DNA from: a virus
DNA length: 64,000 nucleotides
Direction: 5' to 3' (one strand)
IMG/VR virus record: IMGVR_UViG_3300020219_000016
Coordinates: 1 to 64,000 of that record
Shown one piece after another: positions 1 to 64,000 of this stretch. How positions within the stretch are numbered: the stretch's first letter is position 1; each line of letters starts with the position of its first letter. A program made the translations under genes and the position numbers. Below the pieces are notes generated by a model. It searched no databases, was not told where the DNA came from, and was given only the letters and a program-made list of their open reading frames with translations.

Positions 1-14
1 TCAGTGGTCGGATC

Positions 15-365
15 ATGACCGGCACAACGCCTACGACGGCGAGGTCTATTGAGATCTGGTGCGTCGCAGCTTTGGACAACGCAGCACCGACGTACCTTGC
101 TGGCTTCGGTGCCAGTGATGCAGCAGGACCAACGCTGATCTTGGAAAATAAAAACAACGTGTGTAAGTTGGTATGGTCAATGTCCACTGTTGCCACAAGT
201 GACCAAGCCTATTCGTTTGGCGCAGTATCAATTGCAGCGTTGTTCAATGGTGTTTGTCCGCCGAGGTTCGTGTTCTTCGTCACACATGACACGGGTGTCA
301 ACCTGAATGCGACAACAGGTAACCATCAGCTTCGACTACAACCGATCTTCGAAACGGTGACATAA
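15..365 (+). CDS. Structural-region protein, N-terminus probably outside window
   Basis: The reading frame is open to the left window edge, so the ATG at 15 may be internal and the gene may start upstream. The 116 visible residues are rich in A, T, V and F and read like a beta-rich virion or fibre protein. The stop codon overlaps the start of the LamG gene (TAATG), so the two are translationally linked. No family is recognised. Confidence 0.6.
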   Translation: MTGTTPTTARSIEIWCVAALDNAAPTYLAGFGASDAAGPTLILENKNNVCKLVWSMSTVATSDQAYSFGAVSIAALFNGVCPPRFVFFVTHDTGVNLNATTGNHQLRLQPIFETVT

Positions 366-1069
366 TGCAGTTGTATAAGTACGCAAATCTATGGGGCGGC
401 TGCGTTGGTGCTTGGTGCCCTTCGCAGGATCGTAGCCGCAGTACGATCCTCACGGACTTCAGCCGATACAATAATCACGGCACGCTGACAAATGGGCCGG
501 TGTGGAGCACGAGCACAGGTCATCGGTCGATGCTTTTTTCCGGAGGTGGTACAGACATGGTAGTGATCGCAGAAAGGCTGTACGAGCGAGTAGGCTTTTC
601 GTGCTGGGTGTATCCAATAACTCTTGCAGTTCAACGCGGAATATGCACGGCTGGCCCTAACTTAGAAGAGCCAAGTTTTGCGATGAGTCTAAAAACAAGC
701 GGTCTCATAGAGGCATTTCGCGGAGTACACACTGTATCGACGGCTTCGATTACGGCAGGAGTGTGGTCCCATATAATGGTATGGTCAGACGGGGCGACTA
801 CGTCATTTTTCATAAACGGAAAGCATTCAAACACGGTAGCGGACCTCATCGATAAACCACAACAATCGGAATTCTACATCGGAAGAAACTATTGGGGTGC
901 GTTCAACGGACATATAACCGACGTGCGACTTTATCAAGACGATCCACGCCCTTTCGTCAGTCTGTTAGCCCTACGTCGCGGCATCGCGTACGAAACCGTT
1001 CGCCGCCGATCGTATTCACTGCCGGGTGGCGTGGCGGCACGAAGACGCCAATTGCTGAAAGGAATTTGA
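365..1069 (+). CDS. LamG/concanavalin A-like lectin-fold phage protein
   Basis: The 234-residue protein has the layout of a LamG/pentraxin-type jelly-roll: a DFSRYNNHGTL stretch near residue 35, FSCWVYP in a central strand, W-H-I-x-V followed by FFINGK, and a C-terminal IGRNYWGAFNGHITDVRLY strand. In phages this fold sits on tail fibres or decoration proteins and binds glycans. Its place just after another structural-looking gene supports a virion role. Ligand and virion position cannot be told from sequence. Confidence 0.75.
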   Translation: MQLYKYANLWGGCVGAWCPSQDRSRSTILTDFSRYNNHGTLTNGPVWSTSTGHRSMLFSGGGTDMVVIAERLYERVGFSCWVYPITLAVQRGICTAGPNLEEPSFAMSLKTSGLIEAFRGVHTVSTASITAGVWSHIMVWSDGATTSFFINGKHSNTVADLIDKPQQSEFYIGRNYWGAFNGHITDVRLYQDDPRPFVSLLALRRGIAYETVRRRSYSLPGGVAARRRQLLKGI

Positions 1070-1070
1070 C

Positions 1071-1796
1071 ATGGCCACTCAAACAATCGAATTCTACGCA
1101 TCAGTCGGTATCTCGTCTGTTAAGCTATACGCGATCGGCTCTGAGGTCGTTGTCGCGTCTGTCGTACCAGCAGGGCAGGCGAACCCAAATATCTGGCGCG
1201 GAGTGTTCACTGATATTCCTGCTGGCCACTATCAACTAAGGCCGTTTATCGGAACGGCAGTGATGGGTTTTCAGTACGTCACTTTGACGCTAACGACGGC
1301 GACATTCATTGCCTATGAGCTTCCGGGGTCACTCTTTGTTGTACCGAGTGGCGGCGTCAGTGCTGCTGTGGCATCGTCAGGCATTGATGCCACCATAACT
1401 GGTATGCCAACGTTTCTACGGCAGGGTGACGCGCGTACGGTGTCAAATGGCTATGCCATCCCTATTCGCATGTACGATGCCGCGACAAATGCCCTGATGT
1501 TCGGTATAGGCACACGGTTGTTTGCGGATGCCGTAATCACGTTCTCCCTGCGCCGCCCGTGGGTGTCTGGGGTCGAAGAGGCTGAGATCACATGTACGTG
1601 GGTGGCTTCAGGGTCTGATGGCTATGTGCAAGTGGCCTATGAAGCCGCTGCGCTCGCCAGTTGTGTAGCAATGGACGTTCTCAAGGAAAAAGAGAATCAT
1701 CGCTGGGGTGTTAAGTTCCAATGGGGCACGGCTGATCCGATCACTTTGCTGTTCGGTCGCATACCCGTGGTGAGTCAAATCTGTTCAACTCAGTAA
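1071..1796 (+). CDS. Hypothetical virion-associated protein
   Basis: The 241-residue protein starts one base after the LamG stop. It is beta-rich (repeated T/V/A strands) with two segments that look like immunoglobulin-type strands, and no catalytic motif is visible. It is probably another fibre or neck/appendage component by context. No family is recognised. Confidence 0.65.
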   Translation: MATQTIEFYASVGISSVKLYAIGSEVVVASVVPAGQANPNIWRGVFTDIPAGHYQLRPFIGTAVMGFQYVTLTLTTATFIAYELPGSLFVVPSGGVSAAVASSGIDATITGMPTFLRQGDARTVSNGYAIPIRMYDAATNALMFGIGTRLFADAVITFSLRRPWVSGVEEAEITCTWVASGSDGYVQVAYEAAALASCVAMDVLKEKENHRWGVKFQWGTADPITLLFGRIPVVSQICSTQ

Positions 1797-1821
1797 AATT
1801 CACCTTGATCGTATATGCCAG
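1787..1821 (+). promoter_or_regulatory. Conserved CGTATATG promoter-like motif, copy 1
   Basis: CGTATATGCCAG at 1810-1821 with a weak AACTCAG block 16 nt upstream. It lies in the only sizeable gap of this module, about 85 nt before the gene at 1906. It matches the motif repeated upstream of some fifteen units in the window. Confidence 0.6.
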
Positions 1822-1905
1822 AGCGTGAAGTATCGTTATGCTGAGTCTCTCAGCCAAGTGTCTTCGTAGTTTATCGAATTCTGAATTTAAAAAGGTCTTT
1901 GACAG

Positions 1906-2532
1906 ATGGCTCAATACACATTGCCGGCAACCGGCCAGTTAGTAGACACGAATTCTGGTGCAGCGACAGATGCTACCCAGCGCCTCATTACCGCGAGTAA
2001 TTCGCCGGAGGTGGTGAGCGTGGCGTCCTTGGATACAAAAACGCCATCACAGGTCGCACACGGCACGGCGGATGCCGGGTCACCGCTTAAAGTTGGTGGT
2101 GTGGCAAGAACTGCATGGCAAGCGGCAGTGGCAGGAGCAAGCCGTGTAAATGCCAGTTACGACAAATACGGTCGGATGCTTATCGCCAACAATCCACGGG
2201 ATCTGCGGTCAGCACAGCACACAGTGATCACAAGTAGTGTGGCTGAGACAACGATTATCACAGCGGGTGCGGCTGGTGTGTTCAACGACTTGTCGGCATT
2301 GATTATTTCCAACACGTCAGTTACGGCGTGCAATGTGACAGTAAAGGATGCGACGGCAGGCACAAATCGATTCGTCATTGCAGTGCCGGCGGGTGGAACT
2401 GTTCAGGTCGTAGTGCCATCGAGTGACGCTCACAAGCAAGCGGCTGCGGCTGCGAACTGGACGGCAACATGCAGTGCCTCAGTGGCGTCTATCTCAGTCA
2501 CGGCCATGTTTGTGGCTAACGTTGACGCTTGA
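1906..2532 (+). CDS. Putative virion structural protein
   Basis: The protein has 208 residues, is very low in charge and dominated by A, T, V and S. It opens with MAQYTLPATGQLV and ends with a run of TATCSASVASISVTAMFV strands. This composition is typical of small capsid-decoration or tail-associated proteins in phages with no solved function. It has its own upstream promoter-like motif. Confidence 0.6.
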   Translation: MAQYTLPATGQLVDTNSGAATDATQRLITASNSPEVVSVASLDTKTPSQVAHGTADAGSPLKVGGVARTAWQAAVAGASRVNASYDKYGRMLIANNPRDLRSAQHTVITSSVAETTIITAGAAGVFNDLSALIISNTSVTACNVTVKDATAGTNRFVIAVPAGGTVQVVVPSSDAHKQAAAAANWTATCSASVASISVTAMFVANVDA

Positions 2533-2560
2533 TTTGCGTGTCGTTACGTGGAGTGGATAA

Positions 2561-2983
2561 ATGACGATACTGCTTTTAATGGGTGCTCCGGACGTGACAC
2601 CCGTTACGGTCACGGACAATGCACTAGCAATCTTCAAAGCTGCTGACTTCTCATATCAGTTCCGCGTGATGACTGTTGCTGGTGTGGGCGTGGATATCAC
2701 GAGTGCGACGTTCAGTGGCATGTTTCGCTGGCAGTATGCGGATGTGGCACCAGTGTTTGACCTGTCTGCGTCAGGGATATCGATAGTGGTCGCTGCTGGC
2801 GGTACGGCGAAGATTGTCATTACGAGCGCAGCAACGTCTGCGGCGGTGGTGCCGACAAATGTTGTTCAGGATGTGTTCTCAGGCAGCATCCCGATTTATT
2901 ATGACATTAACATGACGTTGAGTGGTGTCAAATACCGCGTTCTGCGAGGTGTTGCGAAGTATTACCGAAGTGCGTTGCCGTAA
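2561..2983 (+). CDS. Putative structural protein, baseplate-like
   Basis: This 140-residue beta-rich protein (VTVTDNALAIFKAADFSYQFRV start) resembles the N-terminal adaptor of some baseplate or receptor-binding upper proteins in overall pattern only. It is followed closely by the membrane/lysis cassette. The assignment is weak. Confidence 0.5.
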   Translation: MTILLLMGAPDVTPVTVTDNALAIFKAADFSYQFRVMTVAGVGVDITSATFSGMFRWQYADVAPVFDLSASGISIVVAAGGTAKIVITSAATSAAVVPTNVVQDVFSGSIPIYYDINMTLSGVKYRVLRGVAKYYRSALP

Positions 2984-2997
2984 TTGGAGATTGAAAA

Positions 2998-3458
2998 TGG
3001 CTGATAAGTTTCGAGTGATGTTGTTCGGGATGCTGACTTCCAAAAAGGCGTTGGCGACGGCGGCTGGCTTGATCGTGGCGAGTCTCGGTCGATATGGGCT
3101 TGGCATTCCGGAAGACACAGTAATTCAGATTCTCGGCATTCTGGCGTCGTTCGTCGTTGGTCAGGGTATTGCAGACATCGGCAAGGTGGCTGTGCCTGCG
3201 ACGTTTGTCGAAGCCTTGAAGGCGATGGTCGTGACGCTCTGTACTGACAAGAAGTCTCTAGCGGCGTTGGTAGCGATTCTGGTGACTACGGCAGGTCGCT
3301 ACGGGCTTGGGATTCCTGAAGACATGGTTCTCAAGTTGATCAGTTCGTTGAGCGTGTACATGGTCGGCCAGGGCGTGGCTGAAGTTGGCCAGAAGGCTGA
3401 TCCTGTAAGTGGCGGTGTTTCGTCTGGGGCTGTGGTGGTGAATGTAAGGGGGCGATGA
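2998..3458 (+). CDS. Membrane protein with duplicated hairpin, holin candidate
   Basis: The start is the ATG after GGAGATTGAAA; a longer frame upstream overlaps the previous gene and lacks a ribosome site. Two halves repeat the same unit: KKALATAAGLIVASLGRYGLGIPED near residues 13-37 and KKSLAALVAILVTTAGRYGLGIPED near residues 80-105. Each unit is followed by an amphipathic LxSxxVGQGxAxxG segment. The short hydrophobic hairpins, 153-residue size and position ahead of a peptidase and a lipoprotein suggest a holin or pore-forming lysis protein. This is inference from architecture, not homology. Confidence 0.55.
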
Positions 3459-3459
3459 G

Positions 3460-3861
3460 ATGTTTGCGACTGTTACTGTAGATTGGTCAATTGTTGCCGG
3501 CGGTGGTCTGCTGCTGGCTGGGTTGCTTGGAACGCTGGCTGCGTTTGGCAGCAAGGCGATAGCGTGGCTGAACAAGCCACCGTACGCGCCAGTAGCGTCA
3601 AGCCGTCTTGCGCCAGTGAATGACAAAGCATCAGTTCCTGTGACTCGTGGTGCAGACGACGCACCTCCTGTGGGGTCTGTGGATTGGGTGTGTGACATTG
3701 TCGGCGCTATGGGGTTAGCCGAGCCAAAGACGATCCTGATGGCACTGATGGATGGTACGACGCGGGATCAGGCACGTATGGTTCGGATCGCCGAACTGGA
3801 GAAGTCAGCAAGGCCCGCTGGCCCTGTGAAGTCAGTCGCTGTTACGGAGTCAAGTCCATGA
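3460..3861 (+). CDS. Small inner-membrane protein of the lysis/surface cassette
   Basis: One transmembrane segment near the N-terminus (GGGLLLAGLLGTLAAFG, about residues 11-30) is followed by a hydrophilic, presumably exported or cytoplasmic tail of about 100 residues. The start overlaps the upstream gene end and the stop overlaps the next ATG. An i-spanin-like role is possible but not shown. Confidence 0.5.
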   Translation: MFATVTVDWSIVAGGGLLLAGLLGTLAAFGSKAIAWLNKPPYAPVASSRLAPVNDKASVPVTRGADDAPPVGSVDWVCDIVGAMGLAEPKTILMALMDGTTRDQARMVRIAELEKSARPAGPVKSVAVTESSP

Positions 3862-4196
3862 ACTGGCTAAAGCTATCGCCGCTGTTGCTGATCATTGGCG
3901 GCGTTCTGTTACTGGACGGCGGCAAAGGCATTGTTCCAGGTCCCGGTCCAGTTGATCCGGCAGACTGTCTATCTGAATGCCATGTGGCTGACAGGGCGAG
4001 TCAGGTGTCGATTCTGCGAGACGCGGCATTGCAACCACGAGACACCGTCGATGCGAGGATCGCGTTGGTCAAGTGGGTAAACGAGAGGCGGATTCCCGCA
4101 AGAACAAACGACTGGATTCCGTACACAGACGAAGTTGCAAAGGCGATCGAAGCTGGCACGTTGTCGCAGTTGGCAGATACGCTTGAGAACAAATAA
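3858..4196 (+). CDS. Small secreted or membrane-anchored protein
   Basis: The N-terminus MNWLKLSPLLLIIGGVLLLDGG is a strong hydrophobic signal or anchor. The remaining roughly 90 residues contain a CLSEC pair and a charged helix. It overlaps the preceding gene by four bases and lies directly upstream of the cysteine peptidase. No family is recognised. Confidence 0.5.
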   Translation: MNWLKLSPLLLIIGGVLLLDGGKGIVPGPGPVDPADCLSECHVADRASQVSILRDAALQPRDTVDARIALVKWVNERRIPARTNDWIPYTDEVAKAIEAGTLSQLADTLENK

Positions 4197-4209
4197 AGGC
4201 GGTGTTCGG

Positions 4210-5034
4210 ATGAGTGATTTTACCGGCTACCCAATTGAACTTGAAGATAAAGCATTCATTGCGACTCTGCCTCGCGAAATAGAAATTCTTGCCATGCGAG
4301 GCACGTACAATGAGGTGCGTCTTGATCCTCGTGCTTTGGCAATCGTTGAAAATCAGAAAAAGCAGGGCTCTTGTGCCGGGCACTCCCTTTCGTCTGTCCT
4401 TGAATGGATCTACGTTGTCATTCAGGGGAAGCCAGAGTGGTTCGCGCTTAGCAGAGCTATGGGATATTACGAAGCACAGCGTATTTCTGGTATTCGTGGT
4501 GACAAGGGCTCAACAATAACTGGTGGCGTGAAGTTAGCAAAGACGGTCGGCTTGTGTCGTGAAGAGCTCTGGCAATATCCATCACAGTACAATCCGACGA
4601 GGCCGCAGAACTATCAGGCGGTTTTGGAGGATGCGGAAAACTACATCGTCGGAAGTGAAACAGCAATCACGAGCTACGAAGGATACAGGACGTTTCTCGG
4701 TGCTGGTCTTGGTGGGATTCATCAGGGTATTGGCTGGAACTCAAGTGTTGACCGGTCTCTCGTTGAGACGTATTCGAACAGTGGTGGTGGAGGTCACTCT
4801 ATCTGTGCGTTGTGCTTATCTAAGCGGTTGGACTCGAAGGGTGAACCATATGCATGGATTCTCAATAGTTGGTCGAATACGTGGGGCCAGAATGGTTGGG
4901 CTGAGTGGTCGCCAACCGCAATCAGGCAAATGTTGAAGTCGCGGAGTACAACATTCATCGGATTGTCAGATATGCCAAACATGAAACCGCGTGAATACAC
5001 ACTGGAAAACATGCAGAAAGATTTGAGGATTTAA
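4210..5034 (+). CDS. Papain-like (C1A) cysteine peptidase
   Basis: The 274-residue protein carries the papain catalytic set in order: oxyanion Q49 and nucleophile C55 in NQKKQGSCAGHSL, H196 in GGGGHSICAL and N219 in WILNSW, followed by G-Q-N-G-W as in C1 peptidases. There is no signal peptide, so it would act in the cytoplasm or need a holin for release. The chosen ATG follows GGTGTTCGG. Neighbours are membrane proteins and a lipoprotein, so lysis, virion processing or host-protein cleavage are all possible. Confidence 0.8.
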   Translation: MSDFTGYPIELEDKAFIATLPREIEILAMRGTYNEVRLDPRALAIVENQKKQGSCAGHSLSSVLEWIYVVIQGKPEWFALSRAMGYYEAQRISGIRGDKGSTITGGVKLAKTVGLCREELWQYPSQYNPTRPQNYQAVLEDAENYIVGSETAITSYEGYRTFLGAGLGGIHQGIGWNSSVDRSLVETYSNSGGGGHSICALCLSKRLDSKGEPYAWILNSWSNTWGQNGWAEWSPTAIRQMLKSRSTTFIGLSDMPNMKPREYTLENMQKDLRI

Positions 5035-5036
5035 CC

Positions 5037-5666
5037 ATGAGATACGTACTCGTTCTATTACTTGTCGCCGCAGGATGCAGCGAATCAAACGAATTATCTA
5101 CATTGAAGTCCGCTTTGCGAGACTCATCATCGCAGGTGATTGCGAGCACAACAGAGACGACATTGATTGTCAAAGAGCAGACGGAAACGCTCAAGGAGAA
5201 CACTCAGTCACTGCGGGATCTTGCGGAGAAGATTGACACACTGAAAGCAGCACAGGCAGTCCCCGAAGCTAAACAAGTGGAGGAGGTGATCCAGTCTGCT
5301 GATGACACGGAGCCAGGCAATAAAGCGAACGATGCGCAACCTACAACGACGATCGTTGCCAAGCCTGGTTCCGTGCGTCTTGTGCCTGCCAAGGTAAAAA
5401 TGGCATGGAATATCGACGGCAACTGGAATCCGAGTTTTCAGGAGACATCCAGGCATCTGCGTGAATCTCACGGCATGAACGTGGATGGTCTGAGTCACCA
5501 GCAGTTGCATGATCTGCATCGAGACTTGCATGAGGGCAGAGTTAAGGCGAACGCTGTTAAATCGAAATCGGTACAGGTGATGAGCGGAGGATCGTCATGT
5601 CCTGGTGGAGTTTGCCCAACGAACTCAAGGCAGTCTCGTAGAGGGTTGTTTGGACGCCGACGATAA
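5037..5666 (+). CDS. Putative lipoprotein with coiled coil and CxGGVC tail
   Basis: The N-terminus MRYVLVLLLVAAGC is a clear lipobox, so Cys14 would be lipidated. Residues 20-80 form a heptad-rich coiled coil, and the C-terminus has SSCPGGVCP followed by a basic RRGLFGRRR end. The gene starts two bases after the peptidase stop. An outer-membrane or spanin-like function fits the context but is unproven. Confidence 0.6.
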   Translation: MRYVLVLLLVAAGCSESNELSTLKSALRDSSSQVIASTTETTLIVKEQTETLKENTQSLRDLAEKIDTLKAAQAVPEAKQVEEVIQSADDTEPGNKANDAQPTTTIVAKPGSVRLVPAKVKMAWNIDGNWNPSFQETSRHLRESHGMNVDGLSHQQLHDLHRDLHEGRVKANAVKSKSVQVMSGGSSCPGGVCPTNSRQSRRGLFGRRR

Positions 5667-5686
5667 CCTGAACTTTGGAGATACCA

Positions 5687-5977
5687 ATGCCATTGCTGAC
5701 AATCATGGAAGAGATGAAATCGCCTGTCAACGCGATGATCTTTGATCTGTTTCATAAGGGTAGCCTGACAGTTGGTGGTCGCGAAATACGACTCGGCACA
5801 AGGGCACTGCCTGTGCCGGTCGTGAAGGGTGATTGCATCGTGTGGACATTCGCGAAGCCGGTGAAGGTGTCAACACCAGGTCCAGATCAGTCGGTGTATG
5901 AAATACGGCAGTATCGGGATCGAATAGAGCTGTCGATTGGCATGTTGGCTGACGTGACAATCATGGTGAAGGAATAG
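5687..5977 (+). CDS. Hypothetical protein
   Basis: The ATG after TTTGGAGATACCA is the start; the in-frame TTG upstream overlaps the ribosome site. The 96-residue product is beta-rich with a conserved-looking IxLGTRALPVPVVKGD stretch. Function unknown. Confidence 0.55.
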   Translation: MPLLTIMEEMKSPVNAMIFDLFHKGSLTVGGREIRLGTRALPVPVVKGDCIVWTFAKPVKVSTPGPDQSVYEIRQYRDRIELSIGMLADVTIMVKE

Positions 5978-6046
5978 CCTGACTCAAGTTGTGTCAGGAA
6001 GTGTTAAGTGACTCAGCCGGGATATCCGGTGGAAAGAGTGGGCGTT

Positions 6047-6337
6047 ATGCCTGAATTTATTGATGAGTTGGAAGTAAAGAAGCACGTTCGAATGAAGTCC
6101 GAGTTAGGATCAATAGACGTGCATTGTTCCGACAGTAGGATTGGGGCGTGGTTATCAAGCGAAGGTGACAGCATCGGTGTGTTCAAATGTGGCAATAAAT
6201 TCAGCATTGCAATCTACGCGAAAGAAACAACGCGTCCGGTCGTTGCGCTCACCACAGTTGGCCTACAGTTGCTTGATGTGAAGGGAAACCCTGTAGTGTT
6301 CACGTGGTCTGATGTGCTGAAGAAACTACAGTCGTAA
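6047..6337 (+). CDS. Hypothetical protein
   Basis: The ATG at 6047 follows GGAAAGAGTG; a GTG at 6008 is an alternative start. About 96 residues, mixed charge, no motif recognised. A terminator hairpin follows the stop. Confidence 0.5.
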   Translation: MPEFIDELEVKKHVRMKSELGSIDVHCSDSRIGAWLSSEGDSIGVFKCGNKFSIAIYAKETTRPVVALTTVGLQLLDVKGNPVVFTWSDVLKKLQS

Positions 6338-6360
6338 CACACATGCGTGCAGTTAGTCTA

Positions 6361-6398
6361 AGCCTTGTCAGTTCGACCTTCGTTCTGGCAAGGTTTTA
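6361..6398 (+). terminator. Rho-independent terminator
   Basis: CCTTGTCAG pairs with CTGGCAAGG (one G-T pair) across a 13-nt loop and is followed by TTTTAT. It closes the structural/lysis transcription unit. Confidence 0.6.
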
Positions 6399-6406
6399 TC
6401 TGAGTG

Positions 6407-6583
6407 ATGAAAGATACTGGTAACAGAATGAGCGACTCGCGTGATAGCGTGGCATCCGTCCTGCACGGCATTGTACTTACGCTCAAATCAATCAGTGACG
6501 TTGAGATCAAGCAGATGGAGCCTATGGATCGTGAGCGATTGCGTAGGCTGTTGATCGACCAGGCGATGAGAATACGACGCTAA
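6407..6583 (+). CDS. Small hypothetical protein (58 aa)
   Basis: ATG to TAA encodes 58 residues ending in a strongly helical, charged stretch (MDRERLRRLLIDQAM). A second in-frame ATG lies at 6428. It sits between a terminator and the next gene, and no other frame is open there. Family unknown. Confidence 0.4.
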   Translation: MKDTGNRMSDSRDSVASVLHGIVLTLKSISDVEIKQMEPMDRERLRRLLIDQAMRIRR

Positions 6584-6601
6584 TAGGCACAGGGTTACAA
6601 C

Positions 6602-6955
6602 ATGAGCCGAACGGTTAAAGAATCTCTTGAGAGTGTCGCTGGTGTAGTGTTTGAATGCAGCAGTGATGCTCGTGCTTATGGTAAAGGTGGCATCTGGTAT
6701 ACATGGAAGCCTGATTCTGCACGAAGGTTTCCAGAGGATGTCGCCAGTGTGTTTATAGTGATGCCTGTCAACTGGAATGAGTCCGATGTTTTACAAAGCG
6801 GCATCGTCTGTGAGTGGACAGTCGATTGTCTAAACCAATGTGGTGCGAGATGGATACTGTCAGGGACGAAAAAGGAACCAACATTATCGCCAAGTTTGCA
6901 CTGGGTTGGTGTATGGCATGGCTGGCTACAAAACGGCCAAATAAAGACTTGTTGA
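6602..6955 (+). CDS. DUF6527-like small protein
   Basis: The 117-residue protein ends with LSPSLHWVGVWHGWLQNGQI and a terminal KTC, preceded by a C-x3-C pair (CLNQC). This resembles the end of DUF6527 phage proteins, which are thought to bind a metal. Function is unknown even in the family. Confidence 0.5.
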   Translation: MSRTVKESLESVAGVVFECSSDARAYGKGGIWYTWKPDSARRFPEDVASVFIVMPVNWNESDVLQSGIVCEWTVDCLNQCGARWILSGTKKEPTLSPSLHWVGVWHGWLQNGQIKTC

Positions 6956-6972
6956 AGAAGTGAGGTTCGATC

Positions 6973-7281
6973 ATGCCCGCAGTATTCACCCAGAGTTACC
7001 AGAACAAGATCGAATCTGCCGTCTTGATCGAGTTCGATTGTGCGCCGCTTTCGTCAGGTGTACGTCGGGAAGACAAGCATCGTCGCCGTCGCCGTGAAGT
7101 GGTCACAGGTGTTCATAGCGAATACTTTATCGTGATGAACGGTGAAAATCCGCCGCAGAGCCGAAAAGAGGCGATTAGTGCCACGGTCGGGGCGATTGCG
7201 ATGCTTCTGCAATTCATTTTTCCGCAGTATGCGTTGATGATCAAGATTGCTGGCTGGATATGGGATTTCACACATGAATGA
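6973..7281 (+). CDS. Small protein with C-terminal membrane helix
   Basis: The 102 residues include a basic cluster (KHRRRRREVV) and a hydrophobic C-terminal segment (ATVGAIAMLLQFIFPQYALM). It overlaps the next gene by eight bases (ATGAATGA). Function unknown. Confidence 0.5.
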   Translation: MPAVFTQSYQNKIESAVLIEFDCAPLSSGVRREDKHRRRRREVVTGVHSEYFIVMNGENPPQSRKEAISATVGAIAMLLQFIFPQYALMIKIAGWIWDFTHE

Positions 7282-7465
7282 CAGAATGCTGCACTTGCCA
7301 CCATTGAACCGTGGGCTGATCGACGCCTGTCGCTTTTGCGGATCTCAACACGGAAGCGGCGCGTGGTGCAAGACGTGTGGTTGCCCGATACTGTACAGAG
7401 TCGTGTATCCTGATTTGCCACCTGTTCCGGCGCATACGACACAATGCCGCATGAGCAGGTCATAG
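7274..7465 (+). CDS. Small zinc-ribbon protein
   Basis: The ATG inside the upstream stop region gives a 63-residue protein with CRFC and CKTCGC knuckles, typical of a small zinc ribbon. It is translationally coupled to the previous gene. Target unknown. Confidence 0.55.
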   Translation: MNDRMLHLPPLNRGLIDACRFCGSQHGSGAWCKTCGCPILYRVVYPDLPPVPAHTTQCRMSRS

Positions 7466-7639
7466 TGTCGCAGTCAAGCGACTGTGCTACTTGTAGGGTG
7501 GTTATTTTGCAATAAATACAAGAACTCCCGATAAAAGTGTGTATTGCCACATTATGGCATCGTATCTATGATAGCCTGACCGACATTGAGCGTTGTGCTT
7601 TACGTGGTTTGGCTTTTTTAGGTCGTTATTGGTGTCACA

Positions 7640-8200
7640 ATGGTTATTGGGAAGCGTGATGATTTTGTGGAGATTGTGTCGTTCGAGATTCCACGTGAAC
7701 AGGCAGACAGATTGCGTCGGCTGGAGGGGCGAGATCCGTCTGATATCGCTCGCAATCACCTGATTGGCTTTTACGAAGACAATCGCCGCACGTCGATTGA
7801 ATTGATCGCTACGTCTCTTGGATGGCTGCCAGAGGTGTATCAGGCGATGGTGAAACACGTCGGGCGTGGTGCAGTGAGCCACTTTATCCGCGAAGCCACG
7901 TATTCGTACGCGACTCACAGAAAGGTAAAACTGTCGCCCGTGCCTTTGCTGAAGGAAGGTCACGTTGAGGGGGCAGTCGGTCGCCGAAAGAGCGGATTGC
8001 CAACGGCTCAGCCAGGGCGTCAGAGTATCGTCGTAACAATTAAGATCCCTGCGCAGTGGGATGAAGCTCTCCGGCATGAGTGGGGGAGCAAGGCAAGCCA
8101 GAGGATGAAGGCTGCTGCACAGTTGCGTGTCGAGAAAGAGACGGGGAAATTACTGCCTGTTCAGCGCGGCATGGGGCCATTTCTGGGGCGTGAGGGGTAA
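7640..8200 (+). CDS. Protein with repeated ribbon-helix-helix-like segments
   Basis: The 186-residue protein contains up to three segments that look like MetJ/Arc strand-helix-helix units: VEIVSFEIPREQADRLRRLE near residue 10, LPEVYQAMVKHVGRGAVSHF near residue 63, and QSIVVTIKIPAQWDEALRHE near residue 133. Such proteins usually bind operators as dimers, so this could be a single-chain regulator. The gap upstream (7466-7639) holds a small hairpin (GCAGTC/GACTGT). Assignment is by pattern only. Confidence 0.45.
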   Translation: MVIGKRDDFVEIVSFEIPREQADRLRRLEGRDPSDIARNHLIGFYEDNRRTSIELIATSLGWLPEVYQAMVKHVGRGAVSHFIREATYSYATHRKVKLSPVPLLKEGHVEGAVGRRKSGLPTAQPGRQSIVVTIKIPAQWDEALRHEWGSKASQRMKAAAQLRVEKETGKLLPVQRGMGPFLGREG

Positions 8201-8305
8201 TTGATTATTTCTCAATCTTCTGTTGCATTGCGTAGGCGTGTTTTGTAGAGTTACGCTTCCGAAGTCGCAAGACAACTATCTAAACAACCAAACTATCGCA
8301 TGAAT

Positions 8306-8402
8306 GAGCCCTGTCGTCAGGGTTATGCCTGTCCATAGCGAAAGCGTGGGCAAGGCGGTCAATAGTCCGCCTGGAAAGGCTAAAATCACGATAGCAGGGC
8401 TC
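8306..8402 (+). promoter_or_regulatory. Structured leader RNA with mutually exclusive pairings
   Basis: GAGCCCTG (8306-8313) can pair with CAGGGCTC (8395-8402) to close a 97-nt domain. Inside are a GCGAAAGC mini-hairpin and GGCGG/CCGCC around 8354-8371. The same CCCTG can instead form a local hairpin with CAGGG at 8318-8322. The element ends just before the likely start at 8430, as a riboswitch or attenuator would. It matches no riboswitch class known to me. Nothing else is seen in the gap 8201-8429. Confidence 0.4.
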
Positions 8403-8429
8403 TTTCATGCGCAGTCAAAGGCCCGCACG

Positions 8430-8753
8430 ATGCGAATCACGTGGAACCCAATTTCGATAGGGACGTGGAAGGCAGATGTCACGCGGATCGGAAGTGATGT
8501 TCCGAAAGTGACGTTTGTTGGAGAAATCTTTCCTGATGAAGCAGCTCAGGGGATTGATCCAGAAGAGTGGAACGAGAAGGTGTGGAAGATTGTTGGACAC
8601 GACGGCAGAATGACTCTGACGTGTACTCATACAGACGGATCGGTATTGAGGATTGAGTCTGGATGCTATGGTGGAGTGGCGGTACTTGATGAGGTGAGAG
8701 ACCCAGGTGGCTTGTGTGCCGCGTTTGTTTATGACGAAGATGAATGTCCGTAG
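8430..8753 (+). CDS. Hypothetical protein, paralogue of the gene at 30892
   Basis: The start at 8430 is chosen because its paralogue at 30892 begins at the equivalent residue; the longer upstream frame would cover the structured leader. Both proteins share GxWxAxV at residue 10-16, an F-x-G-[ED]-I strand, G-[IV]-D-x-EE and MTxT. About 107 residues, no known domain. Confidence 0.55.
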   Translation: MRITWNPISIGTWKADVTRIGSDVPKVTFVGEIFPDEAAQGIDPEEWNEKVWKIVGHDGRMTLTCTHTDGSVLRIESGCYGGVAVLDEVRDPGGLCAAFVYDEDECP

Positions 8754-8765
8754 TAGTCATTCCTG

Positions 8766-8799
8766 AAGCCCGCCTGAAGGATCAAGCGGGCTTTTTTCT
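8766..8799 (+). terminator. Rho-independent terminator
   Basis: AAGCCCGC pairs with GCGGGCTT across a 12-nt loop and runs into TTTTTTCTT. It separates the upstream unit from the recombination genes. Confidence 0.8.
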
Positions 8800-8845
8800 T
8801 GCGCTGAACGAGATTTCTGTTGTTTTGTACAAAATCACGAAAAAG

Positions 8846-8880
8846 ATCTGCGGTCGTCAGAAAACGATCGTATATGTCAT
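8846..8880 (+). promoter_or_regulatory. Conserved CGTATATG promoter-like motif, copy 2
   Basis: ATCTGCG at 8846 is followed after 16 nt by CGTATATGTCAT at 8869-8880. It lies 36 nt before the RecT start. This is one of the clearest bipartite copies. Confidence 0.7.
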
Positions 8881-8915
8881 TGTTCAGATCAACATGGCAT
8901 ATGGGGACGATACAC

Positions 8916-9716
8916 ATGGCTGAAGAGAAGGTTGAAGAGTTGCCTGCACGGCAGGAACAGAAGCCGAAAGACTTGAGAACGATACTTACCGGCGATGCAA
9001 TGCTCGCCCAGTTCGAGAAGGCTTTACCTAAGCATCTTTCTGCAGATCGGTTTATCCGTGTGGCTTGCACGATGCTGCTGCGTGTTCCGCTACTGGCGGA
9101 ATGCACGCACGAGAGTTTCTTCAAGTGCATGCTGGATCTGTCGGCGATGGGTTTGGAGCCTGATGGCGTTCGAGCTCACCTGATACCGTTTCGAAACAAC
9201 CAGAAAAGCACAGTCGAGTGTACGCTGATCATCGACTACAAGGGCATGGTTGAACTGGTGCGACGGTCTGGTGACGTGGTAAAGATCAATGCCGACGTGA
9301 TCTGTGATGGCGACACGTACGTACATGAAATGGGCGAGGTTGTGAGCCATACCTTTTCGCTCACTGAGAAACGTGGTGAACCGATCGCCGCGTATGCACA
9401 GGTTAAGTTTCGCAGTGGCGATGTCCAGTGCGTGATTATGACCAAGGATGAGATCGAAAGCATCCGCGCTCGCAGCAAGTCTGGCACCAAAGGTCCGTGG
9501 GTAACGGACTGGAAGGAAATGGCAAAAAAAACAGCGTTCAGGCGTTTATGCAAATGGCTGACGCTTAGTCCTGAAGTGCATCAATACATTGCCGCTGCGG
9601 ATGAAACAGAGTTTGATTACCAGCGCCAGCAGCCAATGAAGGCAATTGAGCACAAGCGCACAGTTCCGGTCGATCCGTTTAAGCAGGAGGCACCCGGCAA
9701 TGATAGTAATGGCTAA
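8916..9716 (+). CDS. recT: RecT-family single-strand annealing protein
   Basis: The 266-residue protein matches RecT: FEKALPKHLSADRFIRVA, CTHESFFKCMLDLSAMGLEPDG, the LIIDYKGMVELVRRSG core and the MAKKTAFRRLCKWL C-terminal helix. RecT pairs complementary single strands during phage recombination. The start at 8916 follows GGGGA and leaves the promoter-like motif outside the gene. The next gene encodes the partner exonuclease and overlaps by 17 bases. Confidence 0.9.
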   Translation: MAEEKVEELPARQEQKPKDLRTILTGDAMLAQFEKALPKHLSADRFIRVACTMLLRVPLLAECTHESFFKCMLDLSAMGLEPDGVRAHLIPFRNNQKSTVECTLIIDYKGMVELVRRSGDVVKINADVICDGDTYVHEMGEVVSHTFSLTEKRGEPIAAYAQVKFRSGDVQCVIMTKDEIESIRARSKSGTKGPWVTDWKEMAKKTAFRRLCKWLTLSPEVHQYIAAADETEFDYQRQQPMKAIEHKRTVPVDPFKQEAPGNDSNG

Positions 9717-10335
9717 CGTGCAACAGGGTTCGGAGCCTTGGTTTGCCATGCGGCGTGGCAGACCTACGGCCAGCAACTTCAAACATATTCTGACGGCAAA
9801 GAAAGTGGAGCTGGCAGCGGCACGCTGGACGTACATGGATGAACTGATCGCAGAGTGCTACCACCCGGAGTTAACTACGTGGACAGGTAACTTCTGGACG
9901 GATCGCGGTGAAGAACTGGAGCCGATCGCCCGTAAAGAGTTCACGAAGGTGACAGGTCTTGAGGTGTCTGAGATCGGCTTTATTACACGCGACGATCAGA
10001 TCGTGGGTTGCTCGCCTGACGGGTTGATTGCCGGGGCGGATGGCGAATGGATCGCCGGATTGGAAATGAAGTGTCCTGCGCCAAAGACTCATGTGCAATA
10101 CGTTCGAGAGGGCGTGTTGCCGGATGCGTACAAGGCGCAGGTGCATGGTTCTATGGCTGTGACAGGATTGGACGTGTGGCATTTCTTTTCGTACTGCCCG
10201 CGTATGCAGCCGTTTCATTTGATTGTGAAGCGCGACGATTACACGGAGCGGTTATCGAATGCACTGGATGCTTTCTTGATTGAGTACGCTCAGGTGCGTG
10301 CTGACGTGATTCCGAAACTGACGCTGCCTGAGTAG
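9700..10335 (+). CDS. YqaJ/lambda-exonuclease-type viral recombinase nuclease
   Basis: The 211-residue protein has the YqaJ pattern: QGSEPWFAMRRGRPTASNF at the N-terminus, the metal-binding GCSPDGLI then LEMKCPAPKTH (PD-(D/E)xK), and AYKAQVHGSM. It would resect double-strand ends for RecT. AGGAGG lies nine bases upstream of the ATG. Together with RecT it forms a complete two-component recombination pair. Confidence 0.88.
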   Translation: MIVMANVQQGSEPWFAMRRGRPTASNFKHILTAKKVELAAARWTYMDELIAECYHPELTTWTGNFWTDRGEELEPIARKEFTKVTGLEVSEIGFITRDDQIVGCSPDGLIAGADGEWIAGLEMKCPAPKTHVQYVREGVLPDAYKAQVHGSMAVTGLDVWHFFSYCPRMQPFHLIVKRDDYTERLSNALDAFLIEYAQVRADVIPKLTLPE

Positions 10336-10361
10336 TGTTTCCATTTCCAAGGGGATTGTTC

Positions 10362-10580
10362 ATGTTTTTGTACGTGTTTGAAACTGGTGAAGTTGAGTGG
10401 CACGACGCCGGTCCAACGGAGGAAGACTTTCGTGCGGTGGATGAAAACCGTCTGTCGGTGTACGAATTCACTGGCATGGAGATCATCGAGCACAAGTCAG
10501 CCGAATTGACGGTTGGTGTTGAAAAGTGCAGCATTGATGCTACGTACGATTGCCACATTCCTGCTGAAAGTGATGATTGA
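10362..10580 (+). CDS. Small acidic hypothetical protein
   Basis: The ATG at 10362 follows AAGGGGA. The 72 residues are acidic with no motif recognised. It follows the recombination pair and may belong to the same operon. Confidence 0.5.
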   Translation: MFLYVFETGEVEWHDAGPTEEDFRAVDENRLSVYEFTGMEIIEHKSAELTVGVEKCSIDATYDCHIPAESDD

Positions 10581-10581
10581 T

Positions 10582-10662
10582 ATGTCAACAGTCGCATTCG
10601 TTGAGTTTGCAGCGACTTTGGTTGAGTTGAAGGCGATGACCACTATTGAGGCAGGATCATGA
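10582..10662 (+). CDS. Possible 26-residue coupled peptide
   Basis: The ATG one base after the preceding stop reads 26 codons and terminates in ATGA overlapping the next start. No clear ribosome site is seen, so it may only be spacer or a coupling element. Confidence 0.25.
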   Translation: MSTVAFVEFAATLVELKAMTTIEAGS

Positions 10663-11147
10663 ATAAATACGACGGTGATGTATTCAATGCTGAGACTGCA
10701 CATCACGAACTTGAATTCGAATTGAATGATTCGGTGGATGCGTTTCGTACGCAAGAGCGAGCTCGCATGGAGTCAAGGTTTGCAGTTGCTGATCGGACCA
10801 TCAAGGTTGCAAAAGAGAAGTGGGCCGCAGAGCAGGTATTGCTGGATGCGGCGGCAGTTACAGAGGCTTTGCGGGATAAACGGATCGGTAAGATCTACGT
10901 CGAGTGGGAAAATGTCGGCTTTGCGATGAAAGCGCGGAAAACTGGCAAACGAGGCATATGCGAGGTGATGACAGACGAACACAAGAAACTGTCGCATGGC
11001 GACAAGGCTACGACTGGTAAACTGTGCTTTCGTCAATTAAAGAAAGATGGTTCGCCGTCAAAGATTTTTCATGTGTTCAAGTTAAATTGGAGCGCCGGTG
11101 AATCAGAGCCACCGTGGGGATGGTATCCTGAAGGCGTAGATCGATAG
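10659..11147 (+). CDS. Hypothetical protein
   Basis: The 162-residue protein has an acidic N-terminal third, a helical charged middle (RTIKVAKEKWAAEQ) and a basic C-terminal half. GAGGCAGGATC precedes the ATG. It is the last gene before the tRNA-like region. No family recognised. Confidence 0.55.
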   Translation: MNKYDGDVFNAETAHHELEFELNDSVDAFRTQERARMESRFAVADRTIKVAKEKWAAEQVLLDAAAVTEALRDKRIGKIYVEWENVGFAMKARKTGKRGICEVMTDEHKKLSHGDKATTGKLCFRQLKKDGSPSKIFHVFKLNWSAGESEPPWGWYPEGVDR

Positions 11148-11155
11148 AAGATCGT

Positions 11156-11309
11156 TTATTGGCGGCGTGGACGGTGACACCCGGTGGAGGCTCCTACAGC
11201 CTGTGAAGCCGGTTGAGATGAAAGAAAAATCTGACTTGGCTTCAGTAATTAAACGTGACGTGGCCACCACCTTTTAAGCTCACAGCAGGTTCGATCCCTG
11301 CCCAATAAA
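11156..11309 (+). tRNA. Overlong tRNA-like sequence 1 (about 153 nt)
   Basis: TTATTGG (11156-11162) is the exact complement of CCAATAA (11302-11308). The latter directly follows a TpsiC arm: stem GCAGG/CCTGC with loop TTCGATC. GGTGG and CCACC inside can also pair, and CTTTTAA resembles a lysine anticodon loop. The span is twice a normal tRNA, so either about 75 nt is inserted or this is a tRNA-like RNA of another kind. Isotype cannot be assigned. Confidence 0.4.
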
Positions 11310-11317
11310 TTATTGAA

Positions 11318-11466
11318 AGGTTTGCTCCGAACCCGCCTGGCGAATCGGAGCGTCGATCTGAACCCAAAGCACCAAAAGTGCGGCTGGGTGGCGGTTGCTT
11401 CCTGTGAGAGTCGCGATGCTAAACAGGAAGTGTAAATCCATCCTGGTTCGAATCCGGGCAGGTCAA
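11318..11466 (+). tRNA. Overlong tRNA-like sequence 2 (about 149 nt)
   Basis: A TpsiC arm (CCTGG/CCGGG, loop TTCGAAT, 11442-11458) is followed by CAGGTCA. The best 5-prime partner is AGGTTTG at 11318, pairing 6 of 7 with wobbles, so the acceptor is less certain than in copies 1 and 3. Internal helices include GCTCCG/CGGAGC and CTTCCTGT/ACAGGAAG. Length and arrangement match its neighbours. Confidence 0.3.
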
Positions 11467-11553
11467 ATGATGCAACACGAAAAGCCAGGGCTACTGGCGA
11501 GTTGCATAGAGATGTAGCCGTGATGCGGTGAGTTGCACTACAAACAAACACGT

Positions 11554-11706
11554 TGACATGTGGCGGAAATCAGACGCGGCATCGCAAAGTACACGCGGTG
11601 TGACGAAGGGAGAATACAGAGGATCAAGCTGGTCAAATGCGGGCCAGCCTCAATGGCTCTGCTTTAGGGCAGAGAAGCCCTGCAGGTTCGAATCCTGCCA
11701 TGTCAG
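11554..11706 (+). tRNA. Overlong tRNA-like sequence 3 (about 153 nt), leucine-like D arm
   Basis: TGACATG (11554-11560) is the exact complement of CATGTCA (11699-11705), next to the TpsiC arm GCAGG/CCTGC with loop TTCGAAT. The D region TGGCGGAAATCAGACGC is that of tRNA-Leu, and CTCTG-CTTTAGGG-CAGAG near 11657 resembles a Leu(TAG) anticodon arm. About 75 nt separate the D arm from that arm. A 21-bp sequence following it recurs after the tRNA at 12092. Confidence 0.45.
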
Positions 11707-11727
11707 TTTCTAAGTGTAAGTGGCAAT
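11707..11727 (+). repeat. 21-bp direct repeat after tRNA-like gene, copy 1
   Basis: The sequence beginning TTTCTAAGTGTAAG starts immediately after the discriminator base of tRNA-like 3. An identical copy lies at 12173-12193 after the tRNA at 12092. It may be a processing signal or a recombination footprint. Confidence 0.7.
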
Positions 11728-11877
11728 ATTCTGAAATGCTTTCGACTCTTGGGTTTCGTGGGTCACTTGCTAAAGATCAGATGAGCCATCTGTGCTTTAG
11801 TATTGGAGCACAGAGTCTTGGTAGAACCCCGGATCAACGAAACTGGTTGAAACAGACCATAGGGCATTCAGTTTTTC

Positions 11878-11972
11878 GGAACGTAGGTGTAACGGTTGCA
11901 TTGCAGGTCAGTATCGAAATATATACCGGAGAGGCGCTGCCGGGGGAGAAGGTTCAATTCCTTCACGTTCCA
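11878..11972 (+). tRNA. tRNA-like sequence 4 (95 nt)
   Basis: GGAACGT (11878-11884) is the exact complement of ACGTTCC (11965-11971), after a TpsiC arm GAAGG/CCTTC with loop TTCAATT. The D region GTGTAACGGTTGCA is of the Gln/Glu type. The middle can pair GCAG with CTGC around a 30-nt loop instead of 7, or form a class II-like arm (CCGG/CCGG). Anticodon is ambiguous. Confidence 0.5.
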
Positions 11973-12091
11973 ATCCTAGACATAAAAACCTGAATCAACA
12001 CTTCCACCCGTTGGGCTTTAGCTGTTGAGGTGGATCGCGGAGGCTGACTAATCAGGAGCCTCTCATTCCGGATGCGTCAATGGCCGGAAAC

Positions 12092-12171
12092 GGGTCAGCT
12101 AGCTTAGAGGTAGAGCGCCGCGTTGTACCGGTAGTACGCGGAGGTCGGTGGTTCGATTCCATCCTGATCCA
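12092..12171 (+). tRNA. tRNA with 14-nt anticodon loop
   Basis: All arms are visible: acceptor GGGTCAG/CTGATCC (one G-T pair), D arm GCTT/GAGC, anticodon stem CCGCG/CGCGG, variable loop AGGTC, TpsiC stem GGTGG/CCATC with loop TTCGATT, and discriminator A. The anticodon loop TTGTACCGGTAGTA is 14 nt instead of 7 and contains the palindrome TACCGGTA. The rest is tRNA-Thr-like. CCA is not encoded. Decoding identity is unclear because of the insertion. Confidence 0.65.
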
Positions 12172-12172
12172 A

Positions 12173-12193
12173 TTTCTAAGTGTAAGTGGCAAT
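12173..12193 (+). repeat. 21-bp direct repeat after tRNA gene, copy 2
   Basis: This is identical to 11707-11727 and begins two bases after the discriminator of the tRNA at 12092. The remaining gap to 12510 has small inverted repeats (for example ATCAGCTTCGGCAACTGAT at 12191) but no recognised gene. Confidence 0.7.
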
Positions 12194-12510
12194 CAGCTTC
12201 GGCAACTGATTCGAACGAAGGGGATAGCTGGCCGCTGGGAATGTCATCCAACAAATCAAGTAGGCAAAATTTAATGAGCCGAACGAAGCGAAAGAGATGC
12301 TTGCATGTACCCTGACAAAGAGAGACACCCCTACGAAGGAAAGTCGTTTACTAAACCATCTCTGGAGACCGGTCGGATAGATTCCAATACCGAAAGGTGC
12401 GGATAAAGACACGGTTGCTGACGAGCCGCATGGATCTGCGAGAGTGATCAGACAGCCGGAATAGACGGCACATTTCATTTTCGAAAGTATTAACACGTGA
12501 AGGAGTGATG

Positions 12511-12852
12511 ATGAAGGTTATTGGGACTAACAATTCGGCAATTATCGTGGAACTGAGTGCTTCCGAGTGGGCGGCAATAGGCGGCAGAATACATGTGGTG
12601 GGCTACAATACGTTCCCAACTAGCTCGCCTGTGCCTGACGTTTACGAAACGGCAAAAGCCTTGAGGAATATCAAGGACGCAACGCCAGATCTGAATCGGA
12701 TCAGGGCGACGTTTCAATCGTTCCTGATGCTCACGGAGCCACAGGCGATAATTGAAGTGCTCAAGAAATGTGGCATCGCTGAGAAGGCTACAGAGCCACA
12801 GTCGGATCTCGCCAAGGACGAAGTTGGACGTGCGGCGTTATCCACTGGCTAA
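12511..12852 (+). CDS. Hypothetical protein
   Basis: Three possible starts lie in GTGATGATG; the ATG at 12511 has the best distance from GAAGGAG. The 113-residue product has a beta N-terminal third (NNSAIIVELSASEWAAIGG) and a helical remainder. Function unknown. Confidence 0.55.
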   Translation: MKVIGTNNSAIIVELSASEWAAIGGRIHVVGYNTFPTSSPVPDVYETAKALRNIKDATPDLNRIRATFQSFLMLTEPQAIIEVLKKCGIAEKATEPQSDLAKDEVGRAALSTG

Positions 12853-12864
12853 AATTCGATAAAA

Positions 12865-12876
12865 CGTATATGTCAT
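12865..12876 (+). promoter_or_regulatory. Conserved CGTATATG promoter-like motif, copy 3
   Basis: CGTATATGTCAT stands 13 nt after a stop codon and about 100 nt before the ATG at 12981, with the conserved CTCAGT hairpin in between. The upstream -35-like block is weak here (TCCACTG). Confidence 0.6.
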
Positions 12877-12904
12877 AATCGGGAACAATTCGGTACAATG
12901 CTGA

Positions 12905-12936
12905 GTAACGCCTACTCAGTGGCTTTGTAACTGAGA
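12905..12936 (+). repeat. Conserved CTCAGT/ACTGAG hairpin, copy A
   Basis: GTAACGCCTACTCAGT is followed by GGCTTTGTA and ACTGAG, so CTCAGT/ACTGAG form a stem. Nearly the same sequence occurs at 27797 and 62644. Here it lies in the leader about 45 nt before the coding start. Confidence 0.65.
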
Positions 12937-12980
12937 CCAAATGGGCACTACTGGGGGTGAGTAACGTAACGGAGACAGCG

Positions 12981-13313
12981 ATGGTAAAAAGAGGTTTAGC
13001 AGATCGCATTGCGGGCATTAAAGTATTTGCGCGTAGCAGTGTGTGGTACGACAAATTGTCAGCACCATGCCAGTTGCAGTTTCTGGAAGCCTACTCGCTG
13101 TTTTTGTCTGGTATACCGGATCTTCCGACTAAGTCACATCTTCATCGGTGTGTTGGTCAGATGATGCAGGAAGACTTTCCCACGGAGATGCATTTATGGC
13201 CAAAGCGAGATCAGTTCTGCAGGTTGATCAGGGACAAAAGCCTGTTTCTGGCAGAGGAGCTAAAGCGACTCAAGAAGCCAGCAAAACGGTCGCCGAAAAG
13301 ATCCAGGCAATAG
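12981..13313 (+). CDS. Small basic hypothetical protein overlapping the phosphoesterase gene
   Basis: The ATG at 12981 follows ACGGAGACAGCG. The 110-residue protein has a W-Y-D-K-L-x-A-P-C-Q-L-Q-F-L-E core and a very basic tail (KRLKKPAKRSPKRSRQ). Its last 118 bases overlap the next gene in another frame. Confidence 0.55.
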   Translation: MVKRGLADRIAGIKVFARSSVWYDKLSAPCQLQFLEAYSLFLSGIPDLPTKSHLHRCVGQMMQEDFPTEMHLWPKRDQFCRLIRDKSLFLAEELKRLKKPAKRSPKRSRQ

Positions 13314-14341
13314 TATCCAGTGAGCAGGTATCAGAGCGTGAGGCGGTTGAAGATCGGTTGAAGGCAAAGATCCGTCGTCTCGAGGTAGATGTCGCTTCGG
13401 AGCGTTCACGTGTGAAGCGTTCGCAGGATGCCATGAATTCACTACAGGAACGCATAGAGCTCGCTGAGGCTACGTACAATCCATCTCGCAGGTATCAGGT
13501 CGGATCAGCCAGCAAAGGCGCTAAGTCAACGTGTACGGCAATTGTGATGCTGAGCGATCTTCATCTTGAGGAAAAGGTCGATCCGTCTGTCTGCATGGGA
13601 AACGAATACAATCTGGACATCGCGAAGCGGCGTAATGACAGAGTGATCAACACGATGGTGAATGTACTGGAAAGTCACAGACGATTTTACCCGTGGAAGG
13701 ATCTGGTGATCTGGTTGGGTGGTGACATGATTTCGGGTGCAATCCATGATGAACTGGAAGCCACCAATTTCATCGGACCAACGGAAGCGATCATGTTCGC
13801 TCAAGACCTGATGTTGGCGAATATCGATCTGCTTCGGAAGGTACTGACGCCTCGCAAGACGACTGTCGTGTGCAACATGGGTAATCATGGACGTACGACT
13901 CCGAAGAAGCGGTTTGCGGACGGCTACAACTATAGCTGGGAGTGGCTTGCGTACAACAACATGGCGCGTGTGCTTCAGTCGGACAAGTCGATTGAGTTTA
14001 TCATTGCCAAGGGATCGCTGATTGAGATCGAGATTGAAGGCATCGCAACGCGGTTTACGCATGGTGACGACCTTCGGTTTGCGGGTGGCGTTGGTGGCGT
14101 GTACATCCCATTGGCAAAGATGATCATGAATTGGGACAAGCGGTGGAAGGCATCCAAGACGATTTTGGGTCACTATCACCAGCATTTTCATATTGGCAAC
14201 GCGATCATGAATGGTTGCCTGATAGGCCCGAATGCGTATTCGATCTCAGGCGGTTTTGATGCACAGCGTCCGAGTCAGACAACTGCGATTGTGGACAGCC
14301 ATCGTGGGTATGTGGACGTAACACAGATTTTTGCGGAGTAG
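13196..14341 (+). CDS. Calcineurin-like metallophosphoesterase
   Basis: After an N-terminal coiled coil (about residues 25-90), the metal-binding motifs appear in order: LSDLHLEE, GGDMISG, GNHGR, HGDD and GHYHQH. The fold hydrolyses phosphodiesters of nucleic acids or nucleotides. The start at 13196 follows ACGGAGATGCATTT. An SMC-type ATPase lies downstream at 15484, so an SbcD-like nuclease role is possible but the sequence does not prove it. Confidence 0.82.
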   Translation: MAKARSVLQVDQGQKPVSGRGAKATQEASKTVAEKIQAIVSSEQVSEREAVEDRLKAKIRRLEVDVASERSRVKRSQDAMNSLQERIELAEATYNPSRRYQVGSASKGAKSTCTAIVMLSDLHLEEKVDPSVCMGNEYNLDIAKRRNDRVINTMVNVLESHRRFYPWKDLVIWLGGDMISGAIHDELEATNFIGPTEAIMFAQDLMLANIDLLRKVLTPRKTTVVCNMGNHGRTTPKKRFADGYNYSWEWLAYNNMARVLQSDKSIEFIIAKGSLIEIEIEGIATRFTHGDDLRFAGGVGGVYIPLAKMIMNWDKRWKASKTILGHYHQHFHIGNAIMNGCLIGPNAYSISGGFDAQRPSQTTAIVDSHRGYVDVTQIFAE

Positions 14342-14348
14342 TTTTGAG

Positions 14349-15107
14349 ATGAGTGGTTTAACAAAGTTCTGCTACATCGCTGGCCCAATGACTGGAATTC
14401 CTCTGTTTAACTTCCCGGCGTTTGATGAGGCACGAGATTTCCTGAACAGGGCATCTGAATACCGCGCTGTTTCGCCTGCTGATATGGACCGGGAATTGGG
14501 TTTCGATCCAACCACGTTGCTGAAAGACTGGGACTGGAATGTGATTCCGGCAACCACAGGCGGTCTCAATGCCATTATTGACCGATGCTACACGGCTGTG
14601 ATGCAATGTGACGCGATCTTTCTTCTGCCGGGTTGGGAGAAGAGTAAGGGTGCTTTGGCTGAACTGGCGATTGCCAAGTGGCGAGGGCTGAAGATACTCG
14701 GTGATGGGCAACCGGCAGCGGAGTACAATGTTCATATCGACAATGCCTTCTCAGAGGCTTCATATCTGAGACACTCAACTGTGAAACCAGACGTATCAGT
14801 GAAAGATGGCTCAAGCACTGAGGATATTCTGGATATCGCCAAGGCCATCACTTCAGGCGACCGTCAGCATGCTTACGGTCCACCGGATCAGGACTTCCGT
14901 CGAACTGCTGACATGTGGACAGCTCTGTTCGGCCATATGCTCCGGGAAGGCGTTGCGTTCGAGACTTGGAATGTCGCCCAGGCAATGGTACTGCTGAAGT
15001 TGTCTCGTTTGCAGCACAGCCGGAAGCGTGACAACGTGATCGATGCTGCAGGCTACTCGAGGTGCATGGATATTTGCTACAGAGCGGGAGGCGGGTATCA
15101 ATCATGA
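14349..15107 (+). CDS. DUF4406-DUF6378 fusion protein
   Basis: The N-terminal half (CYIAGPMTG, FPAFDEA, CDAIFLLPGWEKSKGALAEL) is DUF4406, related to nucleoside 2-deoxyribosyltransferases. The C-terminal half (GDRQHAYGPPDQDFRRTADMW, AQAMVLLKLSRLQHS) is DUF6378, common in phages. The fusion suggests nucleotide metabolism. The start follows TTTTGAG. Confidence 0.75.
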   Translation: MSGLTKFCYIAGPMTGIPLFNFPAFDEARDFLNRASEYRAVSPADMDRELGFDPTTLLKDWDWNVIPATTGGLNAIIDRCYTAVMQCDAIFLLPGWEKSKGALAELAIAKWRGLKILGDGQPAAEYNVHIDNAFSEASYLRHSTVKPDVSVKDGSSTEDILDIAKAITSGDRQHAYGPPDQDFRRTADMWTALFGHMLREGVAFETWNVAQAMVLLKLSRLQHSRKRDNVIDAAGYSRCMDICYRAGGGYQS

Positions 15108-15382
15108 TTCCAAAGACCATCCAGATTCTTGGTCGTGAATACAAGATCCGTCGCAGGCGCATGAAGGACTATGCGGGCGTCGATCCGGATGCACGGATAA
15201 TCTGGATTCGGTCTGGCGTAAATGATGAGACGGCGAGGGAATGCCTGTTGCACGAAGTGCTGCACGCGATTTTGCACCAGAGCGGGAATAACTACCAACT
15301 GGATGCGAAGCAGGAAGAAGCAATCGTACGATCGATTGAGCATGGGCTGACTCAAGCTGGTTACGGTTTGCACGTTGAATAA
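15104..15382 (+). CDS. Small HExxH metalloprotease-like protein
   Basis: The 92-residue protein contains LLHEVLHAILH, a zincin HExxH motif, and a later E-A-I-V-R-S-I-E helix that could supply a third ligand. It resembles minimal phage ImmA/IrrE- or SprT-like zincins. It overlaps the previous gene by four bases (ATGA). Confidence 0.6.
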   Translation: MIPKTIQILGREYKIRRRRMKDYAGVDPDARIIWIRSGVNDETARECLLHEVLHAILHQSGNNYQLDAKQEEAIVRSIEHGLTQAGYGLHVE

Positions 15383-15397
15383 TCCCGCACGGGATTG
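15381..15397 (+). terminator. Possible terminator hairpin
   Basis: AATCCC/GGGATT with loop GCAC lies right at the stop and is followed downstream by GCTGTTTTGTG. The T-run is interrupted, so termination would be weak. Confidence 0.35.
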
Positions 15398-15450
15398 AAT
15401 GGGCTGTTTTGTGTTTCCGGTTGGTGATTGTTTACCGATCGGGATTTGTT

Positions 15451-15464
15451 TTGTATATGTCATG
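15451..15464 (+). promoter_or_regulatory. Conserved CGTATATG-like promoter motif, copy 4
   Basis: TTGTATATGTCATG replaces the first C by T but keeps GTATATGTCAT. It lies 20 nt before the ATG at 15484, with GGGGAG between as ribosome site. Confidence 0.55.
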
Positions 15465-15483
15465 CTCTGGGGAGTGAATTACT

Positions 15484-17079
15484 ATGGTTGATGGATTGAA
15501 GATCGTGTCTCTGACGGCAGAGAACATTAAAAGAGTGCGGGCGGTTTATATCGAACCAAGCGACGATGGGCTGGTGATCGTCGGCGGCAATAACGCACAG
15601 GGCAAGTCGAGCGTTTTGGATTCGATAATGTATGCCCTTGGTGGCACATCGACCGTTTCTGAGGAACCGATTCGCCGTGGAGAGACATCTGCGAGCATTC
15701 GGGTGGATCTTGGCGACTACGTTGTGACAAGGCGGTTTACGCCATCAGGTTCAACCGTGAAAGTGACGACGCGCGACGGTGCGTCGTTCTCGTCGCCTCA
15801 GAAGATCTTGGACGGCTTGTTCTCGAGGCTGACGTTTGATCCGTTGAAGTTCTCGAACATGAAGGCAGACGAACAGTCTCGCACGCTGATTGCCCTGCTG
15901 GGTATCGACACGAAGGATCTGGATGCGGAGCGGGCGAAGTTGTACGAGGAGCGTACTGGCATGAACCGACTGGTTCTGGAGTCCCAGGTCACGATTTCGA
16001 AAGTCGCGGAGAGTTGCGGAGACATTCCAGTGGCACGTCCTGATGCTGCTGAACTGATGAAGCAATTTGAGGCAGCAGTGTCCTCGAACTCAAAGCGAGA
16101 ACGGATCAAGGCTGACTGGGCTGATGACGAGCGGGATCAGGTGTTGGCTCTTGAGAGTCTTGCTCGTCTTGAGGCAGTGTCTGAAACCATGCAGTCTGAT
16201 TGGGACACTGTTTTTGAACAATTGCGGTACAAGAACGATGCACGTGATGCTGGGTTGCGAACCCGACATGAACTTGAACTAAAAGAGTTGGCAGAACGGC
16301 ATAAGTCAGACTGGGTGTCTCGTGAGGCGGACCGAGAGAGTGATGTTAACACCTGCAACGAGCGAGAGTTGCGTGCCACGGCGGAACATGCTGAAGAAAT
16401 CGCATCCGCAAAGGCACGAGTCGCACAACTCAATGAAAGCGTGATGACTCGGGAAGCCCTGCCTGACAGAGAAGACACGGATGCAATCAGTGAGCAGGTC
16501 GATTCAGCATCCGCGTTGGCCAAACTCTGGGATGCACGAGAAGTGCGACGTACGTTGTTAGCGACGTATGACAAGCACAAGGCATCGTCTGACGCCATCA
16601 CGGCACGTATGGAAGCCATCGACGATTCTAAGCGTGAACGTCTTTCCAAGGCGGCATATCCGATCGAAGGGCTGGCAGTATCTGAAACTGGATCAGTGCT
16701 GTTCAACGGAATTCCGTTCTCTCAGGCGTCACGTGCTCAGAAGATCAGAACGTCGGTCGCCATTGGTGCGGCGATGAACCCGAAGCTCAAAGTGCTGCTG
16801 ATTGAAGACGGGTCGTTACTGGATGACGACGGCTTGAAGCTTGTGGCTGGTCTGGCTGACGAGTACGGGTTTCAGATCTGGATTGAGCGTGTAGGCGACA
16901 AGGATGCGTCGGCCATCATTATCGAAGATGGTCACGTGCGTGGTGCTGAGGTGGCTACTGAACCTGTGGTAGAAGCGAAGCCTGCAAAGGCACCGCGTAA
17001 ACCACGAGCGAAGAAGTCGGTGGATTTGTTCAATCTTGCTGAAGGTGAGGTGCCATTTGAAACTGTTGAGACTGCTTAA
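15484..17079 (+). CDS. SMC/SbcC/RecF-type ATPase
   Basis: The 531-residue protein has Walker A GGNNAQGKSS near residue 36, a long charged coiled-coil centre (about 140-380), an ABC-type signature region FSQASRAQKIRTSVAIG, and Walker B LKVLLIEDGSLLD. The C-terminus is a basic KAPRKPRAKK tail. It probably works in DNA end processing or recombination with RecT, the nuclease or the phosphoesterase upstream. Confidence 0.8.
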   Translation: MVDGLKIVSLTAENIKRVRAVYIEPSDDGLVIVGGNNAQGKSSVLDSIMYALGGTSTVSEEPIRRGETSASIRVDLGDYVVTRRFTPSGSTVKVTTRDGASFSSPQKILDGLFSRLTFDPLKFSNMKADEQSRTLIALLGIDTKDLDAERAKLYEERTGMNRLVLESQVTISKVAESCGDIPVARPDAAELMKQFEAAVSSNSKRERIKADWADDERDQVLALESLARLEAVSETMQSDWDTVFEQLRYKNDARDAGLRTRHELELKELAERHKSDWVSREADRESDVNTCNERELRATAEHAEEIASAKARVAQLNESVMTREALPDREDTDAISEQVDSASALAKLWDAREVRRTLLATYDKHKASSDAITARMEAIDDSKRERLSKAAYPIEGLAVSETGSVLFNGIPFSQASRAQKIRTSVAIGAAMNPKLKVLLIEDGSLLDDDGLKLVAGLADEYGFQIWIERVGDKDASAIIIEDGHVRGAEVATEPVVEAKPAKAPRKPRAKKSVDLFNLAEGEVPFETVETA

Positions 17080-17245
17080 CCTGGATTTAAAGGCATGTTT
17101 TGTTCCTGTAGAGAAGGTGCTGTTGATTGACAGTGCTGATGACGGAACCAGCAGCATTTGGGTCGAAGGATTACCTGATCCCGTCTGTGTACTTCAAACG
17201 GCTGACGCCGTGGCGGATATGGTTGAGGAAGAATTGAAGAAGTGA
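17036..17245 (+). CDS. Small hypothetical protein, start uncertain
   Basis: The frame has no ATG; TTG or GTG codons between 17036 and 17117 are possible starts. The conserved-looking part is the acidic C-terminus (ADAVADMVEEELKK). It overlaps the SMC gene end. Coding is plausible from the tight spacing to the next gene. Confidence 0.35.
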   Translation: MLKVRCHLKLLRLLNLDLKACFVPVEKVLLIDSADDGTSSIWVEGLPDPVCVLQTADAVADMVEEELKK

Positions 17246-17254
17246 GATCCGTCA

Positions 17255-17476
17255 ATGATTGATGAAGTGCTGTTAAAGCGACTGACTCGTGAACTGCGTG
17301 CCGCGAATGGAATCGAGCGCACGCCGTCACAGGTGGCCGCATGGCTGGATTCTAATTCGAATCGTCCGAATTCGTTTATACGCAGGGTGATGGACGACCC
17401 TGACTTGCTGCTGGATTTGGCAAACAGGATGCGTATTCCGTATTTGGACAAGGCACCGAATGTTGATGAAGATTGA
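17255..17476 (+). CDS. Small hypothetical protein
   Basis: The 73-residue product has a helix-turn-helix-like stretch (TPSQVAAWLDSNSNRPNSFI). GAAGTGAG lies upstream of the ATG. Family not recognised. Confidence 0.5.
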   Translation: MIDEVLLKRLTRELRAANGIERTPSQVAAWLDSNSNRPNSFIRRVMDDPDLLLDLANRMRIPYLDKAPNVDED

Positions 17477-17487
17477 GGGGTATTTCG

Positions 17488-17799
17488 ATGGACTATGGAA
17501 TCTGTGTCTACTGGTGTAGTGAGGGTGTCTTCGCAGTGAAGAAATTCGAGGCGTCTCAACGAATCAGCCCACACGCTAATTCGGAGCAGAGGTCGATTTC
17601 TGAATCTACTGTGGCTGAGGCTGTTAAGTCGCAGTTAGACCGGTTCACAATGGATGCACGTTGCGATCTAATCAGTATGATTGAGGAGCTTCTCACAAAG
17701 TGTTACTACCTGTCGCCAGATAGGGCTCCGGACGCGATAGACGTAATCGAACGGGCTCAAAGAATTGTCATTGAGCATAAGCAGAGGCAGGTGATTTGA
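17488..17799 (+). CDS. Hypothetical protein
   Basis: The ATG follows GAGGGG. The 103 residues have a beta start (MDYGICVYWCSEGVFAVKKF) and two helices. Family not recognised. Confidence 0.5.
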   Translation: MDYGICVYWCSEGVFAVKKFEASQRISPHANSEQRSISESTVAEAVKSQLDRFTMDARCDLISMIEELLTKCYYLSPDRAPDAIDVIERAQRIVIEHKQRQVI

Positions 17800-17800
17800 A

Positions 17801-18046
17801 ATGAGTAATACCGATGGCGGGCCGGCGTTTCCTGTTGTGGAGTCTGATCTGTTGCGTGGCACTCGTGTGTCAGGTGGGATGTCACTTCGTGACTACTTCG
17901 CTGGTCAGGCTGTGGCAAATCTACTTTCCTTTCCTCCTCCAGAGTCGATGAATGTGGGTGACTACTGGGAATTTAGCCATGTTGCTGATGAGTCGTACAA
18001 AATTGCAGACGCCATGCTGAAAGCGAGGGGTGATGTCATTAAATGA
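17801..18046 (+). CDS. Common small phage protein (GGPAFP type)
   Basis: The 81 residues show the pattern GGPAFP, GMSLRDYFAGQAVANL and a C-terminal YKIADAML helix. This small phage protein is widespread and uncharacterised. It starts one base after the upstream stop. Confidence 0.6.
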   Translation: MSNTDGGPAFPVVESDLLRGTRVSGGMSLRDYFAGQAVANLLSFPPPESMNVGDYWEFSHVADESYKIADAMLKARGDVIK

Positions 18047-18647
18047 AAGCCAGAGTCCGATACTGATGCTCGGAGGTAGTGCGCACGGTACGTACGCAAG
18101 AGGTCGTCGCGATGTTTATATCAAAACATCGCCAGGGATTGGCGTCCGTTTCAATCATCGTGATGAATATGCCAGTCACGATAATTTGAACGTTACGACA
18201 TATCGCCTTCAGATGTTCGGGTTTCGGACACGCGACGGGGCGGACCATTATGTTGACGTACTTGTCGCAGCGGGTGTCGATGGCGATAAGTTATTCGACC
18301 GGTGCGAACTGGTGTTCGGTTTCAATGACGAAGATGTTTTTGACATTCGGCGGTCTATTCACTGGCCGGGAGATATCTCTCCAGGTGGATGCGTCGGGGA
18401 GCCAGGAGAGGTGACAGGGGTGTACATTGAAAAAGAGCGTCGAGTTGTTCCGATCAATGGATTTAGGGTCGAGGACAGGTTCACGGAATACGGTCCTGAA
18501 GACTTGTGGCTCCTGAAGTTCTTCGGGATCGCGCGTGGTGTGATGATGCGTAATCCACCGACACTTCGTCTCTCAAAGCGGGAGCTTGAGCGAATCAATC
18601 TTGATCGCCGTGCGATGAGTCGAAGTGAGCGACGGTACACTGTTTAA
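18033..18647 (+). CDS. Hypothetical protein
   Basis: ATG at 18033 follows GAGGGGTG and overlaps the previous gene by 14 bases; an ATG at 18066 is an alternative. The 204-residue protein is beta-rich with a basic C-terminus (RAMSRSERRYTV). Function unknown. Confidence 0.5.
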   Translation: MSLNESQSPILMLGGSAHGTYARGRRDVYIKTSPGIGVRFNHRDEYASHDNLNVTTYRLQMFGFRTRDGADHYVDVLVAAGVDGDKLFDRCELVFGFNDEDVFDIRRSIHWPGDISPGGCVGEPGEVTGVYIEKERRVVPINGFRVEDRFTEYGPEDLWLLKFFGIARGVMMRNPPTLRLSKRELERINLDRRAMSRSERRYTV

Positions 18648-18667
18648 ATCTGTTAATTGGAATAACG

Positions 18668-18865
18668 ATGCATCCTAAGTCTGTAACGTTCAACGAGGAC
18701 GAGTTGAGCAATTTGCGCACGGTGGTTTGGTGGCTAATGATGGCAGAGAAGCCGACCCGTGCATTTTGGTTGAGTCGTATCAGCGAAGAGATTGCTGAGT
18801 GCGATCGAGAACTGTTTCTTGACAAGTTGTCAGCGATCGGGCTGCTGGTGGAGGGTGAAAGATGA
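18668..18865 (+). CDS. Small hypothetical protein
   Basis: The 65 residues are mostly helical (DELSNLRTVVWWLMMAEKP). It overlaps the next start by four bases. Function unknown. Confidence 0.5.
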   Translation: MHPKSVTFNEDELSNLRTVVWWLMMAEKPTRAFWLSRISEEIAECDRELFLDKLSAIGLLVEGER

Positions 18866-19167
18866 TCGAGTCGATTGAAGATATTGAGTTCAAGGCGTTC
18901 CTTGTGAGTCGTGAGTTGCAGGCGTTCCTCGTGAGCCTTGAGCATCGGTGTCATCCACATACTCACAGCGGTGGATTGGCTGCAGATAACAGGCTGTTGC
19001 AGAAGGCATTGATTTTGATCCGGTTGTTCAAGGCACAGTCTGAGTTGCTTCAGTTAGCAATCGACGCAGGCGGCTGGGACATGTCGCCGTGTGGACGTTG
19101 CGGAATAGTGATCGTCTGCCTGCCTGATGGCTTGCCGATGTGCGAGAAGTGCGCGATGTCAGAGTAA
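18862..19167 (+). CDS. Hypothetical protein with C-terminal zinc ribbon
   Basis: The 101-residue protein ends in CGRC and CEKC knuckles after a helical N-terminus in which FLVSREL and FLVSLEH repeat. Metal-binding is likely and the role is unknown. Confidence 0.5.
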   Translation: MIESIEDIEFKAFLVSRELQAFLVSLEHRCHPHTHSGGLAADNRLLQKALILIRLFKAQSELLQLAIDAGGWDMSPCGRCGIVIVCLPDGLPMCEKCAMSE

Positions 19168-19180
19168 CTAAGGAACCACT

Positions 19181-19360
19181 ATGCCTGGTGAGCACGGTGA
19201 TCAAAGAGACGTTCGGCAGTCGAGTTTGTACAAATGCGGACACTGCGGTAGATCTGTTAATCGATGCAGCACAAAGCAATGGCTGAAAAGCTACTGCTCT
19301 AGTACGGGCAAGAATGTTCGACTGGTGAGAGTTTCGAAAACAAAGGGGACAGTGAAGTGA
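19181..19360 (+). CDS. Small zinc-knuckle protein (59 aa)
   Basis: AAGGAACCACT precedes the ATG. The 59 residues include KCGHCGR and two further cysteines, with a basic C-terminus. It overlaps the GTG of the next gene. It fits the run of small cysteine proteins here. Confidence 0.5.
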   Translation: MPGEHGDQRDVRQSSLYKCGHCGRSVNRCSTKQWLKSYCSSTGKNVRLVRVSKTKGTVK

Positions 19361-19809
19361 ACAAGACAGTTAATACCATGAACAACGCATTTAAAAACGA
19401 CCCGGCAGCGATTCGCGCATTGATGTGCAATCGTGTTCCGTGTAATGGATACCTCGCGGATGATCCAGTGGTTCAGGTGGATCTGGACATACATATCGAA
19501 GGTGAGCATTTCACTGTTGGCGCTCTCGGTTTGATAAATGGAGTTCTTGCGGCAAATGGATTGCCTTTGTTGTCGATGATGTGGGATGATGAATTAGTAA
19601 TTGGTGTTCCATGCCAGTTTCTTGGGTTCACTGAATACGTGCCATCAGTGGATCACGAGAAAGGAATGTCTGATTGGTATACAGCGAAGCGTGAGGCTCA
19701 ACAGGCAGAGTTTGCCAAGATGATTAACATGCGAGAGTCTGGCGCGAGCCATGAGGCGATCGAGAAACAGCGTCAGATTATGTACGACGCTGGCGACACT
19801 GGAGATTGA
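19357..19809 (+). CDS. Conserved phage hypothetical protein
   Basis: The likely start is GTG 19357 or ATG 19378. The protein contains NDPAAIRALMCNRVPCN, LADDP and VGALGLINGVL, a pattern I have seen in other phage small proteins. It is probably metal-free and soluble. Function unknown. Confidence 0.55.
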   Translation: MNKTVNTMNNAFKNDPAAIRALMCNRVPCNGYLADDPVVQVDLDIHIEGEHFTVGALGLINGVLAANGLPLLSMMWDDELVIGVPCQFLGFTEYVPSVDHEKGMSDWYTAKREAQQAEFAKMINMRESGASHEAIEKQRQIMYDAGDTGD

Positions 19810-19827
19810 AACAAAGTTTGCAAAAAC

Positions 19828-19862
19828 ATCTGCGTTGATCTGATTTTGATCGTATATGCTGT
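19828..19862 (+). promoter_or_regulatory. Conserved CGTATATG promoter-like motif, copy 5
   Basis: ATCTGCG at 19828, 16 nt, then CGTATATGCTGT at 19851-19862. It lies 47 nt before the ATG at 19909. Confidence 0.65.
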
Positions 19863-19908
19863 AACGCTGATGTGGCGTGATGCATTCTGTCACATGTTTG
19901 GGATTGAT

Positions 19909-20262
19909 ATGCAAACCTCTGAAAAGTGCTTCGAATCCGACATGGCAGCTATTACTGACCTTGGCTGGCAGGATAGCCGCGAGGTACGCTCAAGTCGAGC
20001 TGACATGATATGGGAGCGTCATTTTCCTGATGAGCCGCGATGTTCAGCGAGTGGTAATGATCCATTGTGGATTCAACTCCTACTGCATGATGAACGAAGA
20101 CATGGTTTCGGATGGCGGTTTGACTTGGAAATTTTCGCTCAACCATCTGGAAATCCAGGATGGTTCAAAGTATCAATGTACGGTATCGAATCCGTTTCGG
20201 ATATTGAGGCGAACATTCAATGCGCTCTTCGTGCATGGCGTGCTGTTCAGCCTGTCGCGTGA
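19909..20262 (+). CDS. Hypothetical protein
   Basis: ATG 19909 follows TTGGGATTGAT; ATG 19870 is an alternative. The 117-residue product is mixed alpha/beta with many tryptophans. Function unknown. Confidence 0.5.
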   Translation: MQTSEKCFESDMAAITDLGWQDSREVRSSRADMIWERHFPDEPRCSASGNDPLWIQLLLHDERRHGFGWRFDLEIFAQPSGNPGWFKVSMYGIESVSDIEANIQCALRAWRAVQPVA

Positions 20263-20273
20263 AGGGGTTCCCA

Positions 20274-20381
20274 ATGATCTGCGTTCACCCAGAAACGGGC
20301 CTTCGCATTGTCGTGAAGACTGTCGTTGTTGAGCATGAAGTCACAAACGCTCGTGGCGAAACGAAGCTGGTCAGCCCGTGA
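20274..20381 (+). CDS. Small hypothetical protein (35 aa)
   Basis: GAAGGGG lies eight bases before the ATG. The 35 residues (MICVHPETGLRIVVKTVVV start) form a likely beta hairpin. It overlaps the next small gene in another frame. Confidence 0.35.
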   Translation: MICVHPETGLRIVVKTVVVEHEVTNARGETKLVSP

Positions 20382-20529
20382 GATTGCACAGTTGGAGGCG
20401 ATTGCTATATGTGGCGAGCGTGAGGCAGCCAGTTGGAGTGGCGGGAGTTCAATGGTTCGCAGTGTGTCAGGGGTAACCTGCAAGTTGTGTGTTTCAATGA
20501 ATTTGCATATTATTGACAAGGAACTCTAA
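20335..20529 (+). CDS. Small hypothetical protein, HTH/SANT-like
   Basis: The 64 residues contain RSWSAREIAQLEAIAICGE, resembling the first helix of SANT/Myb-like domains, followed by a C-x2-C pair. Assignment is weak. The stop overlaps the next ATG. Confidence 0.4.
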   Translation: MKSQTLVAKRSWSAREIAQLEAIAICGEREAASWSGGSSMVRSVSGVTCKLCVSMNLHIIDKEL

Positions 20530-20750
20530 TGTCAAAGCGTCACAGTCTTGTGGCACTACGCAGGCGGATAGCCATTGTGAAGGATCGCATGGATGCAGAC
20601 ACGGCATTGTACCAATGCTTGCAGCGTAAGGCGTCGATACTGAGTGCTGAGGTTGCCATAGAGGCGATGCCTGAGTACATGCGTAACACATTGGTGTATT
20701 CTGGTCAGTCTACATGTTCTGTTCCGCGTAAACCTGTCGTGAATGATTGA
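20529..20750 (+). CDS. Small helical hypothetical protein
   Basis: The 73 residues form a basic helical protein (ALRRRIAIVKDRMDADTALY). Start overlaps the upstream stop (TAATG). Function unknown. Confidence 0.45.
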   Translation: MSKRHSLVALRRRIAIVKDRMDADTALYQCLQRKASILSAEVAIEAMPEYMRNTLVYSGQSTCSVPRKPVVND

Positions 20751-20762
20751 AGGATCGAGTCA

Positions 20763-21206
20763 ATGCTTGACGTAACAGCCGAAATACGATGCGGTAACTG
20801 CGGCGCTGAGTTCGCGGATCACAACTACGTTAAGGATTCGATCGACAAGTACGTCTGTCCGCATTCGCATGTTGAATGTGGCTATGGATACTTTAAAGGT
20901 GGCGATCCACGTAAGTTTAGCCCGGATGGTGATGCTTGCAGTCCTGACGAGATTTCCAACCACAAAGCATCGTGCGATCTGTGGAATGATATGGAGAGCA
21001 AAGGCAAGACGCCATCGCCTGAAGATTGTCCATCAGGTTGGATCTACGATACAGACGGCAAGACTGTCGCTCACGTGCTGGTGGCTCCGTACGGTATCGG
21101 TGTCTACTCTGTGGAGTTTGAGCAATACTTCGATGCAAGAGATTTCGACGATCAGGTCGCGGAAGAATACGACTTCGAGATCGACTTTGAAGAGGATGAG
21201 GAATAG
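20763..21206 (+). CDS. Zinc-ribbon protein with acidic tail
   Basis: CGNCGAEF and later C-x-H-x-H-x3-C (CPHSHVEC) near residues 10-39 suggest a zinc site. The C-terminus is a very acidic DFEIDFEEDEE. 147 residues, no known family. Confidence 0.55.
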   Translation: MLDVTAEIRCGNCGAEFADHNYVKDSIDKYVCPHSHVECGYGYFKGGDPRKFSPDGDACSPDEISNHKASCDLWNDMESKGKTPSPEDCPSGWIYDTDGKTVAHVLVAPYGIGVYSVEFEQYFDARDFDDQVAEEYDFEIDFEEDEE

Positions 21207-21236
21207 TTGACTGAAAAGGCAATTTTCGAGGAGGCG

Positions 21237-21464
21237 ATGATGTTCAGTGTTGATCAAAAGCGGTCTATCTCGGACGCTGTACAGAAGATCCTGCGAGATA
21301 CAAATCACCCTGAGTTACCATCGGGGGATATCGATTTTCTGCTGCACGTCGAAGGCAAGGACGTATCGTGTTGGGCACGCATTCGCAACAATGGAGCAAT
21401 TGGCAACGCTTATGTAAATCCGTGGAATGAACTGCAGGGCGGCAAGACGCTGACCAGCAGATAA
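21237..21464 (+). CDS. Hypothetical protein
   Basis: GAGGAGG places the start at ATG 21237 or 21240 rather than the earlier TTG. The 75 residues include LLHVEGKDVSCWARI. Its last bases form one arm of a terminator hairpin. Confidence 0.5.
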   Translation: MMFSVDQKRSISDAVQKILRDTNHPELPSGDIDFLLHVEGKDVSCWARIRNNGAIGNAYVNPWNELQGGKTLTSR

Positions 21465-21501
21465 ACGAAAGCCGCCCTGCCACGTTGAAATTCTTTTTTT
21501 G
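21436..21501 (+). terminator. Terminator overlapping gene end
   Basis: GCAGGGCGGC (inside the gene) pairs perfectly with GCCGCCCTGC at 21471-21480. The run TTCTTTTTTT follows 11 nt after the stem, so efficiency is uncertain. Confidence 0.5.
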
Positions 21502-21508
21502 GTGCAGT

Positions 21509-22072
21509 ATGGCAATTTGGTTCACATCAGACACGCATTTCAATCATGCGAAAATCATCGAGTATTCATCACGACCATTCAGTAGTTTGGATGCGATGAA
21601 CGATGCTTTAGTTGATATCTGGAATGCAGAAGTCAAGCGTGGTGACACCGTGTATCATCTTGGCGATTTCGCGTTGTCATGGGGGAAGCAGCATACTGAC
21701 TTGATAGACAGGTTTCTTGCGAGTCTGAACGGAAACAAGTGGTTGATTGTCGGCAACCATGATCGTGACGAGGTTGCGAAGAACGATCGATGGATCAATG
21801 TCGTTAAGTACCATGAAATAAAGGTCGATTTGGGTGAGCCGCACAAACAGAGAATTGTGATGAGTCACTACGCAATGCGAGTTTGGAATCAGATGCATCG
21901 CGGCGCATGGATGTTGCACGGGCACAGTCACGGTAATCTGATCGATATTGGCGGTCTCACAATGGATGTCGGCGTTGACTGCCATAACTTTCGACCAATA
22001 CACCTTGATGAAGTGGCGGCGTTTATGCGTGGTCGCGTTATTGTTGAGTGCGATCATCATACTTCCGTATGA
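21509..22072 (+). CDS. Metallophosphoesterase
   Basis: The 187-residue protein has all calcineurin-like motifs: SDTHFNH, LGDF, GNHDRD, SHYAM and HGHSHG. It is the small phage-type phosphoesterase. The start ATG is preceded by GGTGCAGT. Substrate is unknown; this is the second such enzyme in the window. Confidence 0.85.
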   Translation: MAIWFTSDTHFNHAKIIEYSSRPFSSLDAMNDALVDIWNAEVKRGDTVYHLGDFALSWGKQHTDLIDRFLASLNGNKWLIVGNHDRDEVAKNDRWINVVKYHEIKVDLGEPHKQRIVMSHYAMRVWNQMHRGAWMLHGHSHGNLIDIGGLTMDVGVDCHNFRPIHLDEVAAFMRGRVIVECDHHTSV

Positions 22073-22113
22073 CGCCACAAAGCAGTTGTCGCAAGTATTC
22101 CGTGAGGTTTGAT

Positions 22114-22314
22114 ATGAATACAATGCCAGTCGAATGGCACGTTGAGAGTCTGAGAAACGCACGTATTTATCACGTCCGATTGCTTGAGGAATTGGAGCTA
22201 TTAACGGATCGTGCTAGAACGTCGTCTGCAGATAACCGCGATTACGCTAAGCAGATTGAACGGGCAATACGCGAAAAGAAGCCGTCATTCGATCGCGACA
22301 ATTTCAAGGTGTAA
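22114..22314 (+). CDS. Small helical hypothetical protein
   Basis: GAGGTTTGAT precedes ATG 22114. The 66 residues are charged and helical (RLLEELELLTDRA). Function unknown. Confidence 0.45.
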   Translation: MNTMPVEWHVESLRNARIYHVRLLEELELLTDRARTSSADNRDYAKQIERAIREKKPSFDRDNFKV

Positions 22315-22340
22315 CGCCAATTTTAACGAAGGGGATTTTG

Positions 22341-22625
22341 ATGCCAGTGAATCGTCGCAAATGCTGGAGTTGCAGCAATGTTGCCGAACATCGCGATAAC
22401 TACGGACAGCATATTGTTTGCACACAATGCCGCAGCCGAGACACCAGACTCGTGAAGATGCCAGAGCAACCGCCGGTTCTTCGAGACCCAACACCACTGC
22501 AAGTATGGTCTGCCTGCGTGTCGTTCCGGCATGACTTCGGATTACTGAGTCCGGAAGACAGGGCGTCCATTGAACTCACGGCTATCGAATGGCTGCGAGC
22601 GTGGCAGCATCAGGGCGTTATCTAA
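22341..22625 (+). CDS. Zinc-ribbon protein
   Basis: AAGGGGATTTTG precedes the ATG. The N-terminus has CWSC and CTQC knuckles. The C-terminus is a helical DFGLLSPEDRASIE segment. 94 residues, unknown function. Confidence 0.5.
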   Translation: MPVNRRKCWSCSNVAEHRDNYGQHIVCTQCRSRDTRLVKMPEQPPVLRDPTPLQVWSACVSFRHDFGLLSPEDRASIELTAIEWLRAWQHQGVI

Positions 22626-22664
22626 GGCGGAGTTGAGCGTTTTTTATTTTTCGGGAGGTTCATC

Positions 22665-22883
22665 GTGCAATTAGAAATGATCAATAAACTGTTTTTAGAG
22701 CTGTCTCAGGTGGCGACCGCAAAGACAGCGCGAGAGTGTCTCTTGGAAGACGTACTTGTCTCTGTGCGGACCATCGCTCAACGTCATGGTGAAAACACAG
22801 CATGGGCGACGTTAGACGCAAAACTCGAGTCGCTTGGGGTCGGGAGCGTAACGGCCAAAGTGTTTAAGCTCCACTTTGACTGA
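22665..22883 (+). CDS. Small hypothetical protein (GTG start)
   Basis: CGGGAGGTTCATC puts the start at GTG 22665. The 72-residue protein is helical. Function unknown. Confidence 0.5.
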   Translation: MQLEMINKLFLELSQVATAKTARECLLEDVLVSVRTIAQRHGENTAWATLDAKLESLGVGSVTAKVFKLHFD

Positions 22884-22941
22884 GTTCGACATAACGGCAC
22901 CGGCGTTCACTCGATCGACAAAACAGTATCAAGGAAACGAC

Positions 22942-23205
22942 ATGTCCGAGCATGAAGAAACGATCGTAGCGGATTCGGCGGCAATGCCTTTGTCACCGAT
23001 CGACATTCCTGAATTGAATGTGCCGATTCTTTTCTGGGTGTGTCCGGTGTGTGAGCATTCGGCGGTAGAGTGGCATGGAAAGAAGGCGTCATGCTGTCGA
23101 TGCGGCCAATCGAACGACGATTCAGTGTGCCAGTGCGGAAAGCCGAGTGCGATGAAACGAAACGGAGAGTGGGTAGGGTGTTGCAACGACTGTCTTCCGT
23201 TTTGA
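22942..23205 (+). CDS. Cysteine-rich zinc-finger protein
   Basis: AAGGAAACGAC precedes the ATG. Residues 30-85 contain CPVC, CCRCG, CQCG and CCNDC, so two treble-clef or ribbon sites are likely. 87 residues. It is the last gene before a strong terminator. Confidence 0.55.
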   Translation: MSEHEETIVADSAAMPLSPIDIPELNVPILFWVCPVCEHSAVEWHGKKASCCRCGQSNDDSVCQCGKPSAMKRNGEWVGCCNDCLPF

Positions 23206-23259
23206 GGCGAACATGGTTCAATTAAACCGCGACATTCCCACACAACTTGCACCAATCTT

Positions 23260-23295
23260 CACCCCCTGTGATACTACTTCACAGGGGGTGTTTTT
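23260..23295 (+). terminator. Strong rho-independent terminator
   Basis: CACCCCCTGTGA pairs with TCACAGGGGGTG across a short loop and is followed by TTTTT. It ends exactly at the ATG of the decayed integrase, so that gene cannot be read from upstream. Confidence 0.85.
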
Positions 23296-23886
23296 ATGGT
23301 CAAGGTTACAGTGGTCCGGTTTAGAGGCCGTCCGCACCTGATGCTTCGGTTCACAGATCCGATCACGGGCAAGCGTGTTCATAAGTCGGCTGATACGGCG
23401 AATGCGAAAGAGGCAGAGCGTGCGGCAGAGCGCTGGCAGGCTGCGTTCAATAAGTTCGAAGATCTGACCGGCATAGCGAAGATGCCCGATGCGCACGGCT
23501 TGCTCCACAAGTACGAAGTGGATCTGCGTAAGTCGAAAGTGTCAGTCAATACGGTGGCAACGTACATGAAGCACATGCGTACGGCGCTGTACTGGGCTGG
23601 TGAGCATGGCTACATCGATCATCAGAAGATCAAGGTTCCCGCTGGTTCATAAGACCAGATGAAAGGTCGAGCCGTTGAAGACGCTGAATTTCCATTGATG
23701 CTGGCTGCTGTGGATGAGGTGATTCCTGAGTACGCTGCCGAGTGGAAGCATTACCTGACCGGGCTGTGGCTGAGTGGGCTCCGCAGATCGATTCAGAATC
23801 CAGACTTTATCTGGAATAACTCACAGAAAGTTTCGGACGAATCAATTTACCTTCGGTTATTAGTGAAAGTAGCAAACAAACACTGA
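23296..23886 (+). pseudogene. Decayed tyrosine integrase
   Basis: Residues 1-118 carry the integrase start RGRPHLMLRFTDPITGKRV, the KEAERAAERWQAAF helix and a SAM-like core-binding domain (VNTVATYMKHMRTALYWAG), then a TAA at 23650. A second piece (23659-23886) starts GRAVEDAEFPLML and reaches LTGLWLSGLR, the place of the first catalytic arginine, then loses the family pattern. The R-H-x-x-R and Tyr parts are absent. It lies next to an attP-like site. Confidence 0.75.
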
Positions 23887-23905
23887 TATAAACTCGAGGT
23901 GAACT

Positions 23906-24442
23906 GTGAGAGACGTTGAAGAACAGAAGTTACGGATGAAGGATTCCCTTGCCAAGTGGAATGCGATGAGGGATCGCATCGATGCCTGCGACCGTGGCCC
24001 TGAAGTCGGAGACGAGTATGTTTTCGCTGAAACAGCGGGAGATGGGATATTGTGGCTCGTCGCCATGCTGCATATAGACGATCCATCCATGCTGTACTGC
24101 TTGCCAGTAGATATGGGCGGCATGGTCGGAACGTGGGATGTCGAGATCAATGAAAGTTCAGACTGCGGATCTGGCGCTGTAAGGTGTGGGTGTGGTGTTT
24201 GGCTAAGTGCTGACTTCGTCACAGCGTCAGGGCTACGCTCAGGATTTCTTGAGCCGCGTTATGTCAGCAAGTGTTGCCGTCTTCTGTCAGCAATGGTGAC
24301 AGGCGACGAAAATAAGGTACAACACCTGCAAGAAGTGGATTGCGATCCTGACCGGGATGAGTGGATTGAGACAGTGACGACAGCCGCTGAACGACTTGAA
24401 CGCTGCTCCAGACTACGCAGTTTGATTGTGACTCAAAGGTAA
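23906..24442 (+). CDS. Hypothetical protein next to attP-like site
   Basis: GTG 23906 follows CTCGAGGTGAACT. The 178-residue protein has a helical charged start and a CGCG cluster near residue 95. It fills the space between integrase remnant and att site. Function unknown. Confidence 0.5.
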   Translation: MRDVEEQKLRMKDSLAKWNAMRDRIDACDRGPEVGDEYVFAETAGDGILWLVAMLHIDDPSMLYCLPVDMGGMVGTWDVEINESSDCGSGAVRCGCGVWLSADFVTASGLRSGFLEPRYVSKCCRLLSAMVTGDENKVQHLQEVDCDPDRDEWIETVTTAAERLERCSRLRSLIVTQR

Positions 24443-24628
24443 CAAAAAGGTAACAAAACAGTCGGGAATACAGGATTTGAACCTGCGACCTCTTGGCCCC
24501 CAGTCAGTTAATGATTGCTGGATGCTGTTCGGTTGGTGTTCGGTTGCAGCGTTTTGTTTGGTGTCATAAATCTGGATGTGTCAGTCGCACGCATGATTTT
24601 ACGCCATTTGGTAACAGAAAAGGTAACA
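24438..24628 (+). other. attP-like attachment region with arm repeats
   Basis: A tRNA 3-prime-end copy (24462-24503) is flanked by two pairs of GGTAACA direct repeats: 24438 and 24449 on the left, 24610 and 24622 on the right. This is the layout of core plus arm-type sites for a tyrosine integrase. It lies 0.6 kb from the integrase remnant. The gap 24443-24783 also holds a promoter-like motif and a hairpin. Confidence 0.6.
24462..24503 (-). tRNA. tRNA-Pro(GGG) 3-prime fragment (att core)
   Basis: Read on the - strand: anticodon loop CTGGGGG, stem CCAAG, AGGTC, TpsiC arm GCAGG/CCTGT with loop TTCAAAT, ATTCCCG and discriminator A. The matching 5-prime stem (CTTGG) is missing, so the tRNA identity begins in the anticodon loop. 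That is the usual extent of an integrase core in a tRNA gene. It is not a functional tRNA. Confidence 0.7.
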
Positions 24629-24643
24629 AAGGAATAATTTCAT

Positions 24644-24655
24644 CGTATATTTCAT
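24644..24655 (+). promoter_or_regulatory. Conserved CGTATATG promoter-like motif, copy 6
   Basis: CGTATATTTCAT lies downstream of the att arm repeats and about 130 nt before the ATG at 24784. The GTGCTTAC hairpin is between them. Confidence 0.55.
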
Positions 24656-24725
24656 AAAGTGCGAAATGCTTCTGGGTTACTGCTGGTTGGTGCCGTATTG
24701 ATATTCGGTTAGTGCATGTTGTGTC

Positions 24726-24750
24726 AAAAGTGCTTACTGGTAAGCAGTTT
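24726..24750 (+). repeat. Conserved GTGCTTAC hairpin, copy 1
   Basis: AAAGTGCTTA pairs with TAAGCAGTTT (one G-G mismatch) around CTGG. Related hairpins lie at 30767 and 51331. This one is 33 nt upstream of the ATG at 24784. Confidence 0.65.
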
Positions 24751-24783
24751 CCGTTTTCGAGTGTGTTTTATCGAGTCAGTCGC

Positions 24784-25254
24784 ATGAATGCAGATCGAGA
24801 AGTGAAAGTCGTAACAGAGACAACGCATTGGGGCGTCGCGATCGACACAGACGCATATGCCGGGTGTTTTGAGCGTCAAATGTGCGCACACATCACAGGC
24901 CAAGTAGGTGACTGCAATGTGGGAGAAGACTTCATTTCAGAATCGTTGTTCGAAGACTCCCGGATTTGCCATATTCCGGATGAGCACGGTTGCAGTCGGC
25001 CATGTGCCATAACTATCACGCCAGGCGGACCATACAACAATTCAGTGGTTATCTTTTTCGAGACAGAGCCAGACGACAATGAGATAGCGATTATCAAAGA
25101 ACGCGCAGGATCATTCATCGCTACATGGAATGGAAAGTATGTAGGAGATCCGTATATGTGGATAAAGATGACTGAAGTTATAGGGTTTCGCGTATTGAAG
25201 TACGAAACCGTGGTGACAGAACGTGTAGTCGGTGAATTATTAGTGGATCTTTAA
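24784..25254 (+). CDS. Hypothetical protein
   Basis: The ATG at 24784 is chosen because the longer frame would contain the conserved hairpin. The 156-residue protein is beta-rich with TITPGGPYNNSVVIFF in the middle. Function unknown. Confidence 0.55.
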   Translation: MNADREVKVVTETTHWGVAIDTDAYAGCFERQMCAHITGQVGDCNVGEDFISESLFEDSRICHIPDEHGCSRPCAITITPGGPYNNSVVIFFETEPDDNEIAIIKERAGSFIATWNGKYVGDPYMWIKMTEVIGFRVLKYETVVTERVVGELLVDL

Positions 25255-25274
25255 CGAAGGGTTTGGAGAGAGAA

Positions 25275-26231
25275 ATGATGGATGAACATGAAAAACCCCA
25301 GGCGGGCGAGTGGTGGGAGTCGAAACACTGGCGGCGAGTATTTGTGATCGGCCAGACATGTGACGGCAAGATTGTCGTTGAGTTCTGGAACTTTAACTTG
25401 CGAATCATAACAGACGTCGAGTTCGAAACGTGCGGCGAATGGCGGCGTCTCGACGGCTGCGACTCGTTCGAGTGGGTCGAGTCACCAGACTGGGTTTCAC
25501 TGACTGATCCAGAGCACGAACTACGAGCGTGCGACTGGGTAAGGCGAAAGAAGGACACGGAATGGAAGCCGAGCGTGTGGCATGACTACGGAGTTAAAAT
25601 TAAGGATCTTACTGGGCTTCGCTGGGAGTTCCGTTGCCTGCGAAAAGACGTGCCTGCTGTCGTGCCAGCGCCTGATACGTATCCGCAGTGGTGGACGACA
25701 ATTGATGGGCCGGACTCGCCGATTGCGTTTGTGCGCCGAGACTCTGCGACAGAAATGACAATAGTTCGCAAGGATGGCATTAAGTCTACAGGATTTACGT
25801 GGAGCACAGCTTGCGGAAAGCGCACGCGACTGACCGAGGCCGAAGCACTGGCATTGCTCGATCCGCCAGCGACTGAGACATTTCCTCAGTGGATCATACG
25901 GGTAGGCAATCGATTCAAGGACGCGGCTTACCTGCTGCGGGGAAGTCAAGACTTCACGTGTCGAGTGCTGCCTGATGGCAAAACGGAGATGATGTTGTGG
26001 GATGAACATTGCGAGTCATGTGTTCAGTACGGAGACTGGAAACGATGTACGCAAGCCGAGGCACAGGCTTTGCTAGATCCACTGCCGACGAAAGCGCTCA
26101 CTATCACAGTGACGCGGTGGCTGTGCTCTGATGACGGCGAGACTTGGGTGAAGGTATTTAACAGCGTGGCTCCGACTGCGTGGAAGACGGCGATACCACA
26201 TGGCACAGAAACCTACGAGGTGCCATTGTGA
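25275..26231 (+). CDS. Hypothetical protein with two related C-terminal units
   Basis: TTGGAGAGAGAA precedes ATG 25275. The 318-residue, tryptophan-rich protein has units ending in LTEAEALALLDPP (about residue 195) and CTQAEAQALLDPL (about residue 265), each preceded by a PQW strand. It looks like a repeat protein for binding rather than catalysis. Family unknown. Confidence 0.55.
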   Translation: MMDEHEKPQAGEWWESKHWRRVFVIGQTCDGKIVVEFWNFNLRIITDVEFETCGEWRRLDGCDSFEWVESPDWVSLTDPEHELRACDWVRRKKDTEWKPSVWHDYGVKIKDLTGLRWEFRCLRKDVPAVVPAPDTYPQWWTTIDGPDSPIAFVRRDSATEMTIVRKDGIKSTGFTWSTACGKRTRLTEAEALALLDPPATETFPQWIIRVGNRFKDAAYLLRGSQDFTCRVLPDGKTEMMLWDEHCESCVQYGDWKRCTQAEAQALLDPLPTKALTITVTRWLCSDDGETWVKVFNSVAPTAWKTAIPHGTETYEVPL

Positions 26232-26395
26232 GTTATCATCACTGCCCTATTGAGCCGTCTGACTGTAGCGACGGGCAGAACGATCCGGAAGACGAAGGGT
26301 GTCCAGATTGCGTGGATGGCAAGATTAACCGTGATGCAATGACGATCGACGGTATTGTGTATCCAGCGATCGTGGATCAGTTACGTTCAGGGTAA
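26228..26395 (+). CDS. Small zinc-binding hypothetical protein
   Basis: GTG 26228 overlaps the previous stop (GTGA). The 55-residue product has C-x2-C (CPDC) after an acidic stretch. Coupled translation is likely. Confidence 0.45.
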   Translation: MSYHHCPIEPSDCSDGQNDPEDEGCPDCVDGKINRDAMTIDGIVYPAIVDQLRSG

Positions 26396-26451
26396 ACGTG
26401 TGTTTGTCGATACAGCGGCGTGGATCGCGTTTCTCAAGGAGGGTCGAAAGC

Positions 26452-26748
26452 ATGGTAGCGCCAAGTGAGCTGACAGCGTCTGTGGCTGCTTCTCTTCACA
26501 AGTACGAGGAATTGTGTGCCGACGCCATCGCATGGGCTAAGACGGCCTGTCCTGTGACCGAGGGAGACGATTGGCGCTGGGGAGGTCGGAAATTTAATGT
26601 CGTTAGTGTATATGCCAGACTTCTGCGTGATATCGACCCAGATATCGTTCCGCGCATTGTGTGGTGTGCTGATCTGATGGAAGTGACTGGTGTTGTGTTG
26701 CATGTAACTGAGCTGTCGATGCCAACAGCCAAAAATCCTCAAAACTGA
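26452..26748 (+). CDS. Hypothetical protein
   Basis: AAGGAGGGTCGAAAGC precedes the ATG. The 98 residues are helical and tryptophan-rich. A TGTATATGCCAG word inside the gene resembles the promoter motif but has no gene start near it. Confidence 0.5.
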   Translation: MVAPSELTASVAASLHKYEELCADAIAWAKTACPVTEGDDWRWGGRKFNVVSVYARLLRDIDPDIVPRIVWCADLMEVTGVVLHVTELSMPTAKNPQN

Positions 26749-26765
26749 ATTGGAGTGTTGATCTG

Positions 26766-27020
26766 ATGAATGCGATTGCGTGCTTGGGACCGGTGGCGAT
26801 TGAGATCGAATTGCGTGAAGTTGTTCGCCGTGCCGGTGGTGAGGTGTTTATGCTTGAAATCGACGAGACCAGTATTTTGGTTTCGATGAATCTGGTGCTT
26901 GGTGATGCGATGAGTCGTCATGCTCACTACGTGCGAGACCCGCTGGGGCGTCGTTCAGAACTTTTCATTGCGATGCGCGACTGGATTTTGCGAAAGGCAA
27001 AGGAACATGCAGCCGTCTGA
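26766..27020 (+). CDS. Hypothetical protein
   Basis: TTGGAGTGTTGATCTG precedes the ATG. The 84 residues are alpha/beta with a basic C-terminus. It overlaps the next small membrane gene by 14 bases. Confidence 0.45.
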   Translation: MNAIACLGPVAIEIELREVVRRAGGEVFMLEIDETSILVSMNLVLGDAMSRHAHYVRDPLGRRSELFIAMRDWILRKAKEHAAV

Positions 27021-27117
27021 ATTTTTGATAATGTTCGGTGCTGTGTGTGCCGGGCTGTTTTTGGTAGAAGAGGTTTGGCAGTGGTTAACTTTTTCAGATT
27101 CGGAGGTGGAGTTGTGA
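27007..27117 (+). CDS. Small single-pass membrane protein (36 aa)
   Basis: AAAGGAAC precedes ATG 27007. The protein is one hydrophobic helix (FLIMFGAVCAGLFLVEEV) with a short acidic tail. It overlaps both neighbours by a few bases, as in a coupled operon. Confidence 0.4.
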   Translation: MQPSEFLIMFGAVCAGLFLVEEVWQWLTFSDSEVEL

Positions 27118-27344
27118 ACAGTTTAATTAGTAGTTTTTCGGTGAATGATGCCGTACTGATTTCTTGCAGGAGCGGATTGTCAATGCGGCGTGTGATCGCG
27201 ATGACACCAAAGGGACTGGCTGTCGTGTACAAGGAACAGTATTCAGGGGAACCAGATGTAGTGATCGAGACAGACGACTGGGTTCATATTGGGCGATACC
27301 AACGCACGTTTTTCGGCACATACAAATTCATTCCTAGAGGGTAA
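27114..27344 (+). CDS. Hypothetical protein
   Basis: GTG 27114 follows CGGAGGTGGAGTT. The 76-residue protein is a likely small beta barrel (VNDAVLISCRSG, KGLAVVYKEQY). Function unknown. Confidence 0.45.
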   Translation: MNSLISSFSVNDAVLISCRSGLSMRRVIAMTPKGLAVVYKEQYSGEPDVVIETDDWVHIGRYQRTFFGTYKFIPRG

Positions 27345-27353
27345 TGTGTCCCA

Positions 27354-27638
27354 ATGAGTAGATCGATATATCCACCAATCGAAAACATGAAGTGCGCAAT
27401 ATGCGGCAAGCCTGCTCGCGGGTGGAACGTTGCTGGCCCGTTTTGCTCGGACGAGCATTATCAGCGGAGTGATGAGTTCGAGGAACGGTATGAAAAGATG
27501 CATCAAGACAGCCTGAATGCGCGCAATCTGTTGCACAGGATTGAGGCACTCGAATCAGAACTGCTTCGCATTTCTGCCGTCGTCGGAGAAGTGGATTACG
27601 AATTGATCCAAAGCCTGCTCGCGGACGATCTGAAATAA
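27354..27638 (+). CDS. Zinc-finger protein with C-terminal coiled coil
   Basis: CAICGKPAR followed by FCSDEHY forms a C-x2-C...C-x3-H type finger near residue 15-35. The rest is a coiled coil. 94 residues. Last gene before the non-coding region. Confidence 0.5.
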   Translation: MSRSIYPPIENMKCAICGKPARGWNVAGPFCSDEHYQRSDEFEERYEKMHQDSLNARNLLHRIEALESELLRISAVVGEVDYELIQSLLADDLK

Positions 27639-27651
27639 ATCTCAAATAAAT

Positions 27652-27663
27652 GGTATATGTGAC
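27652..27663 (+). promoter_or_regulatory. Conserved GTATATG promoter-like motif, copy 7
   Basis: GGTATATGTGAC keeps the GTATATG core. It is placed at the left edge of the 0.7 kb non-coding region and would drive it if active. Confidence 0.45.
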
Positions 27664-27754
27664 GTTGACACGTCACGAACCGTCGATATGCTTCGCAATA
27701 ACTGATGGACAATATCAGAGCGAAATCATTTGGTTGACTTCGGTCTCCAAACTT

Positions 27755-27797
27755 AAGCCCGTGCAGAGGATTGTCCCCTTTGCATGGGCTTTTTTTG
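27755..27797 (+). terminator. Rho-independent terminator or attenuator
   Basis: AAGCCC then TGCA pair with TGCA and GGGCTT around a 14-nt loop, followed by TTTTTT. It sits about 100 nt downstream of the promoter-like motif, so it could attenuate the RNA that follows. Confidence 0.7.
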
Positions 27798-27828
27798 TTA
27801 CGCCTTCTCAGTGGCTTCGTAACTGAGA
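27797..27828 (+). repeat. Conserved CTCAGT/ACTGAG hairpin, copy B
   Basis: GTTACGCCTTCTCAGT, GGCTTCGTA, ACTGAGA form a 7-bp stem. It is nearly identical to the copy at 12905 and related to 62644. Both A and B copies are next to RNA-rich non-coding regions. Confidence 0.65.
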
Positions 27829-27829
27829 T

Positions 27830-28335
27830 ATATGCCTGAATGGTTTTAGCCAGGTTCGATTCCTTGCCGGGAAATTTTCCAATCGTTTCAGTGAATCGAA
27901 GCGATTAGTTTTGCGTCGCAAACACGACCAAAAATTTGATGAGACATAGCCACCAGACTTTAGGCGTGATGCTGGTAAAACATGACCTGAGCCCGAGTAG
28001 TCCGACTTAGAGAGCGGATCAGAAGGCGTTGACGGTTTGACAGCCAGTCCCTTAATCACACAAACTGCCGTGAGCCCGAATGGGATAGAGGCTCAACTGC
28101 TGAGAGGCAGAAGAAGACGCGGCATGCGTCGGAAGGTTAACAATCGATCCAGGGGTCAAGCCAAAGCGTCGATATCGGCTCTTTGGCCTGGTTCACACGG
28201 CCTGTTGTTGTACGCCGAAGCGAAGTGTGGATCGGTTTACTACAAGATAGTCGGTTACTCTCTGAGTAAAGCATCCCTCCTATAAGACAAAGGGGAGGCG
28301 TGTTTCCCAGAAAGACCTAAGGCCAGAAGAGCGCG
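27830..28335 (+). ncRNA. Candidate large structured non-coding RNA
   Basis: No good reading frame spans this 0.5 kb. Hand pairing finds AATCGTTTC/GAAGCGATT (27880s), ACCAG/CTGGT (27951-27975), GAGCC/GGCTC (28074-28096), GACGC/GCGTC (28116), GCCAAAG/CTTTGGC nested in CCAG/CTGG (28150-28193), TTACTC/GAGTAA and CCTCC/GGAGG (28275-28300). A TpsiC-like GGTTCGATTCC occurs at 27852. It is the sort of size and placement of phage ROOL or GOLLD RNAs, but no identity is shown. Confidence 0.45.
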
Positions 28336-28350
28336 CAAGGAACAATAAAA

Positions 28351-28677
28351 ATGGCATCAAAATTGAGGCAACTGCGAGATAGAGACAGGGCAGTTGATCG
28401 ATACGCCAGTCAGGAAAAAGTGTTGCCTGGCGTGATGCCTTTTGGTATTTATCAAGGCGGCAAGGTGAGTGCGCTCCCGACAGACTATTTGGAAAACATG
28501 CTGAAGGCAGACCGTCTTCCACAAGTGACATACGATGCGATCGTTGACGTGCTGGTGCAACGGACACTGAAGTCTGCAAAGAACGATGCTGCACCGAAGA
28601 AGCCTCGCAACAGAAAGCCGCGATTTCGGAAGTTGAAGAATAAGGAACAGAAAGATGAATCGAGCGCTACGGCGTAG
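28351..28677 (+). CDS. DUF3820-like protein
   Basis: MPFGIYQGGKVSALPTDYL matches the DUF3820 signature (MPFGKYKG..L..LP..YL) that often accompanies exonucleases. The C-terminal third is very basic (KKPRNRKPRFRKLKNK). 108 residues. It is the first gene after the non-coding RNA. Confidence 0.65.
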   Translation: MASKLRQLRDRDRAVDRYASQEKVLPGVMPFGIYQGGKVSALPTDYLENMLKADRLPQVTYDAIVDVLVQRTLKSAKNDAAPKKPRNRKPRFRKLKNKEQKDESSATA

Positions 28678-28939
28678 CCAAAAGGATCGTATGAAGCGAT
28701 GGGCGAAGCGAGTGGCTGGTGTTATTTGGAGATACGCCACTGGTGATACGAAGTCGGAGAATGTAGTAGACACGTTCGTACGGAATGCAGACCATTTGAA
28801 GTCGTGTAGTTGCGAAGGGTGTTGCAATCCTCGCCGCAGTGGCTGGCGTAAAAATCATGGTAAGACACGCAAAGAAATTCAGGCAGATCAAGACATGAGG
28901 GAACAGGAACACAATGATATCCGTAAAAAAACTGACTGA
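28655..28939 (+). CDS. Small basic CxC-x2-CC protein
   Basis: MNRALRRSQKDRMKRWA and CSCEGCCNPRR recall a small family widespread in bacteria of unknown function. 94 residues. It overlaps the previous gene by 23 bases and the next by 26. Confidence 0.5.
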   Translation: MNRALRRSQKDRMKRWAKRVAGVIWRYATGDTKSENVVDTFVRNADHLKSCSCEGCCNPRRSGWRKNHGKTRKEIQADQDMREQEHNDIRKKTD

Positions 28940-29099
28940 TGCCGAGTTGCAATCAGAGTGGCTCGAACTTGAGCGACTGATCGGAGATCCTATTGATTGC
29001 ATGCCTGATAAGATGAATGCGATGTATGAGCGACAGCATGAAGTAGAATGCGAGCAAGAACATCGAGATCAAGACACGAGGGAACAGACCAATGGCTAA
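28914..29099 (+). CDS. Small acidic helical protein
   Basis: The 61 residues are almost all helical and charged. Start lies within the end of the upstream gene. Function unknown. Confidence 0.4.
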   Translation: MISVKKLTDAELQSEWLELERLIGDPIDCMPDKMNAMYERQHEVECEQEHRDQDTREQTNG

Positions 29100-29313
29100 T
29101 GTGGATAAGCCGCCGATCGGAATAGTGCCAGAAAAATACTGGATCGAAGCACGGTTTGGTGAGCTTTCTGAGGCGTGCAATCGCTTTATGCAAGCTGACA
29201 AGCCGATACCTTCAGAGTGGAAAGATGAAATGATTCGGCATTATCGTCGCATTAAGTTCGATGATCAGGTTCGTGCTGACGCCTGGATGCGTTTCTTCGG
29301 TCGGGGGAAGTAA
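29092..29313 (+). CDS. Small hypothetical protein
   Basis: 73 residues, W- and R-rich, overlapping the previous gene by eight bases. Function unknown. Confidence 0.45.
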   Translation: MANVDKPPIGIVPEKYWIEARFGELSEACNRFMQADKPIPSEWKDEMIRHYRRIKFDDQVRADAWMRFFGRGK

Positions 29314-29316
29314 TCA

Positions 29317-29592
29317 ATGAGCACGCCATTAAGTGATTTGAGCGATACAGCAAGAGCTTTAATCGTTGACGCCATACTCAAGATTGACGCTGGTACATTT
29401 TCCGACAGCGTTAAGGACGAGATCATTCTGTGGGCTCGTTTAGTTTCCGGAGAATGCTGTAGCAACACTGATTGCATAAATGCTGGTACGCAGTGGCATG
29501 TGTGCCCGTACAAGCACGCTATGTTTGACGACAGTGAAACGCTGTGCAATTGCTGCGACGATTGTCGCTGGCAGTGTTTGCAGGACATTTGA
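29317..29592 (+). CDS. Cysteine-rich hypothetical protein
   Basis: The C-terminal half has CCSNTDC, C-P-Y-K-H and CNCCDDC, likely two metal sites. 91 residues. Function unknown. Confidence 0.45.
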   Translation: MSTPLSDLSDTARALIVDAILKIDAGTFSDSVKDEIILWARLVSGECCSNTDCINAGTQWHVCPYKHAMFDDSETLCNCCDDCRWQCLQDI

Positions 29593-29603
29593 AAGGTATT
29601 TCA

Positions 29604-29888
29604 ATGGCACGATTCAAAGTAAACGACCGCGTGATTGTAGTGTCGGCGGAAACTGTCTCGCGTGGACTACTCGGTCTCGTTGTGAGCTCTGGCGGCGATG
29701 ATGGCACTTACTACGGTGTGATGCTGGAAGGCGATACGAAGGCTATGGGCTTCAGTGAATATGAGTTGGAGCGAGTTGTCACTAAAGCACTTCCAGACGG
29801 CTGGATCACAGATCGACCGCCAGTTTACGGAGACTGTGAAGAAAGTTCTGGCAGTTGTGTCCAGGTTACGCATTTAGATCGTGGGTGA
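29604..29888 (+). CDS. Small SH3-like hypothetical protein
   Basis: The protein begins MARFKVNDRVIVVSAETVSR and continues in short strands, as in small SH3/KOW-like barrels. GAAAGGTATTTCA precedes ATG 29604. 94 residues. Confidence 0.45.
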   Translation: MARFKVNDRVIVVSAETVSRGLLGLVVSSGGDDGTYYGVMLEGDTKAMGFSEYELERVVTKALPDGWITDRPPVYGDCEESSGSCVQVTHLDRG

Positions 29889-29971
29889 TCGGAAGCATGT
29901 CTGTGGTGGCGTGGCGTCGTATTCGACCGGCGTTTGTTGGTTGATATGGTAAGTTCTTTAAGGGGCAGAAG

Positions 29972-30223
29972 ATGATTACAGAGATTCATTTCAATTGGCA
30001 TTACAGCACAGAGAGTGGTGAAGACTTTTCAGGCTTCAAGGTTGGTGATTGTGGCGTGACACAGATCAGGAACGTCTCAGAAGACAACTCGGTTTGTTAC
30101 CGAGTCGATTTTGGGGACGGTACGGCGCAGTTGATCTACAATCCTAATCTGGTGTTTAGGAGTGCGCCGGTCGTGAATGATATTGGTGGTGGTTTGGTAG
30201 AGAACTATCAGGGTGTTCGCTGA
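29972..30223 (+). CDS. Hypothetical protein
   Basis: AAGGGGCAGAAG precedes the ATG. 83 residues, beta-rich (YRVDFGDGTAQLIYN). Function unknown. Confidence 0.45.
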   Translation: MITEIHFNWHYSTESGEDFSGFKVGDCGVTQIRNVSEDNSVCYRVDFGDGTAQLIYNPNLVFRSAPVVNDIGGGLVENYQGVR

Positions 30224-30246
30224 GTCTGGCATTTCAAGGAGTCAAA

Positions 30247-30480
30247 ATGGCATACACCAAGAAAAAACCGAGTGATCGTGAGGTGGAATTCTTTGCACGC
30301 CTGCGAGCGTTGCTGAAAGAGTTCGACGTAGATATTGACATAGTTGATGAAGGCTTACAATACGGTAACCCGACGCCATTTGTTCGCTTTGAGTTCAATG
30401 CTGAATACGGGGTGTATAATTTCAGTCGAATCAGTTCGGCGGATGAGCTTGGTGAAGATGGTGCCTGTAAGGTTTCTTGA
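30247..30480 (+). CDS. Hypothetical protein
   Basis: CAAGGAGTCAAA precedes the ATG. 77 residues with a basic start and a beta hairpin. Function unknown. Confidence 0.45.
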   Translation: MAYTKKKPSDREVEFFARLRALLKEFDVDIDIVDEGLQYGNPTPFVRFEFNAEYGVYNFSRISSADELGEDGACKVS

Positions 30481-30494
30481 GATAGGAAGCGAAG

Positions 30495-30731
30495 ATGCAG
30501 ATGCAGACTGATAACGACCGCAGTGACTTCATTCTTCTCAAGGCCCAAAAGGCGATTGAAGACTTCACGCAGGAGGCGTTGTATTGGCAAGGCATTCCAG
30601 TAACCGTCTTGCACCATGAGCCGACGTGGCTTGAGTTGCGTGATGCAATCACATCAGTGTTGTTCGATATGGATCGCGAGCAGGCTGAGGCTGAACGTGA
30701 GGCACAGCGGGTAGTTCGGGACTGTGTTTGA
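30495..30731 (+). CDS. Hypothetical helical protein
   Basis: GAGATAGGAAGCGAAG precedes the ATG. 78 mostly helical residues ending in a charged helix. Function unknown. Confidence 0.45.
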   Translation: MQMQTDNDRSDFILLKAQKAIEDFTQEALYWQGIPVTVLHHEPTWLELRDAITSVLFDMDREQAEAEREAQRVVRDCV

Positions 30732-30766
30732 ATAGACAAATCTCAGCAGAAAGGCGGTGTAAAGTC

Positions 30767-30792
30767 AAAAGTGCTTACCGGCAAGCACTTTT
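30767..30792 (+). repeat. Conserved GTGCTTAC hairpin, copy 2
   Basis: AAAAGTGCTT pairs perfectly with AAGCACTTTT around ACCGGC. It is the most symmetric of three copies and lies 100 nt before the ATG at 30892. It could be an operator or a weak bidirectional terminator. Confidence 0.7.
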
Positions 30793-30891
30793 CGAAAGTG
30801 TAGTAGCCGTAGTTCGAATCAGTGTCCATTAGGGCTTATGTCCACTCATGTTTCGTGGGGGGAAAAGCCAAGATGAGGGAAGAAAAACAAG

Positions 30892-31215
30892 ATGAGTGCT
30901 GTGAAGTTGCCGGTAGGAACCGGAGTGTGGCGTGCTGAGGTGTCCCGGTCTGCGAAGTCGAATAAGACTTCGCATGTTTTCATGGGAGACATACCATCTG
31001 TGAGTCTGGATGCAGGTGTAGACCTGGAAGAATTTGTGAGGACGGTGTTCGTCGAGATCGAGAAGCGTGGCTATATGACGGTCACAGTGAGTTTGGCGTG
31101 TGGCGACATCTTGTGGATCGATGCAATCAACGACCAGGATGGTGTTGACGTGCTGGCAGTTCGGCACAATGCGTCAACGTTTCCGGGTGGTTTCGTGGGT
31201 ATTTGGGTTTCGTAA
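30892..31215 (+). CDS. Hypothetical protein, paralogue of the gene at 8430
   Basis: Shares GVWRAEV, FMGDI, GVDLEEF, MTVTVS and LWIDA with the protein at 8430 (GTWKADV, FVGEI, GIDPEEW, MTLTCT, LRIES). 107 residues. GAGGGAAG lies upstream. The pair has different leaders, so control differs. Function unknown. Confidence 0.55.
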   Translation: MSAVKLPVGTGVWRAEVSRSAKSNKTSHVFMGDIPSVSLDAGVDLEEFVRTVFVEIEKRGYMTVTVSLACGDILWIDAINDQDGVDVLAVRHNASTFPGGFVGIWVS

Positions 31216-31230
31216 ATTGGGGATTGAGTA

Positions 31231-31581
31231 ATGGGCAAGAAACGTTCCGCAGTCGAAGTGGCTGAAGTGGTGGCGGCAGTTGAGATCCATCAGGATGATG
31301 CGTCAGAAGAAATACCGAAGGGTCAATTGGGCGACTGGGGAGACAAGATGCATCCCGACGTTCGGCAGGCTGCTGACGAGTATATTTCGTTGCTGCGAGA
31401 GCACAACGCGGCAAAGGAGTCGATGAATGTGGCCAAGGAAGACTGCATAGTCAAGATGAAGGAACATGGCGTGTTGCGAGTGCAGATCGACGAAGGCGGC
31501 AAGTATCTGGTTTGCGAGGATGCGGTGAAGCTGGTGACAAAGGCCGCTAAGAAAGAGAAGGGCGGGAACGACGATGAGTAG
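31231..31581 (+). CDS. Hypothetical protein
   Basis: TTGGGGATTGAGTA precedes the ATG. 116 residues, helical middle and a basic/acidic KKEKGGNDDE end. Overlaps the next gene by eight bases. Confidence 0.5.
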   Translation: MGKKRSAVEVAEVVAAVEIHQDDASEEIPKGQLGDWGDKMHPDVRQAADEYISLLREHNAAKESMNVAKEDCIVKMKEHGVLRVQIDEGGKYLVCEDAVKLVTKAAKKEKGGNDDE

Positions 31582-32227
31582 TGCATTGATTTTAGATCTG
31601 ATCGAGATCGTGCTGAGTTTGTCAGTCGGCACGGTGTTCGGGATGTTGCTTGGCGCATTTTTGGATCACAAGGACGTGCTATATGTGTGTCCGCGTTGCA
31701 AGGCAATTGGTGGCAGGAAGCCAAACGTTTTGGAAGAGTGCAAGGACGACTTCAACCGATTGAGTGAGACGTTGAAACAGTCAGAGGAAGAAGATCTCCA
31801 ATATCGTGATCGCATTAAGGATGTTGAAGATAGACATCGTAATCGCAGTCGTGAAATCGAAGCCGCAGATGTGGATGCGGATCTATCTATCCTGGATGAG
31901 CTCCACGAACTTCTGGATTGCGTTGAATCTGATATGTCATTGAATGGCATCGACGAGTTCAACCGGGATTCGCTGAGTAGTTTAGGGCAAACACTGTACG
32001 ACGTGCTGCTGCATGGCAATGCGGCTACGGTGAGGCTTAAGAACGCGAATGACAGCCTTACAAGGTTGCGTGCTGAGGTAGTGACGCTAACGGCACAGCG
32101 TAATGCGGCACAGGAACAGCATACTGACGGTTTGCTGTTTGGAGATTTGCATTCGCGTGTGCAGCATCAACTTGGCGCGACGAAAGAGGCGATGGCAAGG
32201 GAACGCAATCTGTCGGAAGGACTGTGA
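31574..32227 (+). CDS. Membrane-anchored coiled-coil protein with CxxC
   Basis: One membrane helix (LIEIVLSLSVGTVFGMLLGAF, about 9-30) is followed by CPRC and two long coiled coils to residue 217. It could act as a membrane tether. No family recognised. Confidence 0.5.
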   Translation: MSSALILDLIEIVLSLSVGTVFGMLLGAFLDHKDVLYVCPRCKAIGGRKPNVLEECKDDFNRLSETLKQSEEEDLQYRDRIKDVEDRHRNRSREIEAADVDADLSILDELHELLDCVESDMSLNGIDEFNRDSLSSLGQTLYDVLLHGNAATVRLKNANDSLTRLRAEVVTLTAQRNAAQEQHTDGLLFGDLHSRVQHQLGATKEAMARERNLSEGL

Positions 32228-32233
32228 GTAAAT

Positions 32234-33070
32234 ATGGCCGACAAGCATTCAACTGCCCATATTTACTCATTGCTGGCAGCACGATACGCAGGTAATGAGT
32301 GGGTTTACATAAATGAAGTGCCGGACGGAACTGGCATGAAGAAAAATCGTAGCGCGGATGCTGTTGCCATCGGCTTGTGGGGCAAAAACGCTAAGGAGTT
32401 TCATGCGTTCGAGGTGAAGTCTTCTCGGTCGGACTGGACACATGAGCTTCAGGATATGGAAAAGTCGCGATCGTGGAGAAACACGGTCGCTTCGTTTTGG
32501 CTGGTAGCAGGACGCGGAGTCGCGAAACTGGAAGAGGTTCCTCCCGACTGGGGGTTTCTTGAGGTGGCAGCAAATGGCGAGTCCCTCAAGATTCGCAAGC
32601 AGCCGGCAGTTATGCCACGTGACAGCGTCAAGCTCAATGTGGTAGCGGCTATGGTGCGTAGAGCGGCTGATATGCTTCCGGAAATCTATAAGCCGGAACT
32701 GGCTGAAGGACGCGACCAGTATCAGGCAGGGTATACTGAGGGGCGTCTGCGAGAGAAAGAGATCTACAAGGGAACGGAAAAGCGGCTGGAGCACCTGGAA
32801 GGCGTTATCAAGAGACTTGGCGTGATGATGGGACAAAGCGTTGAGTTCATGGGTCCAGACAACGTGGCGCTGAAAATAATGAAGGCGGCAATGCACGGTA
32901 ACATCGGTCATTTACTAAATCGGATGAAACGAGCCTGCACTGGCGCAACGCAATTGCAGTCTTCTTTGACAGGCATCAGTGACGAGCTTGGAGCCACATT
33001 GGCAGAGATCGAAAACTTTTCTAAATCGGCACTAAATTCTGAATCGGTCCTGATCAATGGTCAGAATTGA
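32234..33070 (+). CDS. MmcB-like PD-(D/E)xK nuclease
   Basis: RSADAVAIGLW followed by FHAFEVKSSRSDWTHEL gives the D...E-x-K nuclease core of MmcB-type DNA-repair proteins. The C-terminal half is helical. 278 residues. It may process damaged or branched DNA during phage replication. Confidence 0.65.
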   Translation: MADKHSTAHIYSLLAARYAGNEWVYINEVPDGTGMKKNRSADAVAIGLWGKNAKEFHAFEVKSSRSDWTHELQDMEKSRSWRNTVASFWLVAGRGVAKLEEVPPDWGFLEVAANGESLKIRKQPAVMPRDSVKLNVVAAMVRRAADMLPEIYKPELAEGRDQYQAGYTEGRLREKEIYKGTEKRLEHLEGVIKRLGVMMGQSVEFMGPDNVALKIMKAAMHGNIGHLLNRMKRACTGATQLQSSLTGISDELGATLAEIENFSKSALNSESVLINGQN

Positions 33071-33071
33071 T

Positions 33072-33083
33072 CGTATATGTCAT
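33072..33083 (+). promoter_or_regulatory. Conserved CGTATATG promoter-like motif, copy 8
   Basis: CGTATATGTCAT begins just after the MmcB-like stop and 44 nt before ATG 33127. Together with copies 2 and 15 it shares CGTATATGTCATTGTTC. Confidence 0.7.
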
Positions 33084-33126
33084 TGTTCGATTTGGCTGGT
33101 TGCTCGATCATAAATGGATTAGTGAC

Positions 33127-33630
33127 ATGCAGACATCAGGAACTTTGCAGATTCGCTGGCTGATACGGCGTGACATGCCGGAAGTGCTGAATATCGAGCG
33201 GCACAGTTCTATGTCGCCGTGGACCTCGGATCAGTTCGTGACGTCTCTGAAATTGCGTAACTGCATTGGCATAGTCGCAGAGCTTGATGGTCAGATTGTG
33301 GGATTCATGCTGTATCTGCTTGAGAAGGATCATCTTTATGTGATCAACTTTGCTGTCCACGAAGATCATCGGCGTACAGGTGTCTGGCGTCAGATGTGCG
33401 AGAGATTGATCGCAAAGTTGGCGCAGCAAAGACGTCAATATATCGACGTGCTGATACCGGAGAGGAACGTCGCGTGTCAGCTATGTTTGGCGTCCTTTGG
33501 ATTCAGTGTGGTACGTACTGAGAAGCCGAGTTTTTCTGACTGCGATGAATACTTGATGCGATATGCTGTAGCGTCCAGCTCGGTCGAGAGCGGCAACCGG
33601 ATTAGTGAATACTTTGAAGATGGTGAATAG
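33127..33630 (+). CDS. GNAT N-acetyltransferase (RimI-like)
   Basis: The start at 33127 leaves the promoter motif outside. The GNAT core is visible: IRRDMPEVLNIER, IVGFMLYLLEKD, LYVINFAVHEDHRRTGVWRQM and an ACQLCLASFGF motif B. The usual acetyl-CoA loop Q/R-x-x-G-x-G/A reads RRTGVW, slightly divergent. 167 residues. Target unknown. Confidence 0.75.
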   Translation: MQTSGTLQIRWLIRRDMPEVLNIERHSSMSPWTSDQFVTSLKLRNCIGIVAELDGQIVGFMLYLLEKDHLYVINFAVHEDHRRTGVWRQMCERLIAKLAQQRRQYIDVLIPERNVACQLCLASFGFSVVRTEKPSFSDCDEYLMRYAVASSSVESGNRISEYFEDGE

Positions 33631-33656
33631 GGGTCTCGTTTCTGTGGGAGAGTTTT

Positions 33657-34751
33657 GTGAAAATTCAATGTGGTGTGCGTGAGTTGATTGAGGCTTTGGC
33701 AATCGCGGCATCCGCGACGGCAGCAAAGAGCGCTAAGCAGATTATGATGAACGTGTTCGCGACGGCGAATGGATCGTCGCTTACGCTATACGGAACGGAT
33801 GCCGAAGTGTCGGCGTCAGTGACGCTGTCAGTGTCGTGTGACGGTGGTGGAGACTTTCTGATACCGACACGACGTCTGTCGTCGATTCTGGCTGAACTGA
33901 TGGTAGAGACTGTTGAACTGACCGTCACGGAAAAAGGTATTCGGATACAATCTACTGGTGTAGACTTTCGATTGTCGAATGAGAGCGCGGCAGAATATCC
34001 ATCGATGAGTTCAGGGCAGTCTGACAAATGGTTCAAGATTTCGTCTGTGGCTCTGAAGAAGTTGATTCAGAGAACGATCTTCGCGCGTGATTCGAATTCG
34101 ACGCGGTACGCTCTTGGCGGCGTTCTGTTTGAGGTCGATAAGGGGGAACTTACCTGTGCGGCGACAGATAGTCGCAGACTGGCAGTTTGCAATTTTACTG
34201 TCGGTGGTGAAGTTGATCTTACGATGCGTGGCGTCATTCCAGTTAAGATCCTGAAGATGGTTGATCGGATTGCGCCGTGTGAACTCGAGGTGTCGATCAC
34301 CGACAATAGCATCGTGTTTCGGTCGGAAACCATGACGTTCACAAGCCGTGTTGTCGAAGGCAGGTTTCCTCGATGGCGTGATGTTGTGCCAAAGAAGTTC
34401 GGAATTGAGCTCAATGTGATGTCGCACATGGCGGCAACGGCAGTACGGCAGGCGATGGTTGTGACGACCGAGGAAAGCCGAGGCGTCGTTGTCAGCCTTG
34501 CGGAGGGTCTTGTAACTATCAAGTCACAGTCGTCTGACGTTGGTTCGTCGGACATCGAACTGATGGTTTCGGCACCGATAGACGCTGAGTGTTCGTTGAC
34601 GATCGATCCGAAATATGTTTCGGACTTTCTGAAATGTGTGCCTGCTGAAGATCTGGTGTACTGGAGGATGAACGACGCGGATTCGGCTATGATGCTGACG
34701 GACGGCGAGAACTTTCGGTACGTGATTATGCCTTTAGCACAGGACCGGTAA
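33657..34751 (+). CDS. dnaN: DNA polymerase III sliding clamp (beta)
   Basis: The 364-residue protein has the three-domain clamp layout: MMNVFATANGSSLTLYGTDAE, the central TDSRRLAVCNF, FPRWRDVVP and the C-terminal YVIMPLAQDR end. It starts with GTG after GGGAGAGTTTT. The phage would load its own clamp on a host polymerase. Confidence 0.85.
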   Translation: MKIQCGVRELIEALAIAASATAAKSAKQIMMNVFATANGSSLTLYGTDAEVSASVTLSVSCDGGGDFLIPTRRLSSILAELMVETVELTVTEKGIRIQSTGVDFRLSNESAAEYPSMSSGQSDKWFKISSVALKKLIQRTIFARDSNSTRYALGGVLFEVDKGELTCAATDSRRLAVCNFTVGGEVDLTMRGVIPVKILKMVDRIAPCELEVSITDNSIVFRSETMTFTSRVVEGRFPRWRDVVPKKFGIELNVMSHMAATAVRQAMVVTTEESRGVVVSLAEGLVTIKSQSSDVGSSDIELMVSAPIDAECSLTIDPKYVSDFLKCVPAEDLVYWRMNDADSAMMLTDGENFRYVIMPLAQDR

Positions 34752-34755
34752 AGTT

Positions 34756-35556
34756 ATGGTTCAACCAATCAAGTGGCATGGCGGAAAGTCGTATCTATCA
34801 GCCTGGATAATAGGGAATTTTCCTGATCGCAACAGTTATACGCACTACAACGAAGCGTTCGCCGGTGGATTGTCAGTGCTGTTCGCACATGATCCAGATG
34901 GCAAGTCGGAGGCCGTAAACGACCTAAATTCAGGGTTGTCCGATTTCTGGTTCATTCTTTCCACGACACCGGAAGCAATGATTCGCGAATTATGGGCGAC
35001 GCCTTTATCTCAGGAAGTCTGGGAGTCTGCGACTGAAATGCGAGCCGATGACGATCGCATGAAACGAGCGACCGCATTCTTTGTTCGTTACCGGCAGTCA
35101 CGACAGGGACTTGGAAAGGATTTCGCGACTCCAACGACACGAGTACGGCGAGGAATGAATGAAAACGTGTCTGCCTGGCTTACAGCAGTCGAAAGTCTGC
35201 CTGAAGCCCATGAACGGCTACGTCGCGTGGAAGTTCGGAACATGGACGGCATTAAGTTCATAGAGAAGTACGATCACGAAAGCGCATTATTCTATCTCGA
35301 TCCTCCTTATGTGCATGAAACACGTGTGACAACGAAAGATTATGAATGCGAGATGTCAGTCGCAGATCATCTCCGGCTGCTGGAAGTTCTCGTGAAACTG
35401 AAAGGCAAGTTTCTGCTGAGTGGATATGACAGCGAGATGTACAGGCGGGTTGCTGATCAGAATGGGTTCCGGAAAGTCGAGAAAGAGATCGACAACAAGG
35501 CGAGCAGCAAGGATGTAAAAGAGAAGAAGACAGAGTGTCTGTGGATGAATTATTAG
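34756..35556 (+). CDS. dam: DNA adenine methyltransferase, D12 class (Dam-like)
   Basis: IKWHGGKSYLSAWI is the D12-class motif I and YLDPPYVHE is the catalytic DPPY. 266 residues with the C-terminal LLSGYDSEMYRR segment. It would methylate adenine in DNA, likely against host restriction. Confidence 0.88.
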   Translation: MVQPIKWHGGKSYLSAWIIGNFPDRNSYTHYNEAFAGGLSVLFAHDPDGKSEAVNDLNSGLSDFWFILSTTPEAMIRELWATPLSQEVWESATEMRADDDRMKRATAFFVRYRQSRQGLGKDFATPTTRVRRGMNENVSAWLTAVESLPEAHERLRRVEVRNMDGIKFIEKYDHESALFYLDPPYVHETRVTTKDYECEMSVADHLRLLEVLVKLKGKFLLSGYDSEMYRRVADQNGFRKVEKEIDNKASSKDVKEKKTECLWMNY

Positions 35557-35608
35557 GCGATAACTCGCAAGAGTCTTAAACAGTGTGATTTGTTTATTTG
35601 AGTAAATC

Positions 35609-35944
35609 ATGTCGAGTATAGATAATTATCACGACGATTGGCACGCGGAATACTTCGCAGCACATAAATGCTGGGACGTGACGCGCGGGCCAGCAGACGA
35701 TGCCTCGGAGCGGTTTTCTGTCATCGAAGAATTAACTGAATCGGATGCGAAACTGATTGCGGCGTCACACAAGTTGCTCGAGGCGTGCTGTGCTGTGTTG
35801 GCAGCACTGGAGAAAGAGGCAGAAGAAACAGGACATATACTCTGGCTAGATCCGCCATACGTGTTGCCTGGTGTTCATGTGTCTGCGATTGAGATGTTAC
35901 AGTTGGTGATCGATGAGGCAATGAACAAAGCAAAGGATGAGTAA
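35609..35944 (+). CDS. Small phage protein with SDAKLIAAS helix
   Basis: ESDAKLIAASHKLLEACCAVL is a helix pattern common in uncharacterised phage proteins. The DPPY word near residue 80 lacks methyltransferase context and is coincidental. 111 residues. Confidence 0.5.
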   Translation: MSSIDNYHDDWHAEYFAAHKCWDVTRGPADDASERFSVIEELTESDAKLIAASHKLLEACCAVLAALEKEAEETGHILWLDPPYVLPGVHVSAIEMLQLVIDEAMNKAKDE

Positions 35945-35947
35945 ACA

Positions 35948-36391
35948 ATGCCAGCAATGCAACTTCAGTGCATCGGTGCCGTGGTGCGAGAGTACCAGAG
36001 CGAAGATGCGGAATCCATATCTTTGATCGACGATGCTTCACGTACGGGCGCGATGTCGGTCGTCAAACTACTAGACTATGCAAACGACATGCTCGTACTG
36101 GAACGATCGGGCAAGATCCGTGGCTACTGCCTTTATTCAGAGCGGCGTAATTCGTTTCGCATTCTGCATATGAGCGTGGATCAGCAGCGGAGCGGGTTCG
36201 GCTGTCGTTTGATCAATGCGTTGCTCACTCGTGCGATCACCAAGGGCAAGAGCCGCATTGATGCTTATGTGGACGAGAAGAACGTGCAAGGGCAGTTGTG
36301 GTTCGCTAAGCGTGGCTTTGAATGCGTCGAGATCGTGACTGTGGGTAAGTTGGTGCAGTACGTGTTTCGATCGTTGCGGAGCCAACTGTGA
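35948..36391 (+). CDS. GNAT N-acetyltransferase
   Basis: IRGYCLYSERRNSFRILHMSVDQQRSGFGCRLI carries the GNAT motif A with Q-x-S-G-x-G, followed by GQLWFAKRGFE. 147 residues. Second GNAT in the replication region. Confidence 0.75.
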   Translation: MPAMQLQCIGAVVREYQSEDAESISLIDDASRTGAMSVVKLLDYANDMLVLERSGKIRGYCLYSERRNSFRILHMSVDQQRSGFGCRLINALLTRAITKGKSRIDAYVDEKNVQGQLWFAKRGFECVEIVTVGKLVQYVFRSLRSQL

Positions 36392-36840
36392 GTGATTCAA
36401 TGTGGGGTAAAATGCCTGTCGTAAAAATTGGCGGAAAGGTAGTACACGCCAGTAGCATGGTATTTGATCCAGGCATCCGTTTATCCGAGAACAACGGATC
36501 GATTTATAGGCTTCAAAAACCAACTCCGTCAATCACGATAGCCGTCTCAATAGGTGACTACGAATTGTATTCAGAAAACCATGTGAGACTTGTCTTCGCG
36601 ACAAAGAAGCGGTGGAAGTTCCCTGACGACAGATTCGTTTCCTACGATCAGTCTGATGAGTCATGGTGCAGGTATTTGGGCATCGGCCACGAAGTGGAAT
36701 ACAATCCGGTGATCGAAATGCAAAACGCATTCGTTGAAGACGCGGATTACGATCGAGTTCGTTTCGTGGGCAGTATCGAACATAAAAATTGTGACGTGGA
36801 CAGTTCCTGTGTCGAGTCTTTGATTGGCGGGCAGTCGTGA
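36388..36840 (+). CDS. Hypothetical protein
   Basis: GTG 36388 overlaps the GNAT stop. 150 residues, beta-rich, no motif recognised. Its end overlaps the helicase GTG start. Confidence 0.45.
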   Translation: MSDSMWGKMPVVKIGGKVVHASSMVFDPGIRLSENNGSIYRLQKPTPSITIAVSIGDYELYSENHVRLVFATKKRWKFPDDRFVSYDQSDESWCRYLGIGHEVEYNPVIEMQNAFVEDADYDRVRFVGSIEHKNCDVDSSCVESLIGGQS

Positions 36841-38534
36841 GCGAATCCGGAATTCACTACAGAGACTATCAGCAGCGAGCGGTTGATGCTGTGTGGTCCC
36901 ACTGGGATGCTGGTGTGCGGAGCACGTTGTGTGTGGCTGCGACAGGCACAGGTAAGAGCATTTGTTGCGCTGGTATCGTAAACAGGATGCTTGAAAGTTC
37001 ACGGTTCATGTACATCGTGCATCGTGACGCGCTGGCCAAGCAAGCTGTGAAACAGTTTCGTAAGTTCACTGATCGGACAATTGCCGTTGAGATGAAGCAA
37101 GAGGGCATCGGACGTAATCACGACGGCAGCGCTCAGATCATTGTCGCAAGCGTGCATTCATTGCGGTTTCGCCGAAAGAAGTACGCGAAAGATGCGTTTG
37201 ACTTCGTGGGTACGGATGAAAGCGACAGGTTCGCCGGCAATACCTGGGCTGAGATCGTCGGATACTTTGAGGCTCAGCATCGGATCGGGTTTACGGCAAC
37301 GCCACATCGGCATGACGGCGTTAAACTGATCGGTGAAGGCTGCGAGTTCGATTCGATGGCATTCTGCTATCCGATTGAGGAAGGCGTTGACAACGGCTGG
37401 ATCGTGCCGTTCAGGTGGCAGGTTGAGCATTGCCGCGACATTGATCTGGAATCGATCGAGCTCACAGGAACAGGCGACTTGTCACCTGGTGGCGTAGAGC
37501 GGGAAATGTCCAAAGATCCCGTGGTACAGTTCATGGTCCGCAAAATGATTCATGTCGCGCAAGGCAAGCAGGGCATGCTATTCTGTGCGTCGGTCGATCA
37601 GGCTCACGCTTGCAGCCGAGAGTTCCATAAGCAGGGTGCGACGGCAGTAGCGATCACGGGAGACACGCCAGAGTTCGTACGTGATTACCTGGACCGTGAA
37701 TTCAAGTCTGACAGGGCACAGTTCATCTGCGTGTGTGAAATGCACGTGGAAGGCTACGACCATCCAGCGATTCAGGTTGTGGGCATGGGGCGTTTGACGT
37801 GCTCATGGCGTAAGTATGTGCAAATGGGCGGTCGTGGATCGCGCACGATGGGAGAACCTGTTGGAGCGACGGCAGGGGAACGTCGGGCGTGGATAGCAGC
37901 ATCGGAAAAGCCGCACTGTACGATACTCGACTTCGTTGGCAACAGTACGCGCCACAGCATGATGTTCGGCATTCACCTGATGGGCGGGCAGTTTACGCCG
38001 GAAGAATTGGCCGAAGCTGTTCGGCTGGTGACGGATCAGGGCAAGGCGTTCAATCTGGAACAGGTGGAATACGACGCAAAGAAGAATGTGGCGGCACGAC
38101 CGAAGTCAATGACAGTGAGTGAGTTCAGTTTCAACGACACGGCTGAAGAGCGCAGGTTTACTCGCAACCATCGGGCAGATCCTTTTGAGATCCTGCAATT
38201 GGATAAGTCGGCACCGCAGAGAGTGATAGCTGAGGAAGACACTTACGGTGCTGGCTGGAGATCGGCACGCGAGTTTTTGGTAGAAAGTAAGATCCCGGAG
38301 AGCGACATCGGTAACTTGTGTCAGTATTCTATCGTATATCTCAGGGATGAATTGAAGCGACGTTCGCGGGAGGGGTTGTGTACGTTTCCGCAGGCGATGA
38401 GGCTTTACAATCTGGGGTATGATTGTGGCGACATGACGTATCGTCAGGCGAGAGACAAGATTATCGCAGCACGGGCGATAAATTGGCTGCGACCTGTGAA
38501 CGACGGGCCAAATAAGAGGTTTGTGAACCGATGA
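36837..38534 (+). CDS. SF2 DNA helicase
   Basis: RDYQQRAVDAV (Q-motif-like), Walker A AATGTGKS, motif II TDESD, motif III FTATPHR and motif VI QMGGRGSR are in order. Motif II is DESD rather than DEAD/DEAH. 565 residues; the C-terminal 150 residues are unlike known domains. GTG start coupled to the gene before. Confidence 0.8.
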   Translation: MSESGIHYRDYQQRAVDAVWSHWDAGVRSTLCVAATGTGKSICCAGIVNRMLESSRFMYIVHRDALAKQAVKQFRKFTDRTIAVEMKQEGIGRNHDGSAQIIVASVHSLRFRRKKYAKDAFDFVGTDESDRFAGNTWAEIVGYFEAQHRIGFTATPHRHDGVKLIGEGCEFDSMAFCYPIEEGVDNGWIVPFRWQVEHCRDIDLESIELTGTGDLSPGGVEREMSKDPVVQFMVRKMIHVAQGKQGMLFCASVDQAHACSREFHKQGATAVAITGDTPEFVRDYLDREFKSDRAQFICVCEMHVEGYDHPAIQVVGMGRLTCSWRKYVQMGGRGSRTMGEPVGATAGERRAWIAASEKPHCTILDFVGNSTRHSMMFGIHLMGGQFTPEELAEAVRLVTDQGKAFNLEQVEYDAKKNVAARPKSMTVSEFSFNDTAEERRFTRNHRADPFEILQLDKSAPQRVIAEEDTYGAGWRSAREFLVESKIPESDIGNLCQYSIVYLRDELKRRSREGLCTFPQAMRLYNLGYDCGDMTYRQARDKIIAARAINWLRPVNDGPNKRFVNR

Positions 38535-39823
38535 ACTTCTACAACGACAATGATCCCTTTGCGGCTGAGTGGCTGCAGTTGCTGATCGATGGTGAAGCGA
38601 TTCCGAAAGGTAAAGTTGATGGTCGGTCAATCATCGAAATTACAGCAGCAGACGTTCTGGGATACCGACAGTGCCATTGGTTCGCAGGCGTTGCAGGCTG
38701 GCCAGAAGCCTTGCGAATTGCAGGGTACGGCAGTGCAGACGGGATATGGACAGCCTCAATGCCTTGTCAACCGCTTTCGAGTGCCGGTAAACATCACGGT
38801 GAGAAAGATGAACGACACCTCTGGCCAGAATTCTACCGTCTCGTTAGCGAGTGTCGCCCTGCAATCATTATTGGAGAACAATCTGCGAGCGCGGATGGAC
38901 GTGAATGGCTTGATGGAATATCGCTTGATCTGGAAGAGGTGGGATATGGGGTCGGGGCGTCAGATTTGTGCGTTGCGGGGATCGGCTCGCCGCATATCAG
39001 GCAGCGAATCTATTGGGGCGCTGTTCGGATGGCCGACACCGAATACGATGCCGGATGCGCCGAACATGTCACAGAATCGCGGGGACGGTGTGCGAAATCG
39101 GGAGACACCTCAGAGTGTGAAGGGGCTTGTCGGATGGCCGACACCGATCGTGAACGACAGTCGCGGCGGGAGAAACAGTACGGCTGTGAGAAGCAATCCG
39201 AACAGCAAGCATCACGACGGGATGACACTGGTGGATGCAGTGAGTCTGACAGGCTGGCCGACACCGCGAGCAGTAACGGGCGGCGCGGAAAGTGCGGAAA
39301 GAAAACAGGAACTTGGCAGGACGGTGAGCGGCGGGTCGGATCTGCAGGCAGTTGCGCAGTTGACAGGCTGGGGAACTCCGAGAGTGACAACGAACGGGGG
39401 TCAAGGATCAGTAAATCGTGCGACGGACGGCAAAGCCCGACTGGAGGATCAGATTCAAGGGTTGACGGGATGGGTTACGCCATCAGCCAGGGACTACAAG
39501 GACACTCCGGGCATGTCACAGACAGGGATAAATCCGGATGGGTCGGAGAGAACGCGACTGGATCAGTTGCCGCGTCAAGTGCATGGTCTGATTTCAGGAT
39601 CGTCGGATGCCTTGACGGCAAGTACAGGCGTCTTAGCGCCACAGATGAGCCGTTGGTTGCAGGGATTCCCCGAAGCATGGGATCGTTTGAGCCCCGGATA
39701 CAAGGAATGGCAAAGCGTGCAAGACGCAATCGTATCGGCAGGTTGAAGGGCTACGGAAATGCCATTTGCCCACAACTTGCCGCAGTTTTCATTCAGTCAT
39801 TTATGGACGCAGTCAGCCATTGA
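38531..39823 (+). CDS. dcm: Phage C5-cytosine DNA methyltransferase
   Basis: NDNDPFAAEWLQLLIDGE, CHWFAGVAGWPEALR, MPCQPLSSAGKHHGEKDERHLWP (catalytic PCQ; shown as separate pieces), IGEQ and GIGSPHIRQRIYW match phage Dcm proteins. The middle is low-complexity with repeated RMADT/RLADT words. The end LKGYGNAICPQLAAVFI is the usual motif X. A second long frame overlaps almost all of it. Confidence 0.85.
   Translation: MNFYNDNDPFAAEWLQLLIDGEAIPKGKVDGRSIIEITAADVLGYRQCHWFAGVAGWPEALRIAGYGSADGIWTASMPCQPLSSAGKHHGEKDERHLWPEFYRLVSECRPAIIIGEQSASADGREWLDGISLDLEEVGYGVGASDLCVAGIGSPHIRQRIYWGAVRMADTEYDAGCAEHVTESRGRCAKSGDTSECEGACRMADTDRERQSRREKQYGCEKQSEQQASRRDDTGGCSESDRLADTASSNGRRGKCGKKTGTWQDGERRVGSAGSCAVDRLGNSESDNERGSRISKSCDGRQSPTGGSDSRVDGMGYAISQGLQGHSGHVTDRDKSGWVGENATGSVAASSAWSDFRIVGCLDGKYRRLSATDEPLVAGIPRSMGSFEPRIQGMAKRARRNRIGRLKGYGNAICPQLAAVFIQSFMDAVSH
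38808..39746 (+). CDS. GW-x-TP repeat protein encoded inside dcm (alternative frame)
   Basis: The frame starting MNDTSGQNS reads 312 residues within dcm in another frame. It contains five GWPTP/GWGTP/GWVTP words, a conserved-looking SLLENNLRARMDVNG, RQICALRGSARR and a C-terminal SRWLQGFPEAWD. I recall similar proteins annotated next to phage methyltransferases. GGTGAGAAAG stands before the ATG. A longer start at 38589 is possible. Confidence 0.5.
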   Translation: MNDTSGQNSTVSLASVALQSLLENNLRARMDVNGLMEYRLIWKRWDMGSGRQICALRGSARRISGSESIGALFGWPTPNTMPDAPNMSQNRGDGVRNRETPQSVKGLVGWPTPIVNDSRGGRNSTAVRSNPNSKHHDGMTLVDAVSLTGWPTPRAVTGGAESAERKQELGRTVSGGSDLQAVAQLTGWGTPRVTTNGGQGSVNRATDGKARLEDQIQGLTGWVTPSARDYKDTPGMSQTGINPDGSERTRLDQLPRQVHGLISGSSDALTASTGVLAPQMSRWLQGFPEAWDRLSPGYKEWQSVQDAIVSAG

Positions 39824-39831
39824 GCGATAAT

Positions 39832-39843
39832 CGTATATGCCAT
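39832..39843 (+). promoter_or_regulatory. Conserved CGTATATG promoter-like motif, copy 9
   Basis: CGTATATGCCATACAGTGG is followed by GGAAGTA and ATG 39858, so the motif sits 15 nt from the start codon. It shares 19 bases with copy 10. Confidence 0.65.
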
Positions 39844-39857
39844 ACAGTGGGGAAGTA

Positions 39858-40682
39858 ATGCCAACGTCAGTTGAAGAAAGTTCCAGTCTGCCGTTGGATC
39901 AAATCGTCTGCGGTGACAACGTCGCTGTACTCAGTACGTTTCCGGATGCGTGCATTGATCTCGTGGTGACATCGCCGCCGTACGATAATTTGCGCACTTA
40001 TTCATCTGGTAAGCCGATGAGTGAGTTATGGGACTTCGAAGGCGTGGCTCAGCAACTGTGGCGAGTTATCAAACCGGGTGGCGTTGTTGTTTGGGTGGTG
40101 GCTGATGCGACGGTTGACGGCAGCGAGACGGGAACATCGTTTCGGCAGGCGTTGCGGTTTATGGATATCGGGTTCAATCTTCATGACACAATGATCTATT
40201 TGAAAAACAGCTATCCTTTTCCGCCATCGAATCGTTATTACCAACAATCGGAGTATATGTTCGTGCTAACAAAAGGAAATCCTGCGACGTTTAACGGATT
40301 GGTACAGCCTACTCAGTGGCGCAAAGATACAAATGAAGTCAGTACGACAAGGCAGGCAGACGGATCGACGAAAGAAATGCAGTATGAGAAAGGGAAAGAA
40401 ACACGATTGCGTGATAACGTGTGGAAAGTTGATACTGGCTTTATGCGGACGACGGGCGATAGAATCGCGTACAACCACCCTGCCATCTTTCCAGAAACCA
40501 TCGCCCGCGATCATATCCTTTCATGGTCAAACGAAGGCGACGTCGTTCTCGATCTGTTCAACGGATCTGGTACCACGTCGAAAATGGCACGAGAAATGGG
40601 CAGGCGATACATCGGAATTGAAGTCAACCCAGACTACTGCAAGATCGCAGAAAACAGGCTGGCGCAGCAAATCTTGTTTTAG
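39858..40682 (+). CDS. N4/N6 DNA methyltransferase, beta class
   Basis: Motif IV TSPPYD comes first and motif I LDLFNGSGTT last, the order of beta-class N4-cytosine/N6-adenine enzymes. DNVAVLSTFPDACIDLV precedes TSPPYD as usual. 274 residues. ATG 39858 is chosen over 39837 because the latter lies in the promoter motif. Confidence 0.85.
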   Translation: MPTSVEESSSLPLDQIVCGDNVAVLSTFPDACIDLVVTSPPYDNLRTYSSGKPMSELWDFEGVAQQLWRVIKPGGVVVWVVADATVDGSETGTSFRQALRFMDIGFNLHDTMIYLKNSYPFPPSNRYYQQSEYMFVLTKGNPATFNGLVQPTQWRKDTNEVSTTRQADGSTKEMQYEKGKETRLRDNVWKVDTGFMRTTGDRIAYNHPAIFPETIARDHILSWSNEGDVVLDLFNGSGTTSKMAREMGRRYIGIEVNPDYCKIAENRLAQQILF

Positions 40683-40694
40683 TTGTTCAATTAG

Positions 40695-40706
40695 CGTATA
40701 TGCCAT
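40695..40706 (+). promoter_or_regulatory. Conserved CGTATATG promoter-like motif, copy 10
   Basis: CGTATATGCCATACAGTGG follows the methyltransferase stop, with ATCTTGT 16 nt upstream. GGAGGTG lies directly downstream. Confidence 0.65.
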
Positions 40707-40722
40707 ACAGTGGAGGTGTTCA

Positions 40723-41037
40723 ATCGACGTAATCAATCAGACGGATGGATTTCCGCAAGAGTTAGGGCCCGGCATGATGCTGCGCAAAGTTTCGATGGAT
40801 GTGGTGGGCAGGGATGAACCGCGAAAACTACAGGATGTAATCGCACTGGCAAATTTTCCAGTGGCAGAGTGGGGCGTTAAACTAAAGAGCAAAGCGTCTC
40901 TCAAGGTATTACGTCGCATGGCTGTCGTGTTGTTCGGTTCATCGGCACAAACTGATGAACTGCGTTTAGCGCGTACAAATGCGCCAGTGTCGTTTGTGCT
41001 CGAAAGTGTTCGTGTTCCGCGAACGCATATGTCGTAA
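40723..41037 (+). CDS. Hypothetical protein, possibly non-ATG start
   Basis: The frame is open and coding-like (PVAEWGVKLKSKASLKVLRRM). GGAGGTGTTCA stands at ideal distance from ATC 40723, but no ATG, GTG or TTG is in frame there. The first ATG is 40776 without a good ribosome site. 104 residues from ATC, 87 from ATG. Confidence 0.45.
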   Translation: MDVINQTDGFPQELGPGMMLRKVSMDVVGRDEPRKLQDVIALANFPVAEWGVKLKSKASLKVLRRMAVVLFGSSAQTDELRLARTNAPVSFVLESVRVPRTHMS

Positions 41038-41057
41038 TTCAAAAGGGGTGCTGAAGC

Positions 41058-42116
41058 GTGTCAGAAAGTAAGTCAGAAAAAATCGCCGGGTATGACGTTC
41101 ATCCGCAGGCTGCGAAGTTCCCGTTGCTCGAAGGCGCGGAGTTCGATGAACTGGTAGTGTCCGTGAAGGCAAACGGGCTAAAGAAGCGGATCAAGCTCAC
41201 GAGTCTTGGGGTTCTTGTCGATGGTCGAAACCGTCTGCGAGCGTGCATCAAGGCAGGCATTGACCCGCAGTTTGAGCAATTGCCGGAGGGCACGGATGTG
41301 CTGCAGGTAATCGTTCAGGAAAACATTCTGCGTCGGCATCTGACCGTTAGTCAGCGAGCGATGTTTGCGGCTGAGTTGGTGACGGCTGGAACCGGGCGTC
41401 CATCAGGTGGTACGGATCGGGTATCGTCGGCAGAAGCTGGCAAAAAACTCAGCGTGTCAAAATCTACGGTGGATCATGCCAAGAGCGTCATAGCCAAGGG
41501 CGCTCCAGAAGTTGTGGCGGCAGTAAAGTCTGGTGAGATCGACGTGAAGCCAGCGGCTAAGATCGTGGATCTGCCGAAAGAGGACCAGCCAGCGGCTGTT
41601 GAGCAGCACAAGGCGGATAAGGGCAAGCCGCGTCAGAAGTCTACAGATGCGTCTTTCAAGCGTGATAAGTGGCGTGCTAAGGCAGAGACAGCGCTGAGTA
41701 AACTGGTCGCAGAAGCTCCAGCAGACCTGCATGACTGGGCGCGTGGTGCGTTGCGTGACTGCACGGGCGGTTCATTGCGTCGTGAGGCGAAACTGAACGT
41801 GCCGGAAGGTGACGAGGTTGCTCTGTACGATGAGTCTGACGTGATCAGCCGCATTGAGTGCATGTTGAAGGAAATACCTGCTGGCGAGCGAAAGACGATC
41901 GGCCAGGCGATTGGGTGTTATTTCATCGGCAAGAAGCCAGAGCACTATCTGCCGGCGTTTGTGGCCGAAGACGGTGAGGCTGAGAAGATCGGCGGCGTGA
42001 TCGCTGAGTTGCGTCATCGGCTGAAGCAATTGGAAGAGATTCCGGAGGCAGCGAAGGTGCTGAAACGTGCAGCGCTGGAGTTGAAGAAACTCACGAAGGC
42101 TGAAGACGCCGAATAA
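41058..42116 (+). CDS. ParB-like protein
   Basis: VDGRNRLRACIKAGIDP and ENILRRHLTVSQRAMFA are the ParB N-terminal box motifs, followed by a helix-turn-helix region (GKKLSVSKSTVDHAKSVI). 352 residues. GTG start after AAGGGGTGCTGAAGC. In phages such proteins act in plasmid-like partition or as nucleases/regulators. Confidence 0.75.
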   Translation: MSESKSEKIAGYDVHPQAAKFPLLEGAEFDELVVSVKANGLKKRIKLTSLGVLVDGRNRLRACIKAGIDPQFEQLPEGTDVLQVIVQENILRRHLTVSQRAMFAAELVTAGTGRPSGGTDRVSSAEAGKKLSVSKSTVDHAKSVIAKGAPEVVAAVKSGEIDVKPAAKIVDLPKEDQPAAVEQHKADKGKPRQKSTDASFKRDKWRAKAETALSKLVAEAPADLHDWARGALRDCTGGSLRREAKLNVPEGDEVALYDESDVISRIECMLKEIPAGERKTIGQAIGCYFIGKKPEHYLPAFVAEDGEAEKIGGVIAELRHRLKQLEEIPEAAKVLKRAALELKKLTKAEDAE

Positions 42117-42136
42117 CGATCTGAAGGAGAGTTTCC

Positions 42137-42274
42137 GTGAATGATGTTGACAACGTACTTTCATGGTTCGCGTGTGGCGTTAAGTGGCTTGGGATCTGTT
42201 CGATTCTGCTTTGGCCGCTCGGTGCATGGAAGCTCGTCGAAGTTGTGATTTGGATCTGTGGGCTGTTGTGTTGA
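42137..42274 (+). CDS. Small membrane protein (45 aa)
   Basis: GAAGGAGAGTTTCC precedes GTG 42137. The product is mostly hydrophobic with two short segments (WLGICSILLWPLGAW and VVIWICGLLC). A terminator follows the stop at once. Confidence 0.5.
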   Translation: MNDVDNVLSWFACGVKWLGICSILLWPLGAWKLVEVVIWICGLLC

Positions 42275-42278
42275 TTGA

Positions 42279-42310
42279 ATCGACACGTTGATGGGACGTG
42301 TCGATTTTTT
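42279..42310 (+). terminator. Rho-independent terminator
   Basis: ATCGACACG pairs perfectly with CGTGTCGAT across nine bases and is followed by TTTTT. It ends the ParB unit. Confidence 0.85.
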
Positions 42311-42336
42311 GTCTGAATGTAGACATGGGGTGCTTT

Positions 42337-42711
42337 ATGGCTGTGGAAGATTTGGAAGAGTGGCGCATTATTGACTCGCATCCAGAAAGGAGTTCTCTGG
42401 ATATCCATTATGGCCATCAGCACGTAGCCTTTCTCTTAATGATCGAAGGCAGGGAAGAGCAGCAGCGGCGCAATGCTACGCTGATTATCGCGGCAAAGGA
42501 TCTGCTGCGAGCGTGTGAGTCTGCCATGCGAATCGTTGACCTGTGGGGGCCGATAGATGGTCTCGAGAACTCCTTAGAAATGTCGGCACTATCCGCAATG
42601 AAGCACGGATTCGAAGCCGCGATTTCAAAAGCCAGGACGGTCAACATTGTGCGGACAGCGCCAGCAACTGAACCTGAACCAGGCGAAATGAACCTCGAAT
42701 CGCTCATATAG
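42337..42711 (+). CDS. Small phage protein
   Basis: ATG 42337 follows ATGGGGTGCTTT; upstream codons lie in the terminator. LIIAAKDLLRACESAMRIV is the same helix type as at 35609. 124 residues. Function unknown. Confidence 0.5.
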   Translation: MAVEDLEEWRIIDSHPERSSLDIHYGHQHVAFLLMIEGREEQQRRNATLIIAAKDLLRACESAMRIVDLWGPIDGLENSLEMSALSAMKHGFEAAISKARTVNIVRTAPATEPEPGEMNLESLI

Positions 42712-42721
42712 GATATTTAAC

Positions 42722-43378
42722 ATGCTGTCAGTGGATGAAGCGAATGAGTTGGCACAGGTTGTCCTGAAGCACGGCATCGAAGATCTGATTCGTGCCGTTG
42801 GCTTCGGTAAGATCGAATTGCCGGAAGCCGCAAGGATAGCGCAGTTGCCAAACGGAAAGCAGCATGCGCTGGCAGTAACAGGATTTATTGCGCCGGTGGA
42901 GCGTGATCTGGTGGCTGAGATTGAGGCTCTGTGGCATGGTGCGAGTAAAGCAGAGCAGTCGGAGGCGCTGGGTTCAATAGCTGACATACTGGGGTTGGAT
43001 GTGCCTAAGCGGCAACAGGGTGCGTTGTTCGCAGATGATCGTCCAGTGGCTGCACGAACGAAGACATCAGATGCTGAGTTCGAAGTGTTCTGGAAGGCGT
43101 TTCCACGCAAGACAGACAAGGTTAAGTCACGCGCAGCCTTTGAGAAGTCAGTTGCTGGGCTGTGCAAGGATATGGCGATTGAGGAAGCCATCCGCAAGAT
43201 CATGGATGGCGTGGCAGCGTATGCCAAGAGCATCAAGGATGACGTGGTGTGTCATGCGACGACGTGGTTAAATCGCGCACGCTGGGAAGATGAGATTGGT
43301 GCGACAGGTTCTGTGACGGACAAAAAGCGGTTCGGTGAGTTTCGAAAGAAGACACCTCAAGAGTTGGCTGTATTTTAG
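42722..43378 (+). CDS. Replication initiation/helicase-loading protein
   Basis: EFEVFWKAFPRKTDKVKSRAAFEK and CHATTWLNRARWEDE are the C-terminal signature of phage replication (O/DnaT-like) proteins. 218 residues. It precedes DnaC-like and DnaB genes, so it probably starts phage replication. Confidence 0.75.
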   Translation: MLSVDEANELAQVVLKHGIEDLIRAVGFGKIELPEAARIAQLPNGKQHALAVTGFIAPVERDLVAEIEALWHGASKAEQSEALGSIADILGLDVPKRQQGALFADDRPVAARTKTSDAEFEVFWKAFPRKTDKVKSRAAFEKSVAGLCKDMAIEEAIRKIMDGVAAYAKSIKDDVVCHATTWLNRARWEDEIGATGSVTDKKRFGEFRKKTPQELAVF

Positions 43379-43397
43379 TTTAACAAAAGGGCTAAAG

Positions 43398-44198
43398 ATG
43401 AAATATCTGGAAGACGGCAGTGCAGTTGAAGTGGTGGCTGAGATTGAAGCCGGTGTAGTAGTTAAAACGTACTACGAAGACTGGTCTGAGGATGGTGAAC
43501 CTGACGAGTTTCTTGGCGATAAATTGACGGTCGTCAAGCGAGTATTCGACAATCCGCCGATGGAGAAAATGTACAAAGAGGTCGCAGAACTGGACCGTCT
43601 AGTGTGTGAAACTCACAAGGCGCTGGAAGCGGCTAGACTTGATTTGCTAACCGTCCTGAAAGAGCGTGATGCCTTCATGAAAAAGGCGGCGCAGTATCCT
43701 GCACTGAAGAATATCGAAGACTTTATCGACGGGAAGATAACGCACTATGTCAGGGTGAACGACGGAAGTGTGCAGATACTTGATCGACTCAAGTGGGTCG
43801 AAGATGGTAGGACACACGCGAATAATCAGCAGTTATTGTCGCTGCACGGAGATTCAAAAGGAAATCTCACGTGGAACCTGAATCAATACTCAGAGCCAAA
43901 CAGCGGTGGATGGACACAAGTTATCCCGTGTCTTTCGAAAGAAGATGCCCTCAGTGTTGCGATACCGTTGGCGCTGGCGGCGCTGGCTTCGGCTCAAGAT
44001 TATTACTTGGAATACAGAATCGTTGAGTGCAAAGCACTAGGCATTGAGATTCCGGAGGAGATCACACGTAGGCTTGAGGCATACAAGGTGAAAGGCATCC
44101 TTGATGAGGTGGATGCAGCCAAGAAAAAAGTGAAGGAATGTGAGTCTCGGCTATTGGCAGTTACAGCGAAAGGTGCTGGTAATGCCAATGTCACCTGA
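43398..44198 (+). CDS. Hypothetical coiled-coil protein
   Basis: ATG 43398 follows AAAGGGCTAAAG. 266 residues: small beta N-terminus, coiled coil (60-115), and a helical C-terminus. It lies between replication genes. Function unknown. Confidence 0.5.
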   Translation: MKYLEDGSAVEVVAEIEAGVVVKTYYEDWSEDGEPDEFLGDKLTVVKRVFDNPPMEKMYKEVAELDRLVCETHKALEAARLDLLTVLKERDAFMKKAAQYPALKNIEDFIDGKITHYVRVNDGSVQILDRLKWVEDGRTHANNQQLLSLHGDSKGNLTWNLNQYSEPNSGGWTQVIPCLSKEDALSVAIPLALAALASAQDYYLEYRIVECKALGIEIPEEITRRLEAYKVKGILDEVDAAKKKVKECESRLLAVTAKGAGNANVT

Positions 44199-44400
44199 TG
44201 AGAAGTTTATAGCAGACTTCATCGCCATCGCGCGGGAGCGGATTGGTCTGTGCGAAACATCGGCAGAACTTGCGGCGTTCGGTCAAGAAATCGCGGATTC
44301 GATGAAAGAACTCAGCATCAGATCGAATCAGTTGACGCCGATGCGACCGGCGTATTTGGCTCGAAACAAGATACTAATCGAGCGTGAGGCTAAGGAGTGA
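44182..44400 (+). CDS. Small helical hypothetical protein
   Basis: 72 helical residues; starts at ATG 44182 or 44188 within the end of the previous gene. Function unknown. Confidence 0.45.
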   Translation: MPMSPDEKFIADFIAIARERIGLCETSAELAAFGQEIADSMKELSIRSNQLTPMRPAYLARNKILIEREAKE

Positions 44401-44405
44401 ATGTC

Positions 44406-45011
44406 ATGGATGCTGGGCGTGAACGAATGGTGCGGATCGTCGGGGAAAGGTATGCAGACTGCGACTTTTCCACGTTCAATATTGGTGATGATAACGACAC
44501 TGAAGATCGACGCCATTGCGGGCAGGTTGCGTTTCGTTACGCAGCATTGCTCGAAGAGAACTGTGCAGGGGGCAGAAACCTCGTGTTCTCAGGTCCAAAG
44601 GGCACTGGCAAGGATCACCTGGCAGTTTCCGTGTTACGGCGGGCGTTATCAAAAGGCATGACTGTCGCGATGGTGAGAGGATCGGTCTTGATGCGTGAAA
44701 TGCTGGAGGGCATTAAGTCTGGTGATGGCATAGATCTGAAATACGAGTCGCGCGACATTCTTCTGTTGTCAGACATCGAACCGCGAGCTGACAAAACAGG
44801 GTCAACGTTTTTCCAGGAATCATTGCTGGATCTGATCGACGCACGGTACAGGCAGAATCGCCCAATTATCGTGACGACGAATACAGAGTCACGTGATGAG
44901 ATGGTGAATGTGATTGGAGATCGTGCCGTCGATCGACTGCTGGAAGGTGCTGTGATTATTCGCACAAACTGGGCCTCCTATCGTAATCCAAAGGAGGCGT
45001 CTAATGCTTGA
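44406..45011 (+). CDS. DnaC-like helicase loader ATPase
   Basis: Walker A FSGPKGTGKDHLAVSV and Walker B DILLLSDIE with an IVTTNTES sensor region identify an AAA+ loader of the DnaC/DnaI type. ATG 44406 follows AAGGAG. 201 residues. It overlaps DnaB by eight bases and would place that helicase on DNA. Confidence 0.8.
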   Translation: MDAGRERMVRIVGERYADCDFSTFNIGDDNDTEDRRHCGQVAFRYAALLEENCAGGRNLVFSGPKGTGKDHLAVSVLRRALSKGMTVAMVRGSVLMREMLEGIKSGDGIDLKYESRDILLLSDIEPRADKTGSTFFQESLLDLIDARYRQNRPIIVTTNTESRDEMVNVIGDRAVDRLLEGAVIIRTNWASYRNPKEASNA

Positions 45012-46281
45012 AGATGAACTCAGACTACCACCGCAGAATCTGGATGCAGAGCGTGCTGTACTTGGCAGTATGACGATGTCAGAGGAGGCGGCAGAACACG
45101 CTGTCACAGTGCTATGCGAAAACGACTTCTACAGTCAGCAGCATCGAATCATGTTCTGTGCGATTAAGCGATTGCTGGCAAGTAAGGTGCCGTGTGATCC
45201 GGTGACAATCGCGGATGATCTCGTGTCAAAGGGTGAGCTTGAGGATGTTGGCGGCATTCCGTATGTGGTTGCCATCATGGAAGCGGTTCCGACATGGGCT
45301 CACGTTCGCTACTACGCGAATATCGTCAAGCGTGAGTCTGTTCGCAGGCGTATGATTCATCTGATGGTGGAAGGGCAGAACGATGGCTACAACAGCACAG
45401 TAGAGCTTGAGCCACTGATAACCAGGCTGACGGATGGTCTGGATGACCTGGTAGCTGAGAGATCCACGGAGTTGCAGCCTGTATCGGCAGTCGTGTTGCA
45501 GATGCGAGAGGAACATACGAAGCCGAAATATCCGCACGGCACAGGGCTGGAAGATCTGGATCAGATGTTGATGGGCGGTGTGCGTCCTGGACAATTGACG
45601 GTGATTGCAGCGCGGCCTTCGATCGGTAAGACATCGCTCGGAATGCAGTTCGCTGAGTTCGTGTCTAAGAATCAAATCGCGGCGTTGTTTTTCTCTGTGG
45701 AAATGTCGGCAGTTGAGTTGGTAGAGCGCGTGGCAAAGCAGGGTCCAAAGCGAGCGGATGAACTCGCGGCACTGCCATTATTCATCGAGGACAAGTACCT
45801 GGATCTGGAAGACATCATGAACTGCATCCGGATGGCAAAGCGCCGTCAGATGGTGAAGTTCGTCGTGATTGATTATTTGCAGTTAATTCGAACCAATGAC
45901 CGGTTGCAAAAGCATGAAAAGATCGAGCGATGCACGAATGAACTGAAGCTGCTGGCCAAAGAATTGCGAATCGCGATTGTCGTGCTCGCACAGATCAACA
46001 GGCAGAGCGAAAAGCGAGACGACAAGAAGCCGACACTGGCAGACATCAAGGGCGCTGGTGGAGTGGAAGAGGCGGCTGACGTGGCCATGCTGCTGCATCG
46101 TCCAGAATTTTACGATCCGGATGATATGCCGGGCGTGGCACAGATCATTGTCGCCAAGAATCGTAATGGTCCGACAGGCACGGTGGATGTGGGCTACGTG
46201 AAAGAAAAAACGATGTTTGTGCCTTTTAAGAACAGGCCGATTGACGTGAGTGCGTACGAAGGAATTGGAGCGCCGTTCTGA
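45004..46281 (+). CDS. dnaB: Replicative DNA helicase DnaB
   Basis: N-terminal PPQNLDAERAVLGSM, the linker region, Walker A AARPSIGKTSLGMQ, Walker B VVIDYLQLI and AQINRQSEKR, KGAGGVEEAADVAML are all present. 425 residues, a full-length enzyme. It forms the replisome helicase. Confidence 0.93.
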   Translation: MLEDELRLPPQNLDAERAVLGSMTMSEEAAEHAVTVLCENDFYSQQHRIMFCAIKRLLASKVPCDPVTIADDLVSKGELEDVGGIPYVVAIMEAVPTWAHVRYYANIVKRESVRRRMIHLMVEGQNDGYNSTVELEPLITRLTDGLDDLVAERSTELQPVSAVVLQMREEHTKPKYPHGTGLEDLDQMLMGGVRPGQLTVIAARPSIGKTSLGMQFAEFVSKNQIAALFFSVEMSAVELVERVAKQGPKRADELAALPLFIEDKYLDLEDIMNCIRMAKRRQMVKFVVIDYLQLIRTNDRLQKHEKIERCTNELKLLAKELRIAIVVLAQINRQSEKRDDKKPTLADIKGAGGVEEAADVAMLLHRPEFYDPDDMPGVAQIIVAKNRNGPTGTVDVGYVKEKTMFVPFKNRPIDVSAYEGIGAPF

Positions 46282-46517
46282 TGTTCGGAGACACGAATAA
46301 AGATCCAGAGGATGATGAATATGATTCGTTTGACGAGTCAGAGATTTTCGACGATGAACTCGAGGACAACTTCGAGCCAGTGGGTTCATGTGAAGAATGC
46401 TGCACGAATCTCTATGAGGAAGATGATCCGGAACTGTGCGACCAGTGTTTGTGGGCAGCAACCGGTGGCGATGTGCCAGATGAAGATGACGAAGAGTTTT
46501 TCTGTTTGGATTTCTGA
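46281..46517 (+). CDS. Acidic zinc-ribbon protein
   Basis: CEECC and CDQC knuckles lie in a very acidic 78-residue protein. Start overlaps the DnaB stop. Function unknown. Confidence 0.5.
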   Translation: MFGDTNKDPEDDEYDSFDESEIFDDELEDNFEPVGSCEECCTNLYEEDDPELCDQCLWAATGGDVPDEDDEEFFCLDF

Positions 46518-46535
46518 GTTGCGAGAGGGGCTAGT

Positions 46536-47198
46536 ATGAACGGGTTGATTTTTGATACAGAAGTGAATTCACTGGAACACATGGAACCGGTGGAGGTGGC
46601 TCATTGCGTAGTTTCGCTGGATGATGGAGTTCTGTCAGCAGGTCCGATCATCACTAATCGCTATAAGCCATCTCAGGCATTTGAGATCGGGGCAATCAGC
46701 GTGCATCTGATTATCCCAGAGGACGTGGTAGACTGTGATGCATCGGACACGGCGACAATTCCAATAACGGAGTATGTGATCGGGCACAATGTTGACTTCG
46801 ACATGAACGTAATGAAGATCGATGGACCAAAGCGGATTTGCACGCTGGCGATATGTCGGCATCTGTGGCCAGAAACGAAGTCTCACACATTGACGGCGAT
46901 GTTTCTGTCCCTGATGTTTGTGACTCGCGAAAACATAGAGCGGGTCCGATCTGCGCATGCTGCCGATGCTGATGTAATGATGACGTCTGACATTTTGCGA
47001 TGCATCCTTGCATTGACTGACATCCAGACATTTGAGGAATTGTACGTACTTTCTGAGAGGTCAAGAATTCCGACACACATGCCATACGGAAAGCACAAAG
47101 GAGAGTTGCTGTCAAAGGTTCCTCGGGATTACAAGCAGTGGCTGCTGAAGCAATCGGACGTAGACCCGTATTTACGCAAGGCGTTGCAGGATGCGTAA
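46536..47198 (+). CDS. DnaQ-like 3-5 exonuclease with DUF3820 tail
   Basis: IFDTEV (exo I), IGHNVDFD (exo II) and AHAADAD (exo III) make a DEDD exonuclease, ExoX-like. The C-terminal MPYGKHKGELLSKVPRDY is DUF3820. 220 residues. It may proofread or degrade DNA. Confidence 0.78.
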   Translation: MNGLIFDTEVNSLEHMEPVEVAHCVVSLDDGVLSAGPIITNRYKPSQAFEIGAISVHLIIPEDVVDCDASDTATIPITEYVIGHNVDFDMNVMKIDGPKRICTLAICRHLWPETKSHTLTAMFLSLMFVTRENIERVRSAHAADADVMMTSDILRCILALTDIQTFEELYVLSERSRIPTHMPYGKHKGELLSKVPRDYKQWLLKQSDVDPYLRKALQDA

Positions 47199-47832
47199 AC
47201 GATCACTGCGCGACTGCATACTGGATGCTTCACCTGATGGCTGGATGCCAGTGGTTGGTTCGTACGTGCTTGTGCCTGCGAAGGCGGTTATTGGTGCGTG
47301 GAGTGCGAAGGTTGTCGCTGTGCATGGCGACATTGTGCGGGTGATCGTGCCGCGATTGAATTACGGTCGGCAAGAATGGATTGCGGGCGATGTTCGTCCG
47401 CATCCGTATATGGCGGAGGTGTTTATGGAATCTACAGACAATGTGCCGCGTGGCGTTCCAACTCTGAACGTGGCGATAAATGCGATGCTCAATAAGAGTC
47501 GCATAGACCACGAGATGGACGTGGTACGCGCTCGATTTCGACGCGACATGGTAGAGTTGCTGCTGGATGGACCGAAGAAGTCACGGCCAGTCAAGGCGAT
47601 GTTTCTGGATCTCAATGGTCGTGTCTCTGCATTGGATGCAGACGGTCAGTTAATCGATGAACTTCAGGTGTCAGTGATAGAGCTCTGGGCTGAGCACGCA
47701 GCACGCAATGGATTTGACGTGCAAGGCTGCGAAGTGAGAACGATGGTACTAGATGGGATTGCTGGGGCGGGGCCACATGGGACTTTAAACGTGTGTCCGA
47801 GTGGAATTCAGATGAATTGGAATTCGAAGTAA
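47191..47832 (+). CDS. Hypothetical protein
   Basis: 213 residues; an SH3-like start (VVGSYVLVPAKAVIGAWSAK) and helical centre. Overlaps the exonuclease by eight bases. Function unknown. Confidence 0.5.
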   Translation: MRKRSLRDCILDASPDGWMPVVGSYVLVPAKAVIGAWSAKVVAVHGDIVRVIVPRLNYGRQEWIAGDVRPHPYMAEVFMESTDNVPRGVPTLNVAINAMLNKSRIDHEMDVVRARFRRDMVELLLDGPKKSRPVKAMFLDLNGRVSALDADGQLIDELQVSVIELWAEHAARNGFDVQGCEVRTMVLDGIAGAGPHGTLNVCPSGIQMNWNSK

Positions 47833-47860
47833 TTAGACTTAGGCTTTAGGGGGGTTAACA

Positions 47861-49138
47861 ATGAGGCAAACACAACTTGAAAAAGACTTTATCCATTGGC
47901 TGCGCGAACGGGCTAAAGGAGTTGAGCGTCGATTTGGACGTTCGTTCGAGAGTGAGGACGGCGATATGGACGACGACGAGTATTGCGTCGAGTGCATTGG
48001 AGAAGTGCAAAAAGAACGCAAGGCGTCAAAAAATCCTTGCTGTATTATTTATGGATGGGATGAAGCTCCCGAGACAGACAGTGAGCCTCGTTGCGAGAAG
48101 TGTGGCTGTGGGCTGATGTTTTCTCCAACGTCCCATTTCATTAAGGGCAACATTGAGTGGCTCGAAGAAACAAATGAACTAGACGCTGGCGGCGCTGAAT
48201 TATTGCACGTTTGGCTTGATGGAATGGGTGACTATTCCCGAGATGAAATGTGGCCGATGATTGCGGCACACGCTAAGCGGATTATGAAACGTGCAGGCAT
48301 GACGTGTGTTCCGAATGGATGGATCACGTTCACTCCATCGGATCAGCATGACTGGTGTAGAAGTTACTCAGTGTGGCTTTCGATCTATCAGCACTTTGCA
48401 AGATTGCTGTCAAAGTGGATTGATACAACAGGCAAAGGTGAACAGGGCTGGCTGTGCGACACGTCCGGCATAAACGTTCGATCGTTTCAGGTAATCGACA
48501 GTAAGGAAAAGGCTGAGAAATGTGTCAGGAAGTTGCTGTCCAGCGCTGGTGAAGACAACGATCGCGGTGACTTCCTGAGAAGCATCAATCTTTGGTCCGG
48601 TCAAGAAATGGATAAGCCAATTCGCATTAAAGATCAGCGATGCGACTGGCCGGAGTTCGGAGTCCGTGGGCGACAACTGAAGGTGTCTCCAAACGAGTTT
48701 CATACGGACGCAGTGATTCTTACTCATTCAAGCATGCAATTGTCGGCATGTGGCAAGTTTTGGCGTTATGAGATGGGTTACAGCGACAATCACTATGAGC
48801 CAACTTCATGGTGCGTGAGTATCAGTCAGAGAGATCAGAAAGAATGGATGAGTCTCCCAGTTTTCATGGATGCCATCGTGTCCTGGAAAGAAGATATCCT
48901 GAAACCAGAGGAGGAAACTCGCAAATATCGAGGCTACTATGGTGATTGGGATGCCGTCCATGACTCTCTGAGGAGGCTGTTTTACTTCCCGATGGGTGAG
49001 CACTATCTGGGCGTCGAACTGACTGATCAATTTATGAACATCAAGGGGTATGCCAGTACGAAACATCGTGTTGAAATGAATCGAAGAAAACTGTCGATTT
49101 TGGAGTCGTGGATCAAGCAAGCATTGGAGATAAAATGA
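47861..49138 (+). CDS. Large hypothetical protein with zinc site
   Basis: GGGGGGTTAACA precedes the ATG. CVEC and CEKCGC knuckles lie within residues 45-85; the remaining 340 residues are W- and charge-rich without known motif. 425 residues. It sits among replication genes. Confidence 0.5.
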   Translation: MRQTQLEKDFIHWLRERAKGVERRFGRSFESEDGDMDDDEYCVECIGEVQKERKASKNPCCIIYGWDEAPETDSEPRCEKCGCGLMFSPTSHFIKGNIEWLEETNELDAGGAELLHVWLDGMGDYSRDEMWPMIAAHAKRIMKRAGMTCVPNGWITFTPSDQHDWCRSYSVWLSIYQHFARLLSKWIDTTGKGEQGWLCDTSGINVRSFQVIDSKEKAEKCVRKLLSSAGEDNDRGDFLRSINLWSGQEMDKPIRIKDQRCDWPEFGVRGRQLKVSPNEFHTDAVILTHSSMQLSACGKFWRYEMGYSDNHYEPTSWCVSISQRDQKEWMSLPVFMDAIVSWKEDILKPEEETRKYRGYYGDWDAVHDSLRRLFYFPMGEHYLGVELTDQFMNIKGYASTKHRVEMNRRKLSILESWIKQALEIK

Positions 49139-49698
49139 ACACAATGGTCGTTGGGGTCGATGCGTCTCTGAGTTGCACGGGTATCGTGGTTGGTGATAGC
49201 CCGCAGTCATTTATTGCCAGCGCGGTGAAGATCAAGCCAATGGGCAAGGATATGCGAAACAAGTTCATCCGACTGAAGACGATCGTGAACTGGGTGATGG
49301 AGCATTTGAAGGACGTGCAAGAGCCGATCATCTTCATTGAAGGGTACGGGTTCGCGTCTCAGTCGGCAGTGGCGCAAGCTGAGCTTGGCGGGATGCTGCG
49401 AGTTGGGTTGCTGTCCGTATTGGGTGAACATGGTCGGCTGATTGAAGTGCCACCGACAAGCATCAAGTTGTTCGTGGCTGAGCATGGACACGCGAAAAAG
49501 CCAATGATCGCTGAGTGGGTGAAGAAACGCTGGGACGTGGCATTCAAGACGGATGATGAATGCGATGCGTACGGGATCTGGCGCTTCGGGCGGGCGTATT
49601 TGGGGATCGACACTGGCTTGTCAGCGAAGCAGGCTGAGAGCGTGGACAAGGTGAAAAACCCAAAATGCAAGGTGCGTAAGATAAAAAAAACTGCGTAA
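49135..49698 (+). CDS. RuvC-like Holliday junction resolvase
   Basis: VGVDASLSCTGIV, IFIEGYGF and DECDAYGIW are the RNase H-fold acidic motifs of phage RuvC-like resolvases. ATG 49135 overlaps the preceding stop. 187 residues with a basic tail. It would resolve branched phage DNA. Confidence 0.78.
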   Translation: MNTMVVGVDASLSCTGIVVGDSPQSFIASAVKIKPMGKDMRNKFIRLKTIVNWVMEHLKDVQEPIIFIEGYGFASQSAVAQAELGGMLRVGLLSVLGEHGRLIEVPPTSIKLFVAEHGHAKKPMIAEWVKKRWDVAFKTDDECDAYGIWRFGRAYLGIDTGLSAKQAESVDKVKNPKCKVRKIKKTA

Positions 49699-49724
49699 AG
49701 TGTTTGTTCCATCGTATGTGTGGT
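49689..49724 (+). promoter_or_regulatory. Conserved CGTATATG-like promoter motif, copy 11
   Basis: AACTGCG at 49689, 17 nt, then CGTATGTGTGGT at 49713. It is a weaker copy located 17 nt before GTG 49741. Confidence 0.45.
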
Positions 49725-49740
49725 AAATCGGAGGTGTTTT

Positions 49741-50160
49741 GTGATAACGTTAGAAGTGGCGTTGAAGTATTCGTTGGATTTGACTGCGTTGCAGGTTGAA
49801 TCGGATTCGATCAATGGCAAGAGCACTGACGTGCTTGAGGTGTTTAGCGCAGCATTGGAATTGCTTGGCTGGGAACCGAATGAACAACCGGTTACTGCCA
49901 AGGCGGAAGTTGCTGCGTCGCCTGAGATAACCATTGAGTCGATCGAGCCATCCACTGATTTGTACAAGGAAGGCGACATCGTCGAAACCCGTTGCGGTGA
50001 GCACGCAATAATTATCGGACGGAACCAGAGTGGTGGTTACATCGGACACACGAACGCAAACTACCTTGCGTGGGACAGTAATGGGTTTTTATTTTGCAGC
50101 GATTTCGAACACCCAAAAGATCTGGTGCGTCGGATCGGGCGAGTTTGCGATTCAAAGTGA
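49741..50160 (+). CDS. Hypothetical protein
   Basis: GTG 49741 follows CGGAGGTGTTTT. 139 residues: helical N-terminus, then a beta half beginning EGDIVETRCGEHAIIIG. Function unknown. Confidence 0.5.
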   Translation: MITLEVALKYSLDLTALQVESDSINGKSTDVLEVFSAALELLGWEPNEQPVTAKAEVAASPEITIESIEPSTDLYKEGDIVETRCGEHAIIIGRNQSGGYIGHTNANYLAWDSNGFLFCSDFEHPKDLVRRIGRVCDSK

Positions 50161-50185
50161 ACGGTCTTGTGTATTTGCGAATTGA

Positions 50186-50197
50186 CGTATATGTTAT
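50186..50197 (+). promoter_or_regulatory. Conserved CGTATATG promoter-like motif, copy 12
   Basis: CGTATATGTTAT lies 56 nt before ATG 50253 and just before the start of the 97-bp duplicated segment. Confidence 0.55.
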
Positions 50198-50214
50198 GCC
50201 GTGACGTGTGCTTT

Positions 50215-50311
50215 TAACGAAACGATCACCCGGCAACGGGAGGAGAATAACCATGAGTGAAACCGAACTACCGTTGCTCGGCGTGCATCGCCTTGTTAGC
50301 TGCGATTCGAT
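50215..50311 (+). repeat. 97-bp duplicated segment, copy 1
   Basis: It matches 56769-56865 at about 95 of 97 positions and includes the ribosome site GGGAGGAG and the first 20 codons of the small gene that follows. It is a recent duplication. Confidence 0.85.
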
Positions 50312-50411
50312 GGTGGGAGTGCCGTACAAGAAGGACTTCCTGCCGATTCTTCTTGTATCAAAAGAACAGCAGATATTGGCGAAAGATTACAAGACGGCGG
50401 CTGATCAGTAA
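50253..50411 (+). CDS. Small protein with duplicated N-terminus
   Basis: GGGAGGAGAATAACC precedes the ATG. The first 20 residues (MSETELPLLGVHRLVSCDSM) are shared with the gene at 56807; the remainder differs, so one of the two is a chimera. 52 residues. Confidence 0.5.
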   Translation: MSETELPLLGVHRLVSCDSMVGVPYKKDFLPILLVSKEQQILAKDYKTAADQ

Positions 50412-50449
50412 CCATGTTAGTGACGTAGGTTTAACCTCGGAGTATTTGT

Positions 50450-50758
50450 ATGAAGAATTTGGAAGCATTCAAGACATCATTTGTTCGTTTGACGGCTGTC
50501 TTCGGCCAGCCTGTGTTCGCAGACAAAGGTTGTATCAGGGATGAAACGTTCGCGGAATACGTTCGTGCGATGGGTGTGTATGAAAGTGTGAGCGATGATG
50601 ATATTTCGAAGGCGACAGATTTCATCATCAACTATGGTCTGGCGTTTCCTTTTCCTGTGCAGTTCGTCAATGCGGTTTTTCAATTGAGAAATGAAGCGGC
50701 AGAGGATTTGAAGGAAGCTGCGAAGGCTGCTGCGAAGGCTGCGACAGTCAAAAGTTAA
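50450..50758 (+). CDS. Hypothetical protein
   Basis: CTCGGAGTATTTGT precedes the ATG. 102 residues with an alanine-lysine-rich C-terminal helix (EAAKAAAKAAT). Function unknown. Confidence 0.5.
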   Translation: MKNLEAFKTSFVRLTAVFGQPVFADKGCIRDETFAEYVRAMGVYESVSDDDISKATDFIINYGLAFPFPVQFVNAVFQLRNEAAEDLKEAAKAAAKAATVKS

Positions 50759-50793
50759 TCAGGCTGAAATGTCCTGTAGTTTAGGATCATGCC

Positions 50794-51321
50794 ATGCGAA
50801 TCACCGAAGAGATACCAGACACAGACCATGCGTACGGCGCGTGTTACGACACAGACTTAGTCTATCGATACGCGATGTGGCGTAGTTGGCAGCCGCGTAT
50901 TCGTCCCGAACAGATGGTGGCGTTCATTGGCGTCAATCCACCAGTTACGGATGAGTCTGAAAAAGACGCCACTCATTCCCGCTGTGTCAACTTAGCGAAG
51001 CGTTGGGGATACGCTGGCGTCGTGCTGGTGAATCTGTTCGCTCTTTGCGTAACCAAGCCGATGGAGCTCAAGCGAGATACCGTACGTGATCCTGTGGGGC
51101 CAGAGAATGACGAGATGCTGGAGTCGATCGCATTTACTTGTCCGCAGATCGTTTTGGCGTGGGGTAATCATGGCGGTTTTCTGAACCGGGATTGTGAAGT
51201 GATTGCGATGCTGAATCAAAACGCGGCTGGAAAGATCGTACACCTCGGATTGACGACGGCAGGATTTCCGAAACATCCGCAGTACGTCAGGGATACCGTG
51301 AAGCGCACCCCGTGGTTTTAA
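50794..51321 (+). CDS. DUF1643-family protein
   Basis: YRYAMWRSWQPR, FIGVNPP, RCVNLAKRWGYAGVVLVNLFA, DPVGPEND, LAWGNHG and HLGLTTAGFPKHPQYV match DUF1643, common in phages and near restriction systems. 175 residues. Biochemical role is unknown. Confidence 0.78.
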   Translation: MRITEEIPDTDHAYGACYDTDLVYRYAMWRSWQPRIRPEQMVAFIGVNPPVTDESEKDATHSRCVNLAKRWGYAGVVLVNLFALCVTKPMELKRDTVRDPVGPENDEMLESIAFTCPQIVLAWGNHGGFLNRDCEVIAMLNQNAAGKIVHLGLTTAGFPKHPQYVRDTVKRTPWF

Positions 51322-51330
51322 GCGTGGTCG

Positions 51331-51355
51331 AAAACTGCTTACCAGAAAGCACTTT
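51331..51355 (+). repeat. Conserved GTGCTTAC-type hairpin, copy 3
   Basis: AAAACTGCTT pairs with AAGCACTTT (one C-C mismatch) around ACCAGA. It stands 20 nt before ATG 51376. It is related to copies at 24726 and 30767. Confidence 0.6.
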
Positions 51356-51375
51356 AGTGTTTTAGGAGTTAAAAC

Positions 51376-52287
51376 ATGAGGTTATTCGCGATTCTGTTGC
51401 TGAGTTGTGCGTCAATTCTGGCAGACGAGCCTGATTTGGTGGGTGAGCGGTACACGTCGGCATCGTGTGTGCCGTGTCGGCGTTACGAGACGAATGAGCA
51501 GAGTCGCGTGACGTTCGAGTTTGCTGTCGTAAATACAGACAGTAAGCAGGGCTGCGAGCAGGCTGCGAGGTTCAAGGTTACTAAGGTTCCGGCGTTCATC
51601 ATTCGCGACAAGCATGTGGGTACAGTTATTGCCAGGGCGGATGAGTTTCAGACGGCTGAACAGATCAATGCACTGGTTAAAAAGGCGAGTGCTGACCGTC
51701 TGGCGCGAGTGAAACACAATGAGGCGTTGCTTAAAACTGCCAGCGTTCGTATCACTCACACTGTAGGGTACAGCCGTGCGTGCGGCAGTGGCACGATTAT
51801 CCGGGTAAGAAACAAGCGGGCGTGGGTATTGACGGCGGCACATTTGTTTCCGGGTGACGGAGCGATTACGGTTGAGCCTGTGCATCAGCAGGCAGGTAAG
51901 CGGTACGTCGGTTGCATCGTGGTGCATGACAGCATTAAAGATTTGGCCGTGATCAGATTTGATGCCGACGCTGATCTGCTGGCGCTGGAAGACATTGGCA
52001 CGGCGACGACAGGTAGTGGATCTGTGGTCGTGTGCGGCTACCCAGGTGATTGGTCGGTATTTCGTAGGTTGGATACCAAGATGCTTCGGCTATCACTGGC
52101 GGATGGGTTGCCGATCGTCGTAACACAGGGTGATGTTGAGTCGGGAACAAGCGGAGGTGCGTTGACGTTGCACGGGACGATCGTCGGCGTGGTGTCGTGC
52201 GTTGATAGAGCAGCGAAGGAGACATACTGCCCGAACGGTGACAGCATCCAGGCGATTTTGTCACAGGTTGAGTTCCCGAAAGACTGA
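51376..52287 (+). CDS. Secreted thioredoxin-like/trypsin-like serine protease
   Basis: The signal peptide MRLFAILLLSCASILA is followed by a thioredoxin-like part: CVPC at 31-34 and cis-Pro in KVPAFIIRD (P72). Residues 125-300 form a trypsin-like domain with H156 (LTAAHLF), D189 (KDLAVIRF) and S259 (SGTSGGAL). So the triad is complete. 303 residues. It would act in the host periplasm; fusion of the two parts is unusual for a phage gene. Confidence 0.8.
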   Translation: MRLFAILLLSCASILADEPDLVGERYTSASCVPCRRYETNEQSRVTFEFAVVNTDSKQGCEQAARFKVTKVPAFIIRDKHVGTVIARADEFQTAEQINALVKKASADRLARVKHNEALLKTASVRITHTVGYSRACGSGTIIRVRNKRAWVLTAAHLFPGDGAITVEPVHQQAGKRYVGCIVVHDSIKDLAVIRFDADADLLALEDIGTATTGSGSVVVCGYPGDWSVFRRLDTKMLRLSLADGLPIVVTQGDVESGTSGGALTLHGTIVGVVSCVDRAAKETYCPNGDSIQAILSQVEFPKD

Positions 52288-52331
52288 TGATTTCGAAAGT
52301 TTGCCAAAAATTGGCAGAAAGGCCAATAATC

Positions 52332-52367
52332 ATCTGCGGCGTGGTCGAGATTTATCGTATATGTCAG
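52332..52367 (+). promoter_or_regulatory. Conserved CGTATATG promoter-like motif, copy 13
   Basis: ATCTGCG at 52332, 17 nt, then CGTATATGTCAG at 52356-52367. It lies 46 nt before ATG 52413. Confidence 0.7.
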
Positions 52368-52412
52368 AGTGGTGTGTTGATTATCTTCGAGGCATGTTCT
52401 GGGGGAACAGTG

Positions 52413-54806
52413 ATGGGAACAGTATTTGACCATGTGCAACGGTCAGTGGTGCAGAAGACAAAAGTGCAGAAATTCGCGGTTGGCCGGATCGTCAAAGAAT
52501 TTCAGCGTAAACACTGTTCATTGGTCACGATGGCGTGCGGTTCCGGTAAGTCCCGTGTGACGTTCAGTGTGATCGAGAAACTGAAGAAGACGATCAGCAT
52601 TGTCGCGGTACCGAATCTCGGGTTGATTAAGCAGGTAAGAGACGGCGTTTCTGACCGTAAGCTATTGCGCAATCACACTCAGTTGCTGGTGTGTTCTACC
52701 ATTCGGCATGGCGATGTGCGTGAAACTCCAGAGGATTACGGGTTTTATGTCACAACAGACCCGCAAACGATTCTGGAAGCGTGCCAAGCGGCTACAGTGA
52801 AGAAGCCACTGTTGATCGTCGTGACGTACCAGAGCTTTGACAAGATCCAGGCGGCGATGCTTCTGGCAAAGAAGTCTCGCAAGCCGGTAACGCTCGGACT
52901 ACTTGTCGCTGATGAGGCGCACAATACGGCGGGTGAAAACACGAAGAAGATGTCGCTGTGCTTGAGTGACAGCGTGGCAAAGATCCAGAAGCGGTTGTTT
53001 CTGACAGCAACACCGCGTGTCGCAGGCGAGACTGTATTGCGCCCTGAAACGTTGAACTGCATGAATGACACCAGCGTATACGGCAATCTGGTTTATGACC
53101 TGTCGTTCGCAAAGTCCATTAAGCAGGGCATCACATGTGACTACGAGATCCGTAGCATGGAAGTCAAATGTGATTCAGAAAAGGCTAAGAAACTGAATGG
53201 CAAAGACTACCAGAAAAGTGAAGGCCGCATTACGGAACTGGCAAAGTTCATCGCTCGTGAAATGAAAAAGAAGCCGGGTATGCGGATCTTCTCGTTTCAT
53301 ACGAAGTGCGAGAATGCGGAGGCGTTTAATCAGGCGTTGCTCAAATGCAAAGTGTGGAGTCGCTGCATCACGGGTGAGATGAAGTTCAGCGACCGTGAAC
53401 AGATTCTGCGGGAGTTTGAGTCGCCAGGTGAAAGCCGAATCATTACCAGCGTGCGAGTGTTCGCAGAAGGCGTTGACGTGCCGTCAGTTGATACGGTGAT
53501 GTTGACAGATCCGCTGACGACAGCAGGTCAGATTGCACAGATGGTTGGGCGTGGCCAGCGCGTGGAAGCTGGTAAGGAAAAACTGACCGTGTTTCTGCCG
53601 ATCTTTCATCCGGTCGGGGAAGATGGCGATTTGGCAGAGCAGACGGCGAAGTGTTCGTACTTTCGCAGTGCGCTGAAGGTTCTGCGGGTGATGGCGTCGT
53701 TGGATGAGCGGCTGGTTTCGGAATTGCGCAATTCGAACGAAATAACTGGCGATGAGGATGATGATCCACGGCGAATCATGAAGTTCGAGTTTTCGGAACA
53801 GTTTGCGCCGGTGATTAAGTCGCTGTTGCTGAATAAGGTTGCACCGTTCGAGCCGAAGACTATTGAGGAAATGGTTGCTGGTTTTCGTGCATCGGAAGTA
53901 TTGCGACCATCGCCGGAAACAGGAACGCTCGTTCTGTGTGGAAAGACGCTAAGTGCATGGCGAGCTTATCTATCGCGTCATAAGTTCGAAAAAACGCTGT
54001 CAGAGGTTTTCGATATGACATGGCCCGAAACAGCGGAGTTCAACCCAAAAACCGTCGCGGAGATGGTTGCTGGTTTTCGTGCATCAGGTATATCACGACC
54101 ATCGCAGGCAAAGGATAACCTGTCGTTCGTTCTGTGTGGCAGGAGACTGGATACATGGTCAGAGTATCTATCGCGTCATAAGTTCGAAAAAACGCTGTCA
54201 GGGGTTTTCGATATGACATGGCCCGAAACAGCGGAGTTCAACCCAAAAACCGTCGCGGAAATGGTTGCTGGGTTTCGTGAATCAGGAGTCTCACGACCAT
54301 CGCAAGCAAGAGATAACCAGTCGTTTGTTCTGTGTGGAAAGACGCTAACTACATGGGGACCGTATCTCGTTCGTCATAAGTTTGGTAAAAAGCTGTCCGA
54401 CGTGTTCAACATGACATGGCCTGAAACAGCGGATTGGAGTCCGGAGACGATTGCGGAGATGATTGCTGGTTTTCGTGCATCAGGTATATCACGACCATCG
54501 CAGGCAAAGGATAACCTGTCGTTCGTTCTGTGTGGAAGGCGACTGGATGCATGGCAACCGTATATAAGGCTCCGTAAGTTTGGAAAAACGCTGTCCGAGG
54601 TGCTCGACATGACATGGCCACCAAACGGCTACTGGCTCCCATCCTCAATCGACGAAGCCGTCACCCGTCTCCGCAAAGATCACAAGCGTGTTCCATCATT
54701 CGGCGAGCAACCATGTGGCTTCGCAGCGGATCACTGGGATAACATCGCCAAGAGCCTTGGCATAACAGTACCAGAACTCATGCGTCGTGCATGGCCTGAT
54801 GCGTAG
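52413..54806 (+). CDS. DEAH helicase with five C-terminal repeats
   Basis: The start at 52413 follows GGGGGAACAGTG; an upstream in-frame ATG at 52287 would include the promoter motif. Walker A MACGSGKS, DEAH, LTATPR and QMVGRGQR identify an SF2 helicase. Residues from about 479 are five repeats of 64-66 residues with core MVAGFRASG-x2-RPS, LCG-x3-W-x2-Y and MTWPET; the last is divergent. The array probably binds DNA or protein. 797 residues. Confidence 0.82.
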   Translation: MGTVFDHVQRSVVQKTKVQKFAVGRIVKEFQRKHCSLVTMACGSGKSRVTFSVIEKLKKTISIVAVPNLGLIKQVRDGVSDRKLLRNHTQLLVCSTIRHGDVRETPEDYGFYVTTDPQTILEACQAATVKKPLLIVVTYQSFDKIQAAMLLAKKSRKPVTLGLLVADEAHNTAGENTKKMSLCLSDSVAKIQKRLFLTATPRVAGETVLRPETLNCMNDTSVYGNLVYDLSFAKSIKQGITCDYEIRSMEVKCDSEKAKKLNGKDYQKSEGRITELAKFIAREMKKKPGMRIFSFHTKCENAEAFNQALLKCKVWSRCITGEMKFSDREQILREFESPGESRIITSVRVFAEGVDVPSVDTVMLTDPLTTAGQIAQMVGRGQRVEAGKEKLTVFLPIFHPVGEDGDLAEQTAKCSYFRSALKVLRVMASLDERLVSELRNSNEITGDEDDDPRRIMKFEFSEQFAPVIKSLLLNKVAPFEPKTIEEMVAGFRASEVLRPSPETGTLVLCGKTLSAWRAYLSRHKFEKTLSEVFDMTWPETAEFNPKTVAEMVAGFRASGISRPSQAKDNLSFVLCGRRLDTWSEYLSRHKFEKTLSGVFDMTWPETAEFNPKTVAEMVAGFRESGVSRPSQARDNQSFVLCGKTLTTWGPYLVRHKFGKKLSDVFNMTWPETADWSPETIAEMIAGFRASGISRPSQAKDNLSFVLCGRRLDAWQPYIRLRKFGKTLSEVLDMTWPPNGYWLPSSIDEAVTRLRKDHKRVPSFGEQPCGFAADHWDNIAKSLGITVPELMRRAWPDA
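53847..54803 (+). repeat. Tandem 192/198-bp coding repeats in helicase gene
   Basis: Units begin at 53847, 54039, 54237, 54435 and 54633. Units 1-4 share long identical DNA stretches, so they expanded recently; unit 5 is old and degenerate. Confidence 0.85.
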
Positions 54807-54861
54807 GTCCATAGAAGCGTGTGTAAGTGTTTAAACCTTGATTTTGAAAGCGAGTGTAGTT

Positions 54862-55599
54862 ATGAAACGACGACAAATTCTCAGAGCCCTTGGTGGAGTC
54901 AGTGCCCTTACTGCAACAGCAGCGGTCGCTGGTCACAATGTCGGCTTTACAAACGATGGTTCCCCGGCAGTGGCAGTGCCATTTCTCACAAGACTGATGG
55001 TCATTGCCAGCGCACTCGGTGGTGAGTCTGTAATGCGTATCGCATTCGCAGAGTACATGTGCTGGTATCAGCGTGGCGTGCGCGTGTCGTTCTGCCATAC
55101 GGATGAGCAGCATGGCGATCTGTCAGAAATGATGGTGGAGATCGAATTGCTGAAAGACAAGAACGAAACGGCAATTAAGCATCTGCGAAAGATTTGCGCA
55201 GACGCATCAGGTCTCAGGTACGAGGCTGTGATGCATGGTCTCACATGGGACGATAAGCGTCGGATGGCAGCGTGGTTGACGGCAGCGTATCTACAGAACG
55301 CAGTGGAAGTCTTTGAGCGGCAGTGCGAACCCGTACAACGGCGTTCAGCGTTTGAGGGTATGATTTGTTCAACGAGTATCGAGCATACTGCGACAATGCT
55401 CGATGTGCGGTCAGACGGTATTCATCCCCCTGATCTGCTTCGAGCAGAGTTGATTCGCGTATCGCTCGAAATAAAAACGATCGTCGATGAAGGGCACAGG
55501 TTCATAAATGTGTCGATTAAGTCGCATGACAACGGTCATTGCACAGTATCTTGCTATGGCGTGAATCATACGCAAGTTGTTCCCAAACAAGGGTCTTGA
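54862..55599 (+). CDS. Tat-signal paralogue A
   Basis: MKRRQILRALGGVSALTATAAVAG is a twin-arginine-type leader (seen as KRRQIL then a hydrophobic core). A GLTWDDKRRMAAW segment near residue 138 recurs in the next genes. 245 residues. The 3-prime end is duplicated at 57569. Function unknown; probably exported folded. Confidence 0.6.
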   Translation: MKRRQILRALGGVSALTATAAVAGHNVGFTNDGSPAVAVPFLTRLMVIASALGGESVMRIAFAEYMCWYQRGVRVSFCHTDEQHGDLSEMMVEIELLKDKNETAIKHLRKICADASGLRYEAVMHGLTWDDKRRMAAWLTAAYLQNAVEVFERQCEPVQRRSAFEGMICSTSIEHTATMLDVRSDGIHPPDLLRAELIRVSLEIKTIVDEGHRFINVSIKSHDNGHCTVSCYGVNHTQVVPKQGS

Positions 55600-55619
55600 T
55601 TAGTATCTACTTAACAGAA
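55506..55619 (+). repeat. Duplicated gene-A end, copy 1
   Basis: About 114 bp covering the last 31 codons of gene A and the spacer before gene B is repeated with few changes at 57569-57683. This shows a past tandem duplication in the array. Confidence 0.8.
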
Positions 55620-55631
55620 AGAGAGTGACGT

Positions 55632-56372
55632 ATGAATCGTAGAAGCATTCTGAAGTCCGTCAGTGGCGCATTGGCATTGGCGGCAGGGCATCGGGTGGCA
55701 GTGGCAGTGCCGGAGGTGCCGTCTCAGCAGATATCATGGATGTATCGCGCCATCGCGTTGATGCGTCGCATGTGTGTCGATCAAACAATGTGCCGTGTGT
55801 TCTATGCACTGCAGCGGCAGTTGCAATGTGGGTATGAGCCATGCCACATGTCGTCACCGGATGAGTTGAACAGCCTATTGTGTACCCGCAGGGATATGAC
55901 CACGTTTTATTTAAGGAACAATGTTATTCAGGTTCCCGTGGAACTCCAGAGGATCGCAGATTCATTGGGGCACCTGAGTAACGAAGAACTTGTCCAAGAC
56001 TTGTCGTGGGATGAGCGACGCCGAATCGGAGCGGAAATCATGGAATGGTCATTACGGAAGTTCATGATTTATGAAATGAAAATCGGCGATGGTGGACCAC
56101 GGAAAGGGACGGAGATGGTAGGAGGTTGCCGGGTAGGTCCAGATGACATCGCATTCAAAGTAAGCGACGATGGTGTTTCTGGCGTTGAAGCGCTTCTCAG
56201 AAGACTTGAAAAAGTGAAAGGCTATCTTCTCGAAGATGCGAGGAAGCACACTGTGGTGTACGGTGAAGTCGAATCTTACGAAACTGGTGAAATGTGGATT
56301 CGCAGTTACGGTGTGCGCAATCCAGCAGTCGAAAGTTTCCGATCTCGCGAAACGAAAGTAGGTGCCGTATGA
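55632..56372 (+). CDS. Tat-signal paralogue B
   Basis: MNRRSILKSVSGALALAAGH is a twin-arginine leader with a lysine-rich n-region. The shared DLSWDERRRIGAEI motif is near residue 125. AGAAAGAGAGTGACGT precedes the ATG. 246 residues. It overlaps gene C by four bases. Confidence 0.6.
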   Translation: MNRRSILKSVSGALALAAGHRVAVAVPEVPSQQISWMYRAIALMRRMCVDQTMCRVFYALQRQLQCGYEPCHMSSPDELNSLLCTRRDMTTFYLRNNVIQVPVELQRIADSLGHLSNEELVQDLSWDERRRIGAEIMEWSLRKFMIYEMKIGDGGPRKGTEMVGGCRVGPDDIAFKVSDDGVSGVEALLRRLEKVKGYLLEDARKHTVVYGEVESYETGEMWIRSYGVRNPAVESFRSRETKVGAV

Positions 56373-57034
56373 AGCGTAGAAGCGTGTTGCAAGCGGTTGG
56401 TTGGCTGATGGCGTTGGTTGGTGGCGGCGTGGCAAAAGCGTCTGTCGATTCAGGAGACGCGCAAGTCTCATTCATGGTTCGAGCGTTAGCCTTAGCTCGC
56501 ATGATTGGCGATCGTGACCTTGTGGCCAGAACATTTAGGTCATTGAGTCGCGATCTTCTCTTCGGAATGCAAATGACGATCATGCCATCAGATGATGAGT
56601 ATGATATGATAAGTAAAATAGCGTGGGCATCGGGTATTGGGGGGCCAGCTAGTTTAGACGATCGCATTGATGCACTAACAGACACTGCGAAAGGAATGAC
56701 GTGTGCTGACCTGTTTCGAGGTCTGTCATGGGACGATCAACGACGGATCGTTATGGCAATTGAAGAACTAACGAAACGATCACCCGGCAACGGGAGGAGA
56801 ATAACCATGAGTGAAACCGAACCACCGTTGCTCGGCGTGCATCGCCTTGTTAGTTGCGATTCGATTGTCGTGTCATGGGAAGGCGACGGGCAGTTAGAGG
56901 CACATGAGTATGCAGCCATTTATCAAGAGTGGCAGCGTAACGGCAACAAGGCGTTTCTTTGCCGCGGCATCGAAGACGCTAAGTTCCTGGCGCTCCAATT
57001 GGTGAATGGATCGTGTAATGACTGTCTTGTTTAA
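56369..57034 (+). CDS. Chimeric Tat-signal paralogue C
   Basis: MKRRSVLQAVGWLMALVGGG is a Tat-like leader, and GLSWDDQRRIVMAI aligns with A and B. At about residue 134 the protein enters the 97-bp duplicated segment and continues in frame as MSETEPPLLG. So C is a fusion of a paralogue with a copy of the gene at 50253. Either the fusion or the internal gene may be the real product. Confidence 0.55.
   Translation: MKRRSVLQAVGWLMALVGGGVAKASVDSGDAQVSFMVRALALARMIGDRDLVARTFRSLSRDLLFGMQMTIMPSDDEYDMISKIAWASGIGGPASLDDRIDALTDTAKGMTCADLFRGLSWDDQRRIVMAIEELTKRSPGNGRRITMSETEPPLLGVHRLVSCDSIVVSWEGDGQLEAHEYAAIYQEWQRNGNKAFLCRGIEDAKFLALQLVNGSCNDCLV
56769..56865 (+). repeat. 97-bp duplicated segment, copy 2
   Basis: Partner of 50215-50311. 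It brought a ribosome site and the start of a small gene into paralogue C, in frame. Confidence 0.85.
56807..57034 (+). CDS. Internal gene inside paralogue C
   Basis: GGGAGGAGAATAACC precedes ATG 56807, giving 75 residues (MSETEPPLLG start, then a Trp-rich helix and ALQLVNGSCND end). It may be translated by itself since its leader is intact. Confidence 0.45.
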   Translation: MSETEPPLLGVHRLVSCDSIVVSWEGDGQLEAHEYAAIYQEWQRNGNKAFLCRGIEDAKFLALQLVNGSCNDCLV

Positions 57035-57173
57035 CGCCATTCATTTGGCAGTACGAGAGAATAAGATGGGAAAGTTCTTCATCTGATAGTTGGCGATGTG
57101 CGTAGACGGTGAATTGAACGCGAAGTTCTTCGTCTCGGAATTCGTGAAAGACGTTTGGCATTACGGCGTTCAT
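56979..57173 (-). CDS. Small minus-strand gene
   Basis: On the - strand AAAAGGATTCATCC precedes the ATG at 57173. The 64-residue product (MNAVMPNVFHEFRDEELRVQ start, then a DEELSHLILSYCQ helix) looks coding. It overlaps the end of paralogue C tail to tail. It is the only convincing reverse gene, placed at a recombination junction. Confidence 0.45.
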   Translation of the reverse strand: MNAVMPNVFHEFRDEELRVQFTVYAHRQLSDEELSHLILSYCQMNGVKQDSHYTIHSPIGAPGT

Positions 57174-57293
57174 GGATGAATCCTTTTCAGTAGCAACTAA
57201 CAATTTATTCATCAACACATCGGTCGCAGCGAAGTTCTGAAGGAACGAGTTTGCTACAAGGAATCAGATTCCGATATCGAGGCTTATTGCATA

Positions 57294-57584
57294 GTGTTCA
57301 GTGGACCATGTCGGCTTGCAGGTGGAGACTACACCTTCTCAAGTGCAGATGTGGAAATGAAGTATTCTCTGAACAAGACTATGTCGTTAATGGAAAAAGC
57401 GCTACAAGGAACAACCGGCATTTCCATCGGCAGATTCACGCCGGTTTCATGGGGCGGGTTTGCCGTGAAGTTCTATTGCAAACCAATACGTGAAAATCTC
57501 GAAGAACTTAAACGGCGCAAGTACGGAAGTGAAAATTGGATCGAGGAGATGATTGCGCGAGACGAGCGAAAATGTGTCGATTAA
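57294..57584 (+). pseudogene. Fragment of a Tat-paralogue C-terminus
   Basis: The frame SLMEKALQGTTGISIGRFTP, FAVKFYCKP resembles the C-terminal half of the array proteins but has no leader. It runs into the gene-A duplication and stops. It is probably the remains of a fourth member. Confidence 0.45.
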
Positions 57585-57683
57585 GGCGCATGACAACGGT
57601 CATTGCACAGTATCTTGCTATGGCGTGAATCATACGCAAGTTGTTCCCAAAAAAGGGGTTTGATTAGTCTCTACTTAATAGAA
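57569..57683 (+). repeat. Duplicated gene-A end, copy 2
   Basis: Near-copy of 55506-55619, lying just before paralogue D as the original lies before B. It supports duplication of an A-B block followed by decay. Confidence 0.8.
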
Positions 57684-57695
57684 ATCGAGTTGAGT

Positions 57696-58322
57696 ATGAA
57701 GTGTCTAAACGTGTTGCAAGCCGTCGGTGTCGCGTGTCCATACGGGCAGCGTGCGATGGAGTTGGCGAAACGAATGTGCAATGAGGATGCGTTCGACGGT
57801 GTCGTATGGGAATTGAACACTCGTATTCTCGACAACGACTGTCGCTTCGGTGTCAATGGAATGTGCAGTGAGGATTGGAAGAACATGAGCAGTCCGGAAT
57901 ATCGGCTTGAATTAAAGTCCGAATTGTCGGTCTATTTTCGTGAGCCAAACGCACTTGAAGCGTGGAGCGACAAGGATCTAATCGACGACATGTCATTCGA
58001 GGAGCGTTTTCTCATTGGCTCTACAATCGCGATGGAGTCTTTGAAGGAGTACGTGTCGCGAAAAGGTAATGTGCCGGAAGATCGATCGGGCACTAATGAA
58101 CACGCGAAAGTATTGGGGGCGGCGTCATGGGATGCAGGCATGCTCACATTTAGTAAACCATTTGAAACTCGATCGGCAATGGAGTCGTTTCGTCATGCTA
58201 TGTCAACAGCACAAAGTCATGCACAATTGGTGATGGATCACGAACGAGTGGTTGTGTTAGAGTTTCGACTACATCGTGCGTGTCTTGAGCCGACATATCT
58301 CGGATTTGATTCTACCCCTTAA
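57696..58322 (+). CDS. Array paralogue D without Tat motif
   Basis: AATCGAGTTGAGT precedes ATG 57696. The start MKCLNVLQAVGVACP has lost the twin arginines and most of the hydrophobic core. ELAKRMCNEDAF and DDMSFEERFLIG align with A-C. 208 residues. It may be cytoplasmic or decaying. Confidence 0.5.
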   Translation: MKCLNVLQAVGVACPYGQRAMELAKRMCNEDAFDGVVWELNTRILDNDCRFGVNGMCSEDWKNMSSPEYRLELKSELSVYFREPNALEAWSDKDLIDDMSFEERFLIGSTIAMESLKEYVSRKGNVPEDRSGTNEHAKVLGAASWDAGMLTFSKPFETRSAMESFRHAMSTAQSHAQLVMDHERVVVLEFRLHRACLEPTYLGFDSTP

Positions 58323-58505
58323 ACCGCACACGCTGTGGCCGCAAGACGCAGACACAAATGGCGGCAATGACAGCAGTGGGTCTGGAGCGTAGAGTCACGA
58401 GCGCAAACTGGTATCGTCGTAATTCATTGGCTGTTGCCGTCGATCAGCAGTCCAGAATCGTGACAATCGACTTTCTTTTGTTCAATCTTTAGGGGGGTGG
58501 TCAAA

Positions 58506-58805
58506 ATGTCAGAGCGTTTTACTGTTGATCGTGAGTCAGGATATCCAGCTTCAGACGGTAGTCTGTGCGTTACAGACAACCTGCATTACGAGGATTGGCA
58601 CACTAATGCATACTGGTGTGAACCAAATGGAAATAGAGTACTGTGTGTCGAATTGTACAAGTTCATTAACTTCAGAGGTCCAATGTATTTGCCGGATGAT
58701 CAAATACAGGAAATGAATAAACTATGCATTCAGTTTATTGAAACGGAGATCTCGGAAGCGGCAGCAAAGTCCGAAGCATCCGAAAAGGAAGTGAACATCG
58801 CGTAG
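58506..58805 (+). CDS. Hypothetical protein
   Basis: TAGGGGGGTGGTCAAA precedes the ATG. 99 residues, acidic C-terminal helix. Followed by a strong terminator. The gap 58323-58505 shows nothing else. Confidence 0.5.
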   Translation: MSERFTVDRESGYPASDGSLCVTDNLHYEDWHTNAYWCEPNGNRVLCVELYKFINFRGPMYLPDDQIQEMNKLCIQFIETEISEAAAKSEASEKEVNIA

Positions 58806-58831
58806 CCGCAATCAGTTCTCTGAATTGACAG

Positions 58832-58870
58832 GGTGATGATGCTGCTGAAAATGTGGCATCATCACCTTTG
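58832..58870 (+). terminator. Rho-independent terminator
   Basis: GGTGATGATG pairs perfectly with CATCATCACC around 15 nt and runs into TTTG. The T-run is short. Confidence 0.65.
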
Positions 58871-58928
58871 CGTTGATAAATACATGCAAAACGAAAACAA
58901 TTCAGAATCTGCCGAAATCTGATAAACT

Positions 58929-58964
58929 CGCTTGCCAGAATATGGCGATGATCGTATATTCCAT
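58929..58964 (+). promoter_or_regulatory. Conserved CGTATATG promoter-like motif, copy 14
   Basis: CGCTTGC at 58929, 17 nt, then CGTATATTCCAT at 58953. It is upstream of the sigma factor gene, so that gene may control itself. Confidence 0.6.
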
Positions 58965-59087
58965 AAATAGACCCACCGTCAGGGTCAAGTGTGAGTGCTG
59001 TACGCGGACATGTTTCGTGGCAGTGCTTGCAGGAAGCCGTTTAAGAGTTCGGGATATATCACTTTACGTGACCGGCCCCGGAGATTG

Positions 59088-59693
59088 ATGAATCGAGGTT
59101 CAAAGATTGCGGGAATAAATCACCACTCGAACAGGATTGCAAAAATGTGCGGGCCAGAATGTATAGTCGCCATCGCGGCAGGGGATGAGCAGGCGTTCGG
59201 AAACCTGATGGTTGAGTACGAGCGCAAGATGATTCGCTGGTTTTACAACCATGATGTTTCTTGGGATGTCGCCAGAGAGCTCACTCAGGATTTATTCCTG
59301 AAGATCTGGAAAAAGGCCGGCACATTTAAATCGCAATTCGATGTTCACGGATGGCTGTACGCAATCGCGCGGAACATAGCCAAAGATCACCATCGAGCTT
59401 TGAATCGTGAAAAGCGGCACGCATGTGTGTTGCAGTGCGATGACTTTAGCTCGATTGCAGACAGTTACTCAGATGAGTCTCGGCGGATCGACGCGAAAGA
59501 TGTCGTGGATGCGCTACTGGCAGGCGAGGATGAGTCTGTGCGAGATTTCCTGTATGACATGGTAGACGGCAGCGGCAGTCGGCTTGAGGAAATGGCCGAG
59601 GAACAGCACCTGAGCTGTGGCGGTGTCCGGTATCGCTACGGCGTTTTATTGAAATCTTTGCGTCAAACAGCAGAATCGTCTGCAATGGTTTAG
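59088..59693 (+). CDS. ECF-like RNA polymerase sigma factor
   Basis: ATG 59088 follows CCCCGGAGATTG; ATG 59145-59150 region is an alternative. Region 2 is clear (DEQAFGNLMVEYERKM, VARELTQDLFLKIWKK, WLYAIARNIAKDHHR), and region 4 is a helix-turn-helix near the end (RLEEMAEEQHLSCGGVRYRY). 201 residues, no anti-sigma gene nearby. ECF factors often use CGTA/CGTC -10 boxes, and the genome-wide CGTATATG motif fits this. Confidence 0.8.
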   Translation: MNRGSKIAGINHHSNRIAKMCGPECIVAIAAGDEQAFGNLMVEYERKMIRWFYNHDVSWDVARELTQDLFLKIWKKAGTFKSQFDVHGWLYAIARNIAKDHHRALNREKRHACVLQCDDFSSIADSYSDESRRIDAKDVVDALLAGEDESVRDFLYDMVDGSGSRLEEMAEEQHLSCGGVRYRYGVLLKSLRQTAESSAMV

Positions 59694-59713
59694 GTTTCAG
59701 CCGTATATGTCAT
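59678..59713 (+). promoter_or_regulatory. Conserved CGTATATG promoter-like motif, copy 15
   Basis: GTCTGCA at 59678, 17 nt, then CGTATATGTCAT at 59702-59713. It lies 64 nt before the CsrA start. Confidence 0.7.
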
Positions 59714-59777
59714 TGTTCGGTGTGTGAATCGCCGCAGTGGCGTGGTTAAATTCGGGGTCTGCATGGAGGAAAGAGAA

Positions 59778-59993
59778 ATGGGTATGCTTTGCTTGAGTCG
59801 GAAGGTGGGTCAGTCTATCGTGCTGGCAGACGGCACGATTGAAATCAACGTGCTCGATATTGCGAGAGGGTGCGTGCGGATCGGAATTTCCGCACCAAAA
59901 GACATTGATATTAACCGCAAGGAAGTTTATGAACAAATCGTCGTGCAGCGTTCTGAATCTGAGTGCAATCCGGAAGGTGCTGCTGCTGGGTAA
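59778..59993 (+). CDS. csrA: CsrA-family RNA-binding regulator
   Basis: MGMLCLSRKVGQSIVL and VRIGISAPKDIDINRKEVYEQI are canonical CsrA. ATG 59778 follows ATGGAGGAAAGAGAA. 71 residues, slightly longer tail than typical. It binds GGA in hairpin loops near ribosome sites, a feature found in leaders nearby. Confidence 0.9.
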   Translation: MGMLCLSRKVGQSIVLADGTIEINVLDIARGCVRIGISAPKDIDINRKEVYEQIVVQRSESECNPEGAAAG

Positions 59994-60195
59994 GTTCGTG
60001 GCTCTGGAGGGTGACCGTCGAGCGGTGGCAGAATCGCTTGGAATCGGCTATACAAGTACCGTGACCAGTATTCGCGAGATCGTGCCACTGCGAAGTAACC
60101 CGGACGCTGAGTTGAGAGACTCAGCCGTGCGAGGCTTGAAAGCACTACGAGACGAGATTTCTCGTCTGATTCAGCAGGCACAAAATGCAGGCTGA
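59929..60195 (+). CDS. Small helix-turn-helix protein overlapping csrA
   Basis: AAGGAAGTTT precedes ATG 59929 inside csrA, giving a 65-base overlap. GDRRAVAESLGIGYTSTVTSI is a helix-turn-helix. 88 residues. It may be co-expressed with CsrA as a second regulator. Confidence 0.6.
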   Translation: MNKSSCSVLNLSAIRKVLLLGKFVALEGDRRAVAESLGIGYTSTVTSIREIVPLRSNPDAELRDSAVRGLKALRDEISRLIQQAQNAG

Positions 60196-60315
60196 CATTG
60201 AATAATCTGCTGCCTTAACTCCCGTGTGGTGACGGTAAAAGTTGCATCGTGGTCCTCCTGTACCGTGGTGTAGTGAGTTGAGGCCGCAGGTTTCTTTTTT
60301 CGGGCGTGTGTAGCA

Positions 60316-60618
60316 ATGGCTGAAATTGACGTGCGTGTAAAGTGCGGCGAGGAAGAGTTCGCCGTGTTGGTGCGATCGTGCGTCGTCACAGGTGCAATCG
60401 ACACGATGTTATTCTGCGATGCAGGATTTGCGCAATCGTACTGCAAAGCCCGCTGGCTGATACCAGTTAATGACTGGGAGGCATACCTGATTCAGCCTCA
60501 AGCAGGATCGGCACTGAAGTACAACGAGGAACCTGTGCGTTACTGCGGCTGGAAGTGCGCAAAGGACGAAACCGAATGGCTGCACATTCATCTTGAGAAG
60601 CCGGTAGTTGAATTCTGA
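60316..60618 (+). CDS. Hypothetical protein
   Basis: 100 residues, alpha/beta, starting MAEIDVRVKCGEEEFAVLV. A T-run (TTTCTTTTTT) lies just before, possibly a terminator of the csrA unit. Function unknown. Confidence 0.5.
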   Translation: MAEIDVRVKCGEEEFAVLVRSCVVTGAIDTMLFCDAGFAQSYCKARWLIPVNDWEAYLIQPQAGSALKYNEEPVRYCGWKCAKDETEWLHIHLEKPVVEF

Positions 60619-60767
60619 AAGAGTTTCTGCAGTGTTTTACTGTCCAGAAAATACTTTCCGAAATCTTTGTAAATCGACACCGAATAAGATTGACGGTCGA
60701 ATCGGGATGGACGATACTCCTGAAGTCGCGAGTCGGAATTACTGACTCGGATGAAACAAGGTTGGCC

Positions 60768-60786
60768 CCGTGAGGGCTTGGAGAAA
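60768..60786 (+). promoter_or_regulatory. GGCCCC-GAGGGC leader hairpin, copy 1
   Basis: GGCCCCGTGAGGGC followed by TTGGAGAAA: a GC hairpin directly next to the ribosome site of the gene at 60792. Confidence 0.6.
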
Positions 60787-60791
60787 TTGAG

Positions 60792-60965
60792 ATGACGAAA
60801 GTAATAAAATCCAGCAGCGTAGATCTTAGTCAGCGTGAAATTGTGGCGACGTTCGAGTCACTCGAAGAAGCTGTCGTGTACATTGCAGAGCACACAGTTG
60901 ATGGTGTTAACGTCAGCGAAGATCCCGATTGCGACTATCTGCGGATCGATGGTGTTGACGACTAA
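60792..60965 (+). CDS. Small acidic protein (57 aa)
   Basis: TTGGAGAAATTGAG precedes the ATG. EIVATFESLEEAVVYIAEHT and DPDCDY recur in related form in the gene at 61854. Function unknown. Confidence 0.55.
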   Translation: MTKVIKSSSVDLSQREIVATFESLEEAVVYIAEHTVDGVNVSEDPDCDYLRIDGVDD

Positions 60966-60987
60966 GTTGAGTCGCTCAGCAATCCCC

Positions 60988-61012
60988 AGCCGACCCTCCC
61001 GAGGGTCGGCTT
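60988..61012 (+). terminator. GC-rich terminator-like hairpin
   Basis: AGCCGACCCT pairs with AGGGTCGGCT around CCCG. It is followed by TTGCGGG, not a T-run. Its right arm starts the 50-bp repeat. Confidence 0.5.
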
Positions 61013-61050
61013 GCGGGCGTGGTGACTTTTCGAGTTGGCCCCGCGAGGGC
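61001..61050 (+). repeat. 50-bp direct repeat, copy 1
   Basis: Fifty bases identical to 61449-61498, made of a hairpin arm, a GACTTTTCG spacer and the GGCCCCGCGAGGGC leader. It is a portable intergenic module. Confidence 0.85.
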
Positions 61051-61060
61051 TAGGGAGAAA

Positions 61061-61420
61061 ATGAAGATGAACAATTTAAAATCAACAGCATCAGCAATGT
61101 ACATCGAGGCAGCAAACCAGACGGAAGAATTCCTCAAATCACTGTCCTCAGATGATCGGCTCAACTGTGACGACCTGCGCGACGAGATCGCCGCCTATCG
61201 CGAGGCCGCATCGTCTGGGTCGTGGCCATTACTCTACAGATGGTTCGCGGGAAAAAATACCCCAGTCGTTTTCGCTGGTAGTGCTGGCGTGTATTGGTAC
61301 GAGGTAATGGCTGACGTCGCTGCTGGCGTCTGCTCGGTTCTGATCCGGATCGGATCGTATTATTACGAGGTTAACAGTGATGGCATGGCGACGGGAAAAC
61401 ACATTCGACTAGCCAACTAA
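61061..61420 (+). CDS. Hypothetical protein
   Basis: TAGGGAGAAA precedes ATG 61061. 119 residues: helical half with SLSSDDRLNCDDLRDEIA then a hydrophobic beta half. Function unknown. Confidence 0.5.
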   Translation: MKMNNLKSTASAMYIEAANQTEEFLKSLSSDDRLNCDDLRDEIAAYREAASSGSWPLLYRWFAGKNTPVVFAGSAGVYWYEVMADVAAGVCSVLIRIGSYYYEVNSDGMATGKHIRLAN

Positions 61421-61448
61421 TCCACGCCGCCTGACAGCCGATCCTTAC

Positions 61449-61498
61449 GAGGGTCGGCTTGCGGGCGTGGTGACTTTTCGAGTTGGCCCCGCGAGGGC
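61449..61498 (+). repeat. 50-bp direct repeat, copy 2
   Basis: Identical to 61001-61050. The left hairpin arm (GCCGATCC) differs from copy 1 yet still pairs through a G-T. Confidence 0.85.
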
Positions 61499-61512
61499 CG
61501 GGAGAAATTCAT

Positions 61513-61800
61513 ATGAGCCGACAGTTGTCCTCAGACGACATCCTACACGTCCGTCACGGATTAAGATTTCATCTGTGGCGAGTGCTCTGTGAGTCTCCTC
61601 CTGTGCTGCCTGATCCGCTGGATCAATGTCGCGATCGGGCGACGCATGTTTTGACGGAGGAAGAGGCGTGTTTCTTCAGGCTATTTATTCCGCCTTTTGT
61701 TTCGCCGATCGTCCACGAGGTCGAGACGATCCGAGATTTCGTACCGTCGATCAGCCGACGTTTACGTTTCGCTGAACAGATCAGCGACATTGAGAATTAA
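61513..61800 (+). CDS. Hypothetical protein
   Basis: CGGGAGAAATTCAT precedes the ATG. SRQLSSDDILHVRHGL echoes the SLSSDD segment of the previous protein. 95 residues. Function unknown. Confidence 0.5.
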   Translation: MSRQLSSDDILHVRHGLRFHLWRVLCESPPVLPDPLDQCRDRATHVLTEEEACFFRLFIPPFVSPIVHEVETIRDFVPSISRRLRFAEQISDIEN

Positions 61801-61823
61801 GTGCTCTGTCTTTTTAACGAGGG

Positions 61824-61846
61824 TGGCCCCGCGAGGGCCTGGAGAA
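61824..61846 (+). promoter_or_regulatory. GGCCCC-GAGGGCC leader hairpin, copy 4
   Basis: GGCCCCGCGAGGGCC then TGGAGAA; same module without the upstream 50-bp part. It stands eight nt before ATG 61854. Confidence 0.6.
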
Positions 61847-61853
61847 TTGAACG

Positions 61854-62006
61854 ATGAAACGTTTCCAGATTATCGGTGGTGATTTTAGCCCGATCGAATC
61901 AGAGTCGATATTCGACTCAATGGCCGAGGCTCAGGCGTCGCTTGAATTTCTTCAGGAAATGAATCCAGATTGCGATGCACGCATTGTGGAAATCAATGCC
62001 GAGTAA
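61854..62006 (+). CDS. Small acidic protein (50 aa)
   Basis: FDSMAEAQASLEFLQEMNPD resembles the gene at 60792 in pattern (acidic helix, DPDCD/NPDCD). 50 residues. Function unknown. Confidence 0.5.
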   Translation: MKRFQIIGGDFSPIESESIFDSMAEAQASLEFLQEMNPDCDARIVEINAE

Positions 62007-62035
62007 TTAGCCGTCCAGTTTTTTAAGGCTATGAC

Positions 62036-62269
62036 ATGACTTTTGCGAATCGTCAGACCGTACATTTATCGAATTATGCGGTCGCGCTTAGCAAGGATCT
62101 TCAGGCCGAGTTGGGCTGCGAGTCCATGTCTGAGCTGCTGGAGTGGCTGATACTGAGTCAGCGTCATTCATTCGTTGATGCGCGTGCATTGCTGAGTCAG
62201 CGGAGCAAGCGTGGGCGGCGGTGGCCGAATGTGCTTTCGGATGATGCCGTGTTACCGCCAGAGGGCTGA
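62036..62269 (+). CDS. Small protein, possible RHH-type
   Basis: 77 residues: TVHLSNYAVALSKDLQAELG-CESMSELLEW is strand-helix-helix-like. C-terminus is basic (SQRSKRGRRW). Assignment weak. Confidence 0.45.
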   Translation: MTFANRQTVHLSNYAVALSKDLQAELGCESMSELLEWLILSQRHSFVDARALLSQRSKRGRRWPNVLSDDAVLPPEG

Positions 62270-62300
62270 CACGATTTGTGCGTATCGCTTTGATTAAACC

Positions 62301-62354
62301 GGCGGCGAGAGATCGCCGCCATTGAAACCGACGTTGCCGCCGCTCGGTTTCAAT
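62301..62354 (+). promoter_or_regulatory. Double hairpin with complementary loop
   Basis: GGCGGCGA/TCGCCGCC with a GAGA tetraloop is followed by ATTGAAACCGA/TCGGTTTCAAT around a loop containing GCCGCCG. That loop could pair with the first stem instead. No T-run. It precedes ATG 62387 and may regulate it. Confidence 0.5.
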
Positions 62355-62386
62355 CAATTGTTATGCGGCGATCTGGAGACTTAGCG

Positions 62387-62644
62387 ATGGCCGTAATTAT
62401 TAAACCCGGACCAACCGACCCAGTCACAAATAGTATCTGGCTAGAGGACACCGAGACCGGGGAGCAATATTTTTTGGACGGTGGAGATGGACAAGACGTG
62501 GGGTGCGATGTCGAGACGGGTGATGATCCGTGGTGGTCGGCATTCGTCTCAGGATGCGACGGGAAAAGTCGAGAGGAAGCGGATGAATGGCTTGATGAGC
62601 ATGCTGATTGTGGAAGCGACGGATGGGAGCTCCCGTCCGCATAA
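62387..62644 (+). CDS. Acidic hypothetical protein
   Basis: GGAGACTTAGCG precedes ATG 62387. 85 residues, very acidic, with two C residues in VSGCDGKS and ADCGSD. Function unknown. Confidence 0.5.
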   Translation: MAVIIKPGPTDPVTNSIWLEDTETGEQYFLDGGDGQDVGCDVETGDDPWWSAFVSGCDGKSREEADEWLDEHADCGSDGWELPSA

Positions 62645-62674
62645 CAATGCCTTCTCAGTGGCTTTTTCACTGAC
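62644..62674 (+). repeat. Conserved CTCAGT hairpin, copy C
   Basis: ATGCCTTCTCAGTGGCTT matches copies A and B; the right arm is CACTGA instead of ACTGAG but still pairs. It lies between two genes. Confidence 0.55.
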
Positions 62675-62768
62675 ATGGTGATTGATGGTCGATTACCAAC
62701 AACGAAGTTCAGTCCGAGGTGGGCTGAGTGGGTTTCAAACGTTCCGAGGCGGAACAAAGGGGTTTCTG

Positions 62769-63164
62769 ATGATTGATTCATCTTCTGCGCCTGCTGCGCT
62801 AGTACCTTCCATTTCTGACCGTCCTATTCGCGTCGTAGTGCTGCGATCTGAGGATAGTGTTCTGTGGATCGAGCCGAACAGAAATGGATTAACCAGCTAT
62901 GTCTGGTCGCGTCGCCTGAACAGTTCTATAGCCAGGCTTGTTCGGCAGTTCTACACAAAGGCTGAGGCACAAGTCGTCGCACGGCAGCTCGGTTTCCTTT
63001 TGTCTGATGTTCGGCAGCATGAGACTCGTTTCCATCGGTTTTGGTGTGTGATCGGAAACGAAGGTGGTCTTCTGGCTGACGAGTCGTCAGTGGTCAATGC
63101 ACAGTGTGATCCCCTTCAGGATGTGATTGCTGGGCATTCACGGTTTCTGCCGTCTCCGGCGTGA
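62769..63164 (+). CDS. Hypothetical protein
   Basis: A GTTCC/GGAAC hairpin (loop GAGGC) and AAAGGGG lie just before ATG 62769. 131 residues, basic centre. Function unknown. Confidence 0.5.
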   Translation: MIDSSSAPAALVPSISDRPIRVVVLRSEDSVLWIEPNRNGLTSYVWSRRLNSSIARLVRQFYTKAEAQVVARQLGFLLSDVRQHETRFHRFWCVIGNEGGLLADESSVVNAQCDPLQDVIAGHSRFLPSPA

Positions 63165-63170
63165 ACAAAC

Positions 63171-63187
63171 AATCCCTGCGGGGATTT
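63171..63187 (+). terminator. Possible terminator hairpin
   Basis: AATCCC/GGGATT with loop TGCG and TTGTCT after it. Weak T-run. Similar to the hairpin at 15381. Confidence 0.4.
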
Positions 63188-63268
63188 GTCTCTCAGGTTT
63201 CCTCCTCCACGTTTGGCGAGAGACGGGCAACACAGCGAGGTGCTGTGGCTGACGGAAACAAAACAACT

Positions 63269-63286
63269 GCCGGGAGGACCGGCAAA
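63269..63286 (+). promoter_or_regulatory. CsrA-type hairpin with GAGGA loop
   Basis: TGCCGG/CCGGCA closes a loop GAGGA about 14 nt before ATG 63299. A GGA in a hairpin loop next to the ribosome site is the classic CsrA target, and a CsrA gene lies 3.5 kb upstream. Confidence 0.5.
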
Positions 63287-63298
63287 GAAAGTAAGACC

Positions 63299-64000
63299 AT
63301 GTCTACAGTAGCACAGAGTGAGTCACGGTATCAGTTGCGCTATAAACTGACACCAAAGGCGATTATTGAACGGGTGAAGGCGACAGGTGATTCTGGCATT
63401 GACGTCGGCGTCACAATCAAGCACGGCGATCCGCATTTTGAGCGTGCGGTTGATTTGATTGGGCTTGACAAGATGAGTGGCAAGTCAAGTTACCAGTGGA
63501 TCGTCGTGGATGGCGAATTTGATTCGATGGATATTACGGCTGACGTGCTTCTGGATAAGCTCGAGGAGGCTGTCCGTGAGCAAGAGGAAGAATGGGACGA
63601 GGCACGCGCTGAGTATGAGGCCGAAGTTCAGCGACTTCTAACGTGTGATCCGAAGGCATTGCTGTGCAATCGCAACGGCGTTCGGAGTGCGATTGATAAT
63701 CCACCATCGCATGATAAGCCGTGGGTACAAGCTCCTGCGTTGGCCTTCTTGTTTCCGAAGGCCGGAGCAAAAAATCAGTCTCGCAATGAGCCATTGTCAA
63801 ACAAGCGATGTGCTGACGTGGTGGCGGAAATGGCCAGGTTGATTCAGGAACAGGATATCATTCTGTCAGCGATCGAGGCAGGCGTTAAATCGGCTGCTGC
63901 CAACGACCGATCGGGCTGGATCGAATTGAACGGAAGCGATCGTCTGAAGAAATGTTCCGCAGAAGGGATTCAGTGCGACGCGATCTATCGTGATGAGCGG
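63299..64000 (+). CDS. Hypothetical protein, cut by window edge
   Basis: The frame from ATG 63299 is open to the right edge (234 codons visible). The N-terminal part is beta-rich; residues 85-110 are a strongly acidic coiled coil (EEEWDEARAEYEAE). No family recognised. The end is outside the window. Confidence 0.6.
   Translation, partial: MSTVAQSESRYQLRYKLTPKAIIERVKATGDSGIDVGVTIKHGDPHFERAVDLIGLDKMSGKSSYQWIVVDGEFDSMDITADVLLDKLEEAVREQEEEWDEARAEYEAEVQRLLTCDPKALLCNRNGVRSAIDNPPSHDKPWVQAPALAFLFPKAGAKNQSRNEPLSNKRCADVVAEMARLIQEQDIILSAIEAGVKSAAANDRSGWIELNGSDRLKKCSAEGIQCDAIYRDER

What the first reader, a model, noticed from the sequence alone, without database searches (positions are those of the whole stretch)
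38589..39746. Two proteins encoded in overlapping frames over about 0.9 kb of dcm
dcm is intact in one frame. A second frame reads over 300 residues without stops and has its own regular GW-x-TP words, which arise from the same DNA as the RMADT/RLADT words of dcm. Its conserved-looking start and end (MNDTSG, SRWLxGFPxxWD) recall other phage database proteins. So this may be a real dual-coding gene pair.
Basis: partly seen in the sequence, partly recalled or inferred. Interest (0 to 1): 0.65.

Follow-up and report, generated by a model that had tools for sequence, protein, structure and literature searches.

The report
Hidden DNA-reading subunit inside dcm
The same stretch of phage DNA encodes two proteins in different reading frames: the catalytic part of a cytosine DNA methyltransferase, and a second, usually unannotated protein that most likely carries the parts that read the DNA target; the arrangement recurs in hundreds of phages and prophages.

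Summary
In detail: dcm is intact (38531-39823), and a second frame, +1 to it, is open from 38589 to 39746. In the window alone this is only mildly unlikely (P about 0.02 or 0.002, depending on the null). Comparative evidence settles it. Of 40 complete relatives found through the dcm protein alone, all 40 carry the second protein in the same phase; 231 loci carry both complete. In 47 disjoint sequence pairs the second frame is under purifying selection (dNN/dNS 0.37; control frame 1.58), while dcm's own 'RMADT' linker evolves almost neutrally (0.92). So the second gene shapes the linker.

Best explanation: a split C5-cytosine methyltransferase. The dcm frame (alpha) holds motifs I-VIII and X. 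The second frame (beta) holds exchangeable ~38-residue W-x-TP modules (target recognition) and motif IX. Support: the beta C-terminal profile matches the motif IX site of actinophage enzymes, a recognition module occurs in the alpha frame of one phage and the beta frame of another, and one phage fuses alpha to beta. M.EcoHK31I is a known two-subunit precedent. New are the breadth (including N15 and epsilon15), the modular beta and the frame exchange. Translation, complex formation and activity are untested.

The parts
38531..39823 (+). alpha: dcm, C5-cytosine methyltransferase catalytic subunit, 430 aa (motifs I, IV, VI, VIII and X; no motif IX in this frame)
   Evidence: PF00145 E 4.4e-15; phrog_363 E 9.4e-58; M.HhaI match to residues 72-163
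38589..39746 (+). beta: second open frame, +1 to alpha; first ATG at 38589, MNDTSG ATG at 38808; start codon unresolved
   Evidence: ORF list; phrog_1008 E 3.5e-25 and phrog_31772 E 1.8e-12; purifying selection in homologues
38681..38701 (+). alpha motif I (FAGVAGW)
   Evidence: read from the translation
38762..38770 (+). alpha motif IV with catalytic Cys (PCQ)
   Evidence: read from the translation; Pfam match
38873..38881 (+). alpha motif VI (GEQ in place of the usual ENV)
   Evidence: read from the translation
38993..39007 (+). alpha motif VIII (HIRQR)
   Evidence: read from the translation
38844..38987 (+). beta N-terminal domain, predicted helix plus beta hairpin (residues 13-60 from 38808), lying over alpha motifs VI-VIII
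   Evidence: AlphaFold2 model, pLDDT about 76-89 in this part; beta dNN/dNS 0.41-0.53 in homologues
39027..39131 (+). beta module 1 (GWPTPNTMPDAP...)
39132..39251 (+). beta module 2 (GWPTPIVNDSRGGRNSTA...), same type as a module of Gordonia phage Gudmit
   Evidence: 63% identity over 38 aa, E 5e-18
39252..39365 (+). beta module 3 (GWPTPRAVTGGAESAERKQELGR...), a type found in 11 loci
39366..39467 (+). beta module 4 (GWGTPRVTTNGG...)
39468..39632 (+). beta module 5 (GWVTPSARDYKDTPGM...), the commonest module type (86 copies in 77 loci), and the stretch up to motif IX
39633..39683 (+). beta motif IX-like segment (LAPQMSRWLQGFPEAWD)
   Evidence: profile of this segment matches the motif IX site of actinophage methyltransferases; IX precedes alpha motif X in 196 of 196 loci, median 65 nt
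39749..39793 (+). alpha motif X (GYGNAICPQLAAVFI), beginning just after the beta stop
   Evidence: read from the translation

Best explanation
This is one methyltransferase made as two polypeptides from one piece of DNA. Alpha (dcm frame) binds SAM and carries the catalytic cysteine (motifs I, IV, VI, VIII and X). Beta, in the +1 frame by its own initiation inside alpha, carries an N-terminal helix-hairpin domain, a variable array of W-x-TP modules that serve as target-recognition units, and motif IX. Alpha and beta assemble in trans into a complete C5-methyltransferase, with beta as the 'small domain' that reads the DNA. At DNA level the order is the canonical I-VIII, TRD, IX, X, but the TRD-IX stretch lies in the +1 frame. 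Shown: both frames conserved and selected; motif and module homologies. Inferred: separate translation, alpha-beta complex, that modules set DNA specificity, and that the phage uses it to protect its DNA from host restriction.
For: (1) 40 of 40 complete alpha genes found by alpha alone also carry beta in +1; 231 loci carry both; canonical methyltransferases that have motif IX in frame carry no beta. (2) Selection, 47 disjoint pairs: beta dNN/dNS 0.37 [0.31-0.42] over the overlap, against 1.58 [1.42-1.73] for the +2 control frame; in the linker 0.31 [0.25-0.39] while alpha is 0.92 [0.80-1.02], and alpha codon position 1 (beta's wobble base) varies most, 0.261/0.141/0.122. Same in each of five clades. 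(3) Motif IX: the beta C-terminal profile matches Gordonia and Mycobacterium phage methyltransferases a few tens of residues before motif X (E 0.003-0.006; first evident wrong hit 0.87). (4) TRD: a module lies in the alpha frame between motifs VIII and IX in phage Gudmit and in the beta frame in phage SchottB (74%, E 7e-18). (5) Natural fusion L023/L097: alpha (I-VIII, X) followed in frame by beta, without overlap. (6) Two-subunit C5-methyltransferases with motif IX on the small subunit are known (M.EcoHK31I; PMC3404938).
Against: No translation or activity data. The beta models are of low confidence (mean pLDDT 59-65) and match nothing solved. Profile-profile comparison of beta with canonical C5-methyltransferases lands on motif IX but is not significant (probability 0.7%). 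No single start codon or Shine-Dalgarno site is conserved. In M.EcoHK31I the TRD is predicted on the large subunit, not the small one.
Confidence: 0.85

Rival explanations
1. The +1 stretch is read by ribosomal frameshifting: the ribosome shifts +1 after motif VIII into TRD-IX and back again before motif X, making one canonical chain. No separate beta protein exists.
For: At DNA level the order I-VIII, TRD, IX, X is canonical in 196 of 196 loci; alpha between VIII and the last ~100 nt evolves nearly neutrally.
Against: The beta frame is also constrained over the ~190 nt before motif VIII (dNN/dNS 0.41 and 0.53, control 1.33 and 1.91), which this model would never translate. The natural fusion L023 carries the beta N-terminal part after alpha motif X. 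Two separate shifts would be needed, and no known slippery sequence recurs near motif VIII.
Confidence: 0.06
2. Beta is a real overlapping protein but with another job, such as an anti-restriction, regulatory or toxin function unrelated to methylation, that happens to be nested in dcm.
For: No solved structure, Pfam or NCBIfam family matches beta.
Against: The strict tie to alpha genes that lack motif IX, the motif IX match, modules that occur in either the alpha or the beta frame and the alpha-beta fusion all point to the same enzyme.
Confidence: 0.07
3. The second frame is a passive by-product of codon bias and dcm conservation, with no protein made.
For: In the window alone the openness is only mildly unlikely (P 0.024 to 0.002), and MNDTSG mirrors conserved DERHLW codons.
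Against: Strong purifying selection in the second frame where alpha is nearly neutral, 40 of 40 conservation, +2 frame full of stops, and a copy of the second protein standing apart from the overlap in L023.
Confidence: 0.02

Closest known systems
M.EcoHK31I (YGGCCR), two-polypeptide C5-methyltransferase
   Same: Large subunit with motifs I-VIII and X, small subunit with motif IX (PMC3404938). From memory, not checked here: the small subunit is encoded inside the large one in another frame.
   Different: There the TRD is predicted on the large subunit; here recognition modules lie on beta, vary from 1 to 8 in number and are exchanged. Its sequence was not at hand, so kinship is untested.
M.AquI (CYCGRG), two-polypeptide C5-methyltransferase
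   Same: Split between motif VIII and the C-terminal part (PMC3404938). Gordonia phage Float294 (L322) has this cut, in overlapping frames: motifs I-VIII in one, TRD-IX-X in the other.
   Different: In the window motif X stays on alpha, and the overlap is nearly complete.
Multispecific C5-methyltransferases of Bacillus phages (SPR, SPbeta, phi3T, H2)
   Same: Phage-borne C5-methyltransferases with several recognition domains in tandem, each giving its own target (PMC8936443).
   Different: Single chain, one frame; whether the W-x-TP modules are separate specificities is unknown.
PHROG families 363 (alpha), 1008 and 31772 (beta)
   Same: The window proteins belong to them; all are labelled DNA methyltransferase.
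   Different: The library does not record that they are two frames of one gene or what beta does.

Membership tests
C5-cytosine DNA methyltransferase (alpha) | motifs I, IV (PCQ), VI, VIII and X | tested here: met
   PF00145 above cut-off, motifs read in the translation; motif VI is GEQ rather than ENV
C5-cytosine DNA methyltransferase (alpha alone as complete enzyme) | motif IX and TRD between VIII and X in the same frame | tested here: not met
   No motif IX-like segment in the alpha frame; the linker is nearly neutral
Split C5-methyltransferase of M.EcoHK31I kind | large subunit I-VIII and X, small subunit with motif IX | tested here: met
Split C5-methyltransferase of M.EcoHK31I kind | TRD predicted on the large subunit | tested here: not met
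   W-x-TP modules lie in the beta frame; alpha linker dNN/dSN 0.92
Split C5-methyltransferase of M.EcoHK31I kind | sequence kinship with M.EcoHK31I | not tested
   its sequence and the original paper (10.1093/nar/23.1.103) are not held
Split C5-methyltransferase of M.EcoHK31I kind | both polypeptides needed for activity | not testable with these tools
   needs expression
Dual-coding (overlapping) gene pair | purifying selection in both frames | tested here: met
   beta dNN/dNS 0.37, alpha dNN/dSN 0.47 over the whole overlap; alpha constraint is confined to the two ends of the overlap
Dual-coding (overlapping) gene pair | both proteins translated | not testable with these tools
   no proteomic or ribosome data
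Multispecific phage methyltransferase | tandem recognition domains, each with its own target | tested here: inconclusive
   tandem modules of median 38 aa in discrete exchangeable types; targets unknown

The most novel reading that the evidence does not exclude
A widespread class of phage cytosine methyltransferases keeps its specificity in a nested, out-of-frame subunit built from interchangeable recognition modules, so that phages change methylation targets by swapping modules in one frame while the other frame reads the same DNA as a dispensable linker; modules and motif IX even move between frames.
Probability: 0.5. Interest if true: 0.87.

Novelty: new variant of a known kind. Interest (0 to 1): 0.74.

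Why it matters
Hundreds of phage and prophage 'dcm' genes are probably annotated as one complete enzyme when they are half of one. Expressed alone they may fail or behave oddly, and methylome predictions from them would be wrong. RefSeq shows only alpha in one E. coli prophage and calls alpha broken in another, where both frames are in fact open. Two depositors named the beta frame and missed alpha or kept only a stub of it (JC01, ReT1v-2). The pair is also a clean, deep case of overlapping genes in which the 'hidden' frame, not the annotated one, sets the sequence over about half of the gene. It is testable in common laboratory phages (N15, epsilon15, BASEL Bas76).

Tried and rejected
Structure: AlphaFold2 of window beta and of a minimal beta (L014) gave mean pLDDT 59.5 and 64.5; Foldseek against PDB found nothing at E<=0.001. 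PDB sequence search with the beta profile: no hit. Profile comparison with canonical C5-methyltransferases: motif IX position but not significant; replaced by the test. Aligning alpha and beta rows to the fusion L097 failed (beta rows were placed on the alpha part, A2), so no model of the complex was made. A universal start codon or Shine-Dalgarno site was sought and not found. Ribosomal frameshifting was considered and rejected as main explanation (and selection upstream of motif VIII). Literature searches found no paper describing this overlap in phages; the library holds only open-licence papers. In one search the ReT1v-2 frames were entered one base off, so its 'alpha' modules there are beta; the Gudmit-SchottB match does not depend on it. 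The pairwise tests use a simplified OLGenie-like count written here, without multiple-hit path averaging.

Full report
Observation. The window lies in a 71.9 kb IMG/VR virus record. dcm runs 38531-39823; a second frame, +1, is open 38589-39746. The GW-x-TP words of the second frame and the RMADT/RLADT words of dcm begin one base apart in the same repeated DNA. With dcm's protein fixed, synonymous shuffling leaves the second frame open in 2.4% of trials, or 0.24% with neighbouring genes' codon usage. That alone would not be convincing.

Homologues. PHROGs places the two frames in different families, 363 and 1008/31772; Pfam and NCBIfam know only the dcm frame. Bacterial genomes gave 253 relatives, mostly in Proteobacteria. 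In all loci of those two profile searches the second protein overlaps a methyltransferase in the same +1 phase; in a few, single indels split the frames. The unbiased test is the search with the dcm-type protein of phage K1ind2: all 40 complete relatives also carry the second protein, with no stop in +1 and 7 to 26 in +2 wherever both motif anchors could be placed. Methyltransferases of the ordinary kind, with motif IX in frame, carry none.

Selection. A count of substitutions by their effect in both frames was made on aligned close relatives. In 47 disjoint pairs the second frame has dNN/dNS 0.37 over the overlap against 1.58 for the +2 control. In the middle (motif VIII to 120 nt before the beta end) it is 0.31 while the dcm frame is at 0.92, and the most variable base is codon position 1 of dcm, which is position 3 of the second frame. 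Upstream of the overlap the usual pattern of a single gene is seen (position 3 most variable, 0.304; second frame 0.89). Five clades tested apart agree. So the second gene is real, and over the linker it is the gene that matters.

Anatomy of beta. It has an N-terminal helix and hairpin (the confident part of the models), then 1 to 8 W-x-TP modules, then L-N-P-x(4)-R-W-L-M-G-x-P-x-E-W (alignment A1; counts). 686 modules of median 38 aa fall into discrete types (29 with five or more copies) found at different places in the array, so modules are exchanged. Module 2 of the window is 63% identical to a module in Gordonia phage Gudmit.

What beta is. A profile made only from the C-terminal segment of betas of the window type, run against 1,257 ORFs, finds the betas of N15, Fayden, JC01, Bas76, a Lacticaseibacillus, a Microbacterium and a Paenibacillus phage. 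Next it finds the dcm frame of actinophage enzymes just before their motif X. That is the place of motif IX. In Gudmit a module lies in the dcm frame between motifs VIII and IX, the canonical place of the TRD; the same module lies in the second frame of SchottB. The frames are cut differently in different phages: window type (alpha I-VIII, X; beta TRD, IX); SchottB and ReT1v-2 (alpha I-VIII, IX, X; beta TRD only); Float294 (one frame I-VIII, the other TRD, IX, X, like M.AquI). In L023/L097 alpha and beta are fused in frame with no overlap. In DNA, motif IX precedes motif X in 196 of 196 loci, by a median of 65 nt.

Mechanism. Alpha and beta most likely assemble into one C5-methyltransferase, beta supplying the DNA-reading small domain. 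Two-polypeptide C5-methyltransferases exist (M.AquI, M.EcoHK31I), and fragments of single-chain ones complement each other (PMC3404938). Tandem recognition domains with separate targets are known in Bacillus phage enzymes (PMC8936443), so the modules may each bring a target; this is inference. A plausible origin, also inference, is a canonical gene whose TRD-IX stretch slipped into the +1 frame by compensating indels and was kept by internal initiation. The phage benefit would be protection against host restriction; a second DNA methylase gene follows at 39837-40682 (PF01555) and another lies at 34756-35556.

Limits. Nothing here shows translation, a complex or activity. The start of beta is open: 38808 and upstream ATGs at 38619 and 38589 are candidates. 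The control ratios above 1 in the +2 frame reflect how the frames constrain each other and are used only for comparison. Sequences in clades are related; disjoint pairs reduce but do not abolish this.

Noticed in passing
L146 and L148 (also L021, L041): A single indel in the linker shifts both frames at once, so alpha-N, a beta-N/alpha-C chain and beta-C are read as separate ORFs; L146 and L148 show the same sequence on two contigs.
   Followed up: partly
L201:108-1176 and 2203-3229: Two tandem copies of the overlapping alpha-beta pair in one phage contig.
   Followed up: no
L216:3303-3305: In-frame stop in the alpha linker while beta is intact across it.
   Followed up: partly
L315 (Cronobacter phage JC01), L326 (Rhodococcus phage ReT1v-2): Deposited annotation names the beta frame; the alpha reading of the same DNA is missed or cut to a stub.
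   Followed up: yes
L327 (E. coli cS100a prophage): RefSeq marks the methyltransferase as two incomplete pieces although both alpha and beta frames are open throughout.
   Followed up: yes
window 34756-35556, 38531-39823, 39837-40682: Three DNA methyltransferase genes within 6 kb, with a helicase (36837-38534) between them.
   Followed up: no
window 14331-15107: Protein matching both nucleoside 2-deoxyribosyltransferase and phosphofructokinase-like PHROG families, possibly a fusion.
   Followed up: no
window 12092-12171: ARAGORN reports a tRNA-like gene of undetermined type (two-base anticodon call).
   Followed up: no
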